A DNA stretch of 64,000 nucleotides from Phycisphaerales bacterium (GTDB lineage: Bacteria; Planctomycetota; Phycisphaerae; Phycisphaerales; UBA1924): the NCBI GenBank assembly GCA_029260495.1, contig JAJDDD010000010.1, positions 1-64,000 of the forward strand. The letters run 5' to 3'. The notes under the pieces were generated by a model. The model was not told where the DNA came from and searched no databases. It saw only the letters and a list, made by a program, of their open reading frames with translations. The stretch's first letter is position 1. Every line of letters starts with the position of its first letter. Of this stretch, positions 1 to 64,000 are shown piece after piece. A program made the translations under genes and the position numbers.

Positions 1-369
1 ATTGGTCACCATCACCGTCACATCAACCCCGCCCAGCGTGATCGTGTCGATCAGCCGGCCGTCCGTCGCAGACGTCATCCAGTCCTCTTCCGTTTGAAGC
101 ACCGCCAGCGCAATCTCCGTGCCCGACTGCGCCGCCCAATCAGCCGACGCCGCCAGTTCAACATTCATTCCTGCGTCCGGCGCATTCTCCTGCGCGACGA
201 GGTACAGCGTCGTCGCAGCCCCCGCAACGCCCAGCGCCACCAGCACCAGCATCATCGCCACACCGCTTCTTTGATCGGCGCCAAGGCCATCAGCGCGACC
301 AGCGAACGCAGAATCAGATGCGCGAAATGATTTTCGAGTCGGCGTCATGATGCGAATCTTTCGTGTCAT
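1..369 (-). CDS. Pseudopilin/GspK-like exported protein, N-terminal part (runs off left edge)
   Basis: The minus strand is open from an ATG at 369 to the window edge, giving 123 codons without a stop. About 35-40 polar residues (MTRKIRIMTPTRKS...) are followed by a hydrophobic stretch at roughly residues 40-56 (GVAMMLVLVALGVAGAATT) and then YLVAQENA, an arrangement seen in PilX/GspK-type minor pseudopilins that begin 'RSGVAMMLVL'. A second in-frame ATG at 348 is an alternative start. The remainder and the stop codon lie outside the window, so the family cannot be settled. A secretion or pilus role is inferred only from the N-terminus. Confidence 0.6.
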   Translation of the reverse strand, partial: MTRKIRIMTPTRKSFRASDSAFAGRADGLGADQRSGVAMMLVLVALGVAGAATTLYLVAQENAPDAGMNVELAASADWAAQSGTEIALAVLQTEEDWMTSATDGRLIDTITLGGVDVTVMVTN

Positions 370-734
370 TGTGCTCGCAAAATGCATTTGTTCACTTCCT
401 TGTTCGTGCCCTTCCAAACCCATCGCTGCTCGAGGTTGCGTCCCCGCCCACAGCCAGGCCGACATCACTCCTTTAAAGACATCGAATATATGCGTCTGTG
501 TTGCGCAGCCAACTTGCAGATCGCTCCCCCTCCACGCAGCACAATCAGCACACCCCGCCGCCGGGCTTATGCAACCCGCTCAGATGGAATGGAAACCAAA
601 CGCCCAATAACCGCGCGCCCACGGGCTTCCTTGCACCCAAGACGAGCTGGAGTTAGACCCGGATGACTCGCGTAACCGGTGCGGTGACAGTGAGATATGC
701 ACAGTCCCGCGTGTCGGTGCACAGTCACGCGCAA
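370..734. other. Intergenic stretch without a recognisable gene
   Basis: This lies between the partial pseudopilin gene and the tRNA, both on the minus strand. Short open frames are present on the plus strand, but they have no domain, no convincing ribosome-binding site and arginine/proline/cysteine-rich compositions typical of out-of-frame reading. It probably carries the promoter of the leftmost gene; no clear -35/-10 pair was found. Confidence 0.5.
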
Positions 735-807
735 TAGCCCCGCTCGGATTCGAACCGAGGACCTACCGATTATGAGCCGGCTGCTCTAACCACTGAGCTA
801 CGGGGCT
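735..807 (-). tRNA. tRNA with CAU anticodon (Met or Ile2)
   Basis: Read on the minus strand, the 73 nt fold into a full cloverleaf: acceptor AGCCCCG/CGGGGCT, D arm GCTC...GAGC, anticodon stem GCCGG/TCGGT with loop CTCATAA, and T arm CTCGG-TTCGAAT-CCGAG. The anticodon is CAU. The D-loop and the neighbourhood of the anticodon resemble tRNA-Ile2 (lysidine-modified) about as much as elongator tRNA-Met, so the amino acid is left open; an initiator is less likely because the acceptor end is fully paired. The 3' CCA is not encoded. Confidence 0.95.
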
Positions 808-1330
808 GAATATTCGTGGCTCGCGACAGTGGCGGGCCGGTGGATGGGGCGAGTCGATCTGGAAAGCGGTTTTTGCCATGCTCGCAAGTGGTGAGGATAG
901 CAGGGTGTGGGCCTCACCGTGGCGGGGCTTTGACAGACTGTGATGGTTTCGGATAGCCTCGCGGAGTCAGTGGTTCCCGATGTTTCGGCGTCGGGTGAAA
1001 ATGGGAAGTGTGGTGAAAAGCCACCGCGGACGCGCCGCCGTAAGAGGTGAGCCGCCGACCCTTGCAATCGCCACTGTCTGACTGATTGAGGCCGCAGCGA
1101 AGGCGCGTGCGGGAAATCAGTTGGATGGGAAGGCGGGGTCAGCGCAGAGCCTTGAGCCGGAAGACCTGCCCCTGATGTTTGGTTTCTCGCCTTCGCGACA
1201 TGGGGCGTCATCAGTGAGCTGCGCATTCTCTCGGCGTGATTGCTTTGGCGCGAACCACCCTGCTGCGACGGCTCTCTTTTTCTTGAGAGTCATCCCGCGC
1301 GACTCGGGATGGATGCAGGAGCGGTGTTTC
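808..1330. other. Intergenic stretch upstream of the dockerin operon
   Basis: Some 520 bases separate the tRNA from the first dockerin gene. Open frames cross it on both strands, including an in-frame upstream extension of the dockerin gene, but the only well-placed ribosome-binding site (AGGAG at 1317-1321) points to the start at 1331. No RNA gene or terminator was recognised. It should contain the promoters for the tRNA (minus) and the dockerin operon (plus). Confidence 0.5.
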
Positions 1331-2539
1331 ATGTTCAAGTGTAGATGTGCACGTGGGTGCGGGCTGTTGGTTCCTGGTGTTTTGGCGTCGATGTTTGCGC
1401 TGTCGTCTCGCGCTGGCGCGGAGGCGTTTGAAACGTATGGATCGTTTGTAGAGTTATCAGTTCCAGCGCCGGGCGCTGGCTCGTTTTTTTTGGTGGGCGA
1501 TGCGCTGACGGATGGGCGGCTGATTGCGCTCACGGGGCTGGATGTCTTCGTGGAGACAAGCGTGGGGGCTGGGGCCTTTGCGGTTGGCGCGAGCCTTGAT
1601 GGCGCCCTGGTTGGAGGCGGGACAGATCCCGCGTTTGTGCGCGTGAGTCCGGATGGCGCGAAGATTGCGATTGGCGCGGGCGCGGGGAAGCCGATCATCA
1701 TTGTTGATTCTGCCATGCTGGATGCGGCTGCCCCCCCACTCTTGACTGCGGGCGATGTGACTGTGTTCAACGTCGAACATTTTGACGCTGTGTGGATGGA
1801 CGCGGGGCATCTTGCGATTGCGACGAGTGATTTTGTGAGTCCGTCCATTGTCACGCTGCTGGATACGGAGTCTGACCCGGCGGCGCCTGACAATTCGGTC
1901 ATTCTCCTGGGCATTGGCGGGGGATCAGGGGGACTCGCGCTGCTGCCCACCGGCGAACTTGTGACCGGCAATGGGTTTGACATCTTCGCTGGCGGCTCGG
2001 AGACGGGAACACTGAAAGCGTTTGATCCGGCGCTGTGGGCGACGACTCCGGCGGACTTTGAGACGCAGGGCGTTGCGCTCGGTGAGTTGCTTTCAGCTGC
2101 GAATCTGTGTGTCGATGTTGATGGGAATCTTATGGTTGGCGGCGGAGATTTTGATGAAGGTGACGCAGGAGCCCTGGGCATTGTGCGCGCGCAGGCGATT
2201 CAGACTGCGATCAGTTCCGGGACGCCCTTTGACGCGATGGACCCGTCGCAGGTTCGCCGGCTGGATCCGGAGGGGTCGGGGTTTTCGTTCTACTCTTCGA
2301 TTTGCAATCGTGTGACGGGGGAGATTGTCGCATCGACGGGGACGCGGTGGTTTCGCACTTCGGGCGCGATCGCTGGCGACCTGGACGCGGATTGCAACGT
2401 GGGAGCTTCTGACCTTGCGCTGCTTCTTGGCATGTGGGGAAACTGTCCGCTGGAGGGCGCGTGCCATGCGGATCTTGAAGGCGACGGGAATGTTGGGGCT
2501 GGGGATCTTGCGATGCTGCTTGGGAGCTGGGCGCCATGA
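1331..2539 (+). CDS. Secreted protein with C-terminal dockerin-like module (first of a coupled trio)
   Basis: The product is 402 aa. The start at 1331 is chosen because AGGAG at 1317-1321 sits 9 nt upstream and a signal peptide follows directly (MFKCRCARGCGLLVPGVLASMFALSSRAGA, cleavage near residue 30). The middle is rich in Gly, Asp and beta-type sequence (for example GIGGGSGGLALLPTGELVTGNG), suggesting a beta-propeller-like fold; no enzyme motif was seen. The last ~55 residues form a dockerin-like EF-hand pair: DLDADCNVGASDLALLLGMWG and DLEGDGNVGAGDLAMLLGSW. The stop codon overlaps the next start (ATGA at 2536-2539), so the genes are translationally coupled. Function unknown; a cell-surface or extracellular location is likely. 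Confidence 0.8.
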   Translation: MFKCRCARGCGLLVPGVLASMFALSSRAGAEAFETYGSFVELSVPAPGAGSFFLVGDALTDGRLIALTGLDVFVETSVGAGAFAVGASLDGALVGGGTDPAFVRVSPDGAKIAIGAGAGKPIIIVDSAMLDAAAPPLLTAGDVTVFNVEHFDAVWMDAGHLAIATSDFVSPSIVTLLDTESDPAAPDNSVILLGIGGGSGGLALLPTGELVTGNGFDIFAGGSETGTLKAFDPALWATTPADFETQGVALGELLSAANLCVDVDGNLMVGGGDFDEGDAGALGIVRAQAIQTAISSGTPFDAMDPSQVRRLDPEGSGFSFYSSICNRVTGEIVASTGTRWFRTSGAIAGDLDADCNVGASDLALLLGMWGNCPLEGACHADLEGDGNVGAGDLAMLLGSWAP

Positions 2540-3738
2540 ACACGTTCAGGAAGCATGTGAGCGTGCGACTCGGTTGCCTGGCAGCGGGCGCCTTGCTGCT
2601 TTCGGGCAGTGGCGCGGCGATGGGAGGTGATTTTGCGACTGTCGTGATCGACTACCTGCCGGCGCCGGGGCAGTTCGTGAACAATCCACTTATTAATGAT
2701 CCTTCGCACGCGCTCGGTCCGCCGGTTGGCAGCGGCACGACAACGCCCAACAACACGAAAGTTGTGACGCTGGGCGGGTTTGGTGGCTCGATCACGCTTG
2801 GGTTTGATGAACCGGTGCTCGATGATCCGCTGAACCCAATGGGTCTGGATGCGATTGTGTTCTCCAACGCGACGTGGGTCGCGGGTGATCCGACTCGCCG
2901 TTTCGCTGAGGTGGCGACAATCGAGATCAGCCGTGATCAGAACGGGAACGGCGTTGCGGACGATCCGTGGTTTGTTGTTCCCGGCTCTTCGCTGCCTATG
3001 GCGCTGCTTGATGCGCATCGAACGCAAATGTGGGATGCGTCGGGCGCGACACCAACACCGCCGGAGGATGTTGGATGGTATCCAAGCGCAGCAATCTTTC
3101 CGAAGATTGGCGCCTCATATGAAACATGTGCATTTGAGCTGACTGCTGAGTTTGCTGGGAGTGTTCTGAACCATCCCGGCGGCGCAGGGGCTGTCCTTGA
3201 AACACATTCCGGCTATGCGGAGCTTTCGCCGACATTGTTGTTGGGAGACTTGTCGGGCGCTGACGGCGGAGTATTCGACAACTCGATTTCCAATCCGGAA
3301 GATGATCCTGCGATCAGCCCGGGTTTTTTCTACACGACGCCTGATGATCCATTCACGGTCGGGATTGACCGCGGGTCTGGCGGAGGCGATGCCTTTGATA
3401 TCGCGTGGGCGGTTGATCCTGTGACAGGCGCTTCGGCGAATCTTGATGGGTTTGATTTCATTCGCATAACAACGGCGATTGATGCGATCAATCCACCCTT
3501 TGGCGAAAAATCCGCTGAGATTGCAGCGGTTGCGAATGTGCGCAGCTTGCCGGTTCGGGCTGAGGATTTTAATGCGGATGGGCGGATCAACGCTCTTGAT
3601 CTTGCGATTGTGCTGGGCGCGTGGGGTGATTGTGTGAATGGCGGTTCGTGTGTTGGTGATATCAACGAAGACGATGTTGTCAATGCGGCGGATCTTGCGC
3701 TTGTTCTGGGCGCCTGGGGGAGCTATGTCGAAGGCTAG
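2536..3738 (+). CDS. Secreted protein with C-terminal dockerin-like module (second of the trio)
   Basis: The product is 400 aa and overlaps the preceding gene by 4 bp. A signal peptide is visible (MNTFRKHVSVRLGCLAAGALLLSGSGAAMG). The body contains repeated Asp/Gly/Asn-rich beta segments such as GGFGGSITLGFDEPVLDD and ISRDQNGNGVADDPWFVVPG, the latter calcium-loop-like, and resembles planctomycete surface proteins of unknown function. The C-terminus carries two dockerin-like repeats (DFNADGRINALDLAIVLGAWG and DINEDDVVNAADLALVLGAWG). It shares the dockerin type with three other proteins in the window. The next gene starts 14 bp before this one stops. Confidence 0.8.
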   Translation: MNTFRKHVSVRLGCLAAGALLLSGSGAAMGGDFATVVIDYLPAPGQFVNNPLINDPSHALGPPVGSGTTTPNNTKVVTLGGFGGSITLGFDEPVLDDPLNPMGLDAIVFSNATWVAGDPTRRFAEVATIEISRDQNGNGVADDPWFVVPGSSLPMALLDAHRTQMWDASGATPTPPEDVGWYPSAAIFPKIGASYETCAFELTAEFAGSVLNHPGGAGAVLETHSGYAELSPTLLLGDLSGADGGVFDNSISNPEDDPAISPGFFYTTPDDPFTVGIDRGSGGGDAFDIAWAVDPVTGASANLDGFDFIRITTAIDAINPPFGEKSAEIAAVANVRSLPVRAEDFNADGRINALDLAIVLGAWGDCVNGGSCVGDINEDDVVNAADLALVLGAWGSYVEG

Positions 3739-4567
3739 AGGTCGCAGCGGGTTGACGCTTGTTGAAACGATGGTTGTTGTCGCGGTGATTGCGATGCTGC
3801 TTGGCATAATGGCGCCGGCGCTGCGATCAAGCCGGGGGACGGCGCGTCGGGTGACGTGCAGCTCGAATGTGCGCCAGTTGCTCCTTGCCAATGATGTGTA
3901 TGCAGCGGAGCATGCTGGCAGATATGCGCCAGGGGCGGCGCGGTTCTTGGAGAATGTGCATCGCTGGCATGGAGCGCGATCCGCGACGAATGAACCGTTT
4001 GACGCTCGAGATGGAGCGCTCACAGCGTATCTGTCAGGCGAAGGGACGAGCACGATGGTGCGCGAGTGTCCGTCATTTTCACAGAGCCTTGAAGCGCTGG
4101 CTGAAAGCGGCGCCGGGTTTGAGCGGGCTGCGGGCGGGTATGGTTACAACAATGCATTTGTTGGTGTTGAACGGGCGCGGGATGCGACAGGGCGCTGGCG
4201 TTTGATTGTCGATGGCGGCGCCGGAGTTCGAGATCAGGTCGGGGCGCCGCAGCACAAGTTTGCGCAGCCGGTTCAATCGCTGGCATTCGCTGACGCAGCT
4301 CTTGCGAACGATCGGGCGCGAGATGGAGTTATCGAATACAGCTTTCTTGAGCCGCGTTTCTGGCCTGACGCCCCGACGGCGCGACCGGACCCTTCCATTC
4401 ACTTTCGACACGTGGGCCATGCGAATGCAGGCTGGCTAGATGGGCATGTGTCAAGCGAGCCACTTGCATTTACCTACACGAGCGGGCTGTCCGCACGCGA
4501 TGCTGGGATTGTGGACATCGGATGGTTTGGAAGTGATGACGATAATTCACTGTTTGATTATGACTAA
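3725..4567 (+). CDS. Type II secretion-style pseudopilin with H-X9-DG motif
   Basis: The product is 280 aa. The start at 3725 lies inside the end of the preceding gene, just after a GGGGGAG ribosome-binding site. The N-terminus MSKARGRSG-LTLVETMVVVAVIAMLLG is a classical prepilin signal: cleavage after Gly9, Glu at +5, then a hydrophobic helix. CSSNVRQLLLANDVYAAEH is typical of planctomycete DUF1559-like pseudopilins, and HVGHANAGWLDGHV (~residues 231-244) fits the H-X9-DG processing-associated motif. In planctomycetes such proteins are numerous and mostly uncharacterised. Co-transcription with two dockerin proteins is notable. Confidence 0.85.
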   Translation: MSKARGRSGLTLVETMVVVAVIAMLLGIMAPALRSSRGTARRVTCSSNVRQLLLANDVYAAEHAGRYAPGAARFLENVHRWHGARSATNEPFDARDGALTAYLSGEGTSTMVRECPSFSQSLEALAESGAGFERAAGGYGYNNAFVGVERARDATGRWRLIVDGGAGVRDQVGAPQHKFAQPVQSLAFADAALANDRARDGVIEYSFLEPRFWPDAPTARPDPSIHFRHVGHANAGWLDGHVSSEPLAFTYTSGLSARDAGIVDIGWFGSDDDNSLFDYD

Positions 4568-4588
4568 CTGACCGGATACACCTGAGGC

Positions 4589-5110
4589 ATGTCCGCTGAC
4601 CATCCATCTGAAGATGAGTTGTTCCAAAAGCTTGTTGAGTATCGGAGTCTTGAACACGTTCGCGCGTGCCATGTGGGCGAAGTGAATCAAGCTGTCCAGA
4701 CTTATCCGCGCTCTGCCAAGCTTTGGAATCTGCTCGGCGATTTGATTCACCTAATCGCCATATCGCTAAGATCTGGGGAGTTTGCGGATCTACCAACAGA
4801 TTTCGACGAGTTGGATTGCTACCGGCGAGCGATTCAGATTGACGACACCTATGCCGAAGCGTGGGAATCAATCGGTTTTGTCTTGGATATCAAGGACAAA
4901 CTCAAGACAGCCAAGAGAGCGTTCTTGAAGGCGATTGAACACGAAGGCTCTGCATATTGTTACGCAGGCCTCGCACGTGTTGAAGCTCAACTTGGGCGCC
5001 GAACCGAAGCAATAGAAGTGATCGAAGCAGGACTGGATTTATTTCCCCAGAATGAAGTGTTGGAATCCAAACGTCGCGAGATTGAAGAGGGCAGTTGGGA
5101 TCCTGACTAG
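4589..5110 (+). CDS. Small TPR-repeat protein
   Basis: The product is 173 aa with no signal peptide or membrane segment, so probably cytoplasmic. Residues ~70-165 contain two to three tetratricopeptide-like repeats (DELDCYRRAIQIDDTYAEAWESIGF, LKTAKRAFLKAIEHEGSAYCYAGLARVEAQLGRRTEAIEVIEAGLDLFP). The start has GAGG just upstream (CTGAGGC-ATG). Base composition is visibly more AT-rich than both neighbours. It is separated from the pseudopilin gene by only ~20 nt and converges with the DUF3179 gene. A protein-interaction role is inferred from the fold; no specific partner can be named. Confidence 0.75.
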   Translation: MSADHPSEDELFQKLVEYRSLEHVRACHVGEVNQAVQTYPRSAKLWNLLGDLIHLIAISLRSGEFADLPTDFDELDCYRRAIQIDDTYAEAWESIGFVLDIKDKLKTAKRAFLKAIEHEGSAYCYAGLARVEAQLGRRTEAIEVIEAGLDLFPQNEVLESKRREIEEGSWDPD

Positions 5111-5130
5111 CAAGCGTGCAGCAGCAATGT

Positions 5131-6540
5131 TCACCCATGCACGAGCAGCGTTTTGGGATAAGCCGCTTTCCAGGCGAACCAGAAGGCGCGGTGGGCTGGC
5201 AGGCGTTTGAGTTGCACGCCTCCTGGAGAGATGAGCGCGTCTTCGGTGACCTTCCATGTGACGCCGCGCTCGTCGCGGACGATATCGCGCCCGCCAAAGG
5301 ACGTGAAGCGCTGGCCGCCTGTTTCATAGACACGATTGGCGCCGGAGTCATCGGTCAGCACGACAAGATCCGTGCCGGAGACATAGTCATGATGCAGGCG
5401 CGCCTTACGCAGATATTTTATGGAGATCGCGACAGCGTCATCTTCATTGCCATTGAAGGCGAGACCCAGCACTTCGTCTTTATTGAGCAGCCGATAGTCA
5501 ATCTCCGGCACGTTGAACATGAGCGAATCGTTTGAGAAATAGTCGCGATACGCGGCGCCTTCGCGGTAGTCGCGTGTGTGCCCGGTGTCCCGAGAGAGGA
5601 CGGTTGTATCGGGATGCAACCGACGCCAGGCGCCCCATGTTGTTGTGACGACGCTGCGCCTGGGCAGCTGGACACCAGTTCCAACCAGAGGACCGACGAC
5701 GGGGCGCCCCCATAAGGTGCTCCAGAGGGATTGTGTCGCCTGGTCATACATGAGTTTGTTGGAGCGAAAGAGGAATCCGGACGTGCCAAGCTCATAATGC
5801 ACACCGTTGATGTCGGTGTCATAGACGATCATGGCGCCGCAGAGCGTGCAGTAGACGCCTGCGATGTTGACGCCGCCCAGTGTGTCAGTGAGGAGTTCGT
5901 GCCAGCCCAGAATGCGTTTGGGATAGGCGCGGGCGCTGCCGTTAATGAAGACAGCAAAGACAATGTCAGTGTCTGACAGGTAGCGAGCTTCTTCTGCCGA
6001 AATGATTGTCGGCTCTCGCAAAGGGGGGATGCCGTCTTGAACGATGCCTCCCCAGCGAACCTCATCCAGACGAATCTCAGTTGGATAGTCAATGGCGAAG
6101 TAGTGTCTGAATCGCTCGTCGTTCCGGCTGTAGAGGCGGGACTTGAAGGATGCATACTCTGGATGAAGCTCGATGTCCTGACTCCATAGCCAATCAAACC
6201 AACGGTTGATGTTGCGTGGGCGGGAGGCGCCGGTCTTCACTTCAAGTAGTTCAAAGAGTTGCGTCGCGATCGGGCTTGGCGCCGCCATGCGGATGGTCTC
6301 GATCGCCATGGGCACAAACGATTCCTGCCAATCGATATCGATCAAAGACAGGGCGTCATCACGGATCGCCTGATTGTCTGAGAAGAGGGCGAGGAACTCA
6401 TCGGGGCCGGCCTGAGGCGCTTCCGTACCGACAGGCTCTGTATCTGCGGCAGCGGTGCAGCCGCTGGGCACGCAGGCAACGACCACCAATACGGATGCGA
6501 AACCGAACCCAATAGCTGCACGGAGAGCGCGCGCCCGCAT
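5131..6540 (-). CDS. DUF3179 domain-containing exported protein
   Basis: The product is 469 aa. The start at 6540 is chosen because GAGAGGGAG lies 7-8 nt upstream and a signal sequence follows (MRARALRAAIGFGFASVLVVVACVPSGC), possibly a lipoprotein signal ending PSGC. The C-terminal two thirds match the DUF3179 pattern: an INGSARAYPKRILGWHELLTDTLGG segment, GVYCTLCGAMIVYD (paired cysteines), FRSNKLMYDQATQSLWS and GRPVVGPL, then DYFSNDSLMF. The family is widespread in planctomycetes and marine bacteria and its function is not established. Residues ~60-120 look alpha-helical and HEAT-like. It converges with the TPR gene and is divergent from msrB. Confidence 0.85.
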   Translation of the reverse strand: MRARALRAAIGFGFASVLVVVACVPSGCTAAADTEPVGTEAPQAGPDEFLALFSDNQAIRDDALSLIDIDWQESFVPMAIETIRMAAPSPIATQLFELLEVKTGASRPRNINRWFDWLWSQDIELHPEYASFKSRLYSRNDERFRHYFAIDYPTEIRLDEVRWGGIVQDGIPPLREPTIISAEEARYLSDTDIVFAVFINGSARAYPKRILGWHELLTDTLGGVNIAGVYCTLCGAMIVYDTDINGVHYELGTSGFLFRSNKLMYDQATQSLWSTLWGRPVVGPLVGTGVQLPRRSVVTTTWGAWRRLHPDTTVLSRDTGHTRDYREGAAYRDYFSNDSLMFNVPEIDYRLLNKDEVLGLAFNGNEDDAVAISIKYLRKARLHHDYVSGTDLVVLTDDSGANRVYETGGQRFTSFGGRDIVRDERGVTWKVTEDALISPGGVQLKRLPAHRAFWFAWKAAYPKTLLVHG

Positions 6541-6812
6541 CAATCGACTCCCTCTCAGCCTGCGATCGCCACCGTGGAGACCGCAGCTCAACTCGTGGGC
6601 ATCTTATCGCGCAAAAGCTGGTCAGCAGGCCTAACTGGCCTTTTGGCATGGGGTAAACATCCCCCAAAGCGCCAAAACACGGTCATATCCGCCCTGCGGC
6701 AAAGTTTTTTTACTTCTTCTTCTTCACTTGTCGGGTTGGTCCGAGAATAATCGCTCCCTCACATTGATTGTTGGTACGTGCAACTCTCGCTCGGTTTTAG
6801 CATCGAAGAACT

Positions 6813-7484
6813 ATGGCAAGAAGACTTCTTATCGCGGGAGTGTTGGGGACAACCGCGGTCATCGCGTGCCTGGCGACGGGCTGCGCTGAATCTTCTCCCG
6901 CGCCAGGCGCCGAGTCGGCTGTGATCGCGAAGAGTGATACAGGACCGCGGCCGGAGTTTGCGGCGCCAATCCCAGAAGCGCCCTCGTCTGCTGATTTCAA
7001 TGCCAAAGCGACGACTGACTCATCAACCTCACCTGGAGAGACCGGACTAAGAGCCCCGCCTATGACGAACGAAGCAACGGAAAGAACTGACGCAGAATGG
7101 CGCGAGGCGCTGACTCCGGAGCAATATCGCGTGATGCGGCTTAACGGGACAGAGCGCGCCTTCACCGGCGAATATTGGAACGCGAAGACTGTTGGCGACT
7201 ACCACTGTGCAGGATGCGGGCAGTTGCTCTTTTCATCGGATGGGAAATTTGAGTCCGGGTGTGGCTGGCCGAGTTTCTTTGAGCCGGCTGAGGATGCCCT
7301 GCTACAAGAGAAAGTAGACACTGCGTATGGCATGGTCCGCACGGAAATCCGCTGCGCACAGTGTGATTCGCACCTTGGGCATGTGTTTGAGGATGGCCCG
7401 CCCCCGACGGGCTTGCGGTATTGCATAAACTCTGTGTGTCTGAAGTTGCGCGCAGAGGAAACGGGGACAAGCGCGGAAGAGTGA
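6813..7484 (+). CDS. msrB: Lipoprotein-type peptide methionine-R-sulfoxide reductase MsrB
   Basis: The product is 223 aa. It reduces the R-epimer of methionine sulfoxide in proteins. The N-terminus [24 protein letters not shown] ends in a good lipobox (LATGC), so the enzyme is probably anchored in the envelope. A disordered linker of ~60 residues follows. The MsrB domain occupies ~residues 90-215: [23 protein letters not shown], zinc-binding CAGCG and [23 protein letters not shown] and the catalytic GLRYCINS. All key cysteines are present. A matching lipoprotein MsrA lies at 13556, in a separate transcription unit. Confidence 0.93.
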
Positions 7485-7532
7485 GAGCGCCCGGTCGCGT
7501 GAGGGCGTGTTTGACGCCTGAGTGCGGCGAAT

Positions 7533-7560
7533 TTGGGCCTCTCTGAAGTTGGGCCTCTCT
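7533..7560. repeat. Direct repeat, two copies of a 12-mer
   Basis: TTGGGCCTCTCT occurs at 7533-7544 and again at 7549-7560, a period of 16 bases, immediately downstream of msrB. Tandem sites spaced at roughly one and a half helical turns could be an operator, but no regulator is known. Confidence 0.5.
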
Positions 7561-7649
7561 TTCGTGACAAGCTGGTCTGAGTGACAGGTGGTTGGCGCAG
7601 CGATGCGCGCGGCTGATCCGCGCGGGCTGTCGCGTTGAAACACACCGCC

Positions 7650-7677
7650 GGGACGGAGTTTCCGTTTCCTCCGTCCC
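7650..7677 (+). terminator. Perfect 9-bp hairpin between msrB and the kinase gene
   Basis: GGGACGGAG (7650-7658) pairs exactly with CTCCGTCCC (7669-7677) around a 10-nt loop. It is followed by ACCCCCTTGGG rather than a T tract, so it is not a canonical intrinsic terminator. It could be a processing or partial-termination structure that separates msrB from the two-component genes. Confidence 0.4.
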
Positions 7678-7731
7678 ACCCCCTTGGGCGTCCGGTGTCT
7701 CCTCACATCGGGCGCCCATTTTTCATAACAA

Positions 7732-9897
7732 ATGCACGGTTTCCAGCGGGCTTGTGTAGTAGCCTGTACGGCTGTGACACACTTCCTCACTCTCTTACTG
7801 AGCCGGCTGACAGTGGGACTTCTGCTCGGGCTGACCATTGCGGCGCCGGCGGGGGCTCAGCCACTCCTGCGGATCGGCATTCACGACGCTGAGCCCGTTG
7901 CATTCCTTGACGACGCGGGCCAGCCCACTGGGTTTTCAGTTGAGATTCTTGAGCACATTGCTGAGCATGAGAGGTGGCGCCTGGAGTATGTCGCCTGCTC
8001 GTGGACGGAATGCCTGGAGCTTCTTGAAGCCGGTGAGATCGATCTGCTCTTTCCGATTCGCAGAACGCCTGAACGTGAGGCCCGGTTTGACTTCACCAAT
8101 GAGGCGATGTTCTCAAGCTGGGGGCGCGTCTTTGCGCGACGCGGTTCGACAATTGAATCGGTGCTCGATCTGAACGGGCGAACGATTGCGGGGGTGCAAA
8201 ACGACGCCTTCTTCCGTGATCTTGAAAACATGCTTGAACGGTTTGATGTGCAGGCCCGGTTCATGCGCGTTGAGACGGCCGCGGAAATAGTGGATTTGAT
8301 CATTGAGCGCCGGGTCGATGCGGGGGTGATCGAGAATCTTGGCGGCCATGCGCTGATTCGTGGCAAACCTGTTGAACCGACGCCGATCGTTTTCTCTCCC
8401 GCATTCCCATATATCGCGACGACCAAGGGCGCCAACGCGGAAGCGCTGGCTGCGATTGATCGCCACCTGGCACAAATGCGGCGCGATCCGGATTCTTTTT
8501 ACTATCGCGCGCATGAAGCGTGGTTTGTTGAGACGGGCGCTCCGAAGATTCCAGTATGGCTCGTCTGGTCAGCATCGGCTCTGGGCATTGCTCTTCTTGT
8601 AGCAGGCGTCTTTGCAATGGCGCTTCGTATGGAAGTGCGCTCCAAGACAAGCGAACTTCGAACACAGAATAAACAGCTCGAACACGAGATGCTCGAGCGC
8701 GCGCAGCTTGAAATTCAGTTGCGGCAATCACAAAAAATGGAAGCCATCGGCACACTCGCCGCCGGGATCGCACATGACTTTAACAATGTGCTTACAGCGA
8801 TTCGCGGGCACACCGACATGGCTCGCTCTTCACTTGTTGATGGCGATCTTCCGCGCGACGCCCTTGCCGGCATTGAAGAAGCGGCTGCCCAGGGGATTGA
8901 TGTGACACGGGCGCTGCTGACCTTCAGCCGGCGCACTGACGCCACGATGACGCCGGTGAGGCTTGCGGATGTCATTGAGAGGTCGCTGACGATGGCTCGG
9001 AGCGCTCTGCGCTCCCATGTCGAAGTTGAGATGGCTTTTTCAGACACTCAAGAGCATTCATGGATCATGGGCGATCAGGTGCAGTTGCAGCAGATGATGC
9101 TGAATCTCGCGCTGAACGCCCGGGATGCGATGCCTGAAGGTGGAACGCTGCGCATCAGTGTGGACAACCAGTTCGTCAGCGCTAACGATGAGTTTTCCAG
9201 CGAGTTTGCGTTAGGCGATCGCATCGTCAAACTCACCATTGAAGATGACGGCGTTGGCATGACGGATGATGTGCGGACGCGCATCTTCGACCCCTTTTTT
9301 ACCACCAAGATGCGCGAGCACGGCACGGGGCTCGGCCTCTCCATTGTCCATGGCATTGTGCTCGCCCACCACGGCGCGATTGACGTCGCAAGCTCGCCGG
9401 AAGGCGGCACATGCGTGCGCATCACGTTCCCGATGACCAATGAGCGGCCAATCGCAAGGATGCACAACGTCTCCGCGCCAACGTCCATCACGAGCGGTGA
9501 TGAGCGGTCAGGTGAACTTCGCGCTTCGATACTCCTTGTCGAAGATAACGCGCAGGTGCGCGCGATTCTTGCTTCCACGCTCCGCCGGGCTGGACATCAG
9601 GTGATCCCCGTAGCCGACGGCGCAGCAGCGCTAGCGTGTGTTGACAATGAGAACACGCCGATAGACCTTGCTCTTGTTGATATTGATTTGCAGGAGGTGG
9701 ATCGCATCGGACTCGTCCGGCGTTTGCGCACATCGCAACCCGGATCGCCGATCATTGTGATGAGCGGGCCGCCACAGTCGCCGGCGAGCGATGGAGCCCT
9801 CTCCGGTGTACGCTTTTTGCCCAAACCCTTCGAGATGGACGCGTTGTTAAACTCCGTTCGGGAGTCGCTGGCATCGGCCCGATTGACAGATCATTGA
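7732..9897 (+). CDS. Hybrid sensor histidine kinase with extracytoplasmic solute-binding-like domain
   Basis: The product is 721 aa. A signal/anchor segment (~residues 17-42, ending APAGAQ) precedes an extracellular bacterial solute-binding family 3 domain (~45-260: LRIGIHDAEPVAFLDDAGQPTGF, ADLLFPI-like core). One transmembrane helix follows at ~273-295, then a short coiled linker. The kinase core has the H box GTLAAGIAHDFNN (His ~348), N box LNLALNARDAM (~456), DDGVGM, FDPFFTTK and GTGLGLSIVHG. A C-terminal receiver domain (~598-715) has ILLVEDNAQVR, phosphoacceptor in LALVDID (~649) and PKPF. The architecture resembles BvgS/EvgS without PAS or Hpt domains. No strong ribosome-binding site marks the start. 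The next gene is the likely partner regulator. Confidence 0.9.
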   Translation: MHGFQRACVVACTAVTHFLTLLLSRLTVGLLLGLTIAAPAGAQPLLRIGIHDAEPVAFLDDAGQPTGFSVEILEHIAEHERWRLEYVACSWTECLELLEAGEIDLLFPIRRTPEREARFDFTNEAMFSSWGRVFARRGSTIESVLDLNGRTIAGVQNDAFFRDLENMLERFDVQARFMRVETAAEIVDLIIERRVDAGVIENLGGHALIRGKPVEPTPIVFSPAFPYIATTKGANAEALAAIDRHLAQMRRDPDSFYYRAHEAWFVETGAPKIPVWLVWSASALGIALLVAGVFAMALRMEVRSKTSELRTQNKQLEHEMLERAQLEIQLRQSQKMEAIGTLAAGIAHDFNNVLTAIRGHTDMARSSLVDGDLPRDALAGIEEAAAQGIDVTRALLTFSRRTDATMTPVRLADVIERSLTMARSALRSHVEVEMAFSDTQEHSWIMGDQVQLQQMMLNLALNARDAMPEGGTLRISVDNQFVSANDEFSSEFALGDRIVKLTIEDDGVGMTDDVRTRIFDPFFTTKMREHGTGLGLSIVHGIVLAHHGAIDVASSPEGGTCVRITFPMTNERPIARMHNVSAPTSITSGDERSGELRASILLVEDNAQVRAILASTLRRAGHQVIPVADGAAALACVDNENTPIDLALVDIDLQEVDRIGLVRRLRTSQPGSPIIVMSGPPQSPASDGALSGVRFLPKPFEMDALLNSVRESLASARLTDH

Positions 9898-9904
9898 ACT
9901 AAAG

Positions 9905-10573
9905 ATGAAGGAACGGCGTATGTTGCCATTCAGAATCCTGCTTGTTGATGACCATGCTCTGCTTCGCGGGATGCTCAGCGAGCGCCTGGGCATGCGCGAC
10001 GATTTTGAAATCGTCGGCGCCGCGAGCGACGCGGGCGAAGCGCTGCGCCTTGCCAATGACATTCAACCTGACATTGTGGTGATGGATATAGATATGCCGG
10101 GCTTGTCCTGCTTTGATGCCGCCAAGCGACTGGTTGCGCTCTATCCTCAAACGCGGATTATCTTCCTAAGCGCCTATTTTCACGATCACTACATCGAGCA
10201 GGCCCTTCGCGCTGGCGCAGTTGGGTATCTCACCAAGAGCGAAAGCCCCCAGCGGATCGAGGAGGCTGTGCGCGAAGTTGCCGCGGGCGGCGCGAGTTTT
10301 TCTGACGAAGTGCGCAGCCGGATTGTTATTGATGAAGGCAAAGCTGTTCTCCGCGGCGAAGCGACGACGAGATCGTCAAACCTGACGGATCGCGAAATCG
10401 AGGTGCTGCGCTATCTCTCGCGCGGGCTGGCGAAGAAGGAGGTCGCTGAGATTATGCACCTATCCGTCAAGACGATCGAGAAGCACACCTACAATGTCAT
10501 GCAGAAGCTCGATATTCACGACCGCGTTGAGCTTGCCCTCTATGCGATCCGCGAAGGGCTGGCTGAAGCGTAG
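9905..10573 (+). CDS. NarL/FixJ-family response regulator
   Basis: The product is 222 aa. A receiver domain (residues ~8-125: ILLVDDHALLRGML, phosphoacceptor in VMDIDMPG near residue 61, then FLSAY and GYLTKSES) is followed by a LuxR-type helix-turn-helix (~160-210: LTDREIEVLRYLSRGLAKKEVAEIMHLSVKTIEKHTYNVMQKL). It starts 7 nt after the hybrid kinase stops, so the pair is almost certainly one operon and signalling pathway. A second ATG at 9920 preceded by AAGGAACG is an alternative start. Target promoters are unknown. Confidence 0.93.
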   Translation: MKERRMLPFRILLVDDHALLRGMLSERLGMRDDFEIVGAASDAGEALRLANDIQPDIVVMDIDMPGLSCFDAAKRLVALYPQTRIIFLSAYFHDHYIEQALRAGAVGYLTKSESPQRIEEAVREVAAGGASFSDEVRSRIVIDEGKAVLRGEATTRSSNLTDREIEVLRYLSRGLAKKEVAEIMHLSVKTIEKHTYNVMQKLDIHDRVELALYAIREGLAEA

Positions 10574-10600
10574 ACACGCGCCGGGCGCTTCCGCGAAGGC

Positions 10601-11176
10601 TCACTCGCGCTCAGCCCCCAGCTGTTCCTTGTCGTAGAGTTGCCCGCACTCCGGGCATCGGCCGCAGTTCGGCAAATCGCGCAGGGGATAACTGCACGCG
10701 GGGCATGTCAGCGTGGCGCGCACGCCGGGGTCCATAACGGGAGGCGTCGTGTCATAACACAGCTCCAGCGCTTCCGGGCCGTACTCCCTTACGACCAGCG
10801 CCACAGGATCAATGTCGGCGTTGCATGCAGGGCAGGAGCTTGCTGTTTCATCCAGCGGCAGCGACTCGGTGCAGTTCGGGCACCAGATTGGATGTGCTGC
10901 CGGATCAAGTCGGGAAAGATCCGGCGCGGTGCGATCCTCCCAGTCAACATCAAGCTGCGGCGGAGAAGCTTCCAGCTCATCAAGCAGACGCTCAGCTTCG
11001 GTTTGATCCGCCTTGGTCGCGACGACCAGATCAAGTGAAGTGAACTTTGTGCCAAGACCGCCGACGCCCTGATGAATGTGTTCATTAAGAATGCGGGCGC
11101 TGATGCCATTGATGCGCAAAAAATCGAGCGCGATCCGCGCTGCGACCATGTCGTTGAAGCTGCGAACACGAATCAT
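10601..11176 (-). CDS. DUF2007-like protein with two zinc ribbons
   Basis: The product is 191 aa. The N-terminal ~70 residues (VRSFNDMVAARIALDFLRINGISARILNEHI...TSLDLVVATKADQTEAERLLDE) match the DUF2007 'putative signal transducing' fold, a small ACT/GlnB-like domain. Two zinc ribbons follow: WCPNC...CPAC near residues 98-119 and CPACSYPLRDL...CGRCPECG near residues 158-178. The start overlaps the stop of metG by 4 bp (ATGA), implying translational coupling. Function unknown. The second ribbon resembles the one in the membrane protein at 37656-38513. Confidence 0.8.
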   Translation of the reverse strand: MIRVRSFNDMVAARIALDFLRINGISARILNEHIHQGVGGLGTKFTSLDLVVATKADQTEAERLLDELEASPPQLDVDWEDRTAPDLSRLDPAAHPIWCPNCTESLPLDETASSCPACNADIDPVALVVREYGPEALELCYDTTPPVMDPGVRATLTCPACSYPLRDLPNCGRCPECGQLYDKEQLGAERE

Positions 11177-12816
11177 GCGCCTGCGCTCTGCGAGACTGAC
11201 GGCACGGGAGGCTCTTCCTTTGGATCAATTCTCGGGAAGAGCGATTCGCCCTTTTCGATAGGCGTGCCCGGGCGCAACGCGCCCCAGATGAGCTGCTGCC
11301 CCAGACGCTCGCGCCCCGGCTTGATGTCGCACCCGAGCCGATGCCAAAGATCTTCCATCTTGTCGGGCATCGCGGGCCACAGGAGAAGACTCGCGATTCG
11401 AATTGCCTCTGCCGACTGGTACAGAATGATCGCAACCTCTTCCATGCGGGCTGGGTCTTTGGCGCGTTTGAATGGCTCGGTCGTATGAATGAATGCATCC
11501 ACCTGGCGCAATATCTGCCCCGCGTGTGAGAGAGCGCCGGGAAGGTCCATCTGCATGATCTTCACGCAGGCTTTCTCAGCGGCTTCCTTTGTAATCGCTG
11601 GCCAGTCATACCCTTCAAACTTGCTTGCGCCGTGCGGGTTGGGACACTTGCCGTCAAAGTACTTCTGAATCATGTTCGCGACGCGCGACAGCGCATTGCC
11701 GACGCCATTGGCGAGATCCGCGTTGGACACCTCAACAAACTTCGCATGCGAGAAATCCGAATCCGTCGCGCCCATCGGTCCCTGTGTCATGAGAAACCAG
11801 CGCAGCGCATCGCGGCTGTATCGCTCGCAGTATGCGTCCATGGTGGGCATATCGAGAAAGTTGCCAAGACTCTTTGACATCTTCCGCCCTTCGCGGATCC
11901 AGTAGCTGTGGGCATAGACGCACCCGGGCAGCTCATTGCCCAGCGCCATCAACATGCAAGGCCAAATGACCGCGTGGAACCAGAGAATGTCCTTGCCCAC
12001 CACATGAACATCGGCGGGCCAGAAACGCTGGCGATCTTCATTTTCAATCGCGGACAGATAGTTCAGCAGCGCATCAATCCAGACATAAATGCGGTGCGTT
12101 TCGTCGCCGGGCATCCGGATGCCCCACTGGCTCTTGGGATCGTCCGGATCAATCTTCCTGGAGACGGGGACATCCTGCAGACCGTCGCGGATGCGCCCGA
12201 TCACCTCGTTGCGGCGAGCCTCCGGTTTAATGAAACCGGGGTTCGCTTCAATATGCGCAATGAGCCTCTCTTCATATTTGCTCAAACGGAAGAAGTAGTT
12301 CCGCTCGGTGCGCTTTTCCAGTTCACGACCTGTCACCGGGCTCTTGTAGTCATGCTCGCGCGCGACATTTTCGGTGACATATTCCTCCTGCGAAACATCC
12401 CACCAACCGACGTAGTCACCGAGATAAATATCCTCGGTCTCCATCATCGCGCTGACGCAGGCGCGCACATTTTTGATATGGCGATCCTCAGTCGTGCGCA
12501 AGAAGTCATCGTTGGAGAGGTTGAGCCGCTCAAACGCTGCTCGAAACGCCGCTGCATTTTGATCTGCCCATTCGATGGGGCTGACGCCGTGATTTTCAGC
12601 CGACTCAACCACCTTCTCCGCATGCTCATCGGTGCCGGTCAGAAAAAACGTATCCCGGCCGAGAAATCGCATAAAGCGTGCAGCGACGTCGGCGACCAGC
12701 GAGGTGTAGCAATGCCCGATGTGAGGCCGATCGTTCACATAATAGATCGGCGTAGTGACGTAGTAGGGCTGTGTTTGGGTTCCGGCCTCATTCATAGCGA
12801 AGATTCTAGCCACCAT
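11173..12816 (-). CDS. metG: Methionyl-tRNA synthetase
   Basis: The product is 547 aa and charges tRNA-Met with methionine in the cytoplasm. Class I signatures are PHIGHCYTS (HIGH box, near residue 31), FFLTGTDEHAEK, and GRKMSKSLGN (KMSKS box). The anticodon-binding helical domain follows. The connective-peptide region (GDYVGWWDVSQEEYVTEN...SPVTGRELEK) lacks the CxxC zinc knuckles found in many MetRS, and there is no C-terminal tRNA-binding EMAPII domain. ATG at 12816 has GGGA upstream; ATG at 12795 is an alternative. It is followed by the overlapping DUF2007 gene and probably preceded in the same unit by the small membrane protein gene at 12834-13382. Confidence 0.96.
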   Translation of the reverse strand: MVARIFAMNEAGTQTQPYYVTTPIYYVNDRPHIGHCYTSLVADVAARFMRFLGRDTFFLTGTDEHAEKVVESAENHGVSPIEWADQNAAAFRAAFERLNLSNDDFLRTTEDRHIKNVRACVSAMMETEDIYLGDYVGWWDVSQEEYVTENVAREHDYKSPVTGRELEKRTERNYFFRLSKYEERLIAHIEANPGFIKPEARRNEVIGRIRDGLQDVPVSRKIDPDDPKSQWGIRMPGDETHRIYVWIDALLNYLSAIENEDRQRFWPADVHVVGKDILWFHAVIWPCMLMALGNELPGCVYAHSYWIREGRKMSKSLGNFLDMPTMDAYCERYSRDALRWFLMTQGPMGATDSDFSHAKFVEVSNADLANGVGNALSRVANMIQKYFDGKCPNPHGASKFEGYDWPAITKEAAEKACVKIMQMDLPGALSHAGQILRQVDAFIHTTEPFKRAKDPARMEEVAIILYQSAEAIRIASLLLWPAMPDKMEDLWHRLGCDIKPGRERLGQQLIWGALRPGTPIEKGESLFPRIDPKEEPPVPSVSQSAGA

Positions 12817-12833
12817 TCATCCCAGCCGGCGCC

Positions 12834-13382
12834 TCACGCTGGAACTCGTGACCGGCGCGAAGTCAGAATATCATCCGCTTGCTCCGAATCCTCCGCCGAT
12901 GGCAGCAGCCCAAAGAGGATGCTCAGCGCCGAGGCTGCGATGAGCCACAGGCGAACCTTTCGATTCGTGGTGAGCCGGCGCAGCAATGTGTCGCGCGGGT
13001 GAAATGAAGCGCCGGCTGACGCGCGAGCTGGCGCGGGCTCAAGCGAGGCGAAGGGCGTCGCGGGGACGAGCGCCGGCTCCGCCACAACATCGACCGGTGT
13101 GATGATGTAGGACTGATCCGCCTGAATCAGATTGAGCTGGCTGCGGGCGAGATCCAGGAGCACTGTTTCCGAGCGGCGCTCCAGCGCCTCGAGATACTTC
13201 TGATGATGATCCAGACGCTCGTGGCGATGGGCGAGCAGGGACTGCGCCTGCGTCCGCAGATGCTGCGCCTCAGCCAGTTCATCGTGCGCAGGAATGAGCA
13301 CGGTCGCGCACAGGACAGCGGCGCCCGAAAGGACGAAAAGCCAGCCTGGATCCACGCGCACAAGGATTCCCGAGAATTGCAT
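12834..13382 (-). CDS. Small membrane protein with coiled coil, unknown function
   Basis: The product is 182 aa. Two hydrophobic segments are visible: residues ~13-30 (PGWLFVLSGAAVLCATVL) and ~147-163 (WLIAASALSILFGLLPS). Between them is a charged helical stretch (~31-90: ELAEAQHLRTQAQSLLAHRHERLDHH...) likely to form a coiled coil, followed by an Ala/Pro-rich part. The layout of a short N-terminal membrane helix plus coiled coil recalls septum-associated FtsB/FtsL-like proteins, but no signature supports that. It lies 17 nt upstream of metG on the same strand and is divergent from msrA. Confidence 0.65.
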   Translation of the reverse strand: MQFSGILVRVDPGWLFVLSGAAVLCATVLIPAHDELAEAQHLRTQAQSLLAHRHERLDHHQKYLEALERRSETVLLDLARSQLNLIQADQSYIITPVDVVAEPALVPATPFASLEPAPARASAGASFHPRDTLLRRLTTNRKVRLWLIAASALSILFGLLPSAEDSEQADDILTSRRSRVPA

Positions 13383-13555
13383 TGCTCTGTGCTCGGCAAC
13401 TCAGGCGCCAGATGCGCGAAACAGGAGGTCCGGACACGGGTTATGCGCTCAAGAAGGGGTTTTCGGACGCCCCCAACCCGAATCGGGCTCGCCGCCACGC
13501 ACGACGCAGCTCGCGTCACCACGTTCCTTCACCAAACCGCCTACCATTCTCCATC

Positions 13556-14356
13556 ATGCCCCAAAAACGCACATTGTTGGGACGCCCTGGCTGCGCAACA
13601 ACCCCGTCCTTCTTCATCGCCGGTTTGCTATTCGCCGGCTTCACTCTCTCTGCCTGCTCGCCTGCTCAACCAGAAACCTCCAGCAGCGCCAGCGCAACGT
13701 CAGCGTCTGAGCACACTGACGCTCCCCAAACTGACCGCCAGCCCATCTCCAGGAATCAGCCCGCCATGCATGCCGACGCCGACAACTCACCCGCCAACAC
13801 CACCTCTACATCCGATTCCCCTCCCGCTGCAGCTTCAGCGCCCGCCAAAGATGTCGCCATTTTCGCGGGCGGCTGCTTTTGGGGCGTTGAGCATGCCTAC
13901 CAACAGGTGCCCGGCGTTATCGAAGCGGTCAGCGGCTACATCGGCGGTGAAGTCTCTGACCCGAACTATCGCCAGGTGTGCACGGACACCACCGGCCATG
14001 CTGAAGCTGTCCGCGTGACCTACGACCCCGCGAAGATCAGCTATCGCGAGTTGGTGGATATTTTCTGGCGCGTCCACGATCCCACTACAGTCAACCGTCA
14101 GGGGCCGGATTACGGCAGCCAGTATCGTTCGGCGATCTTCTTCAACAACCCCGATCAGGAGCGCATCGCGCGCGAGTCGGTCATCGCGTTGGAGGAATCA
14201 AAGCGATTCGGCAAACGTTCGATTGTCACCCAGATCAACCCCGCTTCAACCTTCTGGCCGGCGGAGGAGTATCACCAGGAATACCTCGACAAGCACCCCA
14301 ATGTCACCTGCCATGTGGATTTCGGCTTTCTCGATGAGTTGAAGCAGAACAAGTAG
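13556..14356 (+). CDS. msrA: Lipoprotein-type peptide methionine-S-sulfoxide reductase MsrA
   Basis: The product is 266 aa and reduces the S-epimer of methionine sulfoxide. The N-terminus MPQKRTLLGRPGCATTPSFF... contains a hydrophobic stretch ending in the lipobox LSAC (~residue 38), then a Ser/Thr/Pro-rich linker to ~residue 98. The catalytic GGCFWG motif is near residues 104-109, followed by YIGGEVSDPNYRQVC, GHAEAVRVTYDP, FWRVHDPTTVNRQGPDYGSQYRS and WPAEEYHQEYLDK, all canonical. The start at 13556 is chosen because upstream in-frame sequence lacks domain features. Together with lipoprotein MsrB it suggests envelope methionine repair. Confidence 0.94.
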   Translation: MPQKRTLLGRPGCATTPSFFIAGLLFAGFTLSACSPAQPETSSSASATSASEHTDAPQTDRQPISRNQPAMHADADNSPANTTSTSDSPPAAASAPAKDVAIFAGGCFWGVEHAYQQVPGVIEAVSGYIGGEVSDPNYRQVCTDTTGHAEAVRVTYDPAKISYRELVDIFWRVHDPTTVNRQGPDYGSQYRSAIFFNNPDQERIARESVIALEESKRFGKRSIVTQINPASTFWPAEEYHQEYLDKHPNVTCHVDFGFLDELKQNK

Positions 14357-14370
14357 CCGACTCTCGGCGC

Positions 14371-15072
14371 TTACTCTTCGTCGCTGGCTTTCTTAGGCCA
14401 TTCGATCCGTTCGACATTCTTGATCTCAACGGTCTCGACGGGCAAATTCTTCATACTCCCTTTCACCCTGGTCTTGACGTACCGAATCTTGTCCACAACA
14501 TCCATGCCTTCGACGACCCGCCCGAAGACTGCGTAGGCGGCGCCGTCGGGCTGAGGGTGATCCAGATTGGGGTTGTTCACGACATTGATAAAGAACTGTG
14601 AGGTGGCTGAATCAGGGTTCCCGCCAACACGGGCCATCGCGATCGTGCCGCGTTTGTTTTTCAAGCCGTTGCGCCATTCGTTCTTGATGGGAACATCTGT
14701 TCTTTTCTTCTCCAAGTCCGTGGTGAAACCACCGCCCTGGATCATGAAGGTCGGCATGACTCGATGGAAGATTGTCCCGTCGTAGTACTCGTCATCCACA
14801 TATGCGAGGAAGTTGCCCACGCTGATCGGCGCCCGTGCGTGATCGAGCTCGATCACAATGTCGCCCTTGCTCGTCTCCATCTTGACATAGATCAACTCGG
14901 ACTCCTCACCAGTTGCGGAGCCTTGAGCCTGAGCGACGCCGCTCTCCTCAGGCCCCGCGACGACGGCGGGCGCCTGGAATGGCGTCAAGATCAACGCGAC
15001 GACCGCAAGCAACACTGAAAACCAAATCGATTTCCAGAAACGCACATTGTGGGAAGCGACAGCAGTGCTCAT
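14371..15072 (-). CDS. Exported cyclophilin-type peptidyl-prolyl isomerase
   Basis: The product is 233 aa. The start at 15072 has GAGAGG about 10 nt upstream. An N-terminal hydrophobic segment (residues ~14-36: SIWFSVLLAVVALILTPFQAPAVVAG) acts as signal peptide or anchor. The cyclophilin domain occupies ~60-225: MET-SKGDIVIELDHARAPISVGNFLAYVDDEYYDGTIFHRVMPTFMIQGGGF, ATSQFFINVVNNPNLD and YAVFGRVVEGMDVVDKI. These include the catalytic FHR and the conserved QFFI segment. The usual role is folding of exported proteins. It converges with msrA. Confidence 0.92.
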   Translation of the reverse strand: MSTAVASHNVRFWKSIWFSVLLAVVALILTPFQAPAVVAGPEESGVAQAQGSATGEESELIYVKMETSKGDIVIELDHARAPISVGNFLAYVDDEYYDGTIFHRVMPTFMIQGGGFTTDLEKKRTDVPIKNEWRNGLKNKRGTIAMARVGGNPDSATSQFFINVVNNPNLDHPQPDGAAYAVFGRVVEGMDVVDKIRYVKTRVKGSMKNLPVETVEIKNVERIEWPKKASDEE

Positions 15073-15267
15073 AGCAGCAAATCCTCTCTCAGCAAGAAAC
15101 ATGGACTGACCCCGGTGTCATACAGCTACGCATTCTATGCGATGCACTGACCCGGCAGCAACGCTCTCAAAGCGATCATTCGCAGTCCAGCCGCCTGTTT
15201 TTCCGGCGTCCGCCCCATCGCCGGTGATTCAATTCCTATGACAACGTCAGGGCGTGTGTCATCAGCG

Positions 15268-15297
15268 CAAAGAAAAAGCCCACCTTCTCGGCGGGCT
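15268..15297 (-). terminator. Rho-independent terminator downstream of rpmA
   Basis: On the minus strand AGCCCGCC and GGTGGGCT form an 8-bp stem (one G-T pair) around a GAGAA loop, immediately followed by TTTTCTTTG. It lies ~35 nt past the rpmA stop and is the best intrinsic terminator in the window. Confidence 0.88.
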
Positions 15298-15330
15298 CGA
15301 TTCATATTCCATCGGAGTTGGGTTTCCGCC

Positions 15331-15609
15331 TCAGCTCGCTTCGAGGTAAAAAGGCCGCGCCATCGAAGGATCCTTCGGGTTCACATGCACCGTCCCGTTG
15401 CGATACACAACAGTCCCCTCAGCAATCGCATAGAGCGAATCATCACGCCCTCGCTGCACTTTGAATCCCGCCTTGAGCGGCGTCCCACACTGGCGAACGA
15501 TAATCGAGCCGGCCTTGGCGTACTCGCCGCCGTAGAGCTTCACACCCCGATACTGCGGGTTGGAGTCGCGCCCGTTCTTGGTCGAGCCCTGCCCTTTTTT
15601 ATGAGCCAT
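15331..15609 (-). CDS. rpmA: 50S ribosomal protein bL27
   Basis: The product is 92 aa, of usual length. [19 protein letters not shown] is the diagnostic L27 N-terminus, followed by [46 protein letters not shown]. It lacks the cleavable N-terminal extension of Firmicutes L27. L27 contacts tRNA at the peptidyl-transferase centre of the large subunit. The usual upstream partner rplU (L21) is absent: the upstream gene on the same strand encodes an unrelated exported protein. A strong terminator follows. Confidence 0.98.
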
Positions 15610-15734
15610 CGCCTGAGCCTCGTCATTGCTGCGGTAGTCGTCTGAGCGCCTGACCCAGCCGAACCTGTTGTGTGAAATCGTGACCTCAACGCCTCTCCGG
15701 CGGCGTCGAGCGAGCCGAACAGTGTACCGACGAA

Positions 15735-16388
15735 CTACCGGAGAATCCAGCGTTCCATCGTCCGCTCCAAGGGGCGGGCGCCCTGGAACTGAAGCGTACC
15801 CGGCGTCGCGTGCCGGAGCATCAACGTCTTGCGCAAAACCACCTCTTCACCGGTGTCAGGCCGAATAATTCGCCGGGTCTCTCCGCTGAATCCCTCTGCA
15901 AAGACGATCACCTCATCTGTCTGCAGGTCTTCAGCGACCCAGATGACCAGACCCTCTTTGGCATTCTCCTCGCCCTGGAGCAAGTGGCCTGCGATGTGAA
16001 TTTCACCCTCGAGCAGTGGATTGTGCAGCTTCTCGAGCAGTTGCTCAGCGATTTCAGGAGCTACACCCGCCCCGGATCGGCGCAGGTCGCCCTCATCTGT
16101 CGCCAGCTCAAAGGAGGGGGCGAAGAAGTCCATATCCCGCCCGGTGTTGTTCGTCACCAGATAGGAAAAGTAAAAATAGGGCAGCACTGTCCCGGATTCA
16201 TCTTCAAGCGAGATAATCCGCAGCGGCCCGGGGCGGATGTCGAGTTGCCAGCGTTTGGGGATGATCGAAGGCTGCGGCGCCGCTGACGCGAGCACAACGC
16301 CAAAGAGGGCAATCGCCGCCAGAGGCCGCCGAGCCGCCATTAGCATCCGCCATGCTGTGCTCACAAGAGATGACCGGTTGCTGCTCAT
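15735..16388 (-). CDS. Exported protein of unknown function
   Basis: The product is 217 aa. GGGAGC lies 5 nt upstream of the ATG at 16388. A signal peptide-like N-terminus ([39 protein letters not shown]) is followed by a beta-rich domain ([54 protein letters not shown]), of a kind frequent in planctomycete periplasmic proteins. No catalytic motif was found. It lies upstream of rpmA on the same strand with a gap of ~125 nt. Confidence 0.7.
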
Positions 16389-16498
16389 CGTATGCTCCCA
16401 TTGGGCTTCAGTCGGGGTTCAGCCCGTGCGACGCTCCGAAATGCGTCGCAGCAGAGTACTGTAGGGACAAATGATGGCGTCGCAACGCCGCCAAACGA

Positions 16499-17449
16499 AT
16501 GCCCCCGATCGAACTCATGACAGATTCGCAGACGAAGGTGGTGAGGATCCCCCCGGATCGCCGGCTTGAGGCAGCTGAGCGACTGGTGGCCGCTTCCGGC
16601 GCCGGTGCGGATGGCGCTCGCAGATTCCTCGAAGCAGCCCGCACGCACGGAATCGACCTCAATAACCTGTGGGGAGACATTTCAAGTCCGCGCGGGAAAA
16701 TCGGGGAGGTGTGCCTGCTGACCCCGGGCGCCGGCCGGACCGCGATGGCTTTTACCTCGACCCCGGAAACGACGATGGATCAGCACCGCCTCGCTGCCGT
16801 GCTGGAGCGGGCGTGCGGTGAGATTCAGGGGGTTGTCCTGGCCCAGGCGCTGCTGGAGCCGCAAGAGAAGAGCATCGAGGCCGCCTACCTGCAGGCGCGC
16901 TTTCTCTCTCTGGGAAGCCTGCTCTACCTCAGTCGCCCGTGGGACGACGCCCTTGTTCCCGTCGAAGAGGACACCTGGCCGCCCGGTGTCAGCATTGAGC
17001 CCTACGGCGAACACCTTAAAAACGATCTAATTGCAGCCCTGGAGGCCAGCTACGTTGACACGCTTGACTGTCCGGAACTGTGCGGCATGCGCACAACGCG
17101 CGACGTGCTAGCCAGCCACCTCGCGACCGGCGCCTTCGATCCCACCCTCTGGTGGCTGTTGCGCGTTGATGGCAGCCCCGCTGGCGCCCTGCTGCTCAAT
17201 GAAAGTCCCCCGCTCAAACACACGGAGCTGGTGTACCTTGGGCTGGCGCCCATCGCTCGTGGCCGCGGATTGGCGAGCAGGTTGCTGACAATCGGGTTGG
17301 ACGCGCTCAGGAAAAGACCCCATCGACAACTCACATGCGCCGTTGACGCGCGCAACACCCCCGCTCGTGCGCTCTACAAGCGCTTCGGTTTTGTTGAAAC
17401 AACCCAACGACATGCATTGGTGCGTCCAATCACGCCTGAACCTGCATAG
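16499..17449 (+). CDS. GNAT-family N-acetyltransferase
   Basis: The product is 316 aa. The C-terminal half (~residues 165-310) is a GNAT domain: LVYLGLAPIARGRGLASRLLTIGLDAL supplies the acetyl-CoA-binding motif A (RGRGLA), and CAVDARNTPARALYKRFGFVETTQRH supplies motif B. The N-terminal ~150 residues look like a second, degenerate GNAT-like unit, as in mycothiol-synthase-like tandem proteins, but motif A is not recognisable there. Substrate unknown. No clear ribosome-binding site; ATG at 16517 is an alternative start. Confidence 0.82.
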   Translation: MPPIELMTDSQTKVVRIPPDRRLEAAERLVAASGAGADGARRFLEAARTHGIDLNNLWGDISSPRGKIGEVCLLTPGAGRTAMAFTSTPETTMDQHRLAAVLERACGEIQGVVLAQALLEPQEKSIEAAYLQARFLSLGSLLYLSRPWDDALVPVEEDTWPPGVSIEPYGEHLKNDLIAALEASYVDTLDCPELCGMRTTRDVLASHLATGAFDPTLWWLLRVDGSPAGALLLNESPPLKHTELVYLGLAPIARGRGLASRLLTIGLDALRKRPHRQLTCAVDARNTPARALYKRFGFVETTQRHALVRPITPEPA

Positions 17450-17934
17450 CGGCGGAAAAGCCTGTCAAATAAAGGGATTGCTGCGTTTTCCACGAAATCT
17501 GCGCATTTGTCATGAGCCCGTGGAAAAGAAATTTTATGCGCTCTAACTCTCGATGCTGCCAGTAAATCCGATGGTGAGCACGTTCGATGCAGACATCAGG
17601 TGTTGAGTCGCGCGGTGTATGTGTCTAGATTATGCGCTTGCCGATCATGGATTGATCGGCCGGCGCACGCCTGCAAGAGCACCCGATAGAAGGGAATCCT
17701 GCAGGCGGGACGTGAAGCCGACGGAAGATTCCCTTTCGCGCTTGCACAGAGGCGGGCGCGCACAACAGGTCGCGAAGGATACGCGGCCTGATGTGTCTGG
17801 AGGGAGCTGGCTCGCTTCCTGCGTCGCTTTGCTGAACGGATTCAAACAACATGTCCCCGACGCCAAGGCCGCGTCCAAGCGTGTTGACGCGCGGCTCGAT
17901 CCCTGGAACCCGTTCGTGAAATGAGGCTAGCTTC
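17450..17934. other. Intergenic region upstream of dnaA
   Basis: Nearly 490 bases without a supported gene. The left part is comparatively AT-rich and carries two inverted DnaA-box-like 9-mers (17486-17494 and 17519-17527). The right part is GC-rich and open in several frames without protein features. It presumably holds the dnaA promoter and is a candidate, unproven, replication-origin or autoregulation region. Confidence 0.5.
17486..17527. promoter_or_regulatory. Inverted pair of DnaA-box-like sites
   Basis: TTTTCCACG at 17486-17494 and its exact reverse complement CGTGGAAAA at 17519-17527 face each other 24 nt apart, about 410 bases upstream of dnaA. Each differs from the TTATCCACA consensus at two positions. 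AT-richer sequence (GAAATTTTATG) follows directly. The spacing and position suggest DnaA binding for autoregulation or origin function. Confidence 0.4.
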
Positions 17935-19467
17935 GTGACCACCACCCTCTCCGCGCTATCGGTGCGCGATCGTATTCTCGATCGCTTCTCTCAATCGATC
18001 GGCAAGGGACGGTTCCTCAGATACTTCGGGGACGCACTCGTGGTCGAGCACACGACGGACGATGTGTGTGTCACCACCGCCAACTCCTTTCTCGCGGATT
18101 TGCTGGGAAGGAGATTCGCCAGCGACTTACGCCAGGCCATCACGGATGAGCTGCGTGAGTCGGATATCAGCGTCCGCATTGAGATCGACCCCGGCGCTTT
18201 CGAGCAACCTCGGACGCTCGAGCCGGGGCGATCTCCGGACGCCTCTGGCGCACAGGGCGCCACAGAAGCAACCCCACATCGTTCGGGCTGGGGGAAAGAT
18301 TCGGTCGCAGTTCCTCCTCCGGCGACCGATTCCCCCTCGCCCGGGCGTCATCCCCATCGCCGATCCAAGAAAGGAACCGCCCGCACTTTGATGCGGCTGC
18401 GCCGACTGGAGGATTTCGTGGTGGGCTCCTCCAATCGGCTGGCGTATCACGCTGCGACGAAACTGATCGAACCCCCAACCATTTCAGTTGGCTTCAACGT
18501 CCTCTTCATTCATGGCGAGTGCGGGCTGGGCAAGACCCACCTGCTGCAGGGACTCGTTCAGCGAATGCGCGAAGCGCGCCCCGGCGCCCGCGTGCGCTAC
18601 ACAACGGGCGAGGCATTCACCAACGCCTTCGTCCACGCTGTGTGCAACAACAAGCTCAATGAGTTTCAGCAGGCGAACCGGAAACTCGATCTGCTGTGTA
18701 TTGACGATGTGCATTTTCTCTCGCGCAAAAATGCAACGCAGGCCGAGTTCCTGCATACGTTTGATGCGATGGGACTGGATGGCGCCCGCGTGGCGCTCGC
18801 CTCCGACGAACATCCCTCACGGATTCGCGATCTCTCAAAAGAGCTCATTTCCCGCTTCGTGGCGGGGATGATCGTTGAACTTGTGGCGCCTGACGCGCAG
18901 ACGCGCATTGAGATCGCCAGGCTACTGGCAAGCCGGCAGAATCTTCCGGTTGACGAAGAGGGGCTGCGAGCGATCGGAAGCCGGTGCAGCGATTCGGTGC
19001 GCGAGATCGAAGGGGCGATCACCCAACTGGATGCGTTGCGTCGATTTACGCCGGAGTTGCGGGAGAGAGTTGTCACACGTTCCATTGTGGAGCGCGCGCT
19101 GGGTGTCGCTTCGGCATCGCGTCCGATGAAACCCATTCGTGCTGAAGCGATCGCACACCATGTCTGCCAGACCTTGAGCGTTGACATTTCCGATGTTCTT
19201 GGGCGAAGCCGGCATAAGCGGGTCGTGCTGGCTCGCTCGCTGACTGCCTATCTGACGCGTGAGCTCACGACGCTGAGTTTCCCTGAAATTGCGCGCGCCA
19301 TGGGCCGGCCCAACCATTCAACAATCGTCACCGCTCATCGACGGGTGCAAAACCAAATCACATGTGGGGCGGCCTGCGACTCGGGGCCGGACCTTGAGGG
19401 CGTGAGCGTCTCCGATCTGGCGCGGCGAATGCAACGGGATATTGTTCGGGCGGCAGAGCCCGCGTAG
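17935..19467 (+). CDS. dnaA: Chromosomal replication initiator protein DnaA
   Basis: The product is 510 aa, starting at GTG 17935 with TGAGG about 8 nt upstream. Domain I is residues ~1-85, then a variable Pro/Ser/Gly-rich linker to ~145. The AAA+ domain has Walker A GECGLGKTHLLQ (~193-204), Walker B LLCIDDVHFLS (~254-264) and ISRFVAGM for the sensor region. The C-terminal DNA-binding domain (~400-490) has LGRSRHKRVVLARSLTAYLTRELT and MGRPNHSTIVTAHRRV, equivalent to the usual signature ending in DH-(S/T)-T-V. The neighbours are not dnaN, recF or gyrB, so the classical origin cluster is broken up here. Confidence 0.96.
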   Translation: MTTTLSALSVRDRILDRFSQSIGKGRFLRYFGDALVVEHTTDDVCVTTANSFLADLLGRRFASDLRQAITDELRESDISVRIEIDPGAFEQPRTLEPGRSPDASGAQGATEATPHRSGWGKDSVAVPPPATDSPSPGRHPHRRSKKGTARTLMRLRRLEDFVVGSSNRLAYHAATKLIEPPTISVGFNVLFIHGECGLGKTHLLQGLVQRMREARPGARVRYTTGEAFTNAFVHAVCNNKLNEFQQANRKLDLLCIDDVHFLSRKNATQAEFLHTFDAMGLDGARVALASDEHPSRIRDLSKELISRFVAGMIVELVAPDAQTRIEIARLLASRQNLPVDEEGLRAIGSRCSDSVREIEGAITQLDALRRFTPELRERVVTRSIVERALGVASASRPMKPIRAEAIAHHVCQTLSVDISDVLGRSRHKRVVLARSLTAYLTRELTTLSFPEIARAMGRPNHSTIVTAHRRVQNQITCGAACDSGPDLEGVSVSDLARRMQRDIVRAAEPA

Positions 19468-19627
19468 AGCATACGAACAGACCGTGTGAACTATCACTAA
19501 CTTATGACGAACCGCTCTGTGTGTGCGCGAATCTTCCCGGTCGGTATCATGTCGCTCGCTCTCTGCGAAAGACGCGGGAGCGTGGGATTCAACGCGCCAC
19601 CCGATTTAACAGACGAGAACTATTCCC

Positions 19628-20713
19628 ATGAGCATCAGGACGCGCCCCGCAAAGGTCGCGATCGACATCAGTGAACCCATCCTCCGCTGCGCCGTTGTCG
19701 GCGTCGGGCGCATGGGAAGGCACCATGCGCGCGTCTACAACGAGACGGCTGGAGTCACGCTCGTCGGCGTGGTTGACCACAACGAAGACCGTCGCGAGAC
19801 CATGGTCGAGACGCACGGCTGCGCGCCATTCGAAACGATCGACGATCTCCTTAAAGAGGGTGTGGACGCAGTCACGATCGCGGTTCCCACGACGCACCAT
19901 TTGGAAACCGCTCGGCCTTTTCTCGAGCGCGGTATCGCGTGCCTGGTTGAGAAGCCGCTGGCCCATGATTCACAACAGGCACAGGAGTTGGTGGAGCTAG
20001 CGGATCGGCACGGCGCGGTGCTGCAGGTTGGGCATTCGGAGCGTTTCAACCCGGTCGTGCAGGCGCTGAAGCGCGAACAGGAGAGGGACGCTGAAGCGAA
20101 CGCTGGCGCCGGGATTGTCCCGCGGTTCATCGAGGTCAATCGCATCAGTCCGATGACGTTTCGCAGTGTGGATGTGAGCGTTGTGTTCGACATGATGATC
20201 CATGATCTTGATCTTGTGATGATGCTGATGGATGGCGTCGAGCCAACCAACGTGCAGGCGTCGGGCGTACCTGTCATTACGGAGTACGCCGACATCTGCA
20301 ACGCCCGGCTGACGTTTGAACGACCCGCAGGCGTGTGCATCGCGAATATCACCGCTTCAAGGCTCGCACTGAAAACCGAGCGCAAAATGCGGCTGATTGC
20401 GCGCGATGCGTATGTCAGCCTTGATTACGCGAAGAAGTCCGGCGTAGTGATTCGCAGAGCGCCGAATACGCTGATTCTGGATGAGGTGCGCTCTGCGCTG
20501 CGCGATGGGAAGGATCTTTCCGATCTTGATTACGGTAATTTAGTTTCAGTGCAGGATTTGCGCATTGATGACCAGGAGCCGCTCAAGCTTCAGCTGGCGA
20601 GTTTTCTCGATGCAATCCGAAATGGCGAGCGGCCGGAAGTCGATGCGCGGGCGGGGCTTGCTGCAGTGCGCACAGCAGAGCGCATCATCGAATCGATGCG
20701 CGAATCCTGGTGA
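19628..20713 (+). CDS. Gfo/Idh/MocA-family oxidoreductase
   Basis: The product is 361 aa. The N-terminal Rossmann fold begins CAVVGVGRMGRHHARVY (GxGxxG-like), followed by VAVPTTHH-type and ACLVEKPLAHD, the family's EKP motif with the catalytic-site lysine. The C-terminal domain includes HSERFNPVVQAL and FDMMIHDLDLVMML. Members act on sugars, inositols or UDP-sugars with NAD(P); the GHSERFNP and MIHDLDL segments recall enzymes near lipid A or surface sugar genes, but the substrate cannot be assigned. It stands alone between dnaA and the convergent purine operon. Confidence 0.88.
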   Translation: MSIRTRPAKVAIDISEPILRCAVVGVGRMGRHHARVYNETAGVTLVGVVDHNEDRRETMVETHGCAPFETIDDLLKEGVDAVTIAVPTTHHLETARPFLERGIACLVEKPLAHDSQQAQELVELADRHGAVLQVGHSERFNPVVQALKREQERDAEANAGAGIVPRFIEVNRISPMTFRSVDVSVVFDMMIHDLDLVMMLMDGVEPTNVQASGVPVITEYADICNARLTFERPAGVCIANITASRLALKTERKMRLIARDAYVSLDYAKKSGVVIRRAPNTLILDEVRSALRDGKDLSDLDYGNLVSVQDLRIDDQEPLKLQLASFLDAIRNGERPEVDARAGLAAVRTAERIIESMRESW

Positions 20714-20751
20714 AACACGCGCGACTCGCCTCGCTGGCCGATCTGCTTCCT

Positions 20752-22497
20752 TCACTCAACTGCCAGCGACACAAGTTCAAACTTCTCAACATCGACCAGC
20801 CCTTGATCACTCAGTTTGAGCTTCGGAATCACAGAGAGGGGCAGGAAGCTGAGGGGCATGAAGGGGTCGGCGTGCGGACAACCGAGAGCGCGGGTCGCTT
20901 CGTGCAGAGCGTGCTGCTGTTCGATGATTGTCTCGGCAGGAGCATCTGACATGAGCCCGCCGATCGGGAGCGGCAGGAGCGCGAGAACTTCGCCATCGCG
21001 CACGGCGCATTGGCCTCCGCCAGCCTGCGCGAGCGCGCGGGCAGCGACGAGCATGTCTGCATCGTTGGCGCCGACGATCGCGAGGTTGTGTGAATCATGC
21101 CCGACGGTGCTCGCGATGGCGCCGGCTTTGAAACCGAAGTTCTGCACGAAGCCGAGGCCTATGTTGCCTGTGCCGCGGTGACGCTCGATGACAGCGAGCT
21201 TGAGAATGTCTCGGCTTGTGTCCGCGACGCATTGGCCATTTTCAACGCTCGGGGGAAGCACAAGATGCTCGGTGACCAACTGATGCGGGTCCATGCCAAT
21301 CACGCGGATATTGACGCCATTCGCGGGAGCTTTGATCGCGAAGGAGTCAGCCGTCAGGTTGGCTGGGAGTTTGACAACACCGACGGGCGCGCCTGGCGGA
21401 AGCGGGGCGCGATCAAGCAGATACTCACCGTTCTCAGCGATGCGCTCGCCGTGAAAAAAGACGAGTCTTGGGCGAATGTCGCTGAGATCATCGAAGATGA
21501 TCATATCTGCAAGGTAGCCCGGCGCAATAGCGCCAATGTCGCGCTTTCCATAGTGCTGAGCGGTGAATAGCGATGCAATCGTAATGGCGTGCGCGGGATT
21601 CATGCCGAGATGGACCGCCTTGCGCACGACGTGATCAATGTGGCCTTCGTTCTTGAGGTCCGCTGGGTGACGATCATCCGTGCAGAAGCTGAATCGGTGC
21701 AAATTGGCCGGCGTGACCGCAGGAAGGAGCGCTTCAAGGTTTTTCGCAGCGCTTCCCTCGCGGATGTAAATGCGCATGCCGTGGCGGAGCTTTTCCAGGG
21801 ATTCCTCGAGCGTCGTGCATTCATGATCGGAACTGACGCCCGCGCCGATGTAGGCCTGCAAATCAGCGCCGCGAAGGCCCGGCGCGTGCCCATCGACGAC
21901 TGAGCGCGAAAGTCCGAGTTGCACCTTCTCCAGAACATCAGGCGCGGCATGGACCACACCGGGAAAGTTCATCATCTCCGCCAGCGCGACAACATTCTCT
22001 TCATTAAAGAGCGGCGCCAGATCGGCGGCGGTGAGCACCGCGCCCGAAGTCTCCAGCGGCGAGGCAGGCACGCATGAAGAGAGCGCGAACATCGCGTTGA
22101 TCGGCAAGCCCTTTGCGCATTTCATAATCCAACGAATGCCCTCGACACCCGCGACATTGGCTATTTCGTGCGGATCAAGCACAACGCCGGTCGTGCCATG
22201 GGGCGCCGCGAGGCGCACGAACTCCGTCGGGGGCATAAGTGTTGATTCAACGTGCATGTGAGCGTCGATAAAACCTGGCGCGACGAAGGAGCCGGAGATA
22301 TTGAGATATTCATCGGCCTGCGTGTAATCGCCCACGCCCGCAATGCGCCCGCGGTGGATTGCGATGGACGCCTGCTCGATGTGGCCGTTGAAAACGTTGA
22401 CGATAGCGCCGCCGACCAGGAGCAAATCTGCCGGCTTCAACCGGCGCGCCACCGCGATGAGGTCTGGATCAGCTTGATTCACCGGCGTTGTGTTCAC
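20752..22497 (-). CDS. ade: Adenine deaminase
   Basis: The product is 581 aa; it converts adenine to hypoxanthine plus ammonia. The start is GTG 22497, chosen because AAGGAAG lies 5 nt upstream and GTGA overlaps the stop of the preceding gene. Amidohydrolase signatures include APGFIDAHMHVESTLMPPTEF (metal-binding HxH), VLDPHEIANVAG, GHAPGLRG, HECTTLEES, FCTDDRHPADL and the C-terminal TVGHDSHNLAIVG and GGQCAV characteristic of Ade. It is the last gene of an operon with three xanthine dehydrogenase subunits, giving a path from adenine to xanthine/urate. Confidence 0.94.
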   Translation of the reverse strand: MNTTPVNQADPDLIAVARRLKPADLLLVGGAIVNVFNGHIEQASIAIHRGRIAGVGDYTQADEYLNISGSFVAPGFIDAHMHVESTLMPPTEFVRLAAPHGTTGVVLDPHEIANVAGVEGIRWIMKCAKGLPINAMFALSSCVPASPLETSGAVLTAADLAPLFNEENVVALAEMMNFPGVVHAAPDVLEKVQLGLSRSVVDGHAPGLRGADLQAYIGAGVSSDHECTTLEESLEKLRHGMRIYIREGSAAKNLEALLPAVTPANLHRFSFCTDDRHPADLKNEGHIDHVVRKAVHLGMNPAHAITIASLFTAQHYGKRDIGAIAPGYLADMIIFDDLSDIRPRLVFFHGERIAENGEYLLDRAPLPPGAPVGVVKLPANLTADSFAIKAPANGVNIRVIGMDPHQLVTEHLVLPPSVENGQCVADTSRDILKLAVIERHRGTGNIGLGFVQNFGFKAGAIASTVGHDSHNLAIVGANDADMLVAARALAQAGGGQCAVRDGEVLALLPLPIGGLMSDAPAETIIEQQHALHEATRALGCPHADPFMPLSFLPLSVIPKLKLSDQGLVDVEKFELVSLAVE

Positions 22498-23114
22498 GAT
22501 TCTTCCTTTCGACTTGAACCCGCATCGAGCCACGCTGTCATATTCTCAGGCGTGTTCAGGTTGACGGCGACATCCGGATCATCCACCGCGATCATACGGA
22601 TGTGTTGGCGCGTGAGGGCATCGAGCCTGCGATCTGCTGGCGCGATCGAAACATCGGGGGCGAAGAGTTCATCCTGAATCCATCTCCAGGGCAGAGCAAT
22701 AGGGTGCCCGGCCTGCCCTCGAAACTCAGGCGCCGCAACGCCGCCAGCGTGTAAAAGCGCTGTGAAAACATCGCACCGGGGCGCGGGCGTATCTACAGGA
22801 AGCACGAAGACACACTCTGGCGCTGTGGCGAGCACAAAGCGCAGACCAGCCAGCAGACTCTCGAACATGGGCGCGTTGCTGTCCGCCTCGACCAGGTCCA
22901 TATTTTCAGCTCGCTGCGCCAAGCCGTCGCGCACCTCATTTGAGACTACCCAGACCGCGCGAACACCCGCTTTTTCCAGACGACGGCGCTGGACATCAAC
23001 CCAGAGCTCCCGGCCGGCCGGCATCAGCGCTTTCGGGCCGCCCATGCGCACGCCGCGTCCCGCAGCCAGCACGAGCGTCACGCCGGAAACAGGCTGCGCG
23101 TTAGAGCTGGTCAA
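22494..23114 (-). CDS. MobA-like nucleotidyltransferase (molybdenum cofactor)
   Basis: The product is ~206 aa from a likely TTG start at 23114 that overlaps the end of xdhC; an ATG at 23159 would give 221 aa with a 59-bp overlap. LVLAAGRGVRMGGPKALMP is the NTP-transferase signature, FVLPVDTPAPR carries the metal-binding Asp, and GQAGHPIALP is the conserved later motif of MocA/MobA-like enzymes. It probably adds CMP or GMP to molybdopterin for the adjacent xanthine dehydrogenase; the MocA (CTP) type is more usual for this enzyme family. It is followed with a 4-bp overlap by ade. Confidence 0.85.
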   Translation of the reverse strand: MTSSNAQPVSGVTLVLAAGRGVRMGGPKALMPAGRELWVDVQRRRLEKAGVRAVWVVSNEVRDGLAQRAENMDLVEADSNAPMFESLLAGLRFVLATAPECVFVLPVDTPAPRCDVFTALLHAGGVAAPEFRGQAGHPIALPWRWIQDELFAPDVSIAPADRRLDALTRQHIRMIAVDDPDVAVNLNTPENMTAWLDAGSSRKEES

Positions 23115-23883
23115 GTCTCTTCGCCTCAAGCAGGAGTTGGGCAGCGATCGAAATCGCAACGAACCGCGGCGCCTTCCCGCAGTCGCCCACGCCGATCGGA
23201 CAATGCACCTGCTTCACGCTCTTTTCATTGCAGCCTGAACCAACAAGGCGAGAAAAAAGGTTGACGCGCTTGCTCCGACTGCCGATCAAGCCAATGAACG
23301 CGGGCGCCCCCTCACTCATAAGCAAATCTCGAAGCACGCGAAAGTCCGTCTCATGAGAACATGTCATAACGCACACGAGCGTCTCTTCAGGACGCTCCGT
23401 CGCCAGCACGATTCCTTTGTCCCAATCTTGAACGCGAGAGCAGCCGAGAAACCGCTCGTCGCTGTTCCACGTTGAGCGATCATCCACGATATGTATTTCA
23501 CAGCCGCCGCCCTGAAGAACATCCACCAGCGCCTTGCTCACATGGCCGGCGCCAAAGAGCACCAGCCGCCGCGCGGGGCCAACGTATTCATACAGTACGT
23601 CCATGCGCCCGCCGCAACACTGTTCTGACTCCGCCCCGAGCACAAACTCTTCCGTTCCTGTATCTCTATCTACAAAACGCCTCTCGGCAGATTCCTCAAC
23701 GAGTTGCTCGAACTGTCCACCGCCGATGGTCCCGGTCAAGCCTGCTCCGGGACGCCAGATCATCTTGGCGCCGGCGTTGCGCGGCGTGCTGCCCTTGGTC
23801 GCGATGACAGTCATCAACACAAACGGCTCGCCGCGCGTGGCAAGCTCGCCGGCAAGTTGCACAATGTCTCGCGGATCCTCCAT
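23101..23883 (-). CDS. xdhC: XdhC-family xanthine dehydrogenase maturation factor
   Basis: The product is 260 aa. The N-terminal XdhC/CoxI domain has FVLMTVIATKGSTPRNAGAKMIW, TGTIGGGQFEQ and SEQCCGGRMDVLYE. The C-terminal Rossmann-like domain has LVLFGAGHVSKALVDVL, VCVMTCSHETDFRVL, FIGLIGSRSKR and CPIGVGDCGKAP. Family members bind molybdenum cofactor, help sulfurate it and insert it into xanthine dehydrogenase. It sits between the structural genes and the MobA-like gene in the same operon. Confidence 0.92.
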   Translation of the reverse strand: MEDPRDIVQLAGELATRGEPFVLMTVIATKGSTPRNAGAKMIWRPGAGLTGTIGGGQFEQLVEESAERRFVDRDTGTEEFVLGAESEQCCGGRMDVLYEYVGPARRLVLFGAGHVSKALVDVLQGGGCEIHIVDDRSTWNSDERFLGCSRVQDWDKGIVLATERPEETLVCVMTCSHETDFRVLRDLLMSEGAPAFIGLIGSRSKRVNLFSRLVGSGCNEKSVKQVHCPIGVGDCGKAPRFVAISIAAQLLLEAKRLDQL

Positions 23884-23928
23884 CAGTTCTTCACCAGGCT
23901 CAGTGCTGACCAGCGCGTCCGCTCCTGT

Positions 23929-24777
23929 TCACTCGATCCAGGCGCAGCGTGCTTTGAGATCATGATAGAGCAGCCGGCTCATCACGGTCTTCCGATACCG
24001 GGCATTGGAACGCACATCGTCGATCGGCGAAACGTCCGCCTCGATCGCATTGAGAAAATCCTGTGGCGTTTTGACTATTTTCTGCTCTTCAAGCATATGT
24101 TCAACGTGGGCACAGCGTGTAACGACAGGCGCCATACTGGCTGCGACGACGCGCCAGCCGGCTTCCGAATGAGTGATCGCCAGCCCCACCTTCGCGATCG
24201 CCTGCGCCCGTCTGGTTCCGACTTTCTCGAAGATTTCCACACTCCGCAAGCCTCGCGGCAGACTGATGTCAACGATCAGCTCATCAGGCGCCAGCTGTGT
24301 CTTCTTGTACCCAAGATAGAACTGATCGAGCGGAATTGCGCGTCGCCCGCGGGCTTCTGACTGGACAACAACGGTCGCGTCGTACGCCATCAGCACGGGA
24401 ACGCCATCTGCAGCGGGCGAGGCGTTGGCAATGTTTCCCGCCCAGGTGCCTCGCGTCTGAATCTGCACTGATCCGACCTGCCGGGCTGCCTCCAGAAGAA
24501 GCGGAAACTCCGCCACAAGGGGATGATTCACCACAACATCCCAGTATGTCGTCAGAGCGCCGAGATGGACTGCATCGTCTTCAATCGATGCCGCGCGCAG
24601 TTCAGTGGCGCCAGACATATCCAAATAGCTGCGCGAGTGCGCGTCGGCATGTAGAGGCCACTCAACGAAGAGATCCGTTGCGCCGGCGATGGGCGTTGGC
24701 GCTTCTCCATTCTTCGCGATCCCCTCAGCGAGCATCGCGCATGCTTCATCCAAACTCTCTGGCATGAGCACAGTCAC
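23929..24777 (-). CDS. Xanthine dehydrogenase FAD-binding subunit
   Basis: The product is 282 aa, typical of CoxM/XdhB-type subunits. FAD-binding elements are [30 protein letters not shown] (~residues 27-56), [12 protein letters not shown], and [32 protein letters not shown], the FAD pyrophosphate-binding loop. The C-terminal CODH FAD domain follows ([16 protein letters not shown]). It passes electrons from the Fe-S subunit onwards. Its start overlaps the stop of the Fe-S subunit gene by 4 bp (ATGA). Confidence 0.93.
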
Positions 24778-25262
24778 GCGGCGCCCTCCCCAGGCGCCTG
24801 CCCGGGCATTGAATCGCGCACGCCGTCGATAATGCCGTCATACCCTGTGCAACGGCACAGGTTCCCCGCCATTAACTCCCGCAAAGTATGCGTCTTGAGC
24901 AATTCGGGATGCTCGCGCACCCATGCCGCCGTCATTACCACACCCGGCGTGCAAGCTCCACATTGCGTCGCGCCCGATGCATGCATTGCTTCAAGCTGGC
25001 TGTCTTCAATGTGTTCAATCGTTTCGACGCGACGATTCCGCACTTGATAGCTGGGCGCCAAACACGAGTTCACAGGCAATCCATCGAGAAAAACGGTGCA
25101 GGCGCCGCACTCACCCTCGCCGCACCCCTCCTTTGTGCCAGGAAGATGAAGTCGATACCGCAGCGTGTCCAGCAGGCGCTCGTTAGGCGCGACCTGAACA
25201 GCGACCCGCTCGCCATTCAGCGTGAAGGTGATCTCGATGTCTTTTTCACTGTGACCGCTCAT
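24774..25262 (-). CDS. Xanthine dehydrogenase [2Fe-2S] subunit
   Basis: The product is 162 aa. The N-terminal plant-type ferredoxin domain has [20 protein letters not shown] with its downstream NSC cysteine. The C-terminal helical [2Fe-2S] domain has [13 protein letters not shown] and [12 protein letters not shown]. All eight cluster cysteines are present. The protein relays electrons between the molybdenum and FAD subunits. It lies 12 nt downstream of the molybdenum subunit gene. Confidence 0.95.
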
Positions 25263-25274
25263 GTGTGTTCGTAC

Positions 25275-27482
25275 CTATGACGTTGCGACCGTCTCCATAA
25301 GTTCCATCAATCTCTCGGATGTGAGCGGAATGACTTTCGGATCGACATTGAGCGCCGCAGCGACGGCGTTTGCAATCGCGGGCGCCGGACCATCCATCGG
25401 CAACTCGCCCAGCCCCTTGGCGCCGCCGCCGCCGAACTCGTATGGCTCCTCCTGAAACTCCACACGAATCGAAGGCACATCATCAGAAGTCGGAATGATG
25501 TAGTTGGTGAGTTGATTATTAATCATCGCGCCATCGCGGGTGCGCATTTCTTCGAGCAGCGCCCAGCCAATCCCCTGCACCACACCGCCCTGCACCTGCC
25601 CGCGCGCCAGCGTTTCATTCAGCACCCGCCCCACTTCCTGAACCGCGACGAAGTCAAGAACACGCGTATTGAAAGTTCGAAGATCAACCTCCACCTCAGC
25701 AACATATGCGCCCCAGGAAAACGTAGCATATGCGTCGCCCTGGTACGTTTCATCATCCCAGTTTACATTCGGCGGCTGTTCGTACTGTGACTCACCCACC
25801 AGACGCTCATCCGGATGCTGACGGCGCCACTCAACAATCGCGCGTTTCAACTCTTCGCCGCGCGTGTGCTTATCAACGCCGAGACGGGCGCGCATTGCTT
25901 CGCACGCCTTCTCAACGAGGCGCCCGACGACCATCGCTGTCCGAGACGCAACAGTGGGCCCGGAGTTGGGCGCGCGGCTGGTGTCGGGATCGCGCAGAAC
26001 TATGTCGCCAGGCTCAAGACCGAGCGCCTGACTTGCGATGTCCGTGAAAATCGTCAGCATGCCCTGGCCCATCTCGGTGCTGGCAGTCAGGACTTCAACC
26101 CGGCCGTCCTCCAAGCCCTCTACCAGAAGCCGGGACGCGAGGTAAACCTCGCCAGACCCGGTGAAACCGGCGCCATGATGAAACGTCGCCAACCCAACGC
26201 CGCGGCGCAAGTATTGGTTGGCCACATTGAATGAATCGTGCTCGCGCCGTTTTTCATTGAACTGGGCAAGCTCAAGCGCGCGATCCATCAGCCCGACCCG
26301 GTCCGCGCCCCCCGTGATGACCTGCCCGGTCGCGGTCGTTTGGCCCTCGCGGATGAGATTGACTCTGCGAAGCTCGACTGGATCCATGCCGATCTGCTTC
26401 GCAACGACATCCATATGGCGTTCGTTGGCAAAGTGTGTTTGTGGGGCCCCGAAACCGCGAAAGGCGCCAAAGGGAACAGCGTTGGTCAGAACAGCCCGGC
26501 CCTCGATGCGCACATTGTCGCAGGCATAGGGACCGGCTGCGTGGATAATCCCGCGCGAAAGAACCACCGGCGAAAGAGTCACATAGGCCCCACCATCCAT
26601 GACCACTTCAATATGCTGCGCGACCAGACGCCCTTCAGCGTCAAGACCTGTCCGATGGCGCACGCGGGATGGATGGCGCTTGGTCGTCGCTGCCATATCC
26701 TCACTGCGATCGTAGATCATTTTAACGGGCGCGCCACCAGCCTTCAGCGTCAGCAGCGCCGTGTGCAAGGCGATGATCGAGGGATAATCTTCCTTCCCGC
26801 CGAACCCGCCGCCCGTCGGCGCCTGAATCACGCGCACCTCGTGCTCCGCCCGCCCCAGCGCGTGCTTCAGTGCATTGACGACGTAGTACGGGCACTGCAT
26901 GCTCCCGCGCACAACGACAACGCCATCCTCGACCCTCGCGATCATCCCCTGGTTTTCGAGGTAGACATGTTCCTGAGCGCCGGTTTCATACACACCTTCA
27001 ACAATGTGATCCGCCTGCGCCAGAGCAGCTTCAACATCACCCTTGTCGATGAGCAGCCTCTTGAGAATATTGTCCTCACCATACTGAACCTGTGATTGGT
27101 CCGGCGTGACGCGATAGTCATAAACGGGCTCGTCAGGATCGACGATGATCTCGATCCCAGCAATAGCCTCTCGCGCCATCGCGCGAGAAGGATGCGCAAC
27201 CAGCGCGACCGCCTCATGCACATGCCGTACGTATTCACCCGCGAGCACGGGCTGATCCAGCTCCATCAGGTACACCGCGTTGGCGCCGGGAATGTCTTCG
27301 TGTGTGACGACGGTGAACTCAGACCAGTCGATGCTGTCACTGAACCGCAGCTCGCGCACCCGCCCACGGGGAAAGGGGCTGCGCACAGTCATGCCCCAGA
27401 GCCCCTCGAAGGGTTCGTCGTCGATAAAGCGCTCAGCTCCGGTGAGCTTGGCCAGCCCTTCAAGTCGTCGCATGGAAATCAT
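25275..27482 (-). CDS. Xanthine dehydrogenase molybdenum-binding subunit
   Basis: The product is 735 aa. The start at 27482 has CGAGGG just upstream. The N-terminal a/b hammerhead domain (~1-110) is followed by the molybdopterin-binding domain: GGGFGGKEDYPSIIALHTALL, RSEDMAATTKRHPSRVRHRTG, NAVPFGAFRGFGAPQTHFANE, RRGVGLATFHHGAGFTGSG, ASTEMGQGMLTIFTDIA and, near the C-terminus, GGGGAKGLGELPMDGPAPAIANAV with the catalytic Glu in KGLGE. It hydroxylates hypoxanthine and xanthine; the adjacent adenine deaminase supports a purine substrate. First gene of a six-gene operon. Confidence 0.94.
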   Translation of the reverse strand: MISMRRLEGLAKLTGAERFIDDEPFEGLWGMTVRSPFPRGRVRELRFSDSIDWSEFTVVTHEDIPGANAVYLMELDQPVLAGEYVRHVHEAVALVAHPSRAMAREAIAGIEIIVDPDEPVYDYRVTPDQSQVQYGEDNILKRLLIDKGDVEAALAQADHIVEGVYETGAQEHVYLENQGMIARVEDGVVVVRGSMQCPYYVVNALKHALGRAEHEVRVIQAPTGGGFGGKEDYPSIIALHTALLTLKAGGAPVKMIYDRSEDMAATTKRHPSRVRHRTGLDAEGRLVAQHIEVVMDGGAYVTLSPVVLSRGIIHAAGPYACDNVRIEGRAVLTNAVPFGAFRGFGAPQTHFANERHMDVVAKQIGMDPVELRRVNLIREGQTTATGQVITGGADRVGLMDRALELAQFNEKRREHDSFNVANQYLRRGVGLATFHHGAGFTGSGEVYLASRLLVEGLEDGRVEVLTASTEMGQGMLTIFTDIASQALGLEPGDIVLRDPDTSRAPNSGPTVASRTAMVVGRLVEKACEAMRARLGVDKHTRGEELKRAIVEWRRQHPDERLVGESQYEQPPNVNWDDETYQGDAYATFSWGAYVAEVEVDLRTFNTRVLDFVAVQEVGRVLNETLARGQVQGGVVQGIGWALLEEMRTRDGAMINNQLTNYIIPTSDDVPSIRVEFQEEPYEFGGGGAKGLGELPMDGPAPAIANAVAAALNVDPKVIPLTSERLMELMETVATS

Positions 27483-27599
27483 TGCCCTCGACGCCAACAG
27501 AAAACCTCGCCGCCACAATGCAGCCAGACCAACCATTCTGCAGCGTCACATCACATTTCGCAATTGTGCGACCGAGCCCAACGCACAGGCGAAGTCGGC

Positions 27600-28574
27600 C
27601 TAAGCGCTGACGATCAGACGTGGAACCACTTCAAATCGGCCCGGAAAAGCGCGGCGCATCACCCAGCGAAGGAAAAGCCCCCACGCTCGTGGATCATGCA
27701 CGCTGACCGCCCGGCGAATCGCAGACGCCCAACGTCCCAAACAAAGCTCGCGAGCTGAGCGGATCAATCCCAGCATCTCCTGCACCACCGGCAACTCTGG
27801 AGGCTGAAGCGCCGGATCAATCATCGGCAGCAACATCTCCCGAATGCTGGCGAACTCACGGTAGAGCTCCTCGTCAGACATTTCGCTCGTCACCGTTTTG
27901 TGCGCACCCTGATGACGATCAACGAGCGCCTCGTTCACCAACAACAAGTCACCATGCGCCAGCGCCCGGATGTACCACAAAACATCCACGCCGCTCTTGA
28001 AGTTGTTCCTGTGTTCCATCATGGCGCCGCGAACAATACAAGACCGATGCACCATGACCTGAGTCGGAATCCCGATCTCCAGATCCTGAAGGTACATCGC
28101 CAGACGAGATTCATCCGCATGAAGACGCTCGACACGAGCGCGATGCTTGCGCGCCTCAATGCGAATCGCCTTCCCCTCGCAAACGTGCTGCGCCAGGCAG
28201 GCTGCGATCGCGACGCCCTCCTGCGCGCTCGCTGCATCAACAAGTTTCTCAATGCACTCGGGGCTCAGCACATCATCATCGTAAAGCGGCTTGATCCACT
28301 CACCCCGGGCAGCGCGCAGCAGAGTATTCATGTTCGAAACCTGGCCGCGCGGCCCCTCGTTGCGAATCAATCGCACGCGCGGATCCCGTTCAGCAATCGC
28401 GTGAACCATCCGCCAGCTTTCGCCGGCAGGCCATTCATCGTCGCTGACAATGATCTCAATGTTTTGATACGTTTGATTGAGCGCGCTCGACAGCGATTGC
28501 TTCAAAAGCTCCGGCCGCCCACAAGTGGGCACAACGACGCTGACGCGCGGACGGACATCCTTGGCCGAACGCAT
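27600..28574 (-). CDS. Family 2 glycosyltransferase
   Basis: The product is 324 aa. The GT-A fold begins SVVVPTCGRPELLKQSLSSALNQTYQNIEIIVSDDEW (residues ~11-48), with GEWIKPLYDDDVLSPECIEKLV carrying the metal-binding DDD (~100). Further on are ALAHGDLLLVNEALVDRHQGAH and a helical C-terminus without an obvious membrane helix. The acceptor and donor sugars are unknown. It lies upstream of the purine operon on the same strand with a gap of ~117 nt and is probably a separate unit. Confidence 0.88.
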   Translation of the reverse strand: MRSAKDVRPRVSVVVPTCGRPELLKQSLSSALNQTYQNIEIIVSDDEWPAGESWRMVHAIAERDPRVRLIRNEGPRGQVSNMNTLLRAARGEWIKPLYDDDVLSPECIEKLVDAASAQEGVAIAACLAQHVCEGKAIRIEARKHRARVERLHADESRLAMYLQDLEIGIPTQVMVHRSCIVRGAMMEHRNNFKSGVDVLWYIRALAHGDLLLVNEALVDRHQGAHKTVTSEMSDEELYREFASIREMLLPMIDPALQPPELPVVQEMLGLIRSARELCLGRWASAIRRAVSVHDPRAWGLFLRWVMRRAFPGRFEVVPRLIVSA

Positions 28575-28899
28575 ACTTCCCTCCCGACGCCGGCATTGTT
28601 CCCCCGCCGACGCACAGGCGAATTCTACCTACCGTGAGTCGAAATCAGCAAGTGTTATTGTTCGGAATATCGCCGGCACGCACAGATGCGCCGCGCAAAG
28701 CATTTCATGGTCATGATTTAGCGATCTCGCTTGCAAATCAACCTTCCGACAAACTCGCTCGATCTTGGTCGGGAAATTTTCAACATACTGCTCCCAATGA
28801 AAACGCAGTAGAAAGCGCCCGCCATCATCAAAGCTGGCGGGCGCGTGCAAGGAAACAGATTTCCAGTCCGGCGTGACGAATTAGGCCATCGAGGCTATT
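28575..28899. other. Intergenic region between the glycosyltransferase and PEP-CTERM genes
   Basis: About 325 bases. The right-hand part contains a perfect hairpin at 28816-28845 that probably terminates the PEP-CTERM transcript; the left part should hold the glycosyltransferase promoter. No gene is supported. Confidence 0.5.
28816..28845 (-). terminator. Perfect 10-bp hairpin downstream of the PEP-CTERM gene
   Basis: GCGCCCGCCA (28816-28825) pairs exactly with TGGCGGGCGC (28836-28845) around a 10-nt loop. On the minus strand it is followed by TTTCTACT, a short U tract, about 55 nt after the PEP-CTERM stop, which fits an intrinsic terminator. Confidence 0.68.
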
Positions 28900-30018
28900 T
28901 CAGTTGGGTGGAACAAACTCGGCATTTCGTGCATCTTCATTGCAGTCTACTCGGCGTCGGCGTCCAAAAATCACGCCTCCTCCGACGAGCGCCAGAGCCA
29001 TCGGCCCAGGAGCAGGCACGGATTCACCCGCCCACACACTGAGAGACGCACTGAAGAAAGCATCCGCCACGCCGATATCAGAAACAGCCACATTGGTCAG
29101 CTCAAACGCCAGATTCATTGACTGATCGAGCGACCCATCGACAAGGTCTGCCGCCAGCGACGATGAAAGTGCCGCGATGGTAATCTCTGTCTGGCCAGCA
29201 ACAATGTCAGCCTCCATTGTGCTGAGTTGGTGGATCGTCACATCAAAGGGGAGTGCATTGATATCCGGCCCGGGCTCAAGAAAACCATCGACGTCCGTGC
29301 CAAACTGAAATAACGAATAGGAAACACCGGCAAGATCAAACGAGACGTCGAGCGAGGCGCCACTCTCCTCGCCATCCCACGTCATTGTGGAGAGCCCAAC
29401 GGGAAAGAGGAGACTGACGTTTTCCTCACCCTGAAGTTCGAAATCCTCCAGATCCTCAATGCTAATGTGAAACGGATCGCTCCCGGTTGCGCGAGCCTTC
29501 CAGCTGGGCTTTCGCAGCCCCTGCGGCGCGCCAAGCGTTCCCGTTGCATCCACAACCCAGCTCACCTGATACGGCCTCTTCGCGCCCGCTACCACCGCGC
29601 TCGATCCAGTTCCCGTTGCGGTCGCGGTGCTGCCAAGATCACCCGTCTTGTTCTTCGTGAATCCCGCCAAAACCTGACCCGCGGCGACTCGATTGCGGCC
29701 AACCCCGGCAATATTGAACTTAACTTCGCTCGACGTCCCAGAAGGCCCAGCGCCGTCAGCGGCGGCAAGCCACCCCCACTTCACCTTGTCAATACTCCGT
29801 GGAACCCTTTTAAACCAGTTCTGACCTGGGCTGTTTCGTCTAATTTCAGGACCGCGAGCGGTCGACGACCCCTGCGCAATCGACCGCCGTGGCGGCGTGG
29901 TTCCTCCCAGAGCCAGTGGCGAAATAGACAGAGCCGTGGCGCCCGCAAGGACAAAGAATGAGGCGCCACGAAGGCGCAGGGACATCCACTTAGGACACGC
30001 GATACGAAATGCACACAT
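28900..30018 (-). CDS. PEP-CTERM sorting-signal protein
   Basis: The product is 372 aa. AAGGAG lies 8 nt upstream of ATG 30018. An N-terminal signal peptide (MCAFRIACPKWMSLRLRGASFFVLAGATALSISPLALGG) is followed by a Ser/Thr/Gly-rich beta-type body (for example KVKWGWLAAADGAGPSGTSSEVKFNIAGVG). Near the C-terminus is VPAPGPMALALVGGGVIFGRRRR, a PEP-CTERM signal (V-P-x-P motif, hydrophobic helix, Arg cluster) recognised by exosortase. Unusually, 16 residues (VDCNEDARNAEFVPPN) follow the Arg cluster, whereas such proteins normally end there. A TAG in the +1 frame occurs immediately after the cluster. No exosortase is in the window. Confidence 0.85.
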   Translation of the reverse strand: MCAFRIACPKWMSLRLRGASFFVLAGATALSISPLALGGTTPPRRSIAQGSSTARGPEIRRNSPGQNWFKRVPRSIDKVKWGWLAAADGAGPSGTSSEVKFNIAGVGRNRVAAGQVLAGFTKNKTGDLGSTATATGTGSSAVVAGAKRPYQVSWVVDATGTLGAPQGLRKPSWKARATGSDPFHISIEDLEDFELQGEENVSLLFPVGLSTMTWDGEESGASLDVSFDLAGVSYSLFQFGTDVDGFLEPGPDINALPFDVTIHQLSTMEADIVAGQTEITIAALSSSLAADLVDGSLDQSMNLAFELTNVAVSDIGVADAFFSASLSVWAGESVPAPGPMALALVGGGVIFGRRRRVDCNEDARNAEFVPPN

Positions 30019-30322
30019 AATGTAAATCTCCTTGGCGGTGCACGTGCCCCTGAGCGACTACCACTCACCTCGGCCCACCAGGATATTGGCGATGATTCAC
30101 CACACCCGCTCACGCGAAGTTTTGAAAACTGGCCAAAATATATACTGATGCGCAATCTACAATATTTTGGATGTCGCCTACTCGTGAGCGCTGCGCCTCT
30201 CACCGTCCGCAATAACAATGGCGCACCTGATTGAGAGCGTCGATGGCAGATATCGCATATTGTTGAGATTCGATAGAATCGCTCCTGATGTATGAATATC
30301 GGATAGTCAGGCTCGAAACCCA
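30019..30322. other. Divergent promoter region between the PEP-CTERM gene and proC
   Basis: About 300 bases, noticeably AT-rich at 30120-30170 (AAAATATATACTGATG, CAATATTTTGG). It should drive both flanking genes outward. No gene or clear regulatory palindrome was found. Confidence 0.5.
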
Positions 30323-31150
30323 ATGAACTCAACATGCGTACTCATCATCGGCGGCGGAACCATGGCCCAGGCCATCATTCGCGGCGCCGAGCTGGGCGGA
30401 ACATCCCCTCCCGGCGGTTTCATCCTCTGCGAAAAAGATGAAGCCAAGCTCCCAGCATTGCGCGCCCTCGGCCATGTCCGCAGCGCGCACACATCAATCA
30501 CAGATGCAGCGGCGCAAATCGGCCCTGACGATCAAATCCTGCTCGCTGTCAAACCGCAGAGTTTTCCTGATGTCGCCGCCGAGTTGGCGCCGGCGATTGG
30601 GAGTGGCCGACGGATTGTAACTTCAATTCTCGCGGGAATCACAAGCAGCGTGATTCGTAAGAGCCTCGGCGAGCAGGTCGCCGTCGTGCGCGCCATGCCC
30701 AACACGCCCGCCCAAATTAGCCAGGGCATGACCGCGATCGCGCTCGGCGCCGGAGCCCGCCCTGGCGATGACTCCCTGGCGAAGAAACTTCTCTCTGGTT
30801 GCAGCAGCGTTGTTGAGATCGACGAATCGCTCATGGACGCCTTCACAGCACTCGCGGGATCAGGGCCCGCCTATGTGTTTTACCTGGCGGAAGCGATGGA
30901 AAAAGCAGCGAGAAAGATGGGGTTTGATGACGCTGCAAGCGAAATGATCGTTCAGCAAACAGTCGCCGGCGCAGGGGCGCTGCTCAAGCAATCGGACGCA
31001 AACGCACAATCACTTCGGACCGCTGTCACAAGCAAAGGGGGAACCACAGCAGCGGCGACAAATGTGCTCGACAATGAAGATGTCATAGGCGCATTCGTGC
31101 GCGCAATTCTCGCTGGACGCGATCGAGGCGCCGAACTCGGAAAACAATAG
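30323..31150 (+). CDS. proC: Pyrroline-5-carboxylate reductase
   Basis: The product is 275 aa. It catalyses the last step of proline synthesis with NAD(P)H. The N-terminal Rossmann fold starts CVLIIGGGTMAQAIIRGAE; then come LLAVKPQSFPDVAAEL and AVVRAMPNTPAQISQGMTAI, characteristic of ProC. The C-terminal dimerisation domain has DAFTALAGSGPAYVFYLAEAM, QQTVAGAGALL and VTSKGGTTAAATNVLD, the P5CR signature. Length is normal. It converges with the ABC transporter permease gene and stands alone. Confidence 0.95.
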   Translation: MNSTCVLIIGGGTMAQAIIRGAELGGTSPPGGFILCEKDEAKLPALRALGHVRSAHTSITDAAAQIGPDDQILLAVKPQSFPDVAAELAPAIGSGRRIVTSILAGITSSVIRKSLGEQVAVVRAMPNTPAQISQGMTAIALGAGARPGDDSLAKKLLSGCSSVVEIDESLMDAFTALAGSGPAYVFYLAEAMEKAARKMGFDDAASEMIVQQTVAGAGALLKQSDANAQSLRTAVTSKGGTTAAATNVLDNEDVIGAFVRAILAGRDRGAELGKQ

Positions 31151-31195
31151 ACGCCCGCGCCGCCATCACGGCATGGATGGAATCACGAACAATCC

Positions 31196-32359
31196 TCAAA
31201 AATCCCGACGCCGGAAAATCCAACACGCGATCGCAAGCATTGCCGCCTCAAAAATGACCGATGTGCCAACGATCCACGCAACAGACCGCTCACGGGTTGC
31301 CTGCTCAATGCGATCTTGAACCTCACGGCTGATTTCACGATCGCTCATCGCGATGTCATCGGGATCCGTGGAGAAGGTCATCGGCGCCGGTTCTTGCGCA
31401 GCCTGATTGGTAAGCCCCTCCATGTCAGCGCTCGAAATCAACCATCGTTCGGTGAGATCAATGGTTTCGGTCGTCTTGGGCAGCAGAGTCTTGAGCGCCA
31501 TCACACCAAAATGAATGCGCTGGAGCAGATCCCGATTGCCGATTTCACCCGGGAGTTCCTGAGTGCGAACTTCGAGCATCCTTTGCTGGTTGACGATGTT
31601 CGTTGCGATTCGCTGATTGTCGGGTTCGGCAACAGCTCGTTCCGTAAGCTCCGCGAGTTTTTGGGTGCGTTCATCAAGATCATTCTCGATCGCTTCGACC
31701 CGAACCTCGAAGTTGGTCCGCGCGACGAGCAGGCTGCTTTCGGTAATGTGCAGGCTGCCGTTGAGAACCCAGAAAAGTATAGTAAGCAAAAGGGCAGCGA
31801 CGGTTGACCGTGTGATCAGACCGAGCAGTGCACAAACGCTATAAATATAGCTGTAAAAAAGGATGACCATGGGTACGGTGATGAAGAGTCCGGGTTCCCA
31901 CGCGCCGCCGCGCAGCCCGATCACAAAGAAAGACAACGTTGTAAAGACAGCGACCTGAAGCGTGACAAAGAGCAAACCCGTGACATACTTCGTCAGAAAG
32001 AGACGAACGCGCCCGATGGGTTTGGAGAGCACAAGATCAATCGCGCCATCGCTTACAAGATCGGGAATAACGCCCGCAGTCGAAATTAATCCAAGAATGG
32101 TGGCGAGAAAAGTGATCCAGAACCTCACGCCAAGGGTCGTGAAGATCAGCTTGTAAAATGTCTCACGGGAAATGAACTGAGTGGAAAATGCATCAATGCC
32201 GATCTGCCAATGAAAAAACGTCAGGCCTTTGTCATTGATCCCCACGGTCGCGAAGGAAAGAACAACAACAGCAGAAAGCCCAAGTGATATCCAGAAGAGC
32301 TTGCGCGCGTTCAGCGCGCGATACGCGTCATAGAAGATTGCCCATGTCTGCGTCATCAT
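31196..32359 (-). CDS. ABC-2 type transporter permease with large extracytoplasmic coiled coil
   Basis: The product is 387 aa. Hydrophobic helices are visible at ~18-40, ~80-110, ~130-150, ~165-185 and ~188-208, and a last one at ~360-382 ending FRRRDF. Between the last two lies ~150 residues of charged helical sequence (NFEVRVEAIENDLDERTQKLAELTERAV...), unusually long for this family and likely extracytoplasmic. LVLSKPIGRVRLFLTKYVTGLLFV is typical of NosY/Gld-like permeases. It overlaps the ATPase gene by 4 bp and forms the exporter with it. Substrate unknown. Confidence 0.85.
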   Translation of the reverse strand: MMTQTWAIFYDAYRALNARKLFWISLGLSAVVVLSFATVGINDKGLTFFHWQIGIDAFSTQFISRETFYKLIFTTLGVRFWITFLATILGLISTAGVIPDLVSDGAIDLVLSKPIGRVRLFLTKYVTGLLFVTLQVAVFTTLSFFVIGLRGGAWEPGLFITVPMVILFYSYIYSVCALLGLITRSTVAALLLTILFWVLNGSLHITESSLLVARTNFEVRVEAIENDLDERTQKLAELTERAVAEPDNQRIATNIVNQQRMLEVRTQELPGEIGNRDLLQRIHFGVMALKTLLPKTTETIDLTERWLISSADMEGLTNQAAQEPAPMTFSTDPDDIAMSDREISREVQDRIEQATRERSVAWIVGTSVIFEAAMLAIACWIFRRRDF

Positions 32360-33381
32360 GGAGCCTCCTCTCCGTTGATGCTTGTCTCTTGCTTGCTCCC
32401 GGGCGAAGCGGCGCCGGGCAATAGCTCTTCGCCGGTATGCGGATCAATAATCGCGCGCATGAAAAGGTCTTCTAGAGAAGGCCGCGTCGGTCGGGCGCTC
32501 TTAATGACCGCGCGCTGCGAACGAAGTGCGTCCATAACGAGCTGCGCATGGTTCAACTCATCAACCCCGAGTTGGACTACATCGCCTTTGATTTCAAGAG
32601 AAACGCCCGCCTGTTCAGCTGCTTCCCTGGCCGCAGCCAGCGCCGCAGGCGCCGGGGCAGACGCGAGTTCGATCGTATATCGCTCCTGACCAGCGGTCAG
32701 CTCATCCATCGTTCCCTGCAAAACAAGCCGCCCCTGCGCAAGAATCGCAACGCGATCGCACACCGCCTCCAGCTCATTCAAAAGATGGCTGTTGATGAAA
32801 ACGGTCTTCCCTTCTTCGCGAAGTTCGACAAGCAGCCGCCGAACATCGCGCCGCCCCACAGGATCCAGCCCATCAGTGGGCTCATCCAAAAACACAAGAT
32901 CAGGATCATTCATCAGAGCCTGCGCAACACCCAGACGCTGCCGCATACCCTTGGAGTAGCCACCTACCTTCTTGTTCGCCCACCTCGTCATCCCAACGCG
33001 CTCAAGAAGCGCCTCTCTCCGCTGCTTGCGTTCGCGCCGCGGAACATTGCTCAGTGCCGCGCTGTATTCCAAAGATTGACCCCCAGTCAAATACTGTGGA
33101 AAACGAAGATGTTCCGGCAAGTAACCCACGCGCGAGAGCACGGACTTGTCGCCCACGGCTTCGCCGAGCATCCGACCCTGGCACCGCGACGGACGCACAA
33201 TCGTCAGGAGAATTTTCACAAGCGTGCTCTTGCCTGCCCCATTGGGACCGAGCAAACCGAAAACTTCACCCCGATGCACACGCATCTGAACATCATCAAG
33301 CGCCCGGACCCGGCCCTTAAATGTCTTCTCAACGCGAGCAAGGTCAATGACAAGATCGTCGCCATTCTGTGTCGGCTTCAT
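32356..33381 (-). CDS. ABC transporter ATP-binding protein
   Basis: The product is 341 aa. Walker A is GLLGPNGAGKSTLV (~residues 43-56), Q-loop region VGYLPEHLRFP, signature GYSKGMRQRLGVAQAL, Walker B DLVFLDEPTDGLDPVGRR and H-loop FINSHLL. The C-terminal extension (~225-341: GRLVLQGTMDELTAGQERYTIEL..., LEDLFMRAIID) is typical of ABC-2 exporters of the Ccm/Gld/NatA kind. It is followed by the overlapping permease gene. Direction of transport is inferred to be export. Confidence 0.93.
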   Translation of the reverse strand: MKPTQNGDDLVIDLARVEKTFKGRVRALDDVQMRVHRGEVFGLLGPNGAGKSTLVKILLTIVRPSRCQGRMLGEAVGDKSVLSRVGYLPEHLRFPQYLTGGQSLEYSAALSNVPRRERKQRREALLERVGMTRWANKKVGGYSKGMRQRLGVAQALMNDPDLVFLDEPTDGLDPVGRRDVRRLLVELREEGKTVFINSHLLNELEAVCDRVAILAQGRLVLQGTMDELTAGQERYTIELASAPAPAALAAAREAAEQAGVSLEIKGDVVQLGVDELNHAQLVMDALRSQRAVIKSARPTRPSLEDLFMRAIIDPHTGEELLPGAASPGSKQETSINGEEAP

Positions 33382-33548
33382 GGATCATCCGTACATGGAA
33401 AGCGTTTGAGAAAGTGGACAAAGGACTTCACCACCGCCCGGACCAACGAGAGCTCAAGCCTCAAAGAATACGAGAAAAAGCTGTAGCACGCTGCTCCACA
33501 TCTCTTTGTGAAGAAGCGTTCAACAATTTCTCTCACGAATCGATTCCC

Positions 33549-34871
33549 CTAACGCCGACTCGCCGACTGATGGATCAATCGTCCCGGCAGCGCCAGCGCC
33601 AACACTCCCGAGAGCGCCATCAAGGCCGCGAGGAAATAAAATCCTGCGTCAAGGTTCGAACGATCCGCACCAATAATCTGTCTCACTATGAACGGCGACA
33701 CCGCAGACACCGCCCACCCGCACCCCATCAAAATGGCGCCCACCATCCCCGTCGCGTGCGGCAGCAAGCGCTGCGCGAACGAAATAGACGCCGGAATCAC
33801 ACCGAAGAATCCCCATGCAGAAAGAAAACACGCTCCCAGCATCATGACGCCATCAAGCTGAGGCATCACAAGAATCACCGGCGCCGCCAGCAGTCCCATC
33901 GCAATCATCCACCTGCGCTCAGCTCCCTGACGCATCAACCGCCCCACAAACAATCCAGACAGACACATGCCCACCGCCGACGCAGCGAGCAGATTCCCCG
34001 ACAAGGAAGACGCTGCATCCGGATCGCTCAACTTTCGACTCGCCCATTCGCTGTAGAGAAAGAACAGCCCGATATTTGTAATAAATCGCAGGCAGTTCGC
34101 CACGAACAAAATCCCAACCGTAAACCACCGCGCGCGAAGATCATTCAGTTCGTCAACTGTCGTCGCTGTCAACCGTTCCTCGCGGTGCGCAATCGACCGC
34201 GTGCAATACCACAAAATGGCCGCGCCGAGAAGTCCCGGAACTGTCATCGCCAGCAGCCACTTCATTCCGGCTGCTTCATTAATCCGCGTCGCGATGATGG
34301 GCCCCAGTATTCCGCCAACCATCCCCGCTGCAAAAAATATCGAAAGTCCAAGCCCCCGCGCCGAGCGCAAACGAGCCGACGCATGCGCCCCCGTGCTCAG
34401 TGAGCCAGCCAATGCAGAGGAAATCGGGTGATACACACCGACACCGCCCATCCCCACAATCACGAGCAGCACAAGCTGCGTGAAGTTCTGCACATACCCG
34501 ATAAAACCCATCGCCAGCGCCGCCACCGCCAGGCCCGCCGGCGCGGAATATCGAGTGTTGTGCTTATCGCCAAGCCAGGCAAAGAGCGGCTGAGAAGCCC
34601 CTGACACCACCGGCCCCAGCGAAAAGAGCGCCGCCCGTTGACCGCCTGTCAAGCCCAAATTGCTCTGCAGTGACGCCGCCAGCGAAATAACAAAATGAGG
34701 ATAAATATCGACGATAACGTGCGAACTCGTCAACACCCAGTACCGCGCCCGATCGGTGAGGAAAGACACCTCGACCGCGCTCCTGTCGGCGCTCGCCCCT
34801 TCGCGCACCAGCGTTTGCACAGCGGACTTCGGCTTCGACCTCTCCTCGTCAACGAGCATGGACCCGAGCAT
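33549..34871 (-). CDS. MFS transporter, fosmidomycin-resistance-like
   Basis: The product is ~440 aa from ATG 34871 (ATG 34859 is an alternative; neither has a strong ribosome-binding site). Twelve hydrophobic helices can be traced, beginning SSHVIVDIYPHFVISLAASL after a ~45-residue cytoplasmic N-terminus. LGPVVSGASQPLFAWLGDKHNTR is the loop 2-3 region and AHASARLRSARGLGLSIFFAAGMVGGILGP is the middle region. The overall pattern resembles Fsr-type major facilitator proteins. Substrate cannot be assigned. It is on the same strand as the ABC genes but 167 nt upstream-facing, probably a separate unit. Confidence 0.85.
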   Translation of the reverse strand: MLGSMLVDEERSKPKSAVQTLVREGASADRSAVEVSFLTDRARYWVLTSSHVIVDIYPHFVISLAASLQSNLGLTGGQRAALFSLGPVVSGASQPLFAWLGDKHNTRYSAPAGLAVAALAMGFIGYVQNFTQLVLLVIVGMGGVGVYHPISSALAGSLSTGAHASARLRSARGLGLSIFFAAGMVGGILGPIIATRINEAAGMKWLLAMTVPGLLGAAILWYCTRSIAHREERLTATTVDELNDLRARWFTVGILFVANCLRFITNIGLFFLYSEWASRKLSDPDAASSLSGNLLAASAVGMCLSGLFVGRLMRQGAERRWMIAMGLLAAPVILVMPQLDGVMMLGACFLSAWGFFGVIPASISFAQRLLPHATGMVGAILMGCGWAVSAVSPFIVRQIIGADRSNLDAGFYFLAALMALSGVLALALPGRLIHQSASRR

Positions 34872-35223
34872 AGGCCAAGCACCAGAAGGGAGGCAGACAC
34901 CCCCGCGATCAACCAAATAAAAAAGCCCAGCGCCCGCGTATAGCGAGCACCAGGCCTCGTGGGGGACTGACGCCAGCCGAAGCCGGCGTCAGGCCTTGTG
35001 GGGGTCTGTGTTAGTAGGGGTCTGTGTAGGAGGGGTCTGTGTGTGGAGGTGTCTTCATCTGTATAGATGTTCTTTCGAGACGCCCTGCTTATTCCTCATC
35101 CACAAAAAAAAATCACATATCCCGTGCCATGACGCCCCTCCACCAACACACCCGCCCTCGAAGTGACCTTCTCCGCCGTCACGACCCGTCCGAAAACCCG
35201 GCGCCGCCCTACCATGCCCACCC
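34872..35223. other. Divergent intergenic region with repeats, upstream of ubiD-like gene
   Basis: About 350 bases between the divergent MFS and UbiD genes. It contains an 8-bp inverted repeat and a set of near-identical direct repeats (34952-35042, listed separately), and an A-rich run CACAAAAAAAAATC near 35100. No gene is supported. Confidence 0.5.
34952..35042. repeat. Local repeat cluster with a stem-loop
   Basis: AGGCCTCGTGGGGGACTG (34952-34969) and AGGCCTTGTGGGGGTCTG (34991-35008) differ at two of 18 positions. Between them CTGACGCC (34967-34974) and GGCGTCAG (34985-34992) form an 8-bp stem. To the right, GGGGTCTGTGT occurs three times (35001-35011, 35017-35027, 35032-35042) with a 15-16-nt period. 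The block looks like a tandem-expanded element or operator array. Confidence 0.7.
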
Positions 35224-37311
35224 ATGTTCACCTCACTTCGCGATTTTCTCACCGCCCTCGACGCCGCCGGCGAACTGAAGCGCGTCGCTGCCCCCGTCTC
35301 GCCCATCCTTGAAATTGCTGAAATCGCAGACCGCGAGAGCAAGTCCGCCGCCCCCAATGAGCCCAGCCGCTCCGCCCAGCTCAACGATCCGCGCCTGAGC
35401 AATCGCGGCGGGCAGGCTCTCCTCTTTGAAAACGTCGAAGGCTCAGATGTCCCTGTGCTCATCAATGCCTTCGGCAGCTACCGGCGGCTCGAAATCGCGC
35501 TCGGCTGCCAGGAAGCTGGCCGGGGAATCACCGCCGGACACACCCCTGGCGGCTTTGACGCACTAGGTCGCCGCATCGGCCGGCTCGCCAAGCCCGAGCC
35601 CCCGCGTTCCCTCGCCGAGACACTCGCCAAGCTGCGCCAGTTTGCTCCGCTCCTGCGCATCGGGCCCAGGACTGTCCGCTCCGGCCCGTGTCAGCAGGTC
35701 GTCGTCACTGGTGAGAACATCGACCTCACCCAACTCCCCTTCATCAAGTGCTGGCCCCTCGACGGCGATCTTGCGTCGGTCGGCTATCCCGCCGACATCA
35801 ACGACCACGTCGAAGGCGCCGACCTCATCCACGATCCCAACTTCGCCGGTCGCTACACCACCTTCGCAGGCATCCACACGATTCACGCCGACGACGCTGG
35901 AGCGAAGAAACCCGCCTCGCACAACATCGGCATGTACCGCGTCCAGCTCGTCGGACGCCGGCGCCTCGCCATGCACTGGCACATGCACCACGACGGCGCT
36001 CGGCATTGGCGCTCATGGAAACAAGCCGGCAAGCCAATGCCCATCGCGATCGCCTTCGGGGGCGAAAGCGTCCTCCCGTTCGCCTCCATCGCGCCCCTGC
36101 CGCCTGGAATCAGCGAACTCCTCCTTGCGGGCTTTCTCAATAAGCGGGGCATTCCCCTCGTTCCGTGCAAGACTGTTCCCCTGCGCGTCCCCGCCAACGC
36201 GGAGATCATCATCGAAGGTTTCGTCAACCCGGCCGCTGGCCCGCCCGGCTTCGACCCGCGCCATTCAAGTGAACCACTTGGCCCAGGCGCCTTCTTCGAA
36301 GGGCCCTTCGGCGATCACACCGGCTTTTACTCACTTCCCGATCGCTACCCGCTCGTTGAAGTCACAGCGATCACCATGCGCGAAAAACCCATCTTCCCCG
36401 CCACCATCGTCGGCATGCCGCCTCAGGAAGACTATTACCTGGGCAAAGCTGTCGAGCGCATCTTCCTCCCGCTCCTGCAAACCATCGTCCATGACATTGA
36501 GGACTACGACCTCCCAACGTTCGGCGCCTTCCACAACGCTGCGGTCATCCAGATTCGCAAGGAGTACCCGCTGCAGGGTCGTCGCGTCATGCACTCCGTC
36601 TGGGGCGCCGGGCAGATGGCCTGGACCAAATGCGTCTTCGTCGTGGATACAGATGTGGATATGCATGACGCCCGGGCTGTCCTCGCCGCTGTGGGCGCTA
36701 ACTGCAGGCCCGGTCGGGACATCGAGTTCGTCAACGGCCCGCTCGATATTCTCGACCACGCCGCCCCCCGACTCGGGGCGGGCTCAAAGATCGGCTTCGA
36801 CGCCACACGCAAGATCGCCGGTGAAGAAGTTGGTGGCGTCGCGCTCGACACTGATGACTCGCTGCAACCCATCGACGACGCTGCGATCGACCGCCTGCGG
36901 GCTGAAATTGACCAAGTAGTTGAAGTCGGCATCCCTCCGGAGTTGGGTGGAGTGTGGATGCTGGTGCGCATGAAAGCGACCAATGACACAGACCTATGCG
37001 CACAGCGAAACGGCATCCTCGATGTGGTGCGCGCAGCGACCGGTGATAGCGCGCACGGAATTGTCATATTGCTGAGTGAAAACGTCGACATCGCGCGCAC
37101 CGATGAGGCGCTCTTCCATTGGGTCGCCAACTGGGATCCGGGTCGAGACACTTCCCGCGCCGGCGACATCATCCTTTTCGATGCGCGCGCAAAAATTCCC
37201 GGAACAATCATCAACGGCGAGCCCGTCCGCGATTGGCCGCCGATCATCGAGATGGATGCACGCACGAAAAAACGTGTCGATTCCCGCGCCGCAGAGCTCG
37301 GCCTCATCTGA
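35224..37311 (+). CDS. UbiD-family decarboxylase, long form
   Basis: The product is 695 aa, about 200 residues longer than typical UbiD. Family features: LRDFLTALDAAGELKRVAAPVSPILEIAEIADR at the N-terminus, GGQALLFENVEGSDVPVLINAFGSYRRLEIALG, a central KCWPLDGD...YTTFAGIHTIHADD, GMYRVQLVGRRRLAMHWHMHHDGA, and EDYYLGKAVERIFLPLLQTIVHDIEDYDLPTFGAFHNAAVIQIRKEYPLQGRRVMHSVWGAGQMAWTK. The extra C-terminal part (~560-695) is seen in the long 'UbiD-like' proteins of planctomycetes and chlamydiae. UbiD enzymes are prenyl-FMN-dependent and decarboxylate unsaturated or aromatic acids, in quinone synthesis among others; the UbiX partner is not in the window. Confidence 0.9.
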   Translation: MFTSLRDFLTALDAAGELKRVAAPVSPILEIAEIADRESKSAAPNEPSRSAQLNDPRLSNRGGQALLFENVEGSDVPVLINAFGSYRRLEIALGCQEAGRGITAGHTPGGFDALGRRIGRLAKPEPPRSLAETLAKLRQFAPLLRIGPRTVRSGPCQQVVVTGENIDLTQLPFIKCWPLDGDLASVGYPADINDHVEGADLIHDPNFAGRYTTFAGIHTIHADDAGAKKPASHNIGMYRVQLVGRRRLAMHWHMHHDGARHWRSWKQAGKPMPIAIAFGGESVLPFASIAPLPPGISELLLAGFLNKRGIPLVPCKTVPLRVPANAEIIIEGFVNPAAGPPGFDPRHSSEPLGPGAFFEGPFGDHTGFYSLPDRYPLVEVTAITMREKPIFPATIVGMPPQEDYYLGKAVERIFLPLLQTIVHDIEDYDLPTFGAFHNAAVIQIRKEYPLQGRRVMHSVWGAGQMAWTKCVFVVDTDVDMHDARAVLAAVGANCRPGRDIEFVNGPLDILDHAAPRLGAGSKIGFDATRKIAGEEVGGVALDTDDSLQPIDDAAIDRLRAEIDQVVEVGIPPELGGVWMLVRMKATNDTDLCAQRNGILDVVRAATGDSAHGIVILLSENVDIARTDEALFHWVANWDPGRDTSRAGDIILFDARAKIPGTIINGEPVRDWPPIIEMDARTKKRVDSRAAELGLI

Positions 37312-37324
37312 ACGGACATACTTC

Positions 37325-37648
37325 ATGCGCAATCCCAACGCTGACGAAAACAATCTGACCATGACTGACTTCTGGTGTGACTTCTGCCATGCGCACTGGG
37401 ACGACGAAACCACAATGATCGAAGGCCACCACGGCAGCTTGATCTGCGACAAGTGCCTCGTGGTGGCGCACAAAATGGTTGTCACGGAGAGCGCCGACCT
37501 CTCAGCCGATGGCTACGAATGCACCATGTGTCTGGAAAACCGCACACAGCCCGCGTGGCGGAGTCCGGCCCATGAAGACGCGCATATTTGCTTACGCTGC
37601 ATCAAGTTAGCTGCACGAGCCATTGAGAAGGATGAACCAGACGACTAG
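37325..37648 (+). CDS. Small protein with two CxxC-x19-CxxC zinc knuckles
   Basis: The product is 107 aa, starting 13 nt after the ubiD-like stop, so probably in the same transcript. Cys18/Cys21 with Cys41/Cys44, and Cys66/Cys69 with Cys89/Cys92, each give CxxC-x19-CxxC. This matches the spacing of the ClpX-type C4 zinc finger, here in tandem with no ATPase attached. The upstream in-frame sequence overlaps ubiD out of frame, so ATG 37325 is the sensible start. Role unknown; protein-protein contact is likely. Confidence 0.78.
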   Translation: MRNPNADENNLTMTDFWCDFCHAHWDDETTMIEGHHGSLICDKCLVVAHKMVVTESADLSADGYECTMCLENRTQPAWRSPAHEDAHICLRCIKLAARAIEKDEPDD

Positions 37649-37655
37649 CGCAGGA

Positions 37656-38513
37656 TCACGATTGACGCGCGCGCAGCACATGGTGGCGAGTTTTCCAAAG
37701 CACAACGCAGTACGCCCACATCACCCAGAGCGGCGCGATGGCGGTGACGGCGATAGCAATGAGAGTTGCCCAGACTGGAAGTGTCGGCGCAAGCTGCCCG
37801 ACGAGCATGACAGGCACGGCTGCGATGATGAGCACGAGCGGGGCCATCCAGATAAACCGAACGGCGCGTTTGGCGGCGGGGGCGTCGGGGGCGCGGCGGA
37901 GGAGCCAGGCGGCGGCGTGGAGTGTGCAGATGTAGGCGGGAATGAGGATGAGGAGTTGTTCGATCGCCATGACGAGAAGAATGAGGGCGGCGCCGGCGAG
38001 CCAGGCGGAGGGGGAGACGTTGTGACGCAAGGTGAGGGCGGCGGAGAGGGCGCCGACGACGAGGGCGACTGTTTGACCTATGAAGGTGATGATGAAGAGG
38101 GCGACGGCGAAACGGGCGGAGGCGGGGCGATCGTCGGGATTGGTTGACCATTTGTCCGGGCGGAGCATGAGGAGCCAGCCGAAGGACCAGGCGGTCATCA
38201 TGACGACAAAGAAGAGGAGAGCGATGACGAAGAGGTCTTCGCCGTCAACCACGGCGGCGACATGGAGCGCGTAGGCGATGATCGCGCCGGCGAGGATGAG
38301 TACGGGCGGGATGAGGAGTGTGAACTGGGCGCCGCGGGCCACACCTTTGAGCCAGGTGTCGCTTGCGTTTGCGAGATCACCGATGACGGATGCTTCGACG
38401 AGTTTCCCGCACTCGGGGCAGAGATCACCGACGGAGAGGCCGCGCAGGGAATAGCCGCAGGCGACGCATGATGCGGCGGAAAGGTCAGCGGTTGTTGCGG
38501 AGTCGTTGGTCAA
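37656..38513 (-). CDS. Zinc-ribbon multi-pass membrane protein
   Basis: The product is 285 aa. The N-terminus carries CVACGYSLRGLSVGDLCPECGK (Cys at ~16, 19, 32, 35), a zinc ribbon. Seven or so hydrophobic helices follow: ~64-88, ~96-116, ~134-160, ~168-195, ~222-240 and ~247-270. No transporter motif was recognised. The ribbon pattern is shared with the DUF2007-like protein at 10601-11176. It converges with the zinc-knuckle gene. Function unknown. Confidence 0.75.
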   Translation of the reverse strand: MTNDSATTADLSAASCVACGYSLRGLSVGDLCPECGKLVEASVIGDLANASDTWLKGVARGAQFTLLIPPVLILAGAIIAYALHVAAVVDGEDLFVIALLFFVVMMTAWSFGWLLMLRPDKWSTNPDDRPASARFAVALFIITFIGQTVALVVGALSAALTLRHNVSPSAWLAGAALILLVMAIEQLLILIPAYICTLHAAAWLLRRAPDAPAAKRAVRFIWMAPLVLIIAAVPVMLVGQLAPTLPVWATLIAIAVTAIAPLWVMWAYCVVLWKTRHHVLRARQS

Positions 38514-38869
38514 AGGCTTGCCTCGGGAGGGGCCGAGTCTGCGAAAGGATAAATGAAAGAGGGGATGTATGCAGCAGGTGATGCGTTGTCCGAACAGGGC
38601 GGGCGAACATGTATGGAAAACACTTTGCGTTGCCCCTCGAAACGATGCCCGAGCCTGGCGCCTTGATCTGTGCGCCGGCGCGAGGCGCCAGTGGCTTGCA
38701 GGTTGTTGATTGATTGCGAGTTGTATCGGGCGATTGTTCCGGGGTGAACGCCAGCGACTTGCGCGTTTGGTTGAAGAATGACATGTTTTGTATTGCGGTT
38801 GTGTTTGCTGGTGTATACGAATGCTTCGTGTTGTTCACAGGAGCTGGACTTGTTCCTTGGGAGATTAAT
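38514..38869. other. Intergenic region upstream of the third dockerin gene
   Basis: About 355 bases between divergent genes. It holds an inverted repeat TGGCGCC (38656-38662) / GGCGCCA (38684-38690). In-frame sequence upstream of 38870 stays open, but the GGGAG ribosome-binding site and signal peptide place the start at 38870. No gene is supported. Confidence 0.5.
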
Positions 38870-40051
38870 ATGTACAGGCGCGTAAGAGTCGGCGTTGGAT
38901 TGACTGTCCTCAGCATTGCGGGAGCGACATCGGGGAGAGATTTTGATTTTGTCAATATTACAGACGGACCGCTCGGGCCGGGGCTTGGAAGAACGCCATC
39001 TATTAATGACAACGGGGATATCGCGTTTATGGCGGGGTCGGAGCTGTATTTTTATGACAGTAGTGCGGGAACGTTTTTAAATGTGTCCTCGCTTGCCGGC
39101 GCTCCGGCGAGTGCGATATTTCCCAAGCTGAACAATCTTGGGGACATCGCTGTGATTAATAATACAAATGGGAATGTGTGGCTTTTTGAGGTTGCCACTC
39201 AGTCGTTTACGAACATTTCGCTACTGCCGGGGCATCCGGGGAACTCTAAATCCTTTGACCTCAAGACATCGTTCGATTTGAATGACGCCAGGCAGCTCAG
39301 CTTGCACTCGGGTGATCGAAACTTCGGCGAAATCTATGTCTATGAACACGCTTCGGGTCTGTTTACGAAGGTGACAGACATGCCTGGCGGCCCGACAGCC
39401 GGGCGGGATAATGCGATCAACAACAACGGCCAGATTGCGTTTAGTGGTTTTCCGGATGACTATATTTTCGATATCGCTGGCGGGACGACGCAAAATATCA
39501 CGGATCTTCCTGGCGGGCCGGGGACGGGGCTTGGCGGTATGTCATTCAATGACAATGGTGATGTGGCGATCATGCTTCAGGCCGGGAATGATCCGGTCAT
39601 ATTTGATGCGACATCGTCAACGTTTCTGTCGCTGGCGACACTGCCAGGTTTTCCAGCGGGGTTGGCGTCGAGCAATGGGGATGATCTTTCAGCGCGTGGT
39701 GATTTTACTTTTTGGCGCACTGAGATTCATCACTTTGATCCACTGACGCAGGCGTTTACACAGTTGACGAATCGGCCGGGCGAAACGCCCGCGGGGGGAC
39801 GGAACAGCAGTGTGAACAGGGTCGGCGTGATTGCATTTGCTGCGGGATTTGACGGCGTTGAAGATATTTTTGTGGCGACGCCAACGTGCCCGGCGGATTT
39901 TGATGGTGACGGCGCGGTGGCTGCGAGTGATCTGGCCCAACTCCTGGGCGGGTGGACAGATGACGTTGTCTTTGCTGACCTGGATGGAAATGGAGAAGTT
40001 GGCTCGGCTGACCTGGCATTTTTGCTGGGGGCGTGGGGTGTATGTCCGTAG
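38870..40051 (+). CDS. Secreted beta-propeller-like protein with dockerin-like C-terminus
   Basis: The product is 393 aa. TTGGGAG lies 6-7 nt before ATG 38870, and a signal peptide follows (MYRRVRVGVGLTVLSIAGATSG). Residues ~30-330 consist of repeats of about 40-50 residues of the form ...FTNISLLPGHPG...LNDARQLSL..., ...NINNNGQIAFSG... and ...FNDNGDVAIML..., each with an N-D-x-G-D/Q-I/V-A core, which suggests a six- or seven-bladed propeller. The C-terminus holds two dockerin-like loops (DFDGDGAVAASDLAQLLGGW and DLDGNGEVGSADLAFLLGAWG). Function unknown; extracellular. Moderately AT-richer than its neighbours. Confidence 0.8.
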   Translation: MYRRVRVGVGLTVLSIAGATSGRDFDFVNITDGPLGPGLGRTPSINDNGDIAFMAGSELYFYDSSAGTFLNVSSLAGAPASAIFPKLNNLGDIAVINNTNGNVWLFEVATQSFTNISLLPGHPGNSKSFDLKTSFDLNDARQLSLHSGDRNFGEIYVYEHASGLFTKVTDMPGGPTAGRDNAINNNGQIAFSGFPDDYIFDIAGGTTQNITDLPGGPGTGLGGMSFNDNGDVAIMLQAGNDPVIFDATSSTFLSLATLPGFPAGLASSNGDDLSARGDFTFWRTEIHHFDPLTQAFTQLTNRPGETPAGGRNSSVNRVGVIAFAAGFDGVEDIFVATPTCPADFDGDGAVAASDLAQLLGGWTDDVVFADLDGNGEVGSADLAFLLGAWGVCP

Positions 40052-40054
40052 AAG

Positions 40055-40069
40055 GAGCGGCGACCGCTC
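40055..40069 (+). terminator. Short hairpin after the third dockerin gene
   Basis: GAGCGG (40055-40060) and CCGCTC (40064-40069) form a 6-bp stem with a 3-nt loop, 3 nt past the stop codon and followed by TTGAAC. The U tract is poor, so this is a weak terminator candidate. Confidence 0.35.
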
Positions 40070-40108
40070 TTGAACATCTCACGCAACGCTGCCGATTGTG
40101 CAGGGGCG

Positions 40109-40984
40109 CTAGGTGAGTTGTGCAGGGAGAATGGCGCACGACGCCGGGAGCGCAGCGCAAAGCGTGGCGGTGATTTTTGATGCTTCGGTGTTGTCTTCAA
40201 GGAGTACGAAGATGGCTGAGCCGCTGCCGGTGATGTGGGCGGGGCAGCCCGTTGTAGCGGCTGTGCGATCGAGCAAGTCGCGCAAGTCCGGCGCGATGCG
40301 CATGGCGGGGTCGGCGAGATTGTTGAAGAGGGCGACGGCGTTGAGTTTCGCGGCGCGGGCCATTGTGCAAACAGTGTCTTCACGGAAGAACGGCACGGGC
40401 GCCTGGTCGTATTGTCGGTAGACGGCGGCGGTGTTGCAGCTAAATGGCGGGATGATGAGGATCAGATTGGCTGCGACTGGCGGGGTGCGCTCGATGCGCT
40501 CGCCCACGCCCTTGACGATCGCGGGCAGGTGTTCACTGGGCGGGAGAAAGAAGGGAACATCGGCGCCAAGCGTGAGAGCGAGTTGGGCGAGGTGGCGATC
40601 TGTGATTGAGAGTTGAAAGAGCTCACGGAGGGTGAGAAGAGCGGTTGCAGCGTTTGAGGAGCCGCCGCCTAGGCCGGCGCCGACAGGGATGCGTTTGCGC
40701 AGAGTCATTGTGATGGGGAGCGATCTGCCGGCTTCGAATTCGAGAAGGCGGTGAGCGCGGACGGCGAGGTCTTTTTCGACGGGCCAATCGATTTCGGTTG
40801 GGCGCGGGGCGTCCGGCGCCCATTCGATGACGTATTGGCTTGGCGCATCGTTGGACAGGGGCTGGATGTCAAGATCGTCGGCGAGGTTAATGCGCGCCAA
40901 CCACGAGCAGATTGGGTGCATGCCGTCAGGGCGAGGCGGGGCGACGGCGAGGGCGAGGTTTATTTTGGCGTAGGCGCTGGGCAT
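40109..40984 (-). CDS. ispE: 4-diphosphocytidyl-2-C-methyl-D-erythritol kinase
   Basis: The product is 291 aa. It phosphorylates CDP-methylerythritol in the MEP isoprenoid pathway. YAKINLALAV at the N-terminus and the GHMP-kinase ATP loop PVGAGLGGGSSNAAT (~residues 101-115) are diagnostic, followed by LGADVPFFL and a C-terminal GSGSAIFVL. Length is normal. It starts 6 nt downstream of the KdsC-like gene, so the two are co-transcribed. Confidence 0.94.
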   Translation of the reverse strand: MPSAYAKINLALAVAPPRPDGMHPICSWLARINLADDLDIQPLSNDAPSQYVIEWAPDAPRPTEIDWPVEKDLAVRAHRLLEFEAGRSLPITMTLRKRIPVGAGLGGGSSNAATALLTLRELFQLSITDRHLAQLALTLGADVPFFLPPSEHLPAIVKGVGERIERTPPVAANLILIIPPFSCNTAAVYRQYDQAPVPFFREDTVCTMARAAKLNAVALFNNLADPAMRIAPDLRDLLDRTAATTGCPAHITGSGSAIFVLLEDNTEASKITATLCAALPASCAILPAQLT

Positions 40985-40990
40985 TTGAGA

Positions 40991-41950
40991 TCAGGGGGAG
41001 GTTTCATCCATGCTTCTTGTTTTGATTGCATCGAGGATGAGATTGGCGAGTTCGCGGAAAGCGCCCTGGCCGCCGGGAGATTCGAGTATGAGATCGACGG
41101 CGGCGCGGACGGCTGGCTGGGCGTTGCTCGGGCAGGCGGTGAGGCCGGCGCGGCGCATGGCGGGGAGATCGTTCGTGTCGTCGCCGACGTAGATGGTGTG
41201 TTTGGGATCGACGTTTATTTTTTTGCAGAGTGTGGTGAAGCGTTCGCCTTTGTCGCCTTGGCCGACGTCGATGTGCTGGACGCCGAGCATTTTTGCGCGT
41301 GCGCGGACGAGTCCGGTGTCGAGTCCTGCGCTGAGCCATGCGATTTTGACGCCTGTGTCTGCGAGGAGGCGCGTGCCGAGCCCGTCGTGCATGTGGAAGG
41401 CGCGTGATTCGGCGCCGGCGTCTGTCATGATGAGGCGGGCGTCGGTGAGGACACCGTCGACATCGGAGATGACCGCCTGGATGGGGCCGCGCATGCCGAG
41501 GGCGCCGAGTCGGAAGCGGGCGACGCCCCGGATGCAGGGATGATCCGGGGGGAGGCCGCGGGCGGCGGCGCGGATGAGTTCGAGGTCGGCGGGTGTGCGG
41601 GCTTCGAGACGTTCCAGGGGGCTGACGCGCATGGCGGCGAGCTCCTGCACGCCGTCGGTGATGGCTGCCTCGATGGTGTGGCGCGAGCAGAAGCAGCGGC
41701 GCGGGTCGTGGACGAGGAGGGTGTTTGATTCGAGGTCTTCGTCGGGGCGCTGGACTCGGAGGCAGAGCGATCGGGCGAGTCGATGGACGGGGTCGGCGGA
41801 GGAGATGATGACGATGTGCGCCAGGGGAATAGCGCGGGAGAGATTGTTGACAGCCCAGAGGGCGAGGGGGACGTTGAGGACGGCAGAGAGAGCGTCGGGA
41901 ATGGCGTCGTCTGAGGTGATTTGGGCTGGGATGACGCCGAGGACGTGCAT
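40991..41950 (-). CDS. KdsC-type HAD phosphatase fused to a degenerate cytidylyltransferase-like domain
   Basis: The product is 319 aa. Residues ~155-315 are a KDO-8-phosphate phosphatase-like HAD domain: QAVISDVDGVLTDARLIM (catalytic DxD), FHMHDGLGTRLLADTGVKIAWLSA, GQGDKGERFTTLC and TIYVGDDTNDLPAMRRAGLTACPSNA. The N-terminal ~150 residues follow the CMP-KDO/CMP-sialate synthetase outline (MHVLGVIPAQ..., LALWAVNNLSRA, VIISSADPVHRLAR) but lack the R-x-G-S-K nucleotide loop after IPA. This resembles NeuA-KdsC fusions in which the first domain may have lost catalysis. It probably acts in KDO or nonulosonate sugar synthesis. It heads an operon with ispE. Confidence 0.82.
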   Translation of the reverse strand: MHVLGVIPAQITSDDAIPDALSAVLNVPLALWAVNNLSRAIPLAHIVIISSADPVHRLARSLCLRVQRPDEDLESNTLLVHDPRRCFCSRHTIEAAITDGVQELAAMRVSPLERLEARTPADLELIRAAARGLPPDHPCIRGVARFRLGALGMRGPIQAVISDVDGVLTDARLIMTDAGAESRAFHMHDGLGTRLLADTGVKIAWLSAGLDTGLVRARAKMLGVQHIDVGQGDKGERFTTLCKKINVDPKHTIYVGDDTNDLPAMRRAGLTACPSNAQPAVRAAVDLILESPGGQGAFRELANLILDAIKTRSMDETSP

Positions 41951-42158
41951 GGGAGAAGCAGATTACTGCACGGATGGCGGGGGCGCCGGGTGAGTTTGGG
42001 TTGGGCGGGAGCAGGCGAAGGGCCGAATAACGGGGGCGGGGTGAGAAGGTGGGCATGAAAAACGGACGGTCCGCAAACTTGGGAGGTTTTTAGGCCGATA
42101 TGGCGGTGAGCGCAGCCCTGAAACGGACGCAGACAAGGCAAGATGAAGGAGCGACACA

Positions 42159-42596
42159 ATGCCGAAAACGAAACTTCCCACCCAGCAGATTGAAGCGAAG
42201 GACACGATGGATTTTGGTCCGTCATTGGAGCGGTATGGCGCGACTGAGCCGGGAGAGGAGCGGCGTATTTTTCCTCGGCGATTTGTGATTCTTCCGGCGA
42301 AGATGTTTCATCACGGGCGCGGCGATTATGTTGGGGGTGTGACGTCGAATGTTTCGATCAGCGGGGCGCTGCTGTGCATTGATCGGGAGAAGAACGTCTG
42401 CGTGAATGATGTGCTTGATGTGGCGATTGATTGGGATGATTCGCCGGTGTTGCGGGAAGAGAAGATGAAGCGGGCCCGGATTGTGCGCGTGACGCCGATG
42501 GACTTTCATCATCAGGCGGTAGCGGTGCAGTTTGTGCAGGCTGATGAAGAGGCGAAGACGGCGATGATGGAAGAAGAACTGCCAGCGGCGGCGTAA
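42159..42596 (+). CDS. PilZ-domain protein
   Basis: The product is 145 aa, with AAGGAG 9 nt upstream of ATG 42159. A PilZ domain spans ~33-130: ERRIFPRRFVILPAKM supplies the RxxxR c-di-GMP-binding arginines and SNVSISGALLCI the D/NxSxxG motif (here N-V-S-I-S-G). The C-terminus is acidic (DEEAKTAMMEEELPAAA). It probably responds to cyclic di-GMP. It stands alone upstream of the restriction-modification genes. Confidence 0.8.
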   Translation: MPKTKLPTQQIEAKDTMDFGPSLERYGATEPGEERRIFPRRFVILPAKMFHHGRGDYVGGVTSNVSISGALLCIDREKNVCVNDVLDVAIDWDDSPVLREEKMKRARIVRVTPMDFHHQAVAVQFVQADEEAKTAMMEEELPAAA

Positions 42597-42661
42597 AATC
42601 ACGGGGGCCGTGAGCAATAACAGACGATTCACAACCGATCTGGTTCTGATACCATTCGGTC

Positions 42662-43576
42662 ATGAATACTGCCCGGCTAGGTCATGCGCCCACACTGGAC
42701 ATTCACTTTGGGGACAATCTTCCCATCATTCAGGAGTTTCCCAGCGCGTCATTCGACCTGATCTACATCGATCCACCATTCAACACCGGCCGAACTCAGG
42801 CTCGGACTCAGATCAAAACTACGCGTGACGATAATGGCGACCGCGAAGGCTTCAAAGGGAAACGGTATCGAACGGTTCGGGTTGGAACAAAAGCCTTCAC
42901 GGATACCTTTGATGACTTTCTTGGTTTTCTCGAACCACGTCTTGAAGAAGTGTTTCGATTACTGAAACCAAACGGAAGCTTTTTTCTCCATCTTGATTAT
43001 CGCGAGGTTCACTACGTGAAGGTTCTACTGGACGGAATCTTTGGGCGCGATTCATTTATCAATGAAATTGTGTGGGCGTATGACTACGGGGCTCGCTCAA
43101 AGAAGAAATGGTCGGCGAAACACGACAACATCCTGTGGTATGCGAAGAACCCGAATGATTACACATACCGTTACGAAGACATCGATAGAATTCCGTACAT
43201 GGCGCCGGGTTTGGTGACGCCCGAGAAGGTGGCGCGGGGCAAGACGCCGACCGACACATGGTGGCACACAATCGTGAGCCCGAACGGGAAGGAAAAGACG
43301 GGGTATCCGACGCAGAAGCCGCTTGGAGTGATCAATCGTCTGATTCGAGTCCACAGCAACCCGGGCGATCGTGTGCTCGACTTCTTTGCGGGCAGTGGAA
43401 CAATTGGCGAAGCTGCGATCAAGCAGCACCGCAATGCCGTCCTTGTTGACAGCAACGAAGAAGCGATGTCGGTTATGGCGAAGCGACTGACATTCGCATG
43501 TCCCACGTTCCACAATTGGGCGCCTGATCCAGCCGATCTCCCGGAACCAACATTGCTCGATACGATCGGAGCATGA
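42662..43576 (+). CDS. Site-specific DNA methyltransferase (amino-methyltransferase, beta class)
   Basis: The product is 304 aa. The catalytic motif IV, LIYIDPPFNTG (D37-P-P-F40), precedes the AdoMet-binding motif I, VLDFFAGSGTIGEAA (~residues 239-253), the order that defines beta-class N6-adenine/N4-cytosine methyltransferases. TGYPTQKPLGVINRLI lies just before motif I, as usual. A target-recognition region is likely at ~60-110. The gene overlaps the next one by 4 bp (ATGA), and together they look like a type II restriction-modification unit. Target sequence not predictable from here. Confidence 0.92.
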   Translation: MNTARLGHAPTLDIHFGDNLPIIQEFPSASFDLIYIDPPFNTGRTQARTQIKTTRDDNGDREGFKGKRYRTVRVGTKAFTDTFDDFLGFLEPRLEEVFRLLKPNGSFFLHLDYREVHYVKVLLDGIFGRDSFINEIVWAYDYGARSKKKWSAKHDNILWYAKNPNDYTYRYEDIDRIPYMAPGLVTPEKVARGKTPTDTWWHTIVSPNGKEKTGYPTQKPLGVINRLIRVHSNPGDRVLDFFAGSGTIGEAAIKQHRNAVLVDSNEEAMSVMAKRLTFACPTFHNWAPDPADLPEPTLLDTIGA

Positions 43577-44160
43577 TGATTTTGGGCAATATAGTTGATC
43601 CCGAAGTACAGGCGCTTGCCGGAATTGCATCTACTCTTCAAGCAGATTACATGGCGAACGATCAGGCATGGATTGGTTCACCATTTGCATGGATTAAGCA
43701 ACGACCATCCAGAACTATTGGTGCTATTGGAGAAAAATTGCTGGCGGGATGGCTTGCCGCACGCGGATTCAATGTATCCCGATCCCCTGATTCGGACGCC
43801 GATCGTGTGATCGAAAGAAAAAGAGTAGAGATCAAATTCTCCACTCTGTGGACTGATAACCATATTTATAAGTTTCAACAACTACGAGATCAAGATTACG
43901 ACGTGGCGATTTGTCTTGGAGTAAGCCCGTTCGATGCACACTGTTGGGCTATCGAGAAGGCAGACGTTCTCAGCGCCTGGCATGAAGACGTAAATCGCGA
44001 AATCATAGGTCAACATGCCGAAGGCAAAGATACTGCCTGGATCACAGTGTCACCGTCATCACCTGGCAGATGGATAAGCCAATATGGTGGAACGCTGCGG
44101 CAAGGCCTCGATCAGATCAGCAAGATTACAGGCTTCACGCCGCCTCCCTTGAACGAATAG
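43573..44160 (+). CDS. Putative PD-(D/E)XK restriction endonuclease partner
   Basis: The product is 195 aa, translationally coupled to the methyltransferase. IGAIGEKLLAGWLAARGFNVSRSPDSDADRV followed by KRVEIKFSTLW fits the PD-(D/E)XK nuclease core: Glu54 in the first helix, an acidic residue at Asp73, Asp75 or Asp77, and the E86-I-K88 motif on the next strand. The YKFQQLRDQDYDVAICLGVSPFDAHCWAI segment fits the later strands. No similarity to a named enzyme was recognised. GC is clearly lower than in flanking genes (about 37-45% in sampled lines against ~60%), suggesting recent acquisition. Nuclease activity is inferred. Confidence 0.7.
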   Translation: MMILGNIVDPEVQALAGIASTLQADYMANDQAWIGSPFAWIKQRPSRTIGAIGEKLLAGWLAARGFNVSRSPDSDADRVIERKRVEIKFSTLWTDNHIYKFQQLRDQDYDVAICLGVSPFDAHCWAIEKADVLSAWHEDVNREIIGQHAEGKDTAWITVSPSSPGRWISQYGGTLRQGLDQISKITGFTPPPLNE

Positions 44161-44198
44161 TCATTTTTGCTGAATACTATGTACTTGAAGGATGATCG

Positions 44199-46223
44199 TT
44201 AGCTTTCTTCACTTTGGCGGAGGCGTGCGAGGACGCTGAGGTCTTCGAGTGTGGTGGTGTCGCCGACGGAATCGTTTCCGGCGGCGATGTCGCGGAGAAG
44301 GCGGCGCATGATTTTGCCGGAGCGGGTTTTGGGAAGCGCGTCGGTGAAGCGGATCAGATCGGGCTTGGCGATGGCGCCGATCTCGTTCGCGGTGTGGGCG
44401 CGGAGTTGATCGCGGAGTTCGTCGCTGGGCTGGGCGCCGGGTGCGAGTGTGACGAAGGCGGCGATGCCCGTGCCCTTGATTTCGTGGGGCATGCCGACGA
44501 CGGCGGCTTCGACGACGGTTTCATGGCTGACGAGGGCGCTTTCGACTTCCATGGTGCCGAGACGGTGGCCCGAGACGTTGATGACATCATCAACGCGGCC
44601 CATGATCCAGAAGTAGCCGTCTTGATCACAGCGGGCGCCGTCGCCGGGGAAGTAATAGGGCTCGCCAGCGGGGGTTTTGATGCGGGACCAGTATGTTTGG
44701 ATGAAGCGCTCGCGGTCGCCGAGAATGCCTCGGAGCATTCCGGGCCAGGGCTTGCGAATGGCGAGGAGGCCGCCGGTGTTGGGTGGTTGTTCTTCGCCTT
44801 GTTCGTTGACGATGGCGGCGTCGACGCCGAAGAATGGAAGTGTGCATGAGCCGGGTTTGGCGGGGACAGCGCCGGGGATTGGCGTGAGCATGTGGCCGCC
44901 GGTTTCGGTTTGCCACCAGGTGTCGACGATGGGGCAGCGTTCGGCGCCGATGAGGCGGTGGTACCACATCCAGGCTTCGGGGTTAATGGGTTCGCCGACG
45001 GTGCCGAGGATGCGCAGGGAAGAGAGGTCGTGTTTTTGTGGATGCTCATCCCCCCACTTCATGAAAGCGCGGATGGCGGTTGGGGCGGTGTAGAACTGGG
45101 TGACATTGTGGCGGGCGACGATGCTCCAGAAGCGATCCGGGCCGGGATGATTGGGGGCGCCCTCGTACATGAGCGTGGGGACGCGGTTGGGAAGGACGCC
45201 GTAGATGATGTAGGAGTGGCCGGTGACCCAGCCGATGTCGGCGGTGCACCAGAAGATGTCATCGCGGTTGGGATTGAGATCGAAAACGATTTTCGAGGTG
45301 TAGTAGGTGAAAACCATGTACCCGCCGGTGGTGTGCATAATTCCTTTGGGTTTTCCGGTGGTGCCGGAGGTGTAGAGAACGAAGAGAAGGTCTTCGGCGT
45401 CCATGTGCTCACAGGGACACTCATCGGAGGCGGCATCGATGAGATCATGCCACCAGTGGTCGCGTTTTGAGCCGTGATCGGGTGAGGGTTCGTCGTGCCA
45501 GTTGATGGTGTTCTCACACCGTTTGAGCACGATGACGTGGTCGATAGAGTCGTTTTGTGTGCAGGCGGCATCAACCTTGTCTTTGAGTTCGACGATGTTG
45601 CCTCTTCGCCAGCCGCCATCTGCGGTGATGATGACTTTGCTGTTGGCGTCTTCGACGCGGTCGGCGATGGCGGAAGCGCTGAAGCCGCCGAAGATGATGG
45701 AGTGCGCGGCGCCGATGCGAGCGCAGGCGAGCATGGCGATGGCGAGTTCGGGGACCATGGGCATGTAGATGGTGACGATGTCACCGCGCTTAACGCCGAG
45801 CGATTTCAAAGCGTTGGCAAACTTTGATGTTTCGCGCTGAAGGTCGGCGTATGTGAGGTGACGAACTTCAGGACTGGCGCTTTCGAAGGGTTCGCCTTCC
45901 CAGATGATTGCGGTTTGATCGCCGAGGCCGGCGTCGACCTGGCGATCAACGCAGTTGTAGCAGAGGTTGGTGGTCGCCCCGACGAACCATTTGGCGTCAG
46001 GGGCGTTCCAATCGAGAACGCGATCCCAGGGTTTGAACCAGTGAAGCTCGCGGGCGACCTGGGCCCAGAATGTTTCGGGGTCGTCAATGGAGTGCTTGTA
46101 GAGAGCATCGCGCTGGTCCGGCGACTTGATGTGAGCGGCGGCTGCGAAGTCCGCAGACGGGGAGAACATGCGATCTTCGTGCAATACAGATTCGATGTCG
46201 GAGGGATTGTGTTGGGTGCTCAA
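44199..46223 (-). CDS. acs: Acetyl-CoA synthetase
   Basis: The product is 674 aa. It activates acetate to acetyl-CoA with ATP in the cytoplasm. The start is TTG 46223 with AAAGGAG 7 nt upstream. Adenylate-forming motifs: [25 protein letters not shown] (P-loop), [67 protein letters not shown] and, near the C-terminus, [18 protein letters not shown] containing the acetylation-regulated lysine. Length matches Acs. It converges with the restriction-modification pair. Confidence 0.96.
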
Positions 46224-46398
46224 GCGGGTGCTCCTTTCGGGGGCGCTGCGCGGGCAGCGGTGTCGATGATACGGAAGGCGGGCGCCTGGAGAAAGGAGGG
46301 ATGGCGCGTATTCGCTCTCGTTGGAACGTGAACGCCGCTGGGTAGAGTGGAAGGACGAACTTCCGCGGTGGTGCGCGGCGAAAACCGAGGAGTTTCAG

Positions 46399-48363
46399 CT
46401 ACGTCCAGCTTCCGAGCAGGAGGGCGAAGTCGACTGAGTTAACGATGCCGTCGCCGTTGATGTCGCCGACCGGCCCCGCGGTGTCCCAGGCGCCGAGAAG
46501 AATCGCGAGATCGGCAGCGCCAACAACGCCGTCGCCGTTGAGATCACCGATGAGATCAACTTCAGCGGTGGGTCCGACAAAGAGGAGGGCATTGTAGACC
46601 TCATTGACCGCAGCATTGTCATAAGAAAGTTCGACAGCGAGGACCGCGCCGCTGAATGCGCGGGGGTTGGAAGCTGTGAGTGTAAGTGGAATGGGGCGTG
46701 GCTGAAGGAGCGAGCCGGAGAAGAAGGAGCCCGAAGCGACCGAGTTGGAATCACCAAGCGTGAGGCGAGTGATCTCGTACATGCGTCCGGAGTTGGCGCC
46801 TTGCATCGTGTCGCCTGTAGCGAGAATGCGCTCGAGCTGGTAGCCACTGGGCATGTTGACAGCTTTGATGAATGCGATGCGTGCGGCGCCGAGGTTTGGT
46901 TTGATGGCGCAGATGAAGTAGACATTTCCCAGCACGTCGACCGCAGGAGCGGAGAATGTGACTGGCGAGCCAACCATTGCGCCGGAGACAATTTTCGCGA
47001 CCTGAACGCCGTTCATGGCGTCGAGCACCGGTGTGTTTACGCGAGCGATGATGGACCAGTCAATGGTGGGGCCAGCGATTTTTGAGACGGCGATAAACTC
47101 ACCAACGGCGCTGTCGGTGGCGGTGGCGGAGACGACGAGGCTGCCGCTGTTTTCGCGCCCGATGCCGACGAGGCCGTTGCCTCCGCGAAAACTAACCTGG
47201 CTTGCCCACTGTGTGAATTGCGCGTCCATCGCGGTGAAGCCGGCGCCATCGGAGAGTATGGGCGGCAGTGTTGCAGAGGTCGTAGCGAGCACCTGCCCTG
47301 CGAGATCGACACTGAAAATGTTGATGCTGTCGGTCTTGCCGCCACCTGCTGCTGAAACCGCGAGTGATGCATAGGCTCCGCCGGGGGCGCTGAGGAACTG
47401 TGTTGTGCTGTAGGAGGGATTGCCGCGATGGGCGATCATTCCCAGGTCGAGGTGGCCGAACGACGCCGCGGCGCCTTGGAACCAATGTTGGCCATCGAAG
47501 CCGAGGCGCATGGTTTGGGGGAGGCCGGTGTTGTTGATTGATGCAGGCAAGAGTGATGGAGGGTTGAGACTGCTGGAAGCGTTGTTGATCGGGAAGAGCG
47601 TGGCGAGAGCGTCATCGGCGGAGTTTACGCCCGCAGCGCCGGTGATTGAGTTGACGGTGGCATTGTCGCGAAGGTTGAGATCAACTTGCGCGACACTTTC
47701 TCCTTCAACACGGCCGACGACGGCGCCTGAAATATTAAACTGTTCAGCGCGCATGTGAACGACGCCGGAAGCTTCGACCGAGCCGAGAGAAAGACTCGCG
47801 GTGTCAGGATCCATAGCGCCAATCCTGCCCGAGGCGGCGGTGACGCGCGTGACATAGAGACGGTTGGGGTCGTCCTGAATTTGGCCAACGACCGCACCGA
47901 CGACATTTGTCGTAACAGGGCCGATCTGTGTAGCGGCGATTGCGAACTGGCGATCGAAGTTGGAGATATTGACGGAGGATCCGGGTGCGGAGTTTTCGAC
48001 CGGGTGAACGCCGGCGCCGGGGGTTGTCCAGAGCGCATAGTCGGTTGGGGCAAAGGAAAGACCCGACAACACATCCGGGCTCACAGCGATTGATATGACA
48101 GACTGGTTGGTGGCTGGCGGATTGATGGCGCGGGTGGTTTTTATGATTGGGCCCACGCGGAACTCGTTGCCCCATGAACTGAAGATGGGAACGAGGTCGA
48201 TGATGTAGCGATGGCGCTGTTCAGCGTACGCGCTGAGCGCATCATTGCCGCCCGGCGTCGCTGCGACACTGTCTTGAGCGTATGCAATCCCTGCACCTGG
48301 CTCTACACTCAGCGCGGCGACACCTATAACGACACAGCCAATGAGGGCCGGCCTCATTTTCAC
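46399..48363 (-). CDS. Large secreted protein with C-terminal dockerin-like module
   Basis: The product is 654 aa. GTG 48363 has GGGAGG about 10 nt upstream; ATG 48357 is an alternative. A signal peptide (MKMRPALIGCVVIGVAALSVEPGAGIAYA) precedes a long Ala/Ser/Val/Gly-rich beta-type body with no enzymatic motif; segments such as GGAYASLAVSAAGGGKTDSINIFSVDLAGQVLATTSATLPPILSDGAG hint at repeated propeller blades. The C-terminus has DLNGDGVVGAADLAILLGAW and DINGDGIVNSVDFALLLGSW, near-consensus dockerin loops. It lies between acs and the type II secretion operon, on the same strand as both but separated from each. Confidence 0.8.
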   Translation of the reverse strand: MKMRPALIGCVVIGVAALSVEPGAGIAYAQDSVAATPGGNDALSAYAEQRHRYIIDLVPIFSSWGNEFRVGPIIKTTRAINPPATNQSVISIAVSPDVLSGLSFAPTDYALWTTPGAGVHPVENSAPGSSVNISNFDRQFAIAATQIGPVTTNVVGAVVGQIQDDPNRLYVTRVTAASGRIGAMDPDTASLSLGSVEASGVVHMRAEQFNISGAVVGRVEGESVAQVDLNLRDNATVNSITGAAGVNSADDALATLFPINNASSSLNPPSLLPASINNTGLPQTMRLGFDGQHWFQGAAASFGHLDLGMIAHRGNPSYSTTQFLSAPGGAYASLAVSAAGGGKTDSINIFSVDLAGQVLATTSATLPPILSDGAGFTAMDAQFTQWASQVSFRGGNGLVGIGRENSGSLVVSATATDSAVGEFIAVSKIAGPTIDWSIIARVNTPVLDAMNGVQVAKIVSGAMVGSPVTFSAPAVDVLGNVYFICAIKPNLGAARIAFIKAVNMPSGYQLERILATGDTMQGANSGRMYEITRLTLGDSNSVASGSFFSGSLLQPRPIPLTLTASNPRAFSGAVLAVELSYDNAAVNEVYNALLFVGPTAEVDLIGDLNGDGVVGAADLAILLGAWDTAGPVGDINGDGIVNSVDFALLLGSWT

Positions 48364-48589
48364 GTCTCGACGTCCTCCCTCTCACAGCAGTGCGCACCCC
48401 CGATAGTGGGACCCTCGTGCGGCATCGCCGTCAATTCATATCAGAGCAATGGTAGCATCCCAGCGGTGGTGGCTGGAAGAGGCTTTGAGCAGAGTTGGCA
48501 AAAAATCGCGTCAGAGAGCGGGTTTCTTCGGGCAGGAGTTGAGGCATCCGCCCCAGCGGCGAAACAAGGCCGGCTTTTGTTCGGGCCTG

Positions 48590-49246
48590 CTACTGATCGG
48601 GAGCGATGCTCGCCTCCTCGGTGGAGTACATGGACGGGGTGCTGGAGGAATAGACCTCCTGCTCGACGGCGAGTCGCTCGAGCTTGAAGTAGCGCTGCCA
48701 ACTGGGATCTTTCTCCTGCGAAATGGCCCAGCGGAGCCGCTCGAGGGTTTCAGATGTGCCAATGCCGAGTGTTCGTTCGATGCGGATGGCGCCGCGCAGC
48801 GCGGGGAGGTAGCGCTCGTCGCGCTCGAGAGACTTGAGATAGAGGTTGAGCGACTCCTTGCCATAGTTGCGGCGCTCCCATGTGAGCCCCAAATTGTACA
48901 TGGGGCGCGGGTCGGCCGGAATTGCGTCAGAGGCGCGAGCGAAGGCTTCGGCGGCGAGGAGGTAGTCTTCTTGCTCAAGCAGAAGGAGACCAAGATTGTT
49001 CCACGCAGCGCCGAAGTCCGGGTAAAGAGCGACTGCTTCGCGATATTTTGCGATGGCGCGACTTGGTTTCTTGATGTGCTCTGCTTCGCGGGCAAGTTGC
49101 TGGGCTTTGGCGCGATCCACACGACGCTGGCGCATTGATTGCGCAAAGGGGCTGGACTGATTATCCGCACAGCCGATTGGAGCAAGTGAGACGATGGCGG
49201 TGGATGCACAGAGCGCTGCGAGCAATGCGACGTTGTGTATGGTCAT
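48590..49246 (-). CDS. TPR lipoprotein at the end of the type II secretion operon
   Basis: The product is 218 aa. ATG 49246 overlaps the stop of the gspM-like gene (ATGA). MTIHNVALLAALCASTAIVSLAPIGC is a lipoprotein signal with lipobox APIGC. Residues ~55-165 carry three TPR-like units (RAIAKYREAVALYPDFGAAWNNLGLLLLEQEDYLLAAEAFARASDAIPADPRPMYNLGLTWERRNYGKESLNLYLKSLERDERYLPALRGAI). Small TPR lipoproteins such as PilF/PilW assist secretin assembly in other systems, so a pilotin-like role is plausible, but this is inference from position and fold. Confidence 0.78.
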   Translation of the reverse strand: MTIHNVALLAALCASTAIVSLAPIGCADNQSSPFAQSMRQRRVDRAKAQQLAREAEHIKKPSRAIAKYREAVALYPDFGAAWNNLGLLLLEQEDYLLAAEAFARASDAIPADPRPMYNLGLTWERRNYGKESLNLYLKSLERDERYLPALRGAIRIERTLGIGTSETLERLRWAISQEKDPSWQRYFKLERLAVEQEVYSSSTPSMYSTEEASIAPDQ

Positions 49247-49806
49247 TTTTGTTTGAGTTCCCATCGTGTGAGATCGACGCGGATGATCCATCCGCGCGCA
49301 GAGGGCCTGAAATCGACAGAGCTGACATGCAGGCCGTTCACGCGGCGAAGCGCTTCGTTGATCCATTGCGTCGCCTGCTGGAGTGACACATTATTGAACT
49401 GCGCCGTGACGACGCGACCTTCGATTGGAGAGTCCAGACCGATGATGGCGCGTTTGGTCTGTTCGCGAACGTCGGGCTTGGGCTCGATCGCAAGGGTCTG
49501 GTTGATGTTTTCAAGCGTTGTAAGGAGTCGCGGCGCCGGGCGGTAGAGGCGCAGAAGGTCATGCTGATCGGTGTCTGTGCTGATGGCGTTAAGAAGTGCA
49601 ACGCCTTCCTCGATTTTCTGAAGTGATTGAGCCTGACTCTGTGCAGACTTGTAAGCCTTCCGTGCATTTCCAGCAGCGTAGAGGGCAAATATGAGCGCAA
49701 CGACAAACGTGACGGAGGCGACCACGAGCAACGCAGTTGGGCGATTGCGTCGCTGCGCGGCGGCGGCGAGAGCCTGTAATCCTGATTCAGATTCGTTGCG
49801 GCTCAT
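49243..49806 (-). CDS. Type II secretion inner-membrane protein, GspM/PilO-like
   Basis: The product is 187 aa. A cytoplasmic N-terminus of ~23 residues precedes one transmembrane helix (~24-46: TALLVVASVTFVVALIFALYAAG), then a coiled-coil stretch (~47-75) and a small alpha/beta domain ending VDFRPSARGWIIRVDLTRWELK. This is the layout of GspM/PilO rather than a sequence match. It overlaps gspL-like and the TPR lipoprotein gene by 4 bp each. Its position supports the GspM assignment. Confidence 0.7.
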   Translation of the reverse strand: MSRNESESGLQALAAAAQRRNRPTALLVVASVTFVVALIFALYAAGNARKAYKSAQSQAQSLQKIEEGVALLNAISTDTDQHDLLRLYRPAPRLLTTLENINQTLAIEPKPDVREQTKRAIIGLDSPIEGRVVTAQFNNVSLQQATQWINEALRRVNGLHVSSVDFRPSARGWIIRVDLTRWELKQK

Positions 49807-51344
49807 TGCTCATCGATCCAATCGCCGCTGAGGCGGAGTGTCAGATTGGGTGTGGAGCCTTCGATGCGGCCTCGCCATTGCAATGAGCCAGTGTCCTGCT
49901 CCAGGTTCGAGCGAATTTCCTCGGCAGGCTCAAAGGCTTTGAGGTTGAGAAGAGCGAAGCCGCTGTCAGAGCTGATTTGGAAACGGGTGATGGCGCCGTC
50001 GGTTTCCTGGAGTTTTTGGATTTGGGTAGCGAGGCGAACAAACTCATCAAGAAGTGGTTTAGGTGAAGGCGGCGCGACCAGGTCAGGGTTTTGCTGCCTG
50101 ATGCGAATAAGTCGACTTTGGAGGGCTCTTTCCGGACGGGGATCGCGCGCCAGGGCAGGGTCGACGGCTTCGAGTTTGGATTTGATCTCGCTTTTGAAAG
50201 CGCGACTCTCCGCGCGAAGCTCGGAGGCGCGAGCGAAAGAGCGCACGCCGAAAGCAGCGGCGGCGAAGGCGAGCACAAAGATGGCGGCGGCGGCCCAGTG
50301 GAACAGGCGACGGTGTGAACGTCCAGGGCGCGTTGAGAGTGACGTGACGCTGCGGGCTGGGCTTTCGGCCGTGCGCGCGAGATTCTCCGATTTTGCTAGC
50401 GCAAAAAGCGTGGCGCCGACGGGGTCGTGTATGGCGCGCGCGTCAATTTTCGCGGCGGGCCAGGCGCGTTTGAGTTCGGCAGCAAAACGGTTGATGTTGT
50501 CAGCGACGAGGAGAATGCGCTGGGGTTGATCGCCGAGCTGGGCTGACCAGGTGAGCCAATCGAGGGCGAGGCGCCCAGCTTCAGCGCGAGCGTCGTCAGG
50601 CGTGTCATCTTCAGGGCCGGCGTGGGCGCTGTCGCGGGCGGCGGGGGGCAGGTGGAATCGACCGGCTGCGAGAAGACTTTGGGCCTGGGCCCAGCACCAA
50701 ATCGCCTGGCCCGCTTCGTCGATGAGCAGGATAGCTTCAAGGGGGGCGGCGCCGTTGCTGGCAGACGCGGAAGGTGTCGTCCAGGCTTGTGCGGCGGCGT
50801 GCCAAAGAGAGAGGACCGTGTCGACGCGAATGTTTCTGCGGTCGAGTTCATCAAGCCAGAGACTGACGGCGCCGTCTTCGAGGCGGAGGACGGTTTGATG
50901 AATGGGGTCAGTGGATTTGGCTGCGTCTTGCTCAACGCGCGGGCTGCGTTTGGGAAGGAGAGTGAACTCCATCTTTCGCGCGGGTGGAGCTTCGGCGAGA
51001 GCTTGAGCGGAGCCGACAACGCCGGCGTCCCCCCACTCCTGATCGCGTTTGCGGAGTGCGGCGGAGATGACGTTGGAATCGGCGCTGGGCGCGGTGATCC
51101 AGACACAGCCGGCTTGCTCGACACCAACACATATGGCGCCGATACGATTGTTGGGAGAGATGGCGTCTGCGAGCCACACGGCGGCGCCGGCGAGGCGGGC
51201 TGTGACTTCGGCGAGGGAATCAATCTGGCTTGAATCGGGGTCGATCGTTTCCAGATCGGGCGCGCGCCACTCCTGCTCGCGCCCTGGCGTGAGGAGGCGA
51301 AGATGGGTGACATCGGCATTGACGAGGCAGATGGTTTGCGTCAT
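49803..51344 (-). CDS. Type II secretion protein, GspL-like
   Basis: The product is 513 aa. The N-terminal ~320 residues have an actin/hexokinase-type cytoplasmic layout (TQTICLVNADVTHLRLLTPG, LEAILLIDEAGQAIWCWAQAQSLLAAGRF), like GspL/PilM. A transmembrane helix at ~348-368 (FHWAAAAIFVLAFAAAAFGVRSF) precedes a coiled coil and a C-terminal ferredoxin-like domain, like GspL/PilN. The ATP-site residues are not obviously conserved. Start and stop overlap the neighbouring genes (TGATG with the gspC-like gene, ATGA with the gspM-like gene). Assignment rests on architecture and operon position. Confidence 0.75.
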   Translation of the reverse strand: MTQTICLVNADVTHLRLLTPGREQEWRAPDLETIDPDSSQIDSLAEVTARLAGAAVWLADAISPNNRIGAICVGVEQAGCVWITAPSADSNVISAALRKRDQEWGDAGVVGSAQALAEAPPARKMEFTLLPKRSPRVEQDAAKSTDPIHQTVLRLEDGAVSLWLDELDRRNIRVDTVLSLWHAAAQAWTTPSASASNGAAPLEAILLIDEAGQAIWCWAQAQSLLAAGRFHLPPAARDSAHAGPEDDTPDDARAEAGRLALDWLTWSAQLGDQPQRILLVADNINRFAAELKRAWPAAKIDARAIHDPVGATLFALAKSENLARTAESPARSVTSLSTRPGRSHRRLFHWAAAAIFVLAFAAAAFGVRSFARASELRAESRAFKSEIKSKLEAVDPALARDPRPERALQSRLIRIRQQNPDLVAPPSPKPLLDEFVRLATQIQKLQETDGAITRFQISSDSGFALLNLKAFEPAEEIRSNLEQDTGSLQWRGRIEGSTPNLTLRLSGDWIDEQ

Positions 51345-52132
51345 CAGGAGTCGTCACCCTCCGGGTCTTTTTTTGCCGCCTCGCGCGCTTTGCGAAGTTC
51401 TTCCTGTTCAGCAAGCCAGCGTTCGCGTTGCTCAGCAAAAGACTCATTCGTATCGCCGCCGAATCGCCCATCGCGGTTGGCGCTGTCAAAGCGTTGTGTA
51501 TTTGTATTGCGCGGTGCGGGTCTGCCGAGCGTGGTGATGCCGAGATCGACGGGGCGCGAGGGCTCAGCGGTGACGCGCTGGACGAGGGCGCCGCGGCTAA
51601 GAATGACAGCGTCAGCGTCGATGGCGTCCACGGTGTAGCCGTCGATTTCCTGTCCGGTGGAGATCATGCGTTGAGAGCCATTGATTGAAAGGAGCGCCAA
51701 GTCGCCAGCCGGGCGGGTAATGCGCCCGATGAAGCGCCAGCCCGGAAGCGAGCGGTTTGCGGATTGAGTTGGCGAGCCGCCTTCACCTGCGTTTTCTACA
51801 TCGCCGTTCTCAGGGTTTGCTTCTGTGCCAGCAGCGCCACCGGGCGAGTCGCTATTGGTCGCGCCTTTGGGCGAGACTGGTTCAGGGGTTGCCCATGAAA
51901 GGAGCGGCGTAAGCTCACCCCAGTTGGAGCGTGTGGTCGTTTGCTTGCTGGATGATTCGCTCGGCTTGGGAGGGGTGAGATCGGAGATGGGGCGCGGATC
52001 GATGCGCTCGACATCGGGCGTGAGAACGGTTGGCAGAAAAAACAGAACAGCGGCGAGCGCGAATGCAGCGAAGACAACGACCTGCGCAGTGCGGATTGCT
52101 TTGGCGGCCTGCTTGGGGTTCATGCTGGTCAT
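51344..52132 (-). CDS. Type II secretion protein, GspC-like
   Basis: The product is 262 aa. A single N-terminal transmembrane helix (~14-36: AQVVVFAAFALAAVLFFLPTVL) is followed by a Pro/Ser-rich linker and, at ~130-195, a compact beta domain (GWRFIGRITRPAGDLALLSINGSQRMISTGQEIDGYTVDAIDADAVILSRGALVQRV) that matches the homology-region domain of GspC or PilP, which contacts the secretin. The C-terminus is a charged helical tail. ATGA overlap with gspK upstream. GspC normally heads the operon; here it lies after gspK. Confidence 0.72.
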   Translation of the reverse strand: MTSMNPKQAAKAIRTAQVVVFAAFALAAVLFFLPTVLTPDVERIDPRPISDLTPPKPSESSSKQTTTRSNWGELTPLLSWATPEPVSPKGATNSDSPGGAAGTEANPENGDVENAGEGGSPTQSANRSLPGWRFIGRITRPAGDLALLSINGSQRMISTGQEIDGYTVDAIDADAVILSRGALVQRVTAEPSRPVDLGITTLGRPAPRNTNTQRFDSANRDGRFGGDTNESFAEQRERWLAEQEELRKAREAAKKDPEGDDS

Positions 52133-53019
52133 GGCGAGGGGTTCCCTTGGCGTGATTGGCGCCGGCGATCTGTGGAATCGGCAGTTGATTGTTCGTCATC
52201 GTCGGAGGTGTCTGAGTCTGTGCCGGCTTCCTGTGGGTTTTCATCGGCGATTGCGGCGGCTGGCGACACTTCGGCCCATTCGTGGACCCGCATTTGAGCG
52301 CTGGGGCCTTCCAGAAGCATCTGGAAGCGACGATCGCCCTGCTCGTCGGTGGCGATGATGTCCAGACGCCAGAGCGTGGGTTCGAATGTGACAATTTCGA
52401 GAATGCGTGTGCGCAGATCATCTGAGAGGCCGGCCTGGCGACGGAGGATGGCTTCGAGATCGTCGAACTCAAGGGGTTTGTCGGCGCGGCGACGGATTAT
52501 TTTGTCCGCAAGATCTTCGCCACGCTCTTCGAGAAGAGCTTCGAGGACAACGCGGGGAGCGGTGTTGACGCTGAGCCCCGGGGGGCCGACGCGACGTAGA
52601 GCGATTGGGTTTGAGCGGGGGACGCGGGCGAGAATTGCTTCATATGTTTCGCGCTGGTTGTCGGGGATGGCCGTTGTGTCCATGAGAAGAGCGCCTTGGC
52701 CGTCGGCGACGCTCATGCGCACTTTCACGTCGGAAGGGAGGATGAACCCGTAATCGGGCTCGCCTCGCTTGTTGGGCTCGGTCGCGAGTGTGCGGAGTGA
52801 ATCAAAGTTCTTGCTGAGCCATTGGGTGAGGATGGCGCGGATGCCGAACATTTCGTGATGGCGACGATACTCGGCGAGCTGTCGAGTGACGATGCGCGCC
52901 TGAGCATTGTGGCGCAGATAGGCCATTGAGAGCATCATCGTTGCGACAAAGGTGAGCAGCACGACGACGGGAAAGACAAAACCGCGACGCGACTGTCGCT
53001 TTCTGTGTGCGCGCGTCAT
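52129..53019 (-). CDS. gspK: Type II secretion minor pseudopilin GspK
   Basis: The product is 296 aa. ATG 53019 overlaps the stop of gspJ (ATGA). A basic N-terminus (MTRAHRKRQSRRG) and hydrophobic helix (FVFPVVVLLTFVATMMLSMAYL) give a pseudopilin start; the residue at +5 is not Glu, as expected for GspK. The body contains helix-hairpin-helix-like parts: VNTAPRVVLEALLEERGEDLADKIIRRRADKPLEFDDLEAILRRQ is the characteristic GspK domain. The C-terminal ~40 residues are acidic and Asp/Ser-rich. GspK caps the pseudopilus tip with GspI and GspJ. Confidence 0.88.
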   Translation of the reverse strand: MTRAHRKRQSRRGFVFPVVVLLTFVATMMLSMAYLRHNAQARIVTRQLAEYRRHHEMFGIRAILTQWLSKNFDSLRTLATEPNKRGEPDYGFILPSDVKVRMSVADGQGALLMDTTAIPDNQRETYEAILARVPRSNPIALRRVGPPGLSVNTAPRVVLEALLEERGEDLADKIIRRRADKPLEFDDLEAILRRQAGLSDDLRTRILEIVTFEPTLWRLDIIATDEQGDRRFQMLLEGPSAQMRVHEWAEVSPAAAIADENPQEAGTDSDTSDDDEQSTADSTDRRRQSRQGNPSP

Positions 53020-53747
53020 TGAGAGTCTCCGATCGTGACGCCGGGCTCGAAGAGCCAGTCTGCCTCGGCGCCGTCGCGTGTGCCGAGTTGGATGTGGATA
53101 GAGCGGGGAAACTCGCGCTGCTCCTGAGCGCGGAGGAGATCGGTGAACTGGTTGTCCGGCGACGCGACCTCCATAAAGCAGTAGGCAAGGTCTTCGACAA
53201 GGGAGATGGGTTCGGCGACGGGGTTGATGGGTGTCCACTGCAGGCGCCAGTTGCGGCCGTCCTCCACAGCCTCAAAGGCGCCGCGAATAGGTCCGTTGGC
53301 ACTGGGGGAGAGAGCCGTTGGTGGTTGTGTCAGAAGCACTTCAATGCGCCAGGCGGTGTCGCCGGTGTGGATGTTCTTGTCAATGCGGCGCGTATCGACA
53401 GGGCCGATGTAAAAGTACGGACGCGGGCCGGCGCTGGAGCCGTCATCATCGAAGCCCATCTGGGCGCGAAGAGACTCATCGCCAAACATTTCTTCCTCGA
53501 GTTCGGAGCGCTGAGGTTGGTCTGCGGCGGATTGTTCAGGAGTTGGGGGCGCCGCGACCATTGTCTGGAAGGCTCGGCGCAGTGCGCCGTGGGCGCGGGA
53601 GAGATCCTGACGCTGGGTAAAGCGTTGGGCGAGGATGTAGTCGTCGCGGTAGAGAAAATCGAACATGCCAAGCGCAGCGAGCACGACGAATGCCGCGAGG
53701 GCCGAAGCAAGGACCATTTCCAGAAGTGTGAAGGCGCGAGAGTGCAT
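53016..53747 (-). CDS. gspJ: Type II secretion minor pseudopilin GspJ
   Basis: The product is 243 aa. The start at ATG 53747, 4 nt after the gspI stop, gives MHSRAFTLLEMVLASALAAFVVLAALGMF, a prepilin signal with Ala in place of Gly before the cleavage site and Glu at +5. The periplasmic part (RQDLSRAHGALRRAFQTM, WRIEVLLTQPP, FEAVEDGRNWRLQWTPINPVAEPISLVEDLAYCFMEV) follows the GspJ outline. Overlaps gspK by 4 bp. Tip component of the pseudopilus. Confidence 0.82.
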   Translation of the reverse strand: MHSRAFTLLEMVLASALAAFVVLAALGMFDFLYRDDYILAQRFTQRQDLSRAHGALRRAFQTMVAAPPTPEQSAADQPQRSELEEEMFGDESLRAQMGFDDDGSSAGPRPYFYIGPVDTRRIDKNIHTGDTAWRIEVLLTQPPTALSPSANGPIRGAFEAVEDGRNWRLQWTPINPVAEPISLVEDLAYCFMEVASPDNQFTDLLRAQEQREFPRSIHIQLGTRDGAEADWLFEPGVTIGDSQ

Positions 53748-53751
53748 GGCA

Positions 53752-54273
53752 TTACTGGGAGGTCGGGGCGCCGAAACCTTCGCCGAGAAGGTGCAAGACG
53801 TGTTCGAGCAAGGCATCGTCAGATTGTGTGGTGTCGTACGGCCAGAAGATGCGCGACAGTGAAGCGGCGGGCTCCTCGTCATCGGAGTCAGCGGGATAGA
53901 CGTTGACAGTAATCATGACGAGGCCGGCTTCGAGACGTTTGTTTGGCGTCAGAGAGCCTGCGAGCTTCGCGTTGCGCACAGTCAGGCCATCGCGGCCAGC
54001 GGGCTCTTCGATGAGGATGTATTCACCAAGTCGGTAGCGGTAGTCGCGGCCGATCTGGCGAATGGGTTCGTTCTCATCAGGCAGATGTTTCGGGCCCTGA
54101 TGGGTGTAGATCAGCACCAGCCGGTGAGCAACCTCCATCGCGTTGAGGCGATCTTGCTGCATCGTGGAAAGATGCATGAGGCTTCCGTAGCCGGCTGTCA
54201 CCGTGGCGACTGTGCCGGCGAGAAGAGCCAGAGCGACCATAACCTCAAGCAATGTGACTCCCGGGCGGCCCAT
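53752..54273 (-). CDS. gspI: Type II secretion minor pseudopilin GspI-like
   Basis: The product is 173 aa. MGRPGVTLLEVMVALALLAGTVATVTAGYG is a prepilin signal: cleavage after Gly5, Glu at +5, hydrophobic helix. The short beta-rich periplasmic domain ends with an acidic loop and a C-terminal helix (DDALLEHVLHLLGEGFG). The start overlaps the gspG stop by one base (TAATG). Placement between gspG and gspJ supports GspI; a GspH-like role is the alternative, since no separate gspH is present. Confidence 0.78.
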   Translation of the reverse strand: MGRPGVTLLEVMVALALLAGTVATVTAGYGSLMHLSTMQQDRLNAMEVAHRLVLIYTHQGPKHLPDENEPIRQIGRDYRYRLGEYILIEEPAGRDGLTVRNAKLAGSLTPNKRLEAGLVMITVNVYPADSDDEEPAASLSRIFWPYDTTQSDDALLEHVLHLLGEGFGAPTSQ

Positions 54274-54662
54274 TAGTCTTCCAGAAACTCCCAGTTGATC
54301 ATGTCGTCCTCGTCGGAGTCGGGGTCGGGGCCGAGACTGATGATTTCGTAGGGGTGAGCGAGCGCGGGGCTGTAATACTGGAAGTCACGCTCCCAGGGAT
54401 CTTTGGGGACGCGTTCGAGGTAGCCTTCTTCGACGAGGATGATGAGCCCCTCCTCTGAAGTGGGGAAGGCGCCCTTGGTGAACTCATACTCCTTGAGCTG
54501 GTTTTCAAGCTGGCCCATGGTGGTTTTGAGCATGCTTATTTTGGCGCGACGGGCGGCGCCGTTGATGTTGACGACCACGATCGTCACGAGAGTGCTCATG
54601 ATGAGCAGAACGAGCATCATTTCCAGCAGCGAGAAGCCGCGACTATGTCTGTGAATCGGCAT
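54273..54662 (-). CDS. gspG: Type II secretion major pseudopilin GspG
   Basis: The product is 129 aa from ATG 54662, which has AAAGGG 9 nt upstream; ATG 54680 is an alternative. MPIHRHSRG-FSLLEMMLVLLIMSTLVTIVVVNI is a prepilin signal. The periplasmic part has the GspG signature: QLENQLKEYEFTKGAFPTSEEGLIILVEEG, VPKDPWERDFQYYSP and LGPDPDSDEDDMINWE, including the acidic calcium-binding loop near the C-terminus. GspG polymerises into the pseudopilus shaft. A 120-nt gap separates it from gspF. Confidence 0.94.
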   Translation of the reverse strand: MPIHRHSRGFSLLEMMLVLLIMSTLVTIVVVNINGAARRAKISMLKTTMGQLENQLKEYEFTKGAFPTSEEGLIILVEEGYLERVPKDPWERDFQYYSPALAHPYEIISLGPDPDSDEDDMINWEFLED

Positions 54663-54782
54663 TGGTGTGGACCCTTTCATTCCGCGTTGGGGTCGAGATT
54701 CTACGCTGCGAGAGGAGACTGTTTGGACGCATCAGAAAGTGGAAGGTTCACGCTTCCGGGACAGGAGACGGGCAATGCCAGG

Positions 54783-55982
54783 CTAGCCGACGTTTTTGGT
54801 GATGGAGATGATGGGGAGCATGATCGAGAAGAGGATGGTCCCAATAAGAACGAACATAATCAGGATGAGGGCGGGCTCGAGGAAGGCGAGAAGCCGCTCA
54901 GAGCGGTTGTCCGCGTCGATAGCGAGGTCTTCGGCAAGACCGTCGAAGGCGGCGTCCAGGTCGCCTGAGCGTTCAGCGGCGATCAGGAGGCGGCGCGTGG
55001 CGAGAGGGAGGGCTGTCACCTGCTCGATGAGCGTGCGGAGAAGAGCGCCTTCAATGAGGCGGCGGCGCATGGTTTCGAGCTGCTCGCGGAGGGTCGTGTG
55101 ACTGACGGCGCCGGTGGAGACGCCGAGGGCGTCCGCGAGGGGAACGCCGGACTTTGTCATCGCAGCCATGACCGAGAAGAAGCGGGCGGACTCCATAACA
55201 AGGCGGAGTTTCGAGATCGCGGGAAGTTTTCCCAGAACAGTGAGGCCGAGCGCCGCGACGAACTTGCGCGCAAGAACGGCGCCTGTGACAAGAGCGCCGA
55301 ACACGAGGAGAAGCCACAGGCCGTAATCGCGCAAGCCTTCACCCAATGAGACGACAACTTCGGTGAACCAGGGCAGCTCCTGCCCCTGATCACGAAGAGC
55401 TTTGCCAATTGTGGGAACAACAACCACGAGCACAAGAATCGCAATGATAGAGCTGACAGAAGTGACGATCGCGGGGTAGATCAAGAGAGTGATCGCTTTG
55501 GAAGCGATGGCGCGACGACGGTTGGCAGTAATGGCGAGCCGGGCCGCAGCTTCCGCAAGGTCGCCGGCGCGCTCCGCGGCGCGGTAGACCATGATATTGA
55601 TTTTATCGAAGCCGCCAGCTTGTTCGCAGGCGTCTGAAAACGAAGCGCCAGATTGAACGAGGCCGCGAATGCGCTCGATGCGATCTTTGGTTTGTGATGA
55701 GACGACGCTGCCGGCGACTTCAAGAGCTTCGATGAGGGGGACGCCGCGCGCCAGGAGCGTGTGGAGTTGATCGTTGAATGCCGCCTGATCCTTGAGAGGC
55801 ATGTTGGCGGCGCCGGCGGTCCACTGCGGAAGCCGGCGCGAGTGAAGTAGAAGAAGACCATCGTCAGAGAGCGCTTCAGCGAGGGTCGATTCATCGCGGG
55901 CGACGCGCAGACCGCGCTTGCGCGCGCCGTCGCGGCCGATGGCGGTGAAAAAAAACTGAGTTGGAGTTTCGACTTGGGACAT
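54783..55982 (-). CDS. gspF: Type II secretion inner-membrane protein GspF
   Basis: The product is 399 aa with the usual two T2SSF repeats. The first is ~66-190 (FNDQLHTLLARGVPLIEALEVAG, YRAAERAGDLAEAAARLA, then a hydrophobic segment ~165-195). The second is ~265-395 (FFSVMAAMTKSGVPLADALGV, LLIAAERSGDLDAAFDGLAEDL, then the final helix LLAFLEPALILIMFVLIGTILFSIMLPI). A further hydrophobic pair lies at ~220-245. It anchors the GspE ATPase at the membrane. It follows gspE with a 45-nt gap. Confidence 0.95.
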   Translation of the reverse strand: MSQVETPTQFFFTAIGRDGARKRGLRVARDESTLAEALSDDGLLLLHSRRLPQWTAGAANMPLKDQAAFNDQLHTLLARGVPLIEALEVAGSVVSSQTKDRIERIRGLVQSGASFSDACEQAGGFDKINIMVYRAAERAGDLAEAAARLAITANRRRAIASKAITLLIYPAIVTSVSSIIAILVLVVVVPTIGKALRDQGQELPWFTEVVVSLGEGLRDYGLWLLLVFGALVTGAVLARKFVAALGLTVLGKLPAISKLRLVMESARFFSVMAAMTKSGVPLADALGVSTGAVSHTTLREQLETMRRRLIEGALLRTLIEQVTALPLATRRLLIAAERSGDLDAAFDGLAEDLAIDADNRSERLLAFLEPALILIMFVLIGTILFSIMLPIISITKNVG

Positions 55983-56027
55983 ATGTCGTAAACAACGAGG
56001 GTGAACGTAGAGAAAATCAAATGAGCG

Positions 56028-57758
56028 TCAATGGAGGACGCGGTGGAGCTCTGTATCGGTGGTGAGATTGCGGACAATTTTTTGTTTGCCGTCTTCGATC
56101 ATCGGTTGCATGCCTTCCTTAAGCGCCAGATCGCGGATGGAGATGGCGTCTTCGCTCGCCATGGTCATGCGGCGGATATCGTCGGTGACCTTCATAAGCT
56201 CGTAGATCGCGATCCGACCCGAAAAGCCTGTTCCCAGGCATTTATCGCAGCGCTCGCCGGCAACTTCACGAGCGCCAGCGCATTCGGGGCAGATGCGCCG
56301 AAGTAGTCGCTGACCGAGCACGCAGAGAAGAGCAGAGCTGATGAGGTAGGGCTCGACGCCGATATCCTGAAGGCGCGAGATGGCGCTGGGGGCGTCGTTG
56401 GTGTGCAGCGTCGCGAGCACAAGGTGGCCGGTGAGGGCAGCCTGGATGGCGAGCTGGGCGGTTTCCTGATCGCGAATCTCGCCAACAAGGATGACATCAG
56501 GATCCTGGCGCAGGAGAGAGCGCAGGCCGGAGGCAAACGTGACGCCGCGTTTGGGATTGACCTGCACCTGACCAATGTTGTCCATGTGGTATTCGACCGG
56601 GTCCTCGATGGTCATGACGTTGCGCGAGGCGCGGTCGATGCGCTCGATGGCGGCGTAGAGTGTTGTGGTTTTGCCCGAACCAGTGGGGCCGGTGACGAGA
56701 ATCATGCCTGTCGGGTGATCCATGATGTCCATGAGTTCAGCCTGCATGCCAGGGATCATGCCCAGCGAGTCGAGTGAGAGCTGGGTTTGGCTTTGGTCAA
56801 GCAGACGAAGGACAAGGCGTTCGCCGAAAATGGTGGGGACGCATGAGATGCGAACATCGATTTTGCGCGACCCGATGCGAACGGTGGTTTGCCCATCCTG
56901 AGGCGAGTGGCGGTTGGCGATATCAAGTTCAGCCATCACCTTGATGCGCGAGGAAATGGCGGGGGCGAGTGAAAGCGGCGGGCTGAAGGCGTCAACGAGC
57001 ATGCCATCAACGCGAAATCGAATGGCGAGTTTGTCCTCAAGCGGATGGATGTGAATGTCCGAAGCGCGCAGGCGCAATGCCTCAAACAGGATCATATTCA
57101 CAAGCCGAATGACGGGAGTTTGGCGGGCGAGTTGAAGAAGATCAGTGGCGCGGCTCACTGAGCCGGCGGCGGATTCAATAGCGCTTTCGTCAAAAGAGAG
57201 GTCTTCGACGATCTCGGTGACAAGATCCTGACGCTGCTCATAGCCGCGATTGATGAGGTTGCCCGTTTGCGCACGGGGGGAGAGGACGAGGCGAATAGGC
57301 ATATCGAGCAGGCGCTCGACCATCTGAAAAACTTCCGGCTGCATGGGCTGGGCCGTCGCGACAGTCATGGTTTTGCCATCGCTGGTGATGCCGGCAATTT
57401 GGTGACGACGGGCGGCGGAGGGGGGAACGAGTTCGTAGAACCGCTCGGCGGTGTCGCTGAGCTTTGGCTCGGGTTCGAAGGGAAGACCGCAGCGCTCGGC
57501 GAGAGTCTTGAGCGCGGAGTGTTCGTCGGCGCCAAGCGTTGAAAGGATGACATCCCATGGTTCTTCGTCAGCCCCGGGAGTTGAGGCAAGTGCGCGAAGT
57601 TGATCAGCGCGGACGCCGAGCGGGCCAAAGAGCTCAGCGACGCGCTTGTGCTTGTCGTCATCCGATGCAGCGGACGCCGGCGCACTGGCGCCATTGGCGC
57701 GAGCAGCGCGTGCGCCTGAAGCGCGAGGGTGATCTTTGTCGATGCCAGAGTCACTCAT
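56028..57758 (-). CDS. gspE: Type II secretion ATPase GspE
   Basis: The product is 576 aa. The N-terminal GspE_N domain (~60-180) carries the EVFQMVERLLDMPIRLVLSPRAQTGNLI segment. The ATPase has DIHIHPLEDKLAIRFRVDGML, Walker A VTGPTGSGKTTTLYAAIE (~residues 351-368), the Asp box TIEDPVEYHMDNIGQVQVNPKRG, Walker B DPDVILVGEIRDQETA, the His box ALTGHLVLATLHTNDA and the zinc-binding tetracysteine CPECAG...CDKCLGTG (~489-506). It powers pseudopilus assembly at the cytoplasmic face. It starts 3 nt after gspD. Confidence 0.96.
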   Translation of the reverse strand: MSDSGIDKDHPRASGARAARANGASAPASAASDDDKHKRVAELFGPLGVRADQLRALASTPGADEEPWDVILSTLGADEHSALKTLAERCGLPFEPEPKLSDTAERFYELVPPSAARRHQIAGITSDGKTMTVATAQPMQPEVFQMVERLLDMPIRLVLSPRAQTGNLINRGYEQRQDLVTEIVEDLSFDESAIESAAGSVSRATDLLQLARQTPVIRLVNMILFEALRLRASDIHIHPLEDKLAIRFRVDGMLVDAFSPPLSLAPAISSRIKVMAELDIANRHSPQDGQTTVRIGSRKIDVRISCVPTIFGERLVLRLLDQSQTQLSLDSLGMIPGMQAELMDIMDHPTGMILVTGPTGSGKTTTLYAAIERIDRASRNVMTIEDPVEYHMDNIGQVQVNPKRGVTFASGLRSLLRQDPDVILVGEIRDQETAQLAIQAALTGHLVLATLHTNDAPSAISRLQDIGVEPYLISSALLCVLGQRLLRRICPECAGAREVAGERCDKCLGTGFSGRIAIYELMKVTDDIRRMTMASEDAISIRDLALKEGMQPMIEDGKQKIVRNLTTDTELHRVLH

Positions 57759-57761
57759 GGC

Positions 57762-60242
57762 TCAGAGTCCACCATCAAAGTCGGGGACATAGCTCATATC
57801 CTCGGCCTCTTCCAGGCTTCCTTCAGTTTCGTCTTGTTTTTCCTGAGCGGGCGCGGAGAGGTTTTCGTCATATTGCTCAAGGTCCATGTCCGCTTGATCG
57901 TCAAAATTCGCAGCGTTGTCTTCTTCCTCTTCATTCAGATCGTCGTAACTGATGGCGCCCGAGATAGGCATAGCGGCAGGAACAAGGCGCGGCGTATCGG
58001 GATCGGCGCCGGTTTCATCCATGGGTCCTTCGGTAATGAGGCGGAGGTCCGCGAAGGCGGGGTCGCGCAGGACGCGGGGTGTGATAAAGACATAGATGCG
58101 CGAACGGCTTTCTTCCTGGCTGATGTTCTGAAAAGCGAGACCAATTATCGGGATGTCACCGAGGATCGGAACTTTGCTTACGGTTTCGTTGTAGGAGGAG
58201 AAGGAGAGGCCGCCAACAACGACGGTGGAGTCAGAGGGAATGGTGACCGTGCTGGTGACGCGGTCTGCCAGCCGAACAGGTGGAAGATCGGGGTTGGGGC
58301 GCTCGCCGAAAGATGAGAGATCGACGGAAAACTCAAGCACGAGAAAACCGTAGTCGCCAATATGCGGACGAACGGTGAACGTGGTGCCTGCGGAGAGTGT
58401 GCCGCCGAGCCCGGTCTGGGACGGGGCGCCTGCGGTTTGCGTGGTCGTGGCGAAAGGCTCTTCGCGGGTGTTGGTGACCTCGGCGTCTTCGTTGTCATTG
58501 ACAAGAACGCGCGGGCGCGAGATCACGCGACCGCTGCCATCGGAAATCATGGTCTGGATGATCGCATCAACGTTGTCAGTGTCGACGATAGCGCTGGTGA
58601 GGCCGTTAACAAAAGACGCCTCCGCGAGCTGGCTCAGGCCCTGAAACATTGTGTCCGAGTCAGCGTTCAGAGCGATGTCAATATCAAAGCTGAAGTCATT
58701 GGAGTCGCTGACGGAGATGATCTGGACTTCGATATAGACCTGTGGCTTTCGCTCATCGAGCTTGGAGATAATCTGCGCAAACTCAGCTTGCTGACGCGCG
58801 GGGGCGCGAATGATGAGGCGGTTGTTGCTTTCATCAGCAATGATGGCGATGCCCTCGGTGGGCGTAATGCCGGTGAAGTCTTCAGCGCCTCCGGTCGGTG
58901 GAGGCGCGATATCTGCAGGTTGCGGCTGGGCTGGCAATGTGTCGATGCGCGAGAGCCCTCGCGGGGTGACGTCAAGACTTTGCGGGAGGAAGGGAGACTC
59001 GGCGACCTGGGGTTGATCAATATCAAGCAGGGAAGAGAGGAGGTCGGCGACTTCGATCGCATCGGTGTGCTTGAGTTTGTAGAACTCAACAATGATGCGC
59101 TGATCGCGCGTCTGCGGCGCGAACTCTTCAACAAGCTCATCAACCCGGCGATGCTGCTCAGGCGTGCCAAAGTATGTGAACGCAAGCTCATCGCCGGTAT
59201 CCATGAGGAATCCTGAGCCGACGAGCTCACCTCCAGCGGCGGCGCTCGCAGCGCCGGAACGACGGCTGCCGCCACCGGCGCCCTGAACAACTGGCCCGAG
59301 GCCGAGTCGTTCGCCGAGTTGCGCGACGTAAGGAGTCGCTGCGTAGCGGCGGATGATGAGCCGACTTGGCGCATCAACCATATTAGTGAGTTCACGGACT
59401 TCGTCGGCTTCAGTTTGGACGCCGCGAAAGATGAGGGAGTTGCCCTGGCGGTCAGCAAGGAGCCGTTCACCGAGATTATGGAGTGAGCCGCCGGGCGCTG
59501 CCCCGCCACCAGCTTGGCCGCCGCGAGTCGTGCGCGAAGTGGTTGCCTGCCCGATGAGTTCGAGGATGCGATCGCGCGCTTCACCTGCGGCAATATGGAT
59601 CAGGTCAAAACGGTGGAGGGTCTGCCCCTTGGCGCCGGAGAGAATGAGTTCGATGACCTGTTCAATCGCGCGGTTCACGCGCGGCGGCGCGGTTGAAATG
59701 ATGACCCCGAGCTCGTCGATGGGCGCCATGCGGGCCTGACCAGCAGCGGTGGCGCCGATCGTGGTGTCGATGGCCTGCTTGATGGCGGTTGGCCGGGCCA
59801 GGGGCGTCACAAAAACCTGCGTCGTAGCCATCGCGTCGTCATTCAGGTTGATAGGCAGATCGCCGCCAGGACGAACAATGTACCACCCTTCCTCAGCATC
59901 CTTGGTGAGTGTGTACCCCTTCTGTTCGAGGAAGAGCTCGAGCAGAACGAGCAGCTGCTCACGCTGAACACGCATGGGGGCGCGGAAGATGATCTGCTGA
60001 CCCTGAAGCCCGGTGTCGGAGACCAGGATGTTGATCTCCAGTTCTTTGCTGATGAAGTCAATGAGCACTTGAAGATCAACAGGCTCGGAGTAGGCGCCAA
60101 ACCAGATCTCGTTCTCAGCGAGGTCGGACGGCGGTTCGGCTGCTGGCTGGGCCCAGGAGGTGGTCCAAACGAGGGAACAGGTTGCAGCCAGCGCGAGAGC
60201 GATGCGGAGCAGCGTGTGGCGTGCATGGCGATCGTGTTGCAC
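57762..60242 (-). CDS. gspD: Type II secretion outer-membrane secretin GspD
   Basis: The product is 826 aa from GTG 60242. A signal peptide (LLRIALALAATCSLVWTTSWAQ) is followed by the N0 domain (~45-130), N1-N3 domains (~140-460, with a Gly/Ala/Ser-rich insert GAGGGSRRSGAASAAAGG) and the secretin barrel domain (~515-740: QVYIEVQIISVSDSNDF, VNDNEDAEVTNTREEPFAT, PSDSTVVVGGLSFSSYNETVSKVPILGDIPIIGLAF, RIYVFITPRVLRD). The last ~70 residues are a strongly acidic tail (NEEEEDNAANFDDQ...). It forms the outer-membrane pore of the secretion system. First gene of the operon. Confidence 0.95.
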   Translation of the reverse strand: MQHDRHARHTLLRIALALAATCSLVWTTSWAQPAAEPPSDLAENEIWFGAYSEPVDLQVLIDFISKELEINILVSDTGLQGQQIIFRAPMRVQREQLLVLLELFLEQKGYTLTKDAEEGWYIVRPGGDLPINLNDDAMATTQVFVTPLARPTAIKQAIDTTIGATAAGQARMAPIDELGVIISTAPPRVNRAIEQVIELILSGAKGQTLHRFDLIHIAAGEARDRILELIGQATTSRTTRGGQAGGGAAPGGSLHNLGERLLADRQGNSLIFRGVQTEADEVRELTNMVDAPSRLIIRRYAATPYVAQLGERLGLGPVVQGAGGGSRRSGAASAAAGGELVGSGFLMDTGDELAFTYFGTPEQHRRVDELVEEFAPQTRDQRIIVEFYKLKHTDAIEVADLLSSLLDIDQPQVAESPFLPQSLDVTPRGLSRIDTLPAQPQPADIAPPPTGGAEDFTGITPTEGIAIIADESNNRLIIRAPARQQAEFAQIISKLDERKPQVYIEVQIISVSDSNDFSFDIDIALNADSDTMFQGLSQLAEASFVNGLTSAIVDTDNVDAIIQTMISDGSGRVISRPRVLVNDNEDAEVTNTREEPFATTTQTAGAPSQTGLGGTLSAGTTFTVRPHIGDYGFLVLEFSVDLSSFGERPNPDLPPVRLADRVTSTVTIPSDSTVVVGGLSFSSYNETVSKVPILGDIPIIGLAFQNISQEESRSRIYVFITPRVLRDPAFADLRLITEGPMDETGADPDTPRLVPAAMPISGAISYDDLNEEEEDNAANFDDQADMDLEQYDENLSAPAQEKQDETEGSLEEAEDMSYVPDFDGGL

Positions 60243-60529
60243 GTTGTTTCGAGCCTCTTGTGGGGGGTGCGTTCGGGTGAATCCTGAGTGCAGCGGGACG
60301 ATAGCTGTTCATTCGATGGCCTTGGTGAGACGCTTGGGAAGGCTGGGGGTTCCTGAGATCTGAAATCAGGAACGGATCCAGCCTGCAAGCGCAGCCCGGT
60401 TGCAAGATCGGCCAGTGTGGACGAGTCAGATAACCCGTTTCGAGAACTCTGCTTGGTGAAAGTGAAGCCGAGGCGAGATTGTGCCCGGATGTGCGCAGTT
60501 TTTGCGCTGCGCATGCTCAAAGCAAGGCT
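60243..60529. other. Intergenic region upstream of the type II secretion operon
   Basis: About 290 bases between gspD and the end of the PilZ gene, both on the minus strand. It should hold the operon promoter, and AGAGGC lies ~10 nt before the gspD GTG. No gene or clear terminator was found. Confidence 0.45.
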
Positions 60530-61285
60530 TCAGGCCGAGCGCTTCAGGGATCGCTGGACCATAGTGAGATAGCGGATGAGCGGCTCGATCTTGCGGGTGA
60601 GGTCAAAGGGGCTGGGCCAGGGAACAAACATGAAGCCGATGCGAACGGCGGTCTCGTCGCGAATTGGCCGAAGCTGCCGGGCTTCAACGAGAAAAACGAG
60701 TTCGTCAGCGACGTCGGGAAGCTGAAAGGTGGCGAAGTATTGGCCGTTGACCTGCAAGCGCCTGGGTTTTTCCTCAAGAACGATGCCAAGGCCGCCCCCG
60801 GATGCGTCGACGATTTGACCTTCGAACCGCCGGGCGTTGATCGGACAATGCGTTGGATGGGCAGGATTCGTTTCGTGAAGGTGGACGGAGATCGGAGCCT
60901 GGCAGGCGAGTGACGTTCGAAAGAACTCACGGCGCTGGCCTTGCTGAAGGCGGCTTGGGGCTGCGAGGACGACGCCGTGAATAATCTTCTCTTTGTTGAG
61001 TTTGAGCACGCACACGGGATCGACAATGGTTGTTTCAAAGTAGAGAAGGAGCTCCCCAATGATGAAGAATGCCCGAAACTCCCGCCCCACGCCAAGATCG
61101 ATGTCTTTCCCGATGGCCTGCGGTTTTTCGATGTAGAGACGGTCGTCTTTGATTGCGAGCAAACGCCCTCGCGCGACGGGCTCCGTGCCCTTTTCTGTAC
61201 TGCGATGAAGCTCAAGCGGCGCATTGCGCGCGCATGCCTCGCGCAGCTGGTCAGGAACAGCAAACTGGTTGACGTCCTTTGCCAT
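60530..61285 (-). CDS. YcgR-like PilZ-domain protein
   Basis: The product is 251 aa from ATG 61285 (MAKDVNQFAV). The N-terminal ~110 residues form a flagellar-brake-like PilZN domain (LELHRSTEKGTEPVARGRLLAIKDDRLYIEKPQ, REFRAFFIIGELLLYFETTIVDPV). The PilZ domain follows at ~125-240: QRREFFRTSLACQAPISV supplies the RxxxR arginines and VDASGGGLGIVLEE the D-x-S-G-G-G motif, the canonical c-di-GMP signature. It lies upstream of the type II secretion operon on the same strand and may link it to second-messenger control; that link is inference. Confidence 0.85.
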   Translation of the reverse strand: MAKDVNQFAVPDQLREACARNAPLELHRSTEKGTEPVARGRLLAIKDDRLYIEKPQAIGKDIDLGVGREFRAFFIIGELLLYFETTIVDPVCVLKLNKEKIIHGVVLAAPSRLQQGQRREFFRTSLACQAPISVHLHETNPAHPTHCPINARRFEGQIVDASGGGLGIVLEEKPRRLQVNGQYFATFQLPDVADELVFLVEARQLRPIRDETAVRIGFMFVPWPSPFDLTRKIEPLIRYLTMVQRSLKRSA

Positions 61286-61471
61286 AGAAAATGCCCGCCG
61301 CCATCGCGAATCCGACCGCTGCGGACGCCCCTCCTGATTGGTTGTCGGACGGACGGAGGCGCCGCTTGACCACCGCCTGAGCGGGGGGGCGAACTCCCTG
61401 GGCAAGACTTAGGGTCTGAGGTTCACTCGGCGCACAGACACGAAGAATAGGGCCGGAGGCGTTATTCGCGT

Positions 61472-62545
61472 CTACGCCACAATGTGAGTTTCTCCGCCGA
61501 CAGGACGAGCCTGATCGACGGCGGCGATAACTTCACTGGGACCGACCACATAGAGGAACTCTTTGTTTCGAAGGTGACTGACTCGACCCACCTTTTCGCC
61601 AGCGGGGTTGTGGATGCCGATTTGCGCACCGACGTAGCGCTTGTAGTCGGACTCGATCACGCGCAAGTCACCGAAACCTTCGAGAAGTTGCTCCATGACA
61701 GTGCGGCTCAGGTAGCCCTCGTTGCTAAAGGAAACAACAAAAGCTTTGCAATCGAGTGATTCCAGGAGCAGGCGCATCGCGTCGAGGCATTGGCGTTTGG
61801 AGTTGTAGGGACTCTTGCGCTTGCGGCAATCGACGCGCTTGCAGGCGACTCCATACACCGGTGGCTTGTCCCAGCGAACGAGGGACTCCCAGATGTGGTA
61901 GTTGGAGAGATAGGAATGCTGGTTGTATGGCGGATCTATATAGACGATGTCAGCGGTGAGTTTTTTTGCGGCTTCGATCGCGTCAAGGCATGATGCCGCG
62001 CCTTTTCCTGATGCAGCGCGGGGAAGAAGTTTGGGAACGCGCAAATGCAGTGGCTTGTGAGCGCGGGAGGCCCACTGTTTGAGATAGGCCATCTGGACGC
62101 CGGTGGTGGAGTCAACCCGGTCTGCGGCTTCCATAAGTGAGACGAGGGCGATCGCTTCAAGCTCCGGTTCGAGGTCGCGCTGCGCGATGGACTCGCGGAT
62201 GGCGTCCACGCGGGCGCCATTTTCAGGCTTGAAGAAACGGGACTTGATGCAGAACGTCTCAGTGAAGTAGCCGGGATCGGGCGCCAGTTGATTGAGTTCG
62301 TCGATGAGATCGGTCGCACGCTCGAGCCAGTCTTCAAGGTCAGATTGGATATAGGCGCGAGCGAGCGTCGCGGCGTAGGCGTTGTGATCGTTTGCAAGAA
62401 CGCGGAAGCTCGCCTGCTTCAGTGCGCAGCCGACGCGCGAGGTTCCGGAGAAGAGGTCAAGAACCGTTCCGTTCGGTTGAATCGCCTCGATGGCGCCAAC
62501 GATAAGCTGGGTCAATAGACGTTTTGAGCCGAGATATTTGATCAT
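61472..62545 (-). CDS. D12-class (Dam-like) DNA adenine N6-methyltransferase
   Basis: The product is 357 aa. KYLGSKRLLTQLI at the N-terminus and TVLDLFSGTSRVGCAL (motif I, ~28-43) come before the catalytic IVYIDPPYNQHSY (motif IV, DPPY near residue 200), the alpha-class order. A helical target-recognition insert lies between them. No restriction endonuclease gene is adjacent, so it looks like an orphan methyltransferase. It starts 30 nt downstream of the RNase R gene on the same strand and may be co-transcribed. Confidence 0.92.
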   Translation of the reverse strand: MIKYLGSKRLLTQLIVGAIEAIQPNGTVLDLFSGTSRVGCALKQASFRVLANDHNAYAATLARAYIQSDLEDWLERATDLIDELNQLAPDPGYFTETFCIKSRFFKPENGARVDAIRESIAQRDLEPELEAIALVSLMEAADRVDSTTGVQMAYLKQWASRAHKPLHLRVPKLLPRAASGKGAASCLDAIEAAKKLTADIVYIDPPYNQHSYLSNYHIWESLVRWDKPPVYGVACKRVDCRKRKSPYNSKRQCLDAMRLLLESLDCKAFVVSFSNEGYLSRTVMEQLLEGFGDLRVIESDYKRYVGAQIGIHNPAGEKVGRVSHLRNKEFLYVVGPSEVIAAVDQARPVGGETHIVA

Positions 62546-62575
62546 CCCTGAATCCAGATCTCGGGGGTGTGACGA

Positions 62576-64000
62576 TCACTGCCCTTTGCGTTTGTTTTTG
62601 CGATCCTGGCGATAGTCTTTTTTCCGTTTGTCGCGGCTGCGCGAGCGTTGACTTCGTTTCTGCGACCCGGTGCGAGATGCATCAAAGCCGGCGCCTTCAG
62701 CAGACCCGATGCCGCCGCCAGCACCGCCGAGTTTGAGCGCCTTGCCGACGCCTTCGCGTTTCTTGGCGCTTTCGTCAGAGATGAGCAACTCCATCTGCCT
62801 GCGGGCGAGATCCACTTCGGCAACGATGACCGCGACGCGATCGCCGAGCTTGAAGGAGCGGCCTGAGCCTTCGTGGACGAGCGCCCCGGTGCGCTGATCC
62901 AGGCGCCAGCGCCCCCCCCACTTTTCCGGAGTGGGAAGATCCTGAGTGCGCACAAGGCCTTCGACAAGATACTTGTCAAGGCGCACAAAGACGCCGGAGT
63001 TTGTGACACCTGTAATGACGCCGGGAAACTCAGCGCCGATGTGCTCAGACATCAGCTGCATGACGAGGAAGTTGCGAAGCTCGCGCTCGGCTGCTTCAGC
63101 GCGATCTTCCGTGCGGCCGCACTGCGAGCCGATCTGACGGAGCGCTTCGTCGTCAGGGCATGCGGGAGTTTGATTGAGTTTTTTACCCAGCGCTTTCTTT
63201 TCTTTATCGGAGTGCGGCGGGTTTTTGCCGTTGTTGGTCTGCTTCAGGTATTCGCCGAGCGCGCGGTGGACGGTCAGGTCCGGGTAACGACGGATGGGGC
63301 TTGTAAAGTGCGCATAGGCGTCGGAGGCGAGCGCAAAATGCCCGATGTGCGCGGGCGAATACTCCGCTTTGGTGAGTGTGCGGAGAACCGCCATATGAAC
63401 AGCCGGACCCGCTGCGGTTCCGCGCGTGGCGTCGAGAAGCCCCTGAAGCTCTTCGCGCGAAGGACTCTTGGGAATCCGATAGCCCGCGACGCTCACAAAT
63501 TTTTGCAGTTCGCCAAACTCGCCAGGCGTCGGCTCGGGATGAACGCGGCGTAGAAGTGGCACACCGACACTCTCAAATAGCTTCGCGAGAGATTCATTCG
63601 CCTCCACCATGAACATTTCGATGATCGTATGGGTGAAGGCGTCATCCTCAGGTTCAGCGTCAATAACGCGGCCTTCATCATTGAAGATAAGCTCGACCTC
63701 AGGCAGATCGAGATGGATCATCCCAGCTCGCCGGCGACGTTTGCGGATGGCAGTCGCCAAAGAGTTCATCTCACGAACCGTGTCGATAAGTTGCTCGGAG
63801 TACTTGGGCTCGGTGCGGGCGTGCTTGCGAGCTTCCTTGATGTCGCCGTCGATGAGGGCCTGCGCTTCGAGATAGGTCATGCGCTTGGCTGAGTGAATAA
63901 CAGTTGACGCAAATCCGCGCTTGGTGACATTCCCCCTCTTGTCGTACTCCATGTAGGCGCTCTTGCAGAAGCGAGGCACACCTTCCTGAAGAGAACAAAT
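62576..64000 (-). CDS. rnr: Ribonuclease R/RNB-family exoribonuclease, C-terminal part (runs off right edge)
   Basis: The visible 474 aa are open to the window edge; the start and N-terminal cold-shock domains lie outside. The RNB catalytic domain is represented by SLQEGVPRFCKSAYMEY, ASTVIHSAKRMTYLEAQALIDG, FMVEANESLAKLF and HFALASDAYAHFTSPIRRYPDLTVHRALGEYL, which contains the conserved TSPIRRYPD motif. An S1 RNA-binding domain follows (FPGVITGVTNSGVFVRLDKYLVEGLVRTQDLP). The C-terminus is a long basic Lys/Arg-rich tail (SQRSRSRDKRKKDYRQDRKNKRKG), as in RNase R. It degrades structured RNA 3' to 5'. Confidence 0.94.
   Translation of the reverse strand: MCSLQEGVPRFCKSAYMEYDKRGNVTKRGFASTVIHSAKRMTYLEAQALIDGDIKEARKHARTEPKYSEQLIDTVREMNSLATAIRKRRRRAGMIHLDLPEVELIFNDEGRVIDAEPEDDAFTHTIIEMFMVEANESLAKLFESVGVPLLRRVHPEPTPGEFGELQKFVSVAGYRIPKSPSREELQGLLDATRGTAAGPAVHMAVLRTLTKAEYSPAHIGHFALASDAYAHFTSPIRRYPDLTVHRALGEYLKQTNNGKNPPHSDKEKKALGKKLNQTPACPDDEALRQIGSQCGRTEDRAEAAERELRNFLVMQLMSEHIGAEFPGVITGVTNSGVFVRLDKYLVEGLVRTQDLPTPEKWGGRWRLDQRTGALVHEGSGRSFKLGDRVAVIVAEVDLARRQMELLISDESAKKREGVGKALKLGGAGGGIGSAEGAGFDASRTGSQKRSQRSRSRDKRKKDYRQDRKNKRKGQ

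Follow-up and report, generated by a model that had tools for sequence, protein, structure and literature searches.

Organization of the locus

In silico analysis of the window, a stretch of 64,000 nucleotides from a Phycisphaerales bacterium, revealed two adjacent genes encoding a beta-class DNA methyltransferase and a predicted PD-(D/E)XK nuclease (Table 1). An overlap of 4 bp between these genes had been proposed in an earlier note on this DNA, and both open reading frames are indeed present at these coordinates, with the ATGA common to both.

Table 1. Features of the methyltransferase-nuclease pair (positions within the window)
Feature	Position	Strand	Basis
DNA methyltransferase, beta-class N6-adenine (N6/N4), 304 aa	42662..43576	+	Pfam, PADLOC, nearest PDB sequence M.RsrI, motifs
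ATGA overlap of the methyltransferase and nuclease genes, 4 bp	43573..43576	+	sequence
Predicted PD-(D/E)XK type II restriction endonuclease, 195 aa, predicted site TTAA	43573..44160	+	PADLOC, AlphaFold2, fold matches
E54, active-site helix glutamate, usual but not universal	43732..43734	+	61/69 aligned; helix 46-63 in model
D77, first acid of the PD...ExK core	43801..43803	+	68/69 aligned
E86-I-K88, predicted catalytic E-x-K	43828..43836	+	E86 69/69, K88 68/69; model strand 83-91
Q102-Q103-L-R105-D-Q107, candidate recognition element	43876..43893	+	Q102, R105, Q107 69/69

The GC content amounts to 52.3% for the methyltransferase gene and 48.3% for the nuclease gene, the latter lying, as had been noticed previously, below both of its flanks (55.9% in the gene before the pair and 60.9% in the gene after it). 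The GC3 value of the nuclease gene is 0.44 versus 0.64-0.79 in five surrounding genes. Within the window, the pair as a whole (50.8% GC) falls into the lowest 0.24% of 1500-bp stretches, and the nuclease gene into the lowest 0.16% of 588-bp stretches.

The gene located 5' of the pair looks, by its sequence, like one for a PilZ-domain protein, and the gene located 3', on the opposite strand, encodes an acetate-CoA ligase (annotated as acs in its relatives). No regulator gene was noticed among the open reading frames adjoining the pair. The window contains a second methyltransferase, of the D12 type, at positions 61472-62545 of the minus strand (8.5e-35).

Methyltransferase

The methyltransferase matches the Pfam family N6_N4_Mtase (PF01555, 2.8e-47) and the PADLOC model MTase_II PDLC03300 (1.3e-140). 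Its assignment to the beta class had been based on a DPPF motif preceding DFFAGSG; both motifs have been found, at residues 37-40 and 240-246, respectively, and together with the PF01555 match they represent the SAM-binding and catalytic motifs of a type II restriction-modification (RM) methyltransferase. The nearest solved sequence is that of M.RsrI (1.2e-29, residues 81-278), and the beta-class catalytic domain is common to the RsrI methyltransferase (1nw8, 1eg2) and the window enzyme. The RsrI methyltransferase has a partner nuclease different from that of the window. No match to the methyltransferase was found at 1e-60 among 72,556 plasmids or at 1e-40 among phage records.

Nuclease family, predicted fold and active site

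The second protein matches the PADLOC model REase_II PDLC03515 (8.8e-46, model positions 7-173 of 186), and the PADLOC matches of both window proteins are strong and cover most of each sequence. The nuclease therefore has an existing family. Since the model output carries no enzyme name, the earlier remark that the protein could not be linked to a named restriction enzyme holds for the name but not for the family. The same model is matched by every one of the 69 aligned sequences, that of the window among them; the score of 153.9 bits for the window nuclease, versus 284.9 for the relative L066, indicates that the window protein is a distant member. Besides the window sequence, the alignment (A2) contains 66 of the 80 genome loci and two viral ones; truncation, frameshift, run-on or near duplication led to the exclusion of the other 14 genome loci. 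The nuclease also matches phrog_6927 (5.3e-14). Pfam yielded no match for it, and no NCBIfam match exceeded the cut-off; Pfam DUF6998 is matched weakly by 10 of the 69 family members (best 0.0018). Against solved-structure sequences, no convincing match was obtained with the single sequence (best E 0.26), and none up to E 10 with the 69-row profile. No match to the nuclease was found among the 72,556 plasmids.

The AlphaFold2 model of the nuclease (pLDDT 89.5, pTM 0.86) is placed among PD-(D/E)XK nucleases by Foldseek and VIA-align. This placement, which concerns a predicted and not a solved structure, agrees with the initial reading of the protein as a PD-(D/E)XK nuclease; a fold devoid of the core was not found. 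The best fold matches are I-Ssp6803I (2ost; Z 11.1, rmsd 3.1, 121 aligned), the N-domain of Eco15I (8q5o; Z 9.1, rmsd 2.8, 110 aligned) and NhoI (8q5n; Z 8.9, rmsd 5.6, 132 aligned), followed by Hjc (Z 7.8), 3ndh, NaeI, DpnI, EcoRV and PvuII. The first three resemble the window nuclease in fold, but their sequence identity to it is 11-16% and their gene context is different.

The nuclease assignment had originally been drawn from the arrangement of Glu54, Asp73/75/77 and Glu86-Lys88. All of these residues occupy the named positions, but not all of them belong to the active site: the conservation counts in the 69 sequences define a core of D77, E86 and K88 with the usual E54 (Table 1), while D75 lies outside it, its column being mostly Glu, and D73, kept in 57 of 69 sequences, is dispensable.

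Pairing and distribution among relatives

The scan of genome contigs yielded 88 relatives of the nuclease, 80 of which were kept, from Planctomycetota, Chloroflexota, Gemmatimonadota, Pseudomonadota, Actinomycetota, Meiothermus and others. Across these phyla the pairing is maintained: a methyltransferase is encoded upstream on the same strand in 78 of the 80 bacterial relatives, and in 74 of 80 the nuclease gene overlaps the methyltransferase gene or lies at most 60 bp away. The same 4-bp overlap recurs in 32 of the 78 paired relatives, the nuclease starts being chosen by script. The distances of the partner proteins correlate as well (Spearman 0.518, 64 rows, with 0 of 2000 permutations as high); for this comparison truncated, fused, double-methyltransferase, duplicate and some other loci were dropped beforehand, and the best matching methyltransferase segment was used.

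Of the two unpaired relatives, L064 is cut by the contig end. The other, L077 (2456-3022), is the sole bacterial copy without a methyltransferase inside its 5.5-kb locus; it carries K88R and Q103P and looks like a decaying orphan. Homologs lacking both the methyltransferase and the E-x-K residues, which the earlier note had named as speaking against its reading, are represented by this one bacterial case, and D...E-x-K is intact in the cyanophage copies that have no methyltransferase next to them.

The pair was also identified on three IMG/VR contigs, two of them nearly identical there, and a fourth contig carries the methyltransferase with a broken nuclease (L001-L004). Variant arrangements occur too. 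In L072, L076, L081, L084 and L086 a methyltransferase and a nuclease-like domain are fused in one open reading frame of 476-541 aa, and behind it stands another, separate copy of the nuclease, an organization for which a heterodimer with an asymmetric site is possible. In L074 and L085 two tandem methyltransferase open reading frames stand ahead of the nuclease.

Site avoidance in bacterial carriers

The 4-base palindromes were counted and compared with the maximal-order Markov expectation (observed/expected, O/E). In 25 carrier genome stretches, including the window's own genome, TTAA has a median O/E of 0.69 and is the second lowest of the 16 palindromes after CTAG (0.53); values below 0.6 were found in 10 of 25 carriers for TTAA and in 16 of 25 for CTAG. 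Pooled over 87 loci, TTAA is again second (0.72, with 0.55 for CTAG). CTAG is low in the control sets as well. There are 12 such sets, four from five same-family genomes and eight plasmids, and they are few and not phylum-matched. At a required expected count of 5 or more, by which 3 carriers and 1 control were dropped, the O/E of TTAA is below 0.6 in 9 of 22 carriers versus 0 of 11 controls, with medians of 0.71 versus 0.93 (rank test, one-sided p 0.02, uncorrected); in the other 13 testable carriers it is 0.6 or more. GATC, GTAC, CATG and AATT give carrier-control p values as low as that of TTAA or lower. The bacterial carriers support TTAA weakly, because CTAG is lower and four other palindromes test at least as well.

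Two further readings of these counts were rejected. The lowest mean O/E among the 16 palindromes, at first found for TTAA, is an artefact caused by a single zero count where about 1 was expected; once this zero is removed, the mean log2 O/E of TTAA is -0.57 and that of CTAG is lower. A longer site containing TTAA was discarded too, as the remaining TTAA in 12 sets show no clear flank preference.

Site avoidance in cyanophages

Phage records contain 13 matches to the window nuclease and 24 to the S-ShM2 protein. The cyanophage family T4-GC_685 / phrog_6927 is 36-37% identical to the window nuclease over about 125 residues and possesses the same D...E-x-K and QQxRDQ; unlike in the window's genome, TTAA is absent or rare in the carrier phages. 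In S-ShM2, TTAA occurs 0 times versus about 589 expected (144+26+145+142+132) in 178.9 of 179.6 kb. The observed and expected counts are 0/27 for S-SSM2, 0/31 for the IMG/VR contig L234, 1/95 for L236, 6/40 for L235 and 26/160 for S-BM3. As S-ShM2, S-SSM2 and L234 are near relatives, these amount to about four independent carriers. In six cyanophages outside the 24 matching records the O/E of TTAA is 0.77-0.92, and in three phages with a diverged homolog (31-33% identity), in which QQxRDQ is replaced, it is 0.66-0.97.

The QQLRDQ element may therefore be involved in site recognition: QQxR is retained in the TTAA-poor phage homologs whose protein was read (S-ShM2, L236) and replaced in the diverged homologs of the three phages retaining TTAA.

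The evidence for TTAA is stronger in the cyanophages than in the bacteria. The TTAA loss could stem from a host system of identical specificity, but such a system would leave the match between this loss and the presence of the gene unexplained. A warning comes from CCGG, which is absent or nearly so in almost all phages sampled, so that sites vanish for other reasons too. The ocean-virus homologs suggest TTAA as the site of the window nuclease, and we regard this prediction as probably correct; with phage homologs about 36% identical to it, a different site is possible. The specificity, previously described as unknown, is thereby narrowed to a best candidate that stays a predicted one.

MseI of Micrococcus has the site TTAA and a nuclease of about 186 aa. 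The TTAA signal in the phage homologs and the 186-position length of the family model both fit this description; no paper on the MseI genes was among the matches listed in the open-access literature. In the accessible parts of PMC6286503 and PMC4687349 TTAA is not mentioned.

A type II RM system of the same kind but with another site is unlikely, and AATT would be the best rival. In the window's own genome (760 kb sampled) AATT and GGCC are avoided (O/E 0.52 and 0.63), versus 1.62-2.02 and 0.76-1.01 in four same-family sets from five genomes without the nuclease; these relatives are GC-richer and the comparison is unmatched. Across the 25 carriers, however, AATT is not avoided (median 1.07, below 0.6 in 1 of 25, the own genome), and in the phage carriers it is only mildly avoided (0.59-0.99). 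Besides the pair, the own genome contains PF01555 methyltransferases at six loci, plus one D12 and one C5 enzyme over the cut-off; these could account for AATT and GGCC, and the avoidance of both is therefore unassignable. AATT was rejected as first-choice site on these grounds, and TTAA is preferred. The C5 methyltransferase of the own genome is located at G000:C9:11720-12841.

Acquisition of the pair

The nuclease was identified in 4 of 294 Planctomycetota genomes, the own one included, and is absent from all five same-family genomes compared. The same-family genome G270 keeps the genes preceding the PilZ-like gene, with its acs gene elsewhere, and no match to the pair was found in the approximately 1.5 kb behind its PilZ-like gene. 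An exact empty site for the pair was not found. The recent acquisition proposed in the earlier note is plausible on the basis of sequence comparison, though unproven: it fits the low GC content, the sparse occurrence in the phylum and the absence of the pair downstream of the PilZ-like gene in G270.

According to the accessible part of PMC4687349, site avoidance is seen in about half of 1774 site-genome pairs, oftener for long-resident systems, and missing avoidance is common with recently acquired ones. The own genome shows no avoidance of TTAA (O/E 1.29 in the 760 kb sampled), which fits a recent arrival of the pair.

Function of the pair

The pair is very probably a compact two-gene type II RM system of the ordinary virus-defence kind. 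This had been the first impression of the locus, and it is borne out by the upstream methyltransferase in nearly all bacterial relatives and by the PADLOC models matching both proteins. The methyltransferase would methylate a short palindrome of the host DNA, most likely at N6 of adenine. The nuclease, probably a dimer, would bind Mg2+ via D77, E86 and K88 (with E54) and cut the same palindrome when it is unmethylated, leading to the destruction of entering phage or plasmid DNA. The ATGA overlap suggests translational coupling, by which both genes would probably be translated as a unit, methyltransferase first.

It is rather improbable that an active methyltransferase is accompanied by a dead or silent nuclease, the pair then serving as a modification or epigenetic unit only. 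The host genome without TTAA avoidance would agree with such a state, but the nuclease frame is open, without stops, D77, E86, K88, Q102 and R105 are intact, and systems of recent acquisition commonly show no avoidance, as cited above. A homing endonuclease or Holliday-junction resolvase, which the best fold match to I-Ssp6803I and the close one to Hjc might indicate, is very improbable, since the nuclease gene overlaps the methyltransferase gene in a conserved pairing, the Z scores of two restriction enzymes, Eco15I (N-domain) and NhoI, come close to that of I-Ssp6803I, and the REase_II match counts against it. The nuclease gene, lying behind and overlapping the methyltransferase gene, has no intron location of the I-Ssp6803I type; the sole tRNA gene of the window is located at 735-807.

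Read as a type II RM system, the formerly unnamed pair gains a place in a defined family of nucleases, and a predicted site. The pair itself is of a known kind, and the surprising part is constituted by the phage copies, apparently protected by erased sites.

Phage copies and their methyltransferases

The S-ShM2 homolog (L007 3932-4429; also in pieces L237, L238, L280 and L281) is located directly behind a helicase gene. Within loci of 7-8 kb, S-ShM2, S-SSM2 and S-BM3 yielded no methyltransferase resembling that of the window. One annotated dam gene is present in S-ShM2, 89 kb from the nuclease, and two are present elsewhere in the S-BM3 genome; the two pieces of S-ShM2 that were checked show no depletion of GATC. 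In L234 and L235 the contig ends near the nuclease, so that the neighbours of one side are outside the contig.

In L236 (9911-12200) the 36% homolog is followed directly by two beta-class-like methyltransferase open reading frames (DPPY, SPPY), with TTAA at 1/95; this arrangement amounts to an RM-like set carried by a phage, in whose DNA the presumed site has likewise almost vanished. The designation of the nuclease as "solo" in all phage carriers was consequently rejected. As L234 and L235 are cut and L236 has methyltransferases, the combination of no adjoining partner and erased sites rests on the S-ShM2 group and S-BM3. In P-SSM7 (L240 14956-17229) two genes with the annotation DNA adenine methylase stand immediately behind a diverged nuclease homolog.

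On balance, it appears that this nuclease family spares its own genome in two ways: by a methyltransferase, in bacteria and some phages, or by erasure of TTAA, in S-ShM2-like cyanophages, where the phage enzyme could cut the DNA of the host or of a rival phage with no need of methylation. Phage relatives with neither an adjoining methyltransferase nor the presumed site would allow the specificity of uncharacterised nucleases to be read from the carrier genome, and they point to a restriction enzyme as a phage weapon against host DNA. Among the matches listed in the open-access literature (titles and abstract openings), no report of TTAA loss or of solo restriction enzymes in cyanophages was found, and the accessible part of PMC12707154 contains nothing on cyanophage nucleases.

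Several such phage enzymes of differing specificity may exist, as different palindromes are missing from other cyanophages. In stretches of 30-31 kb each, GTAC is found at 0/95 in S-SM1 (L245), and TCGA at 0/60 in S-SSM4 (L241) and 0/55 in ACG-2014d (L246). Each of these three phages has a gene of 170-198 aa after the helicase. P-SSM7 and ACG-2014f carry relatives of the S-SSM4 gene yet keep TCGA.
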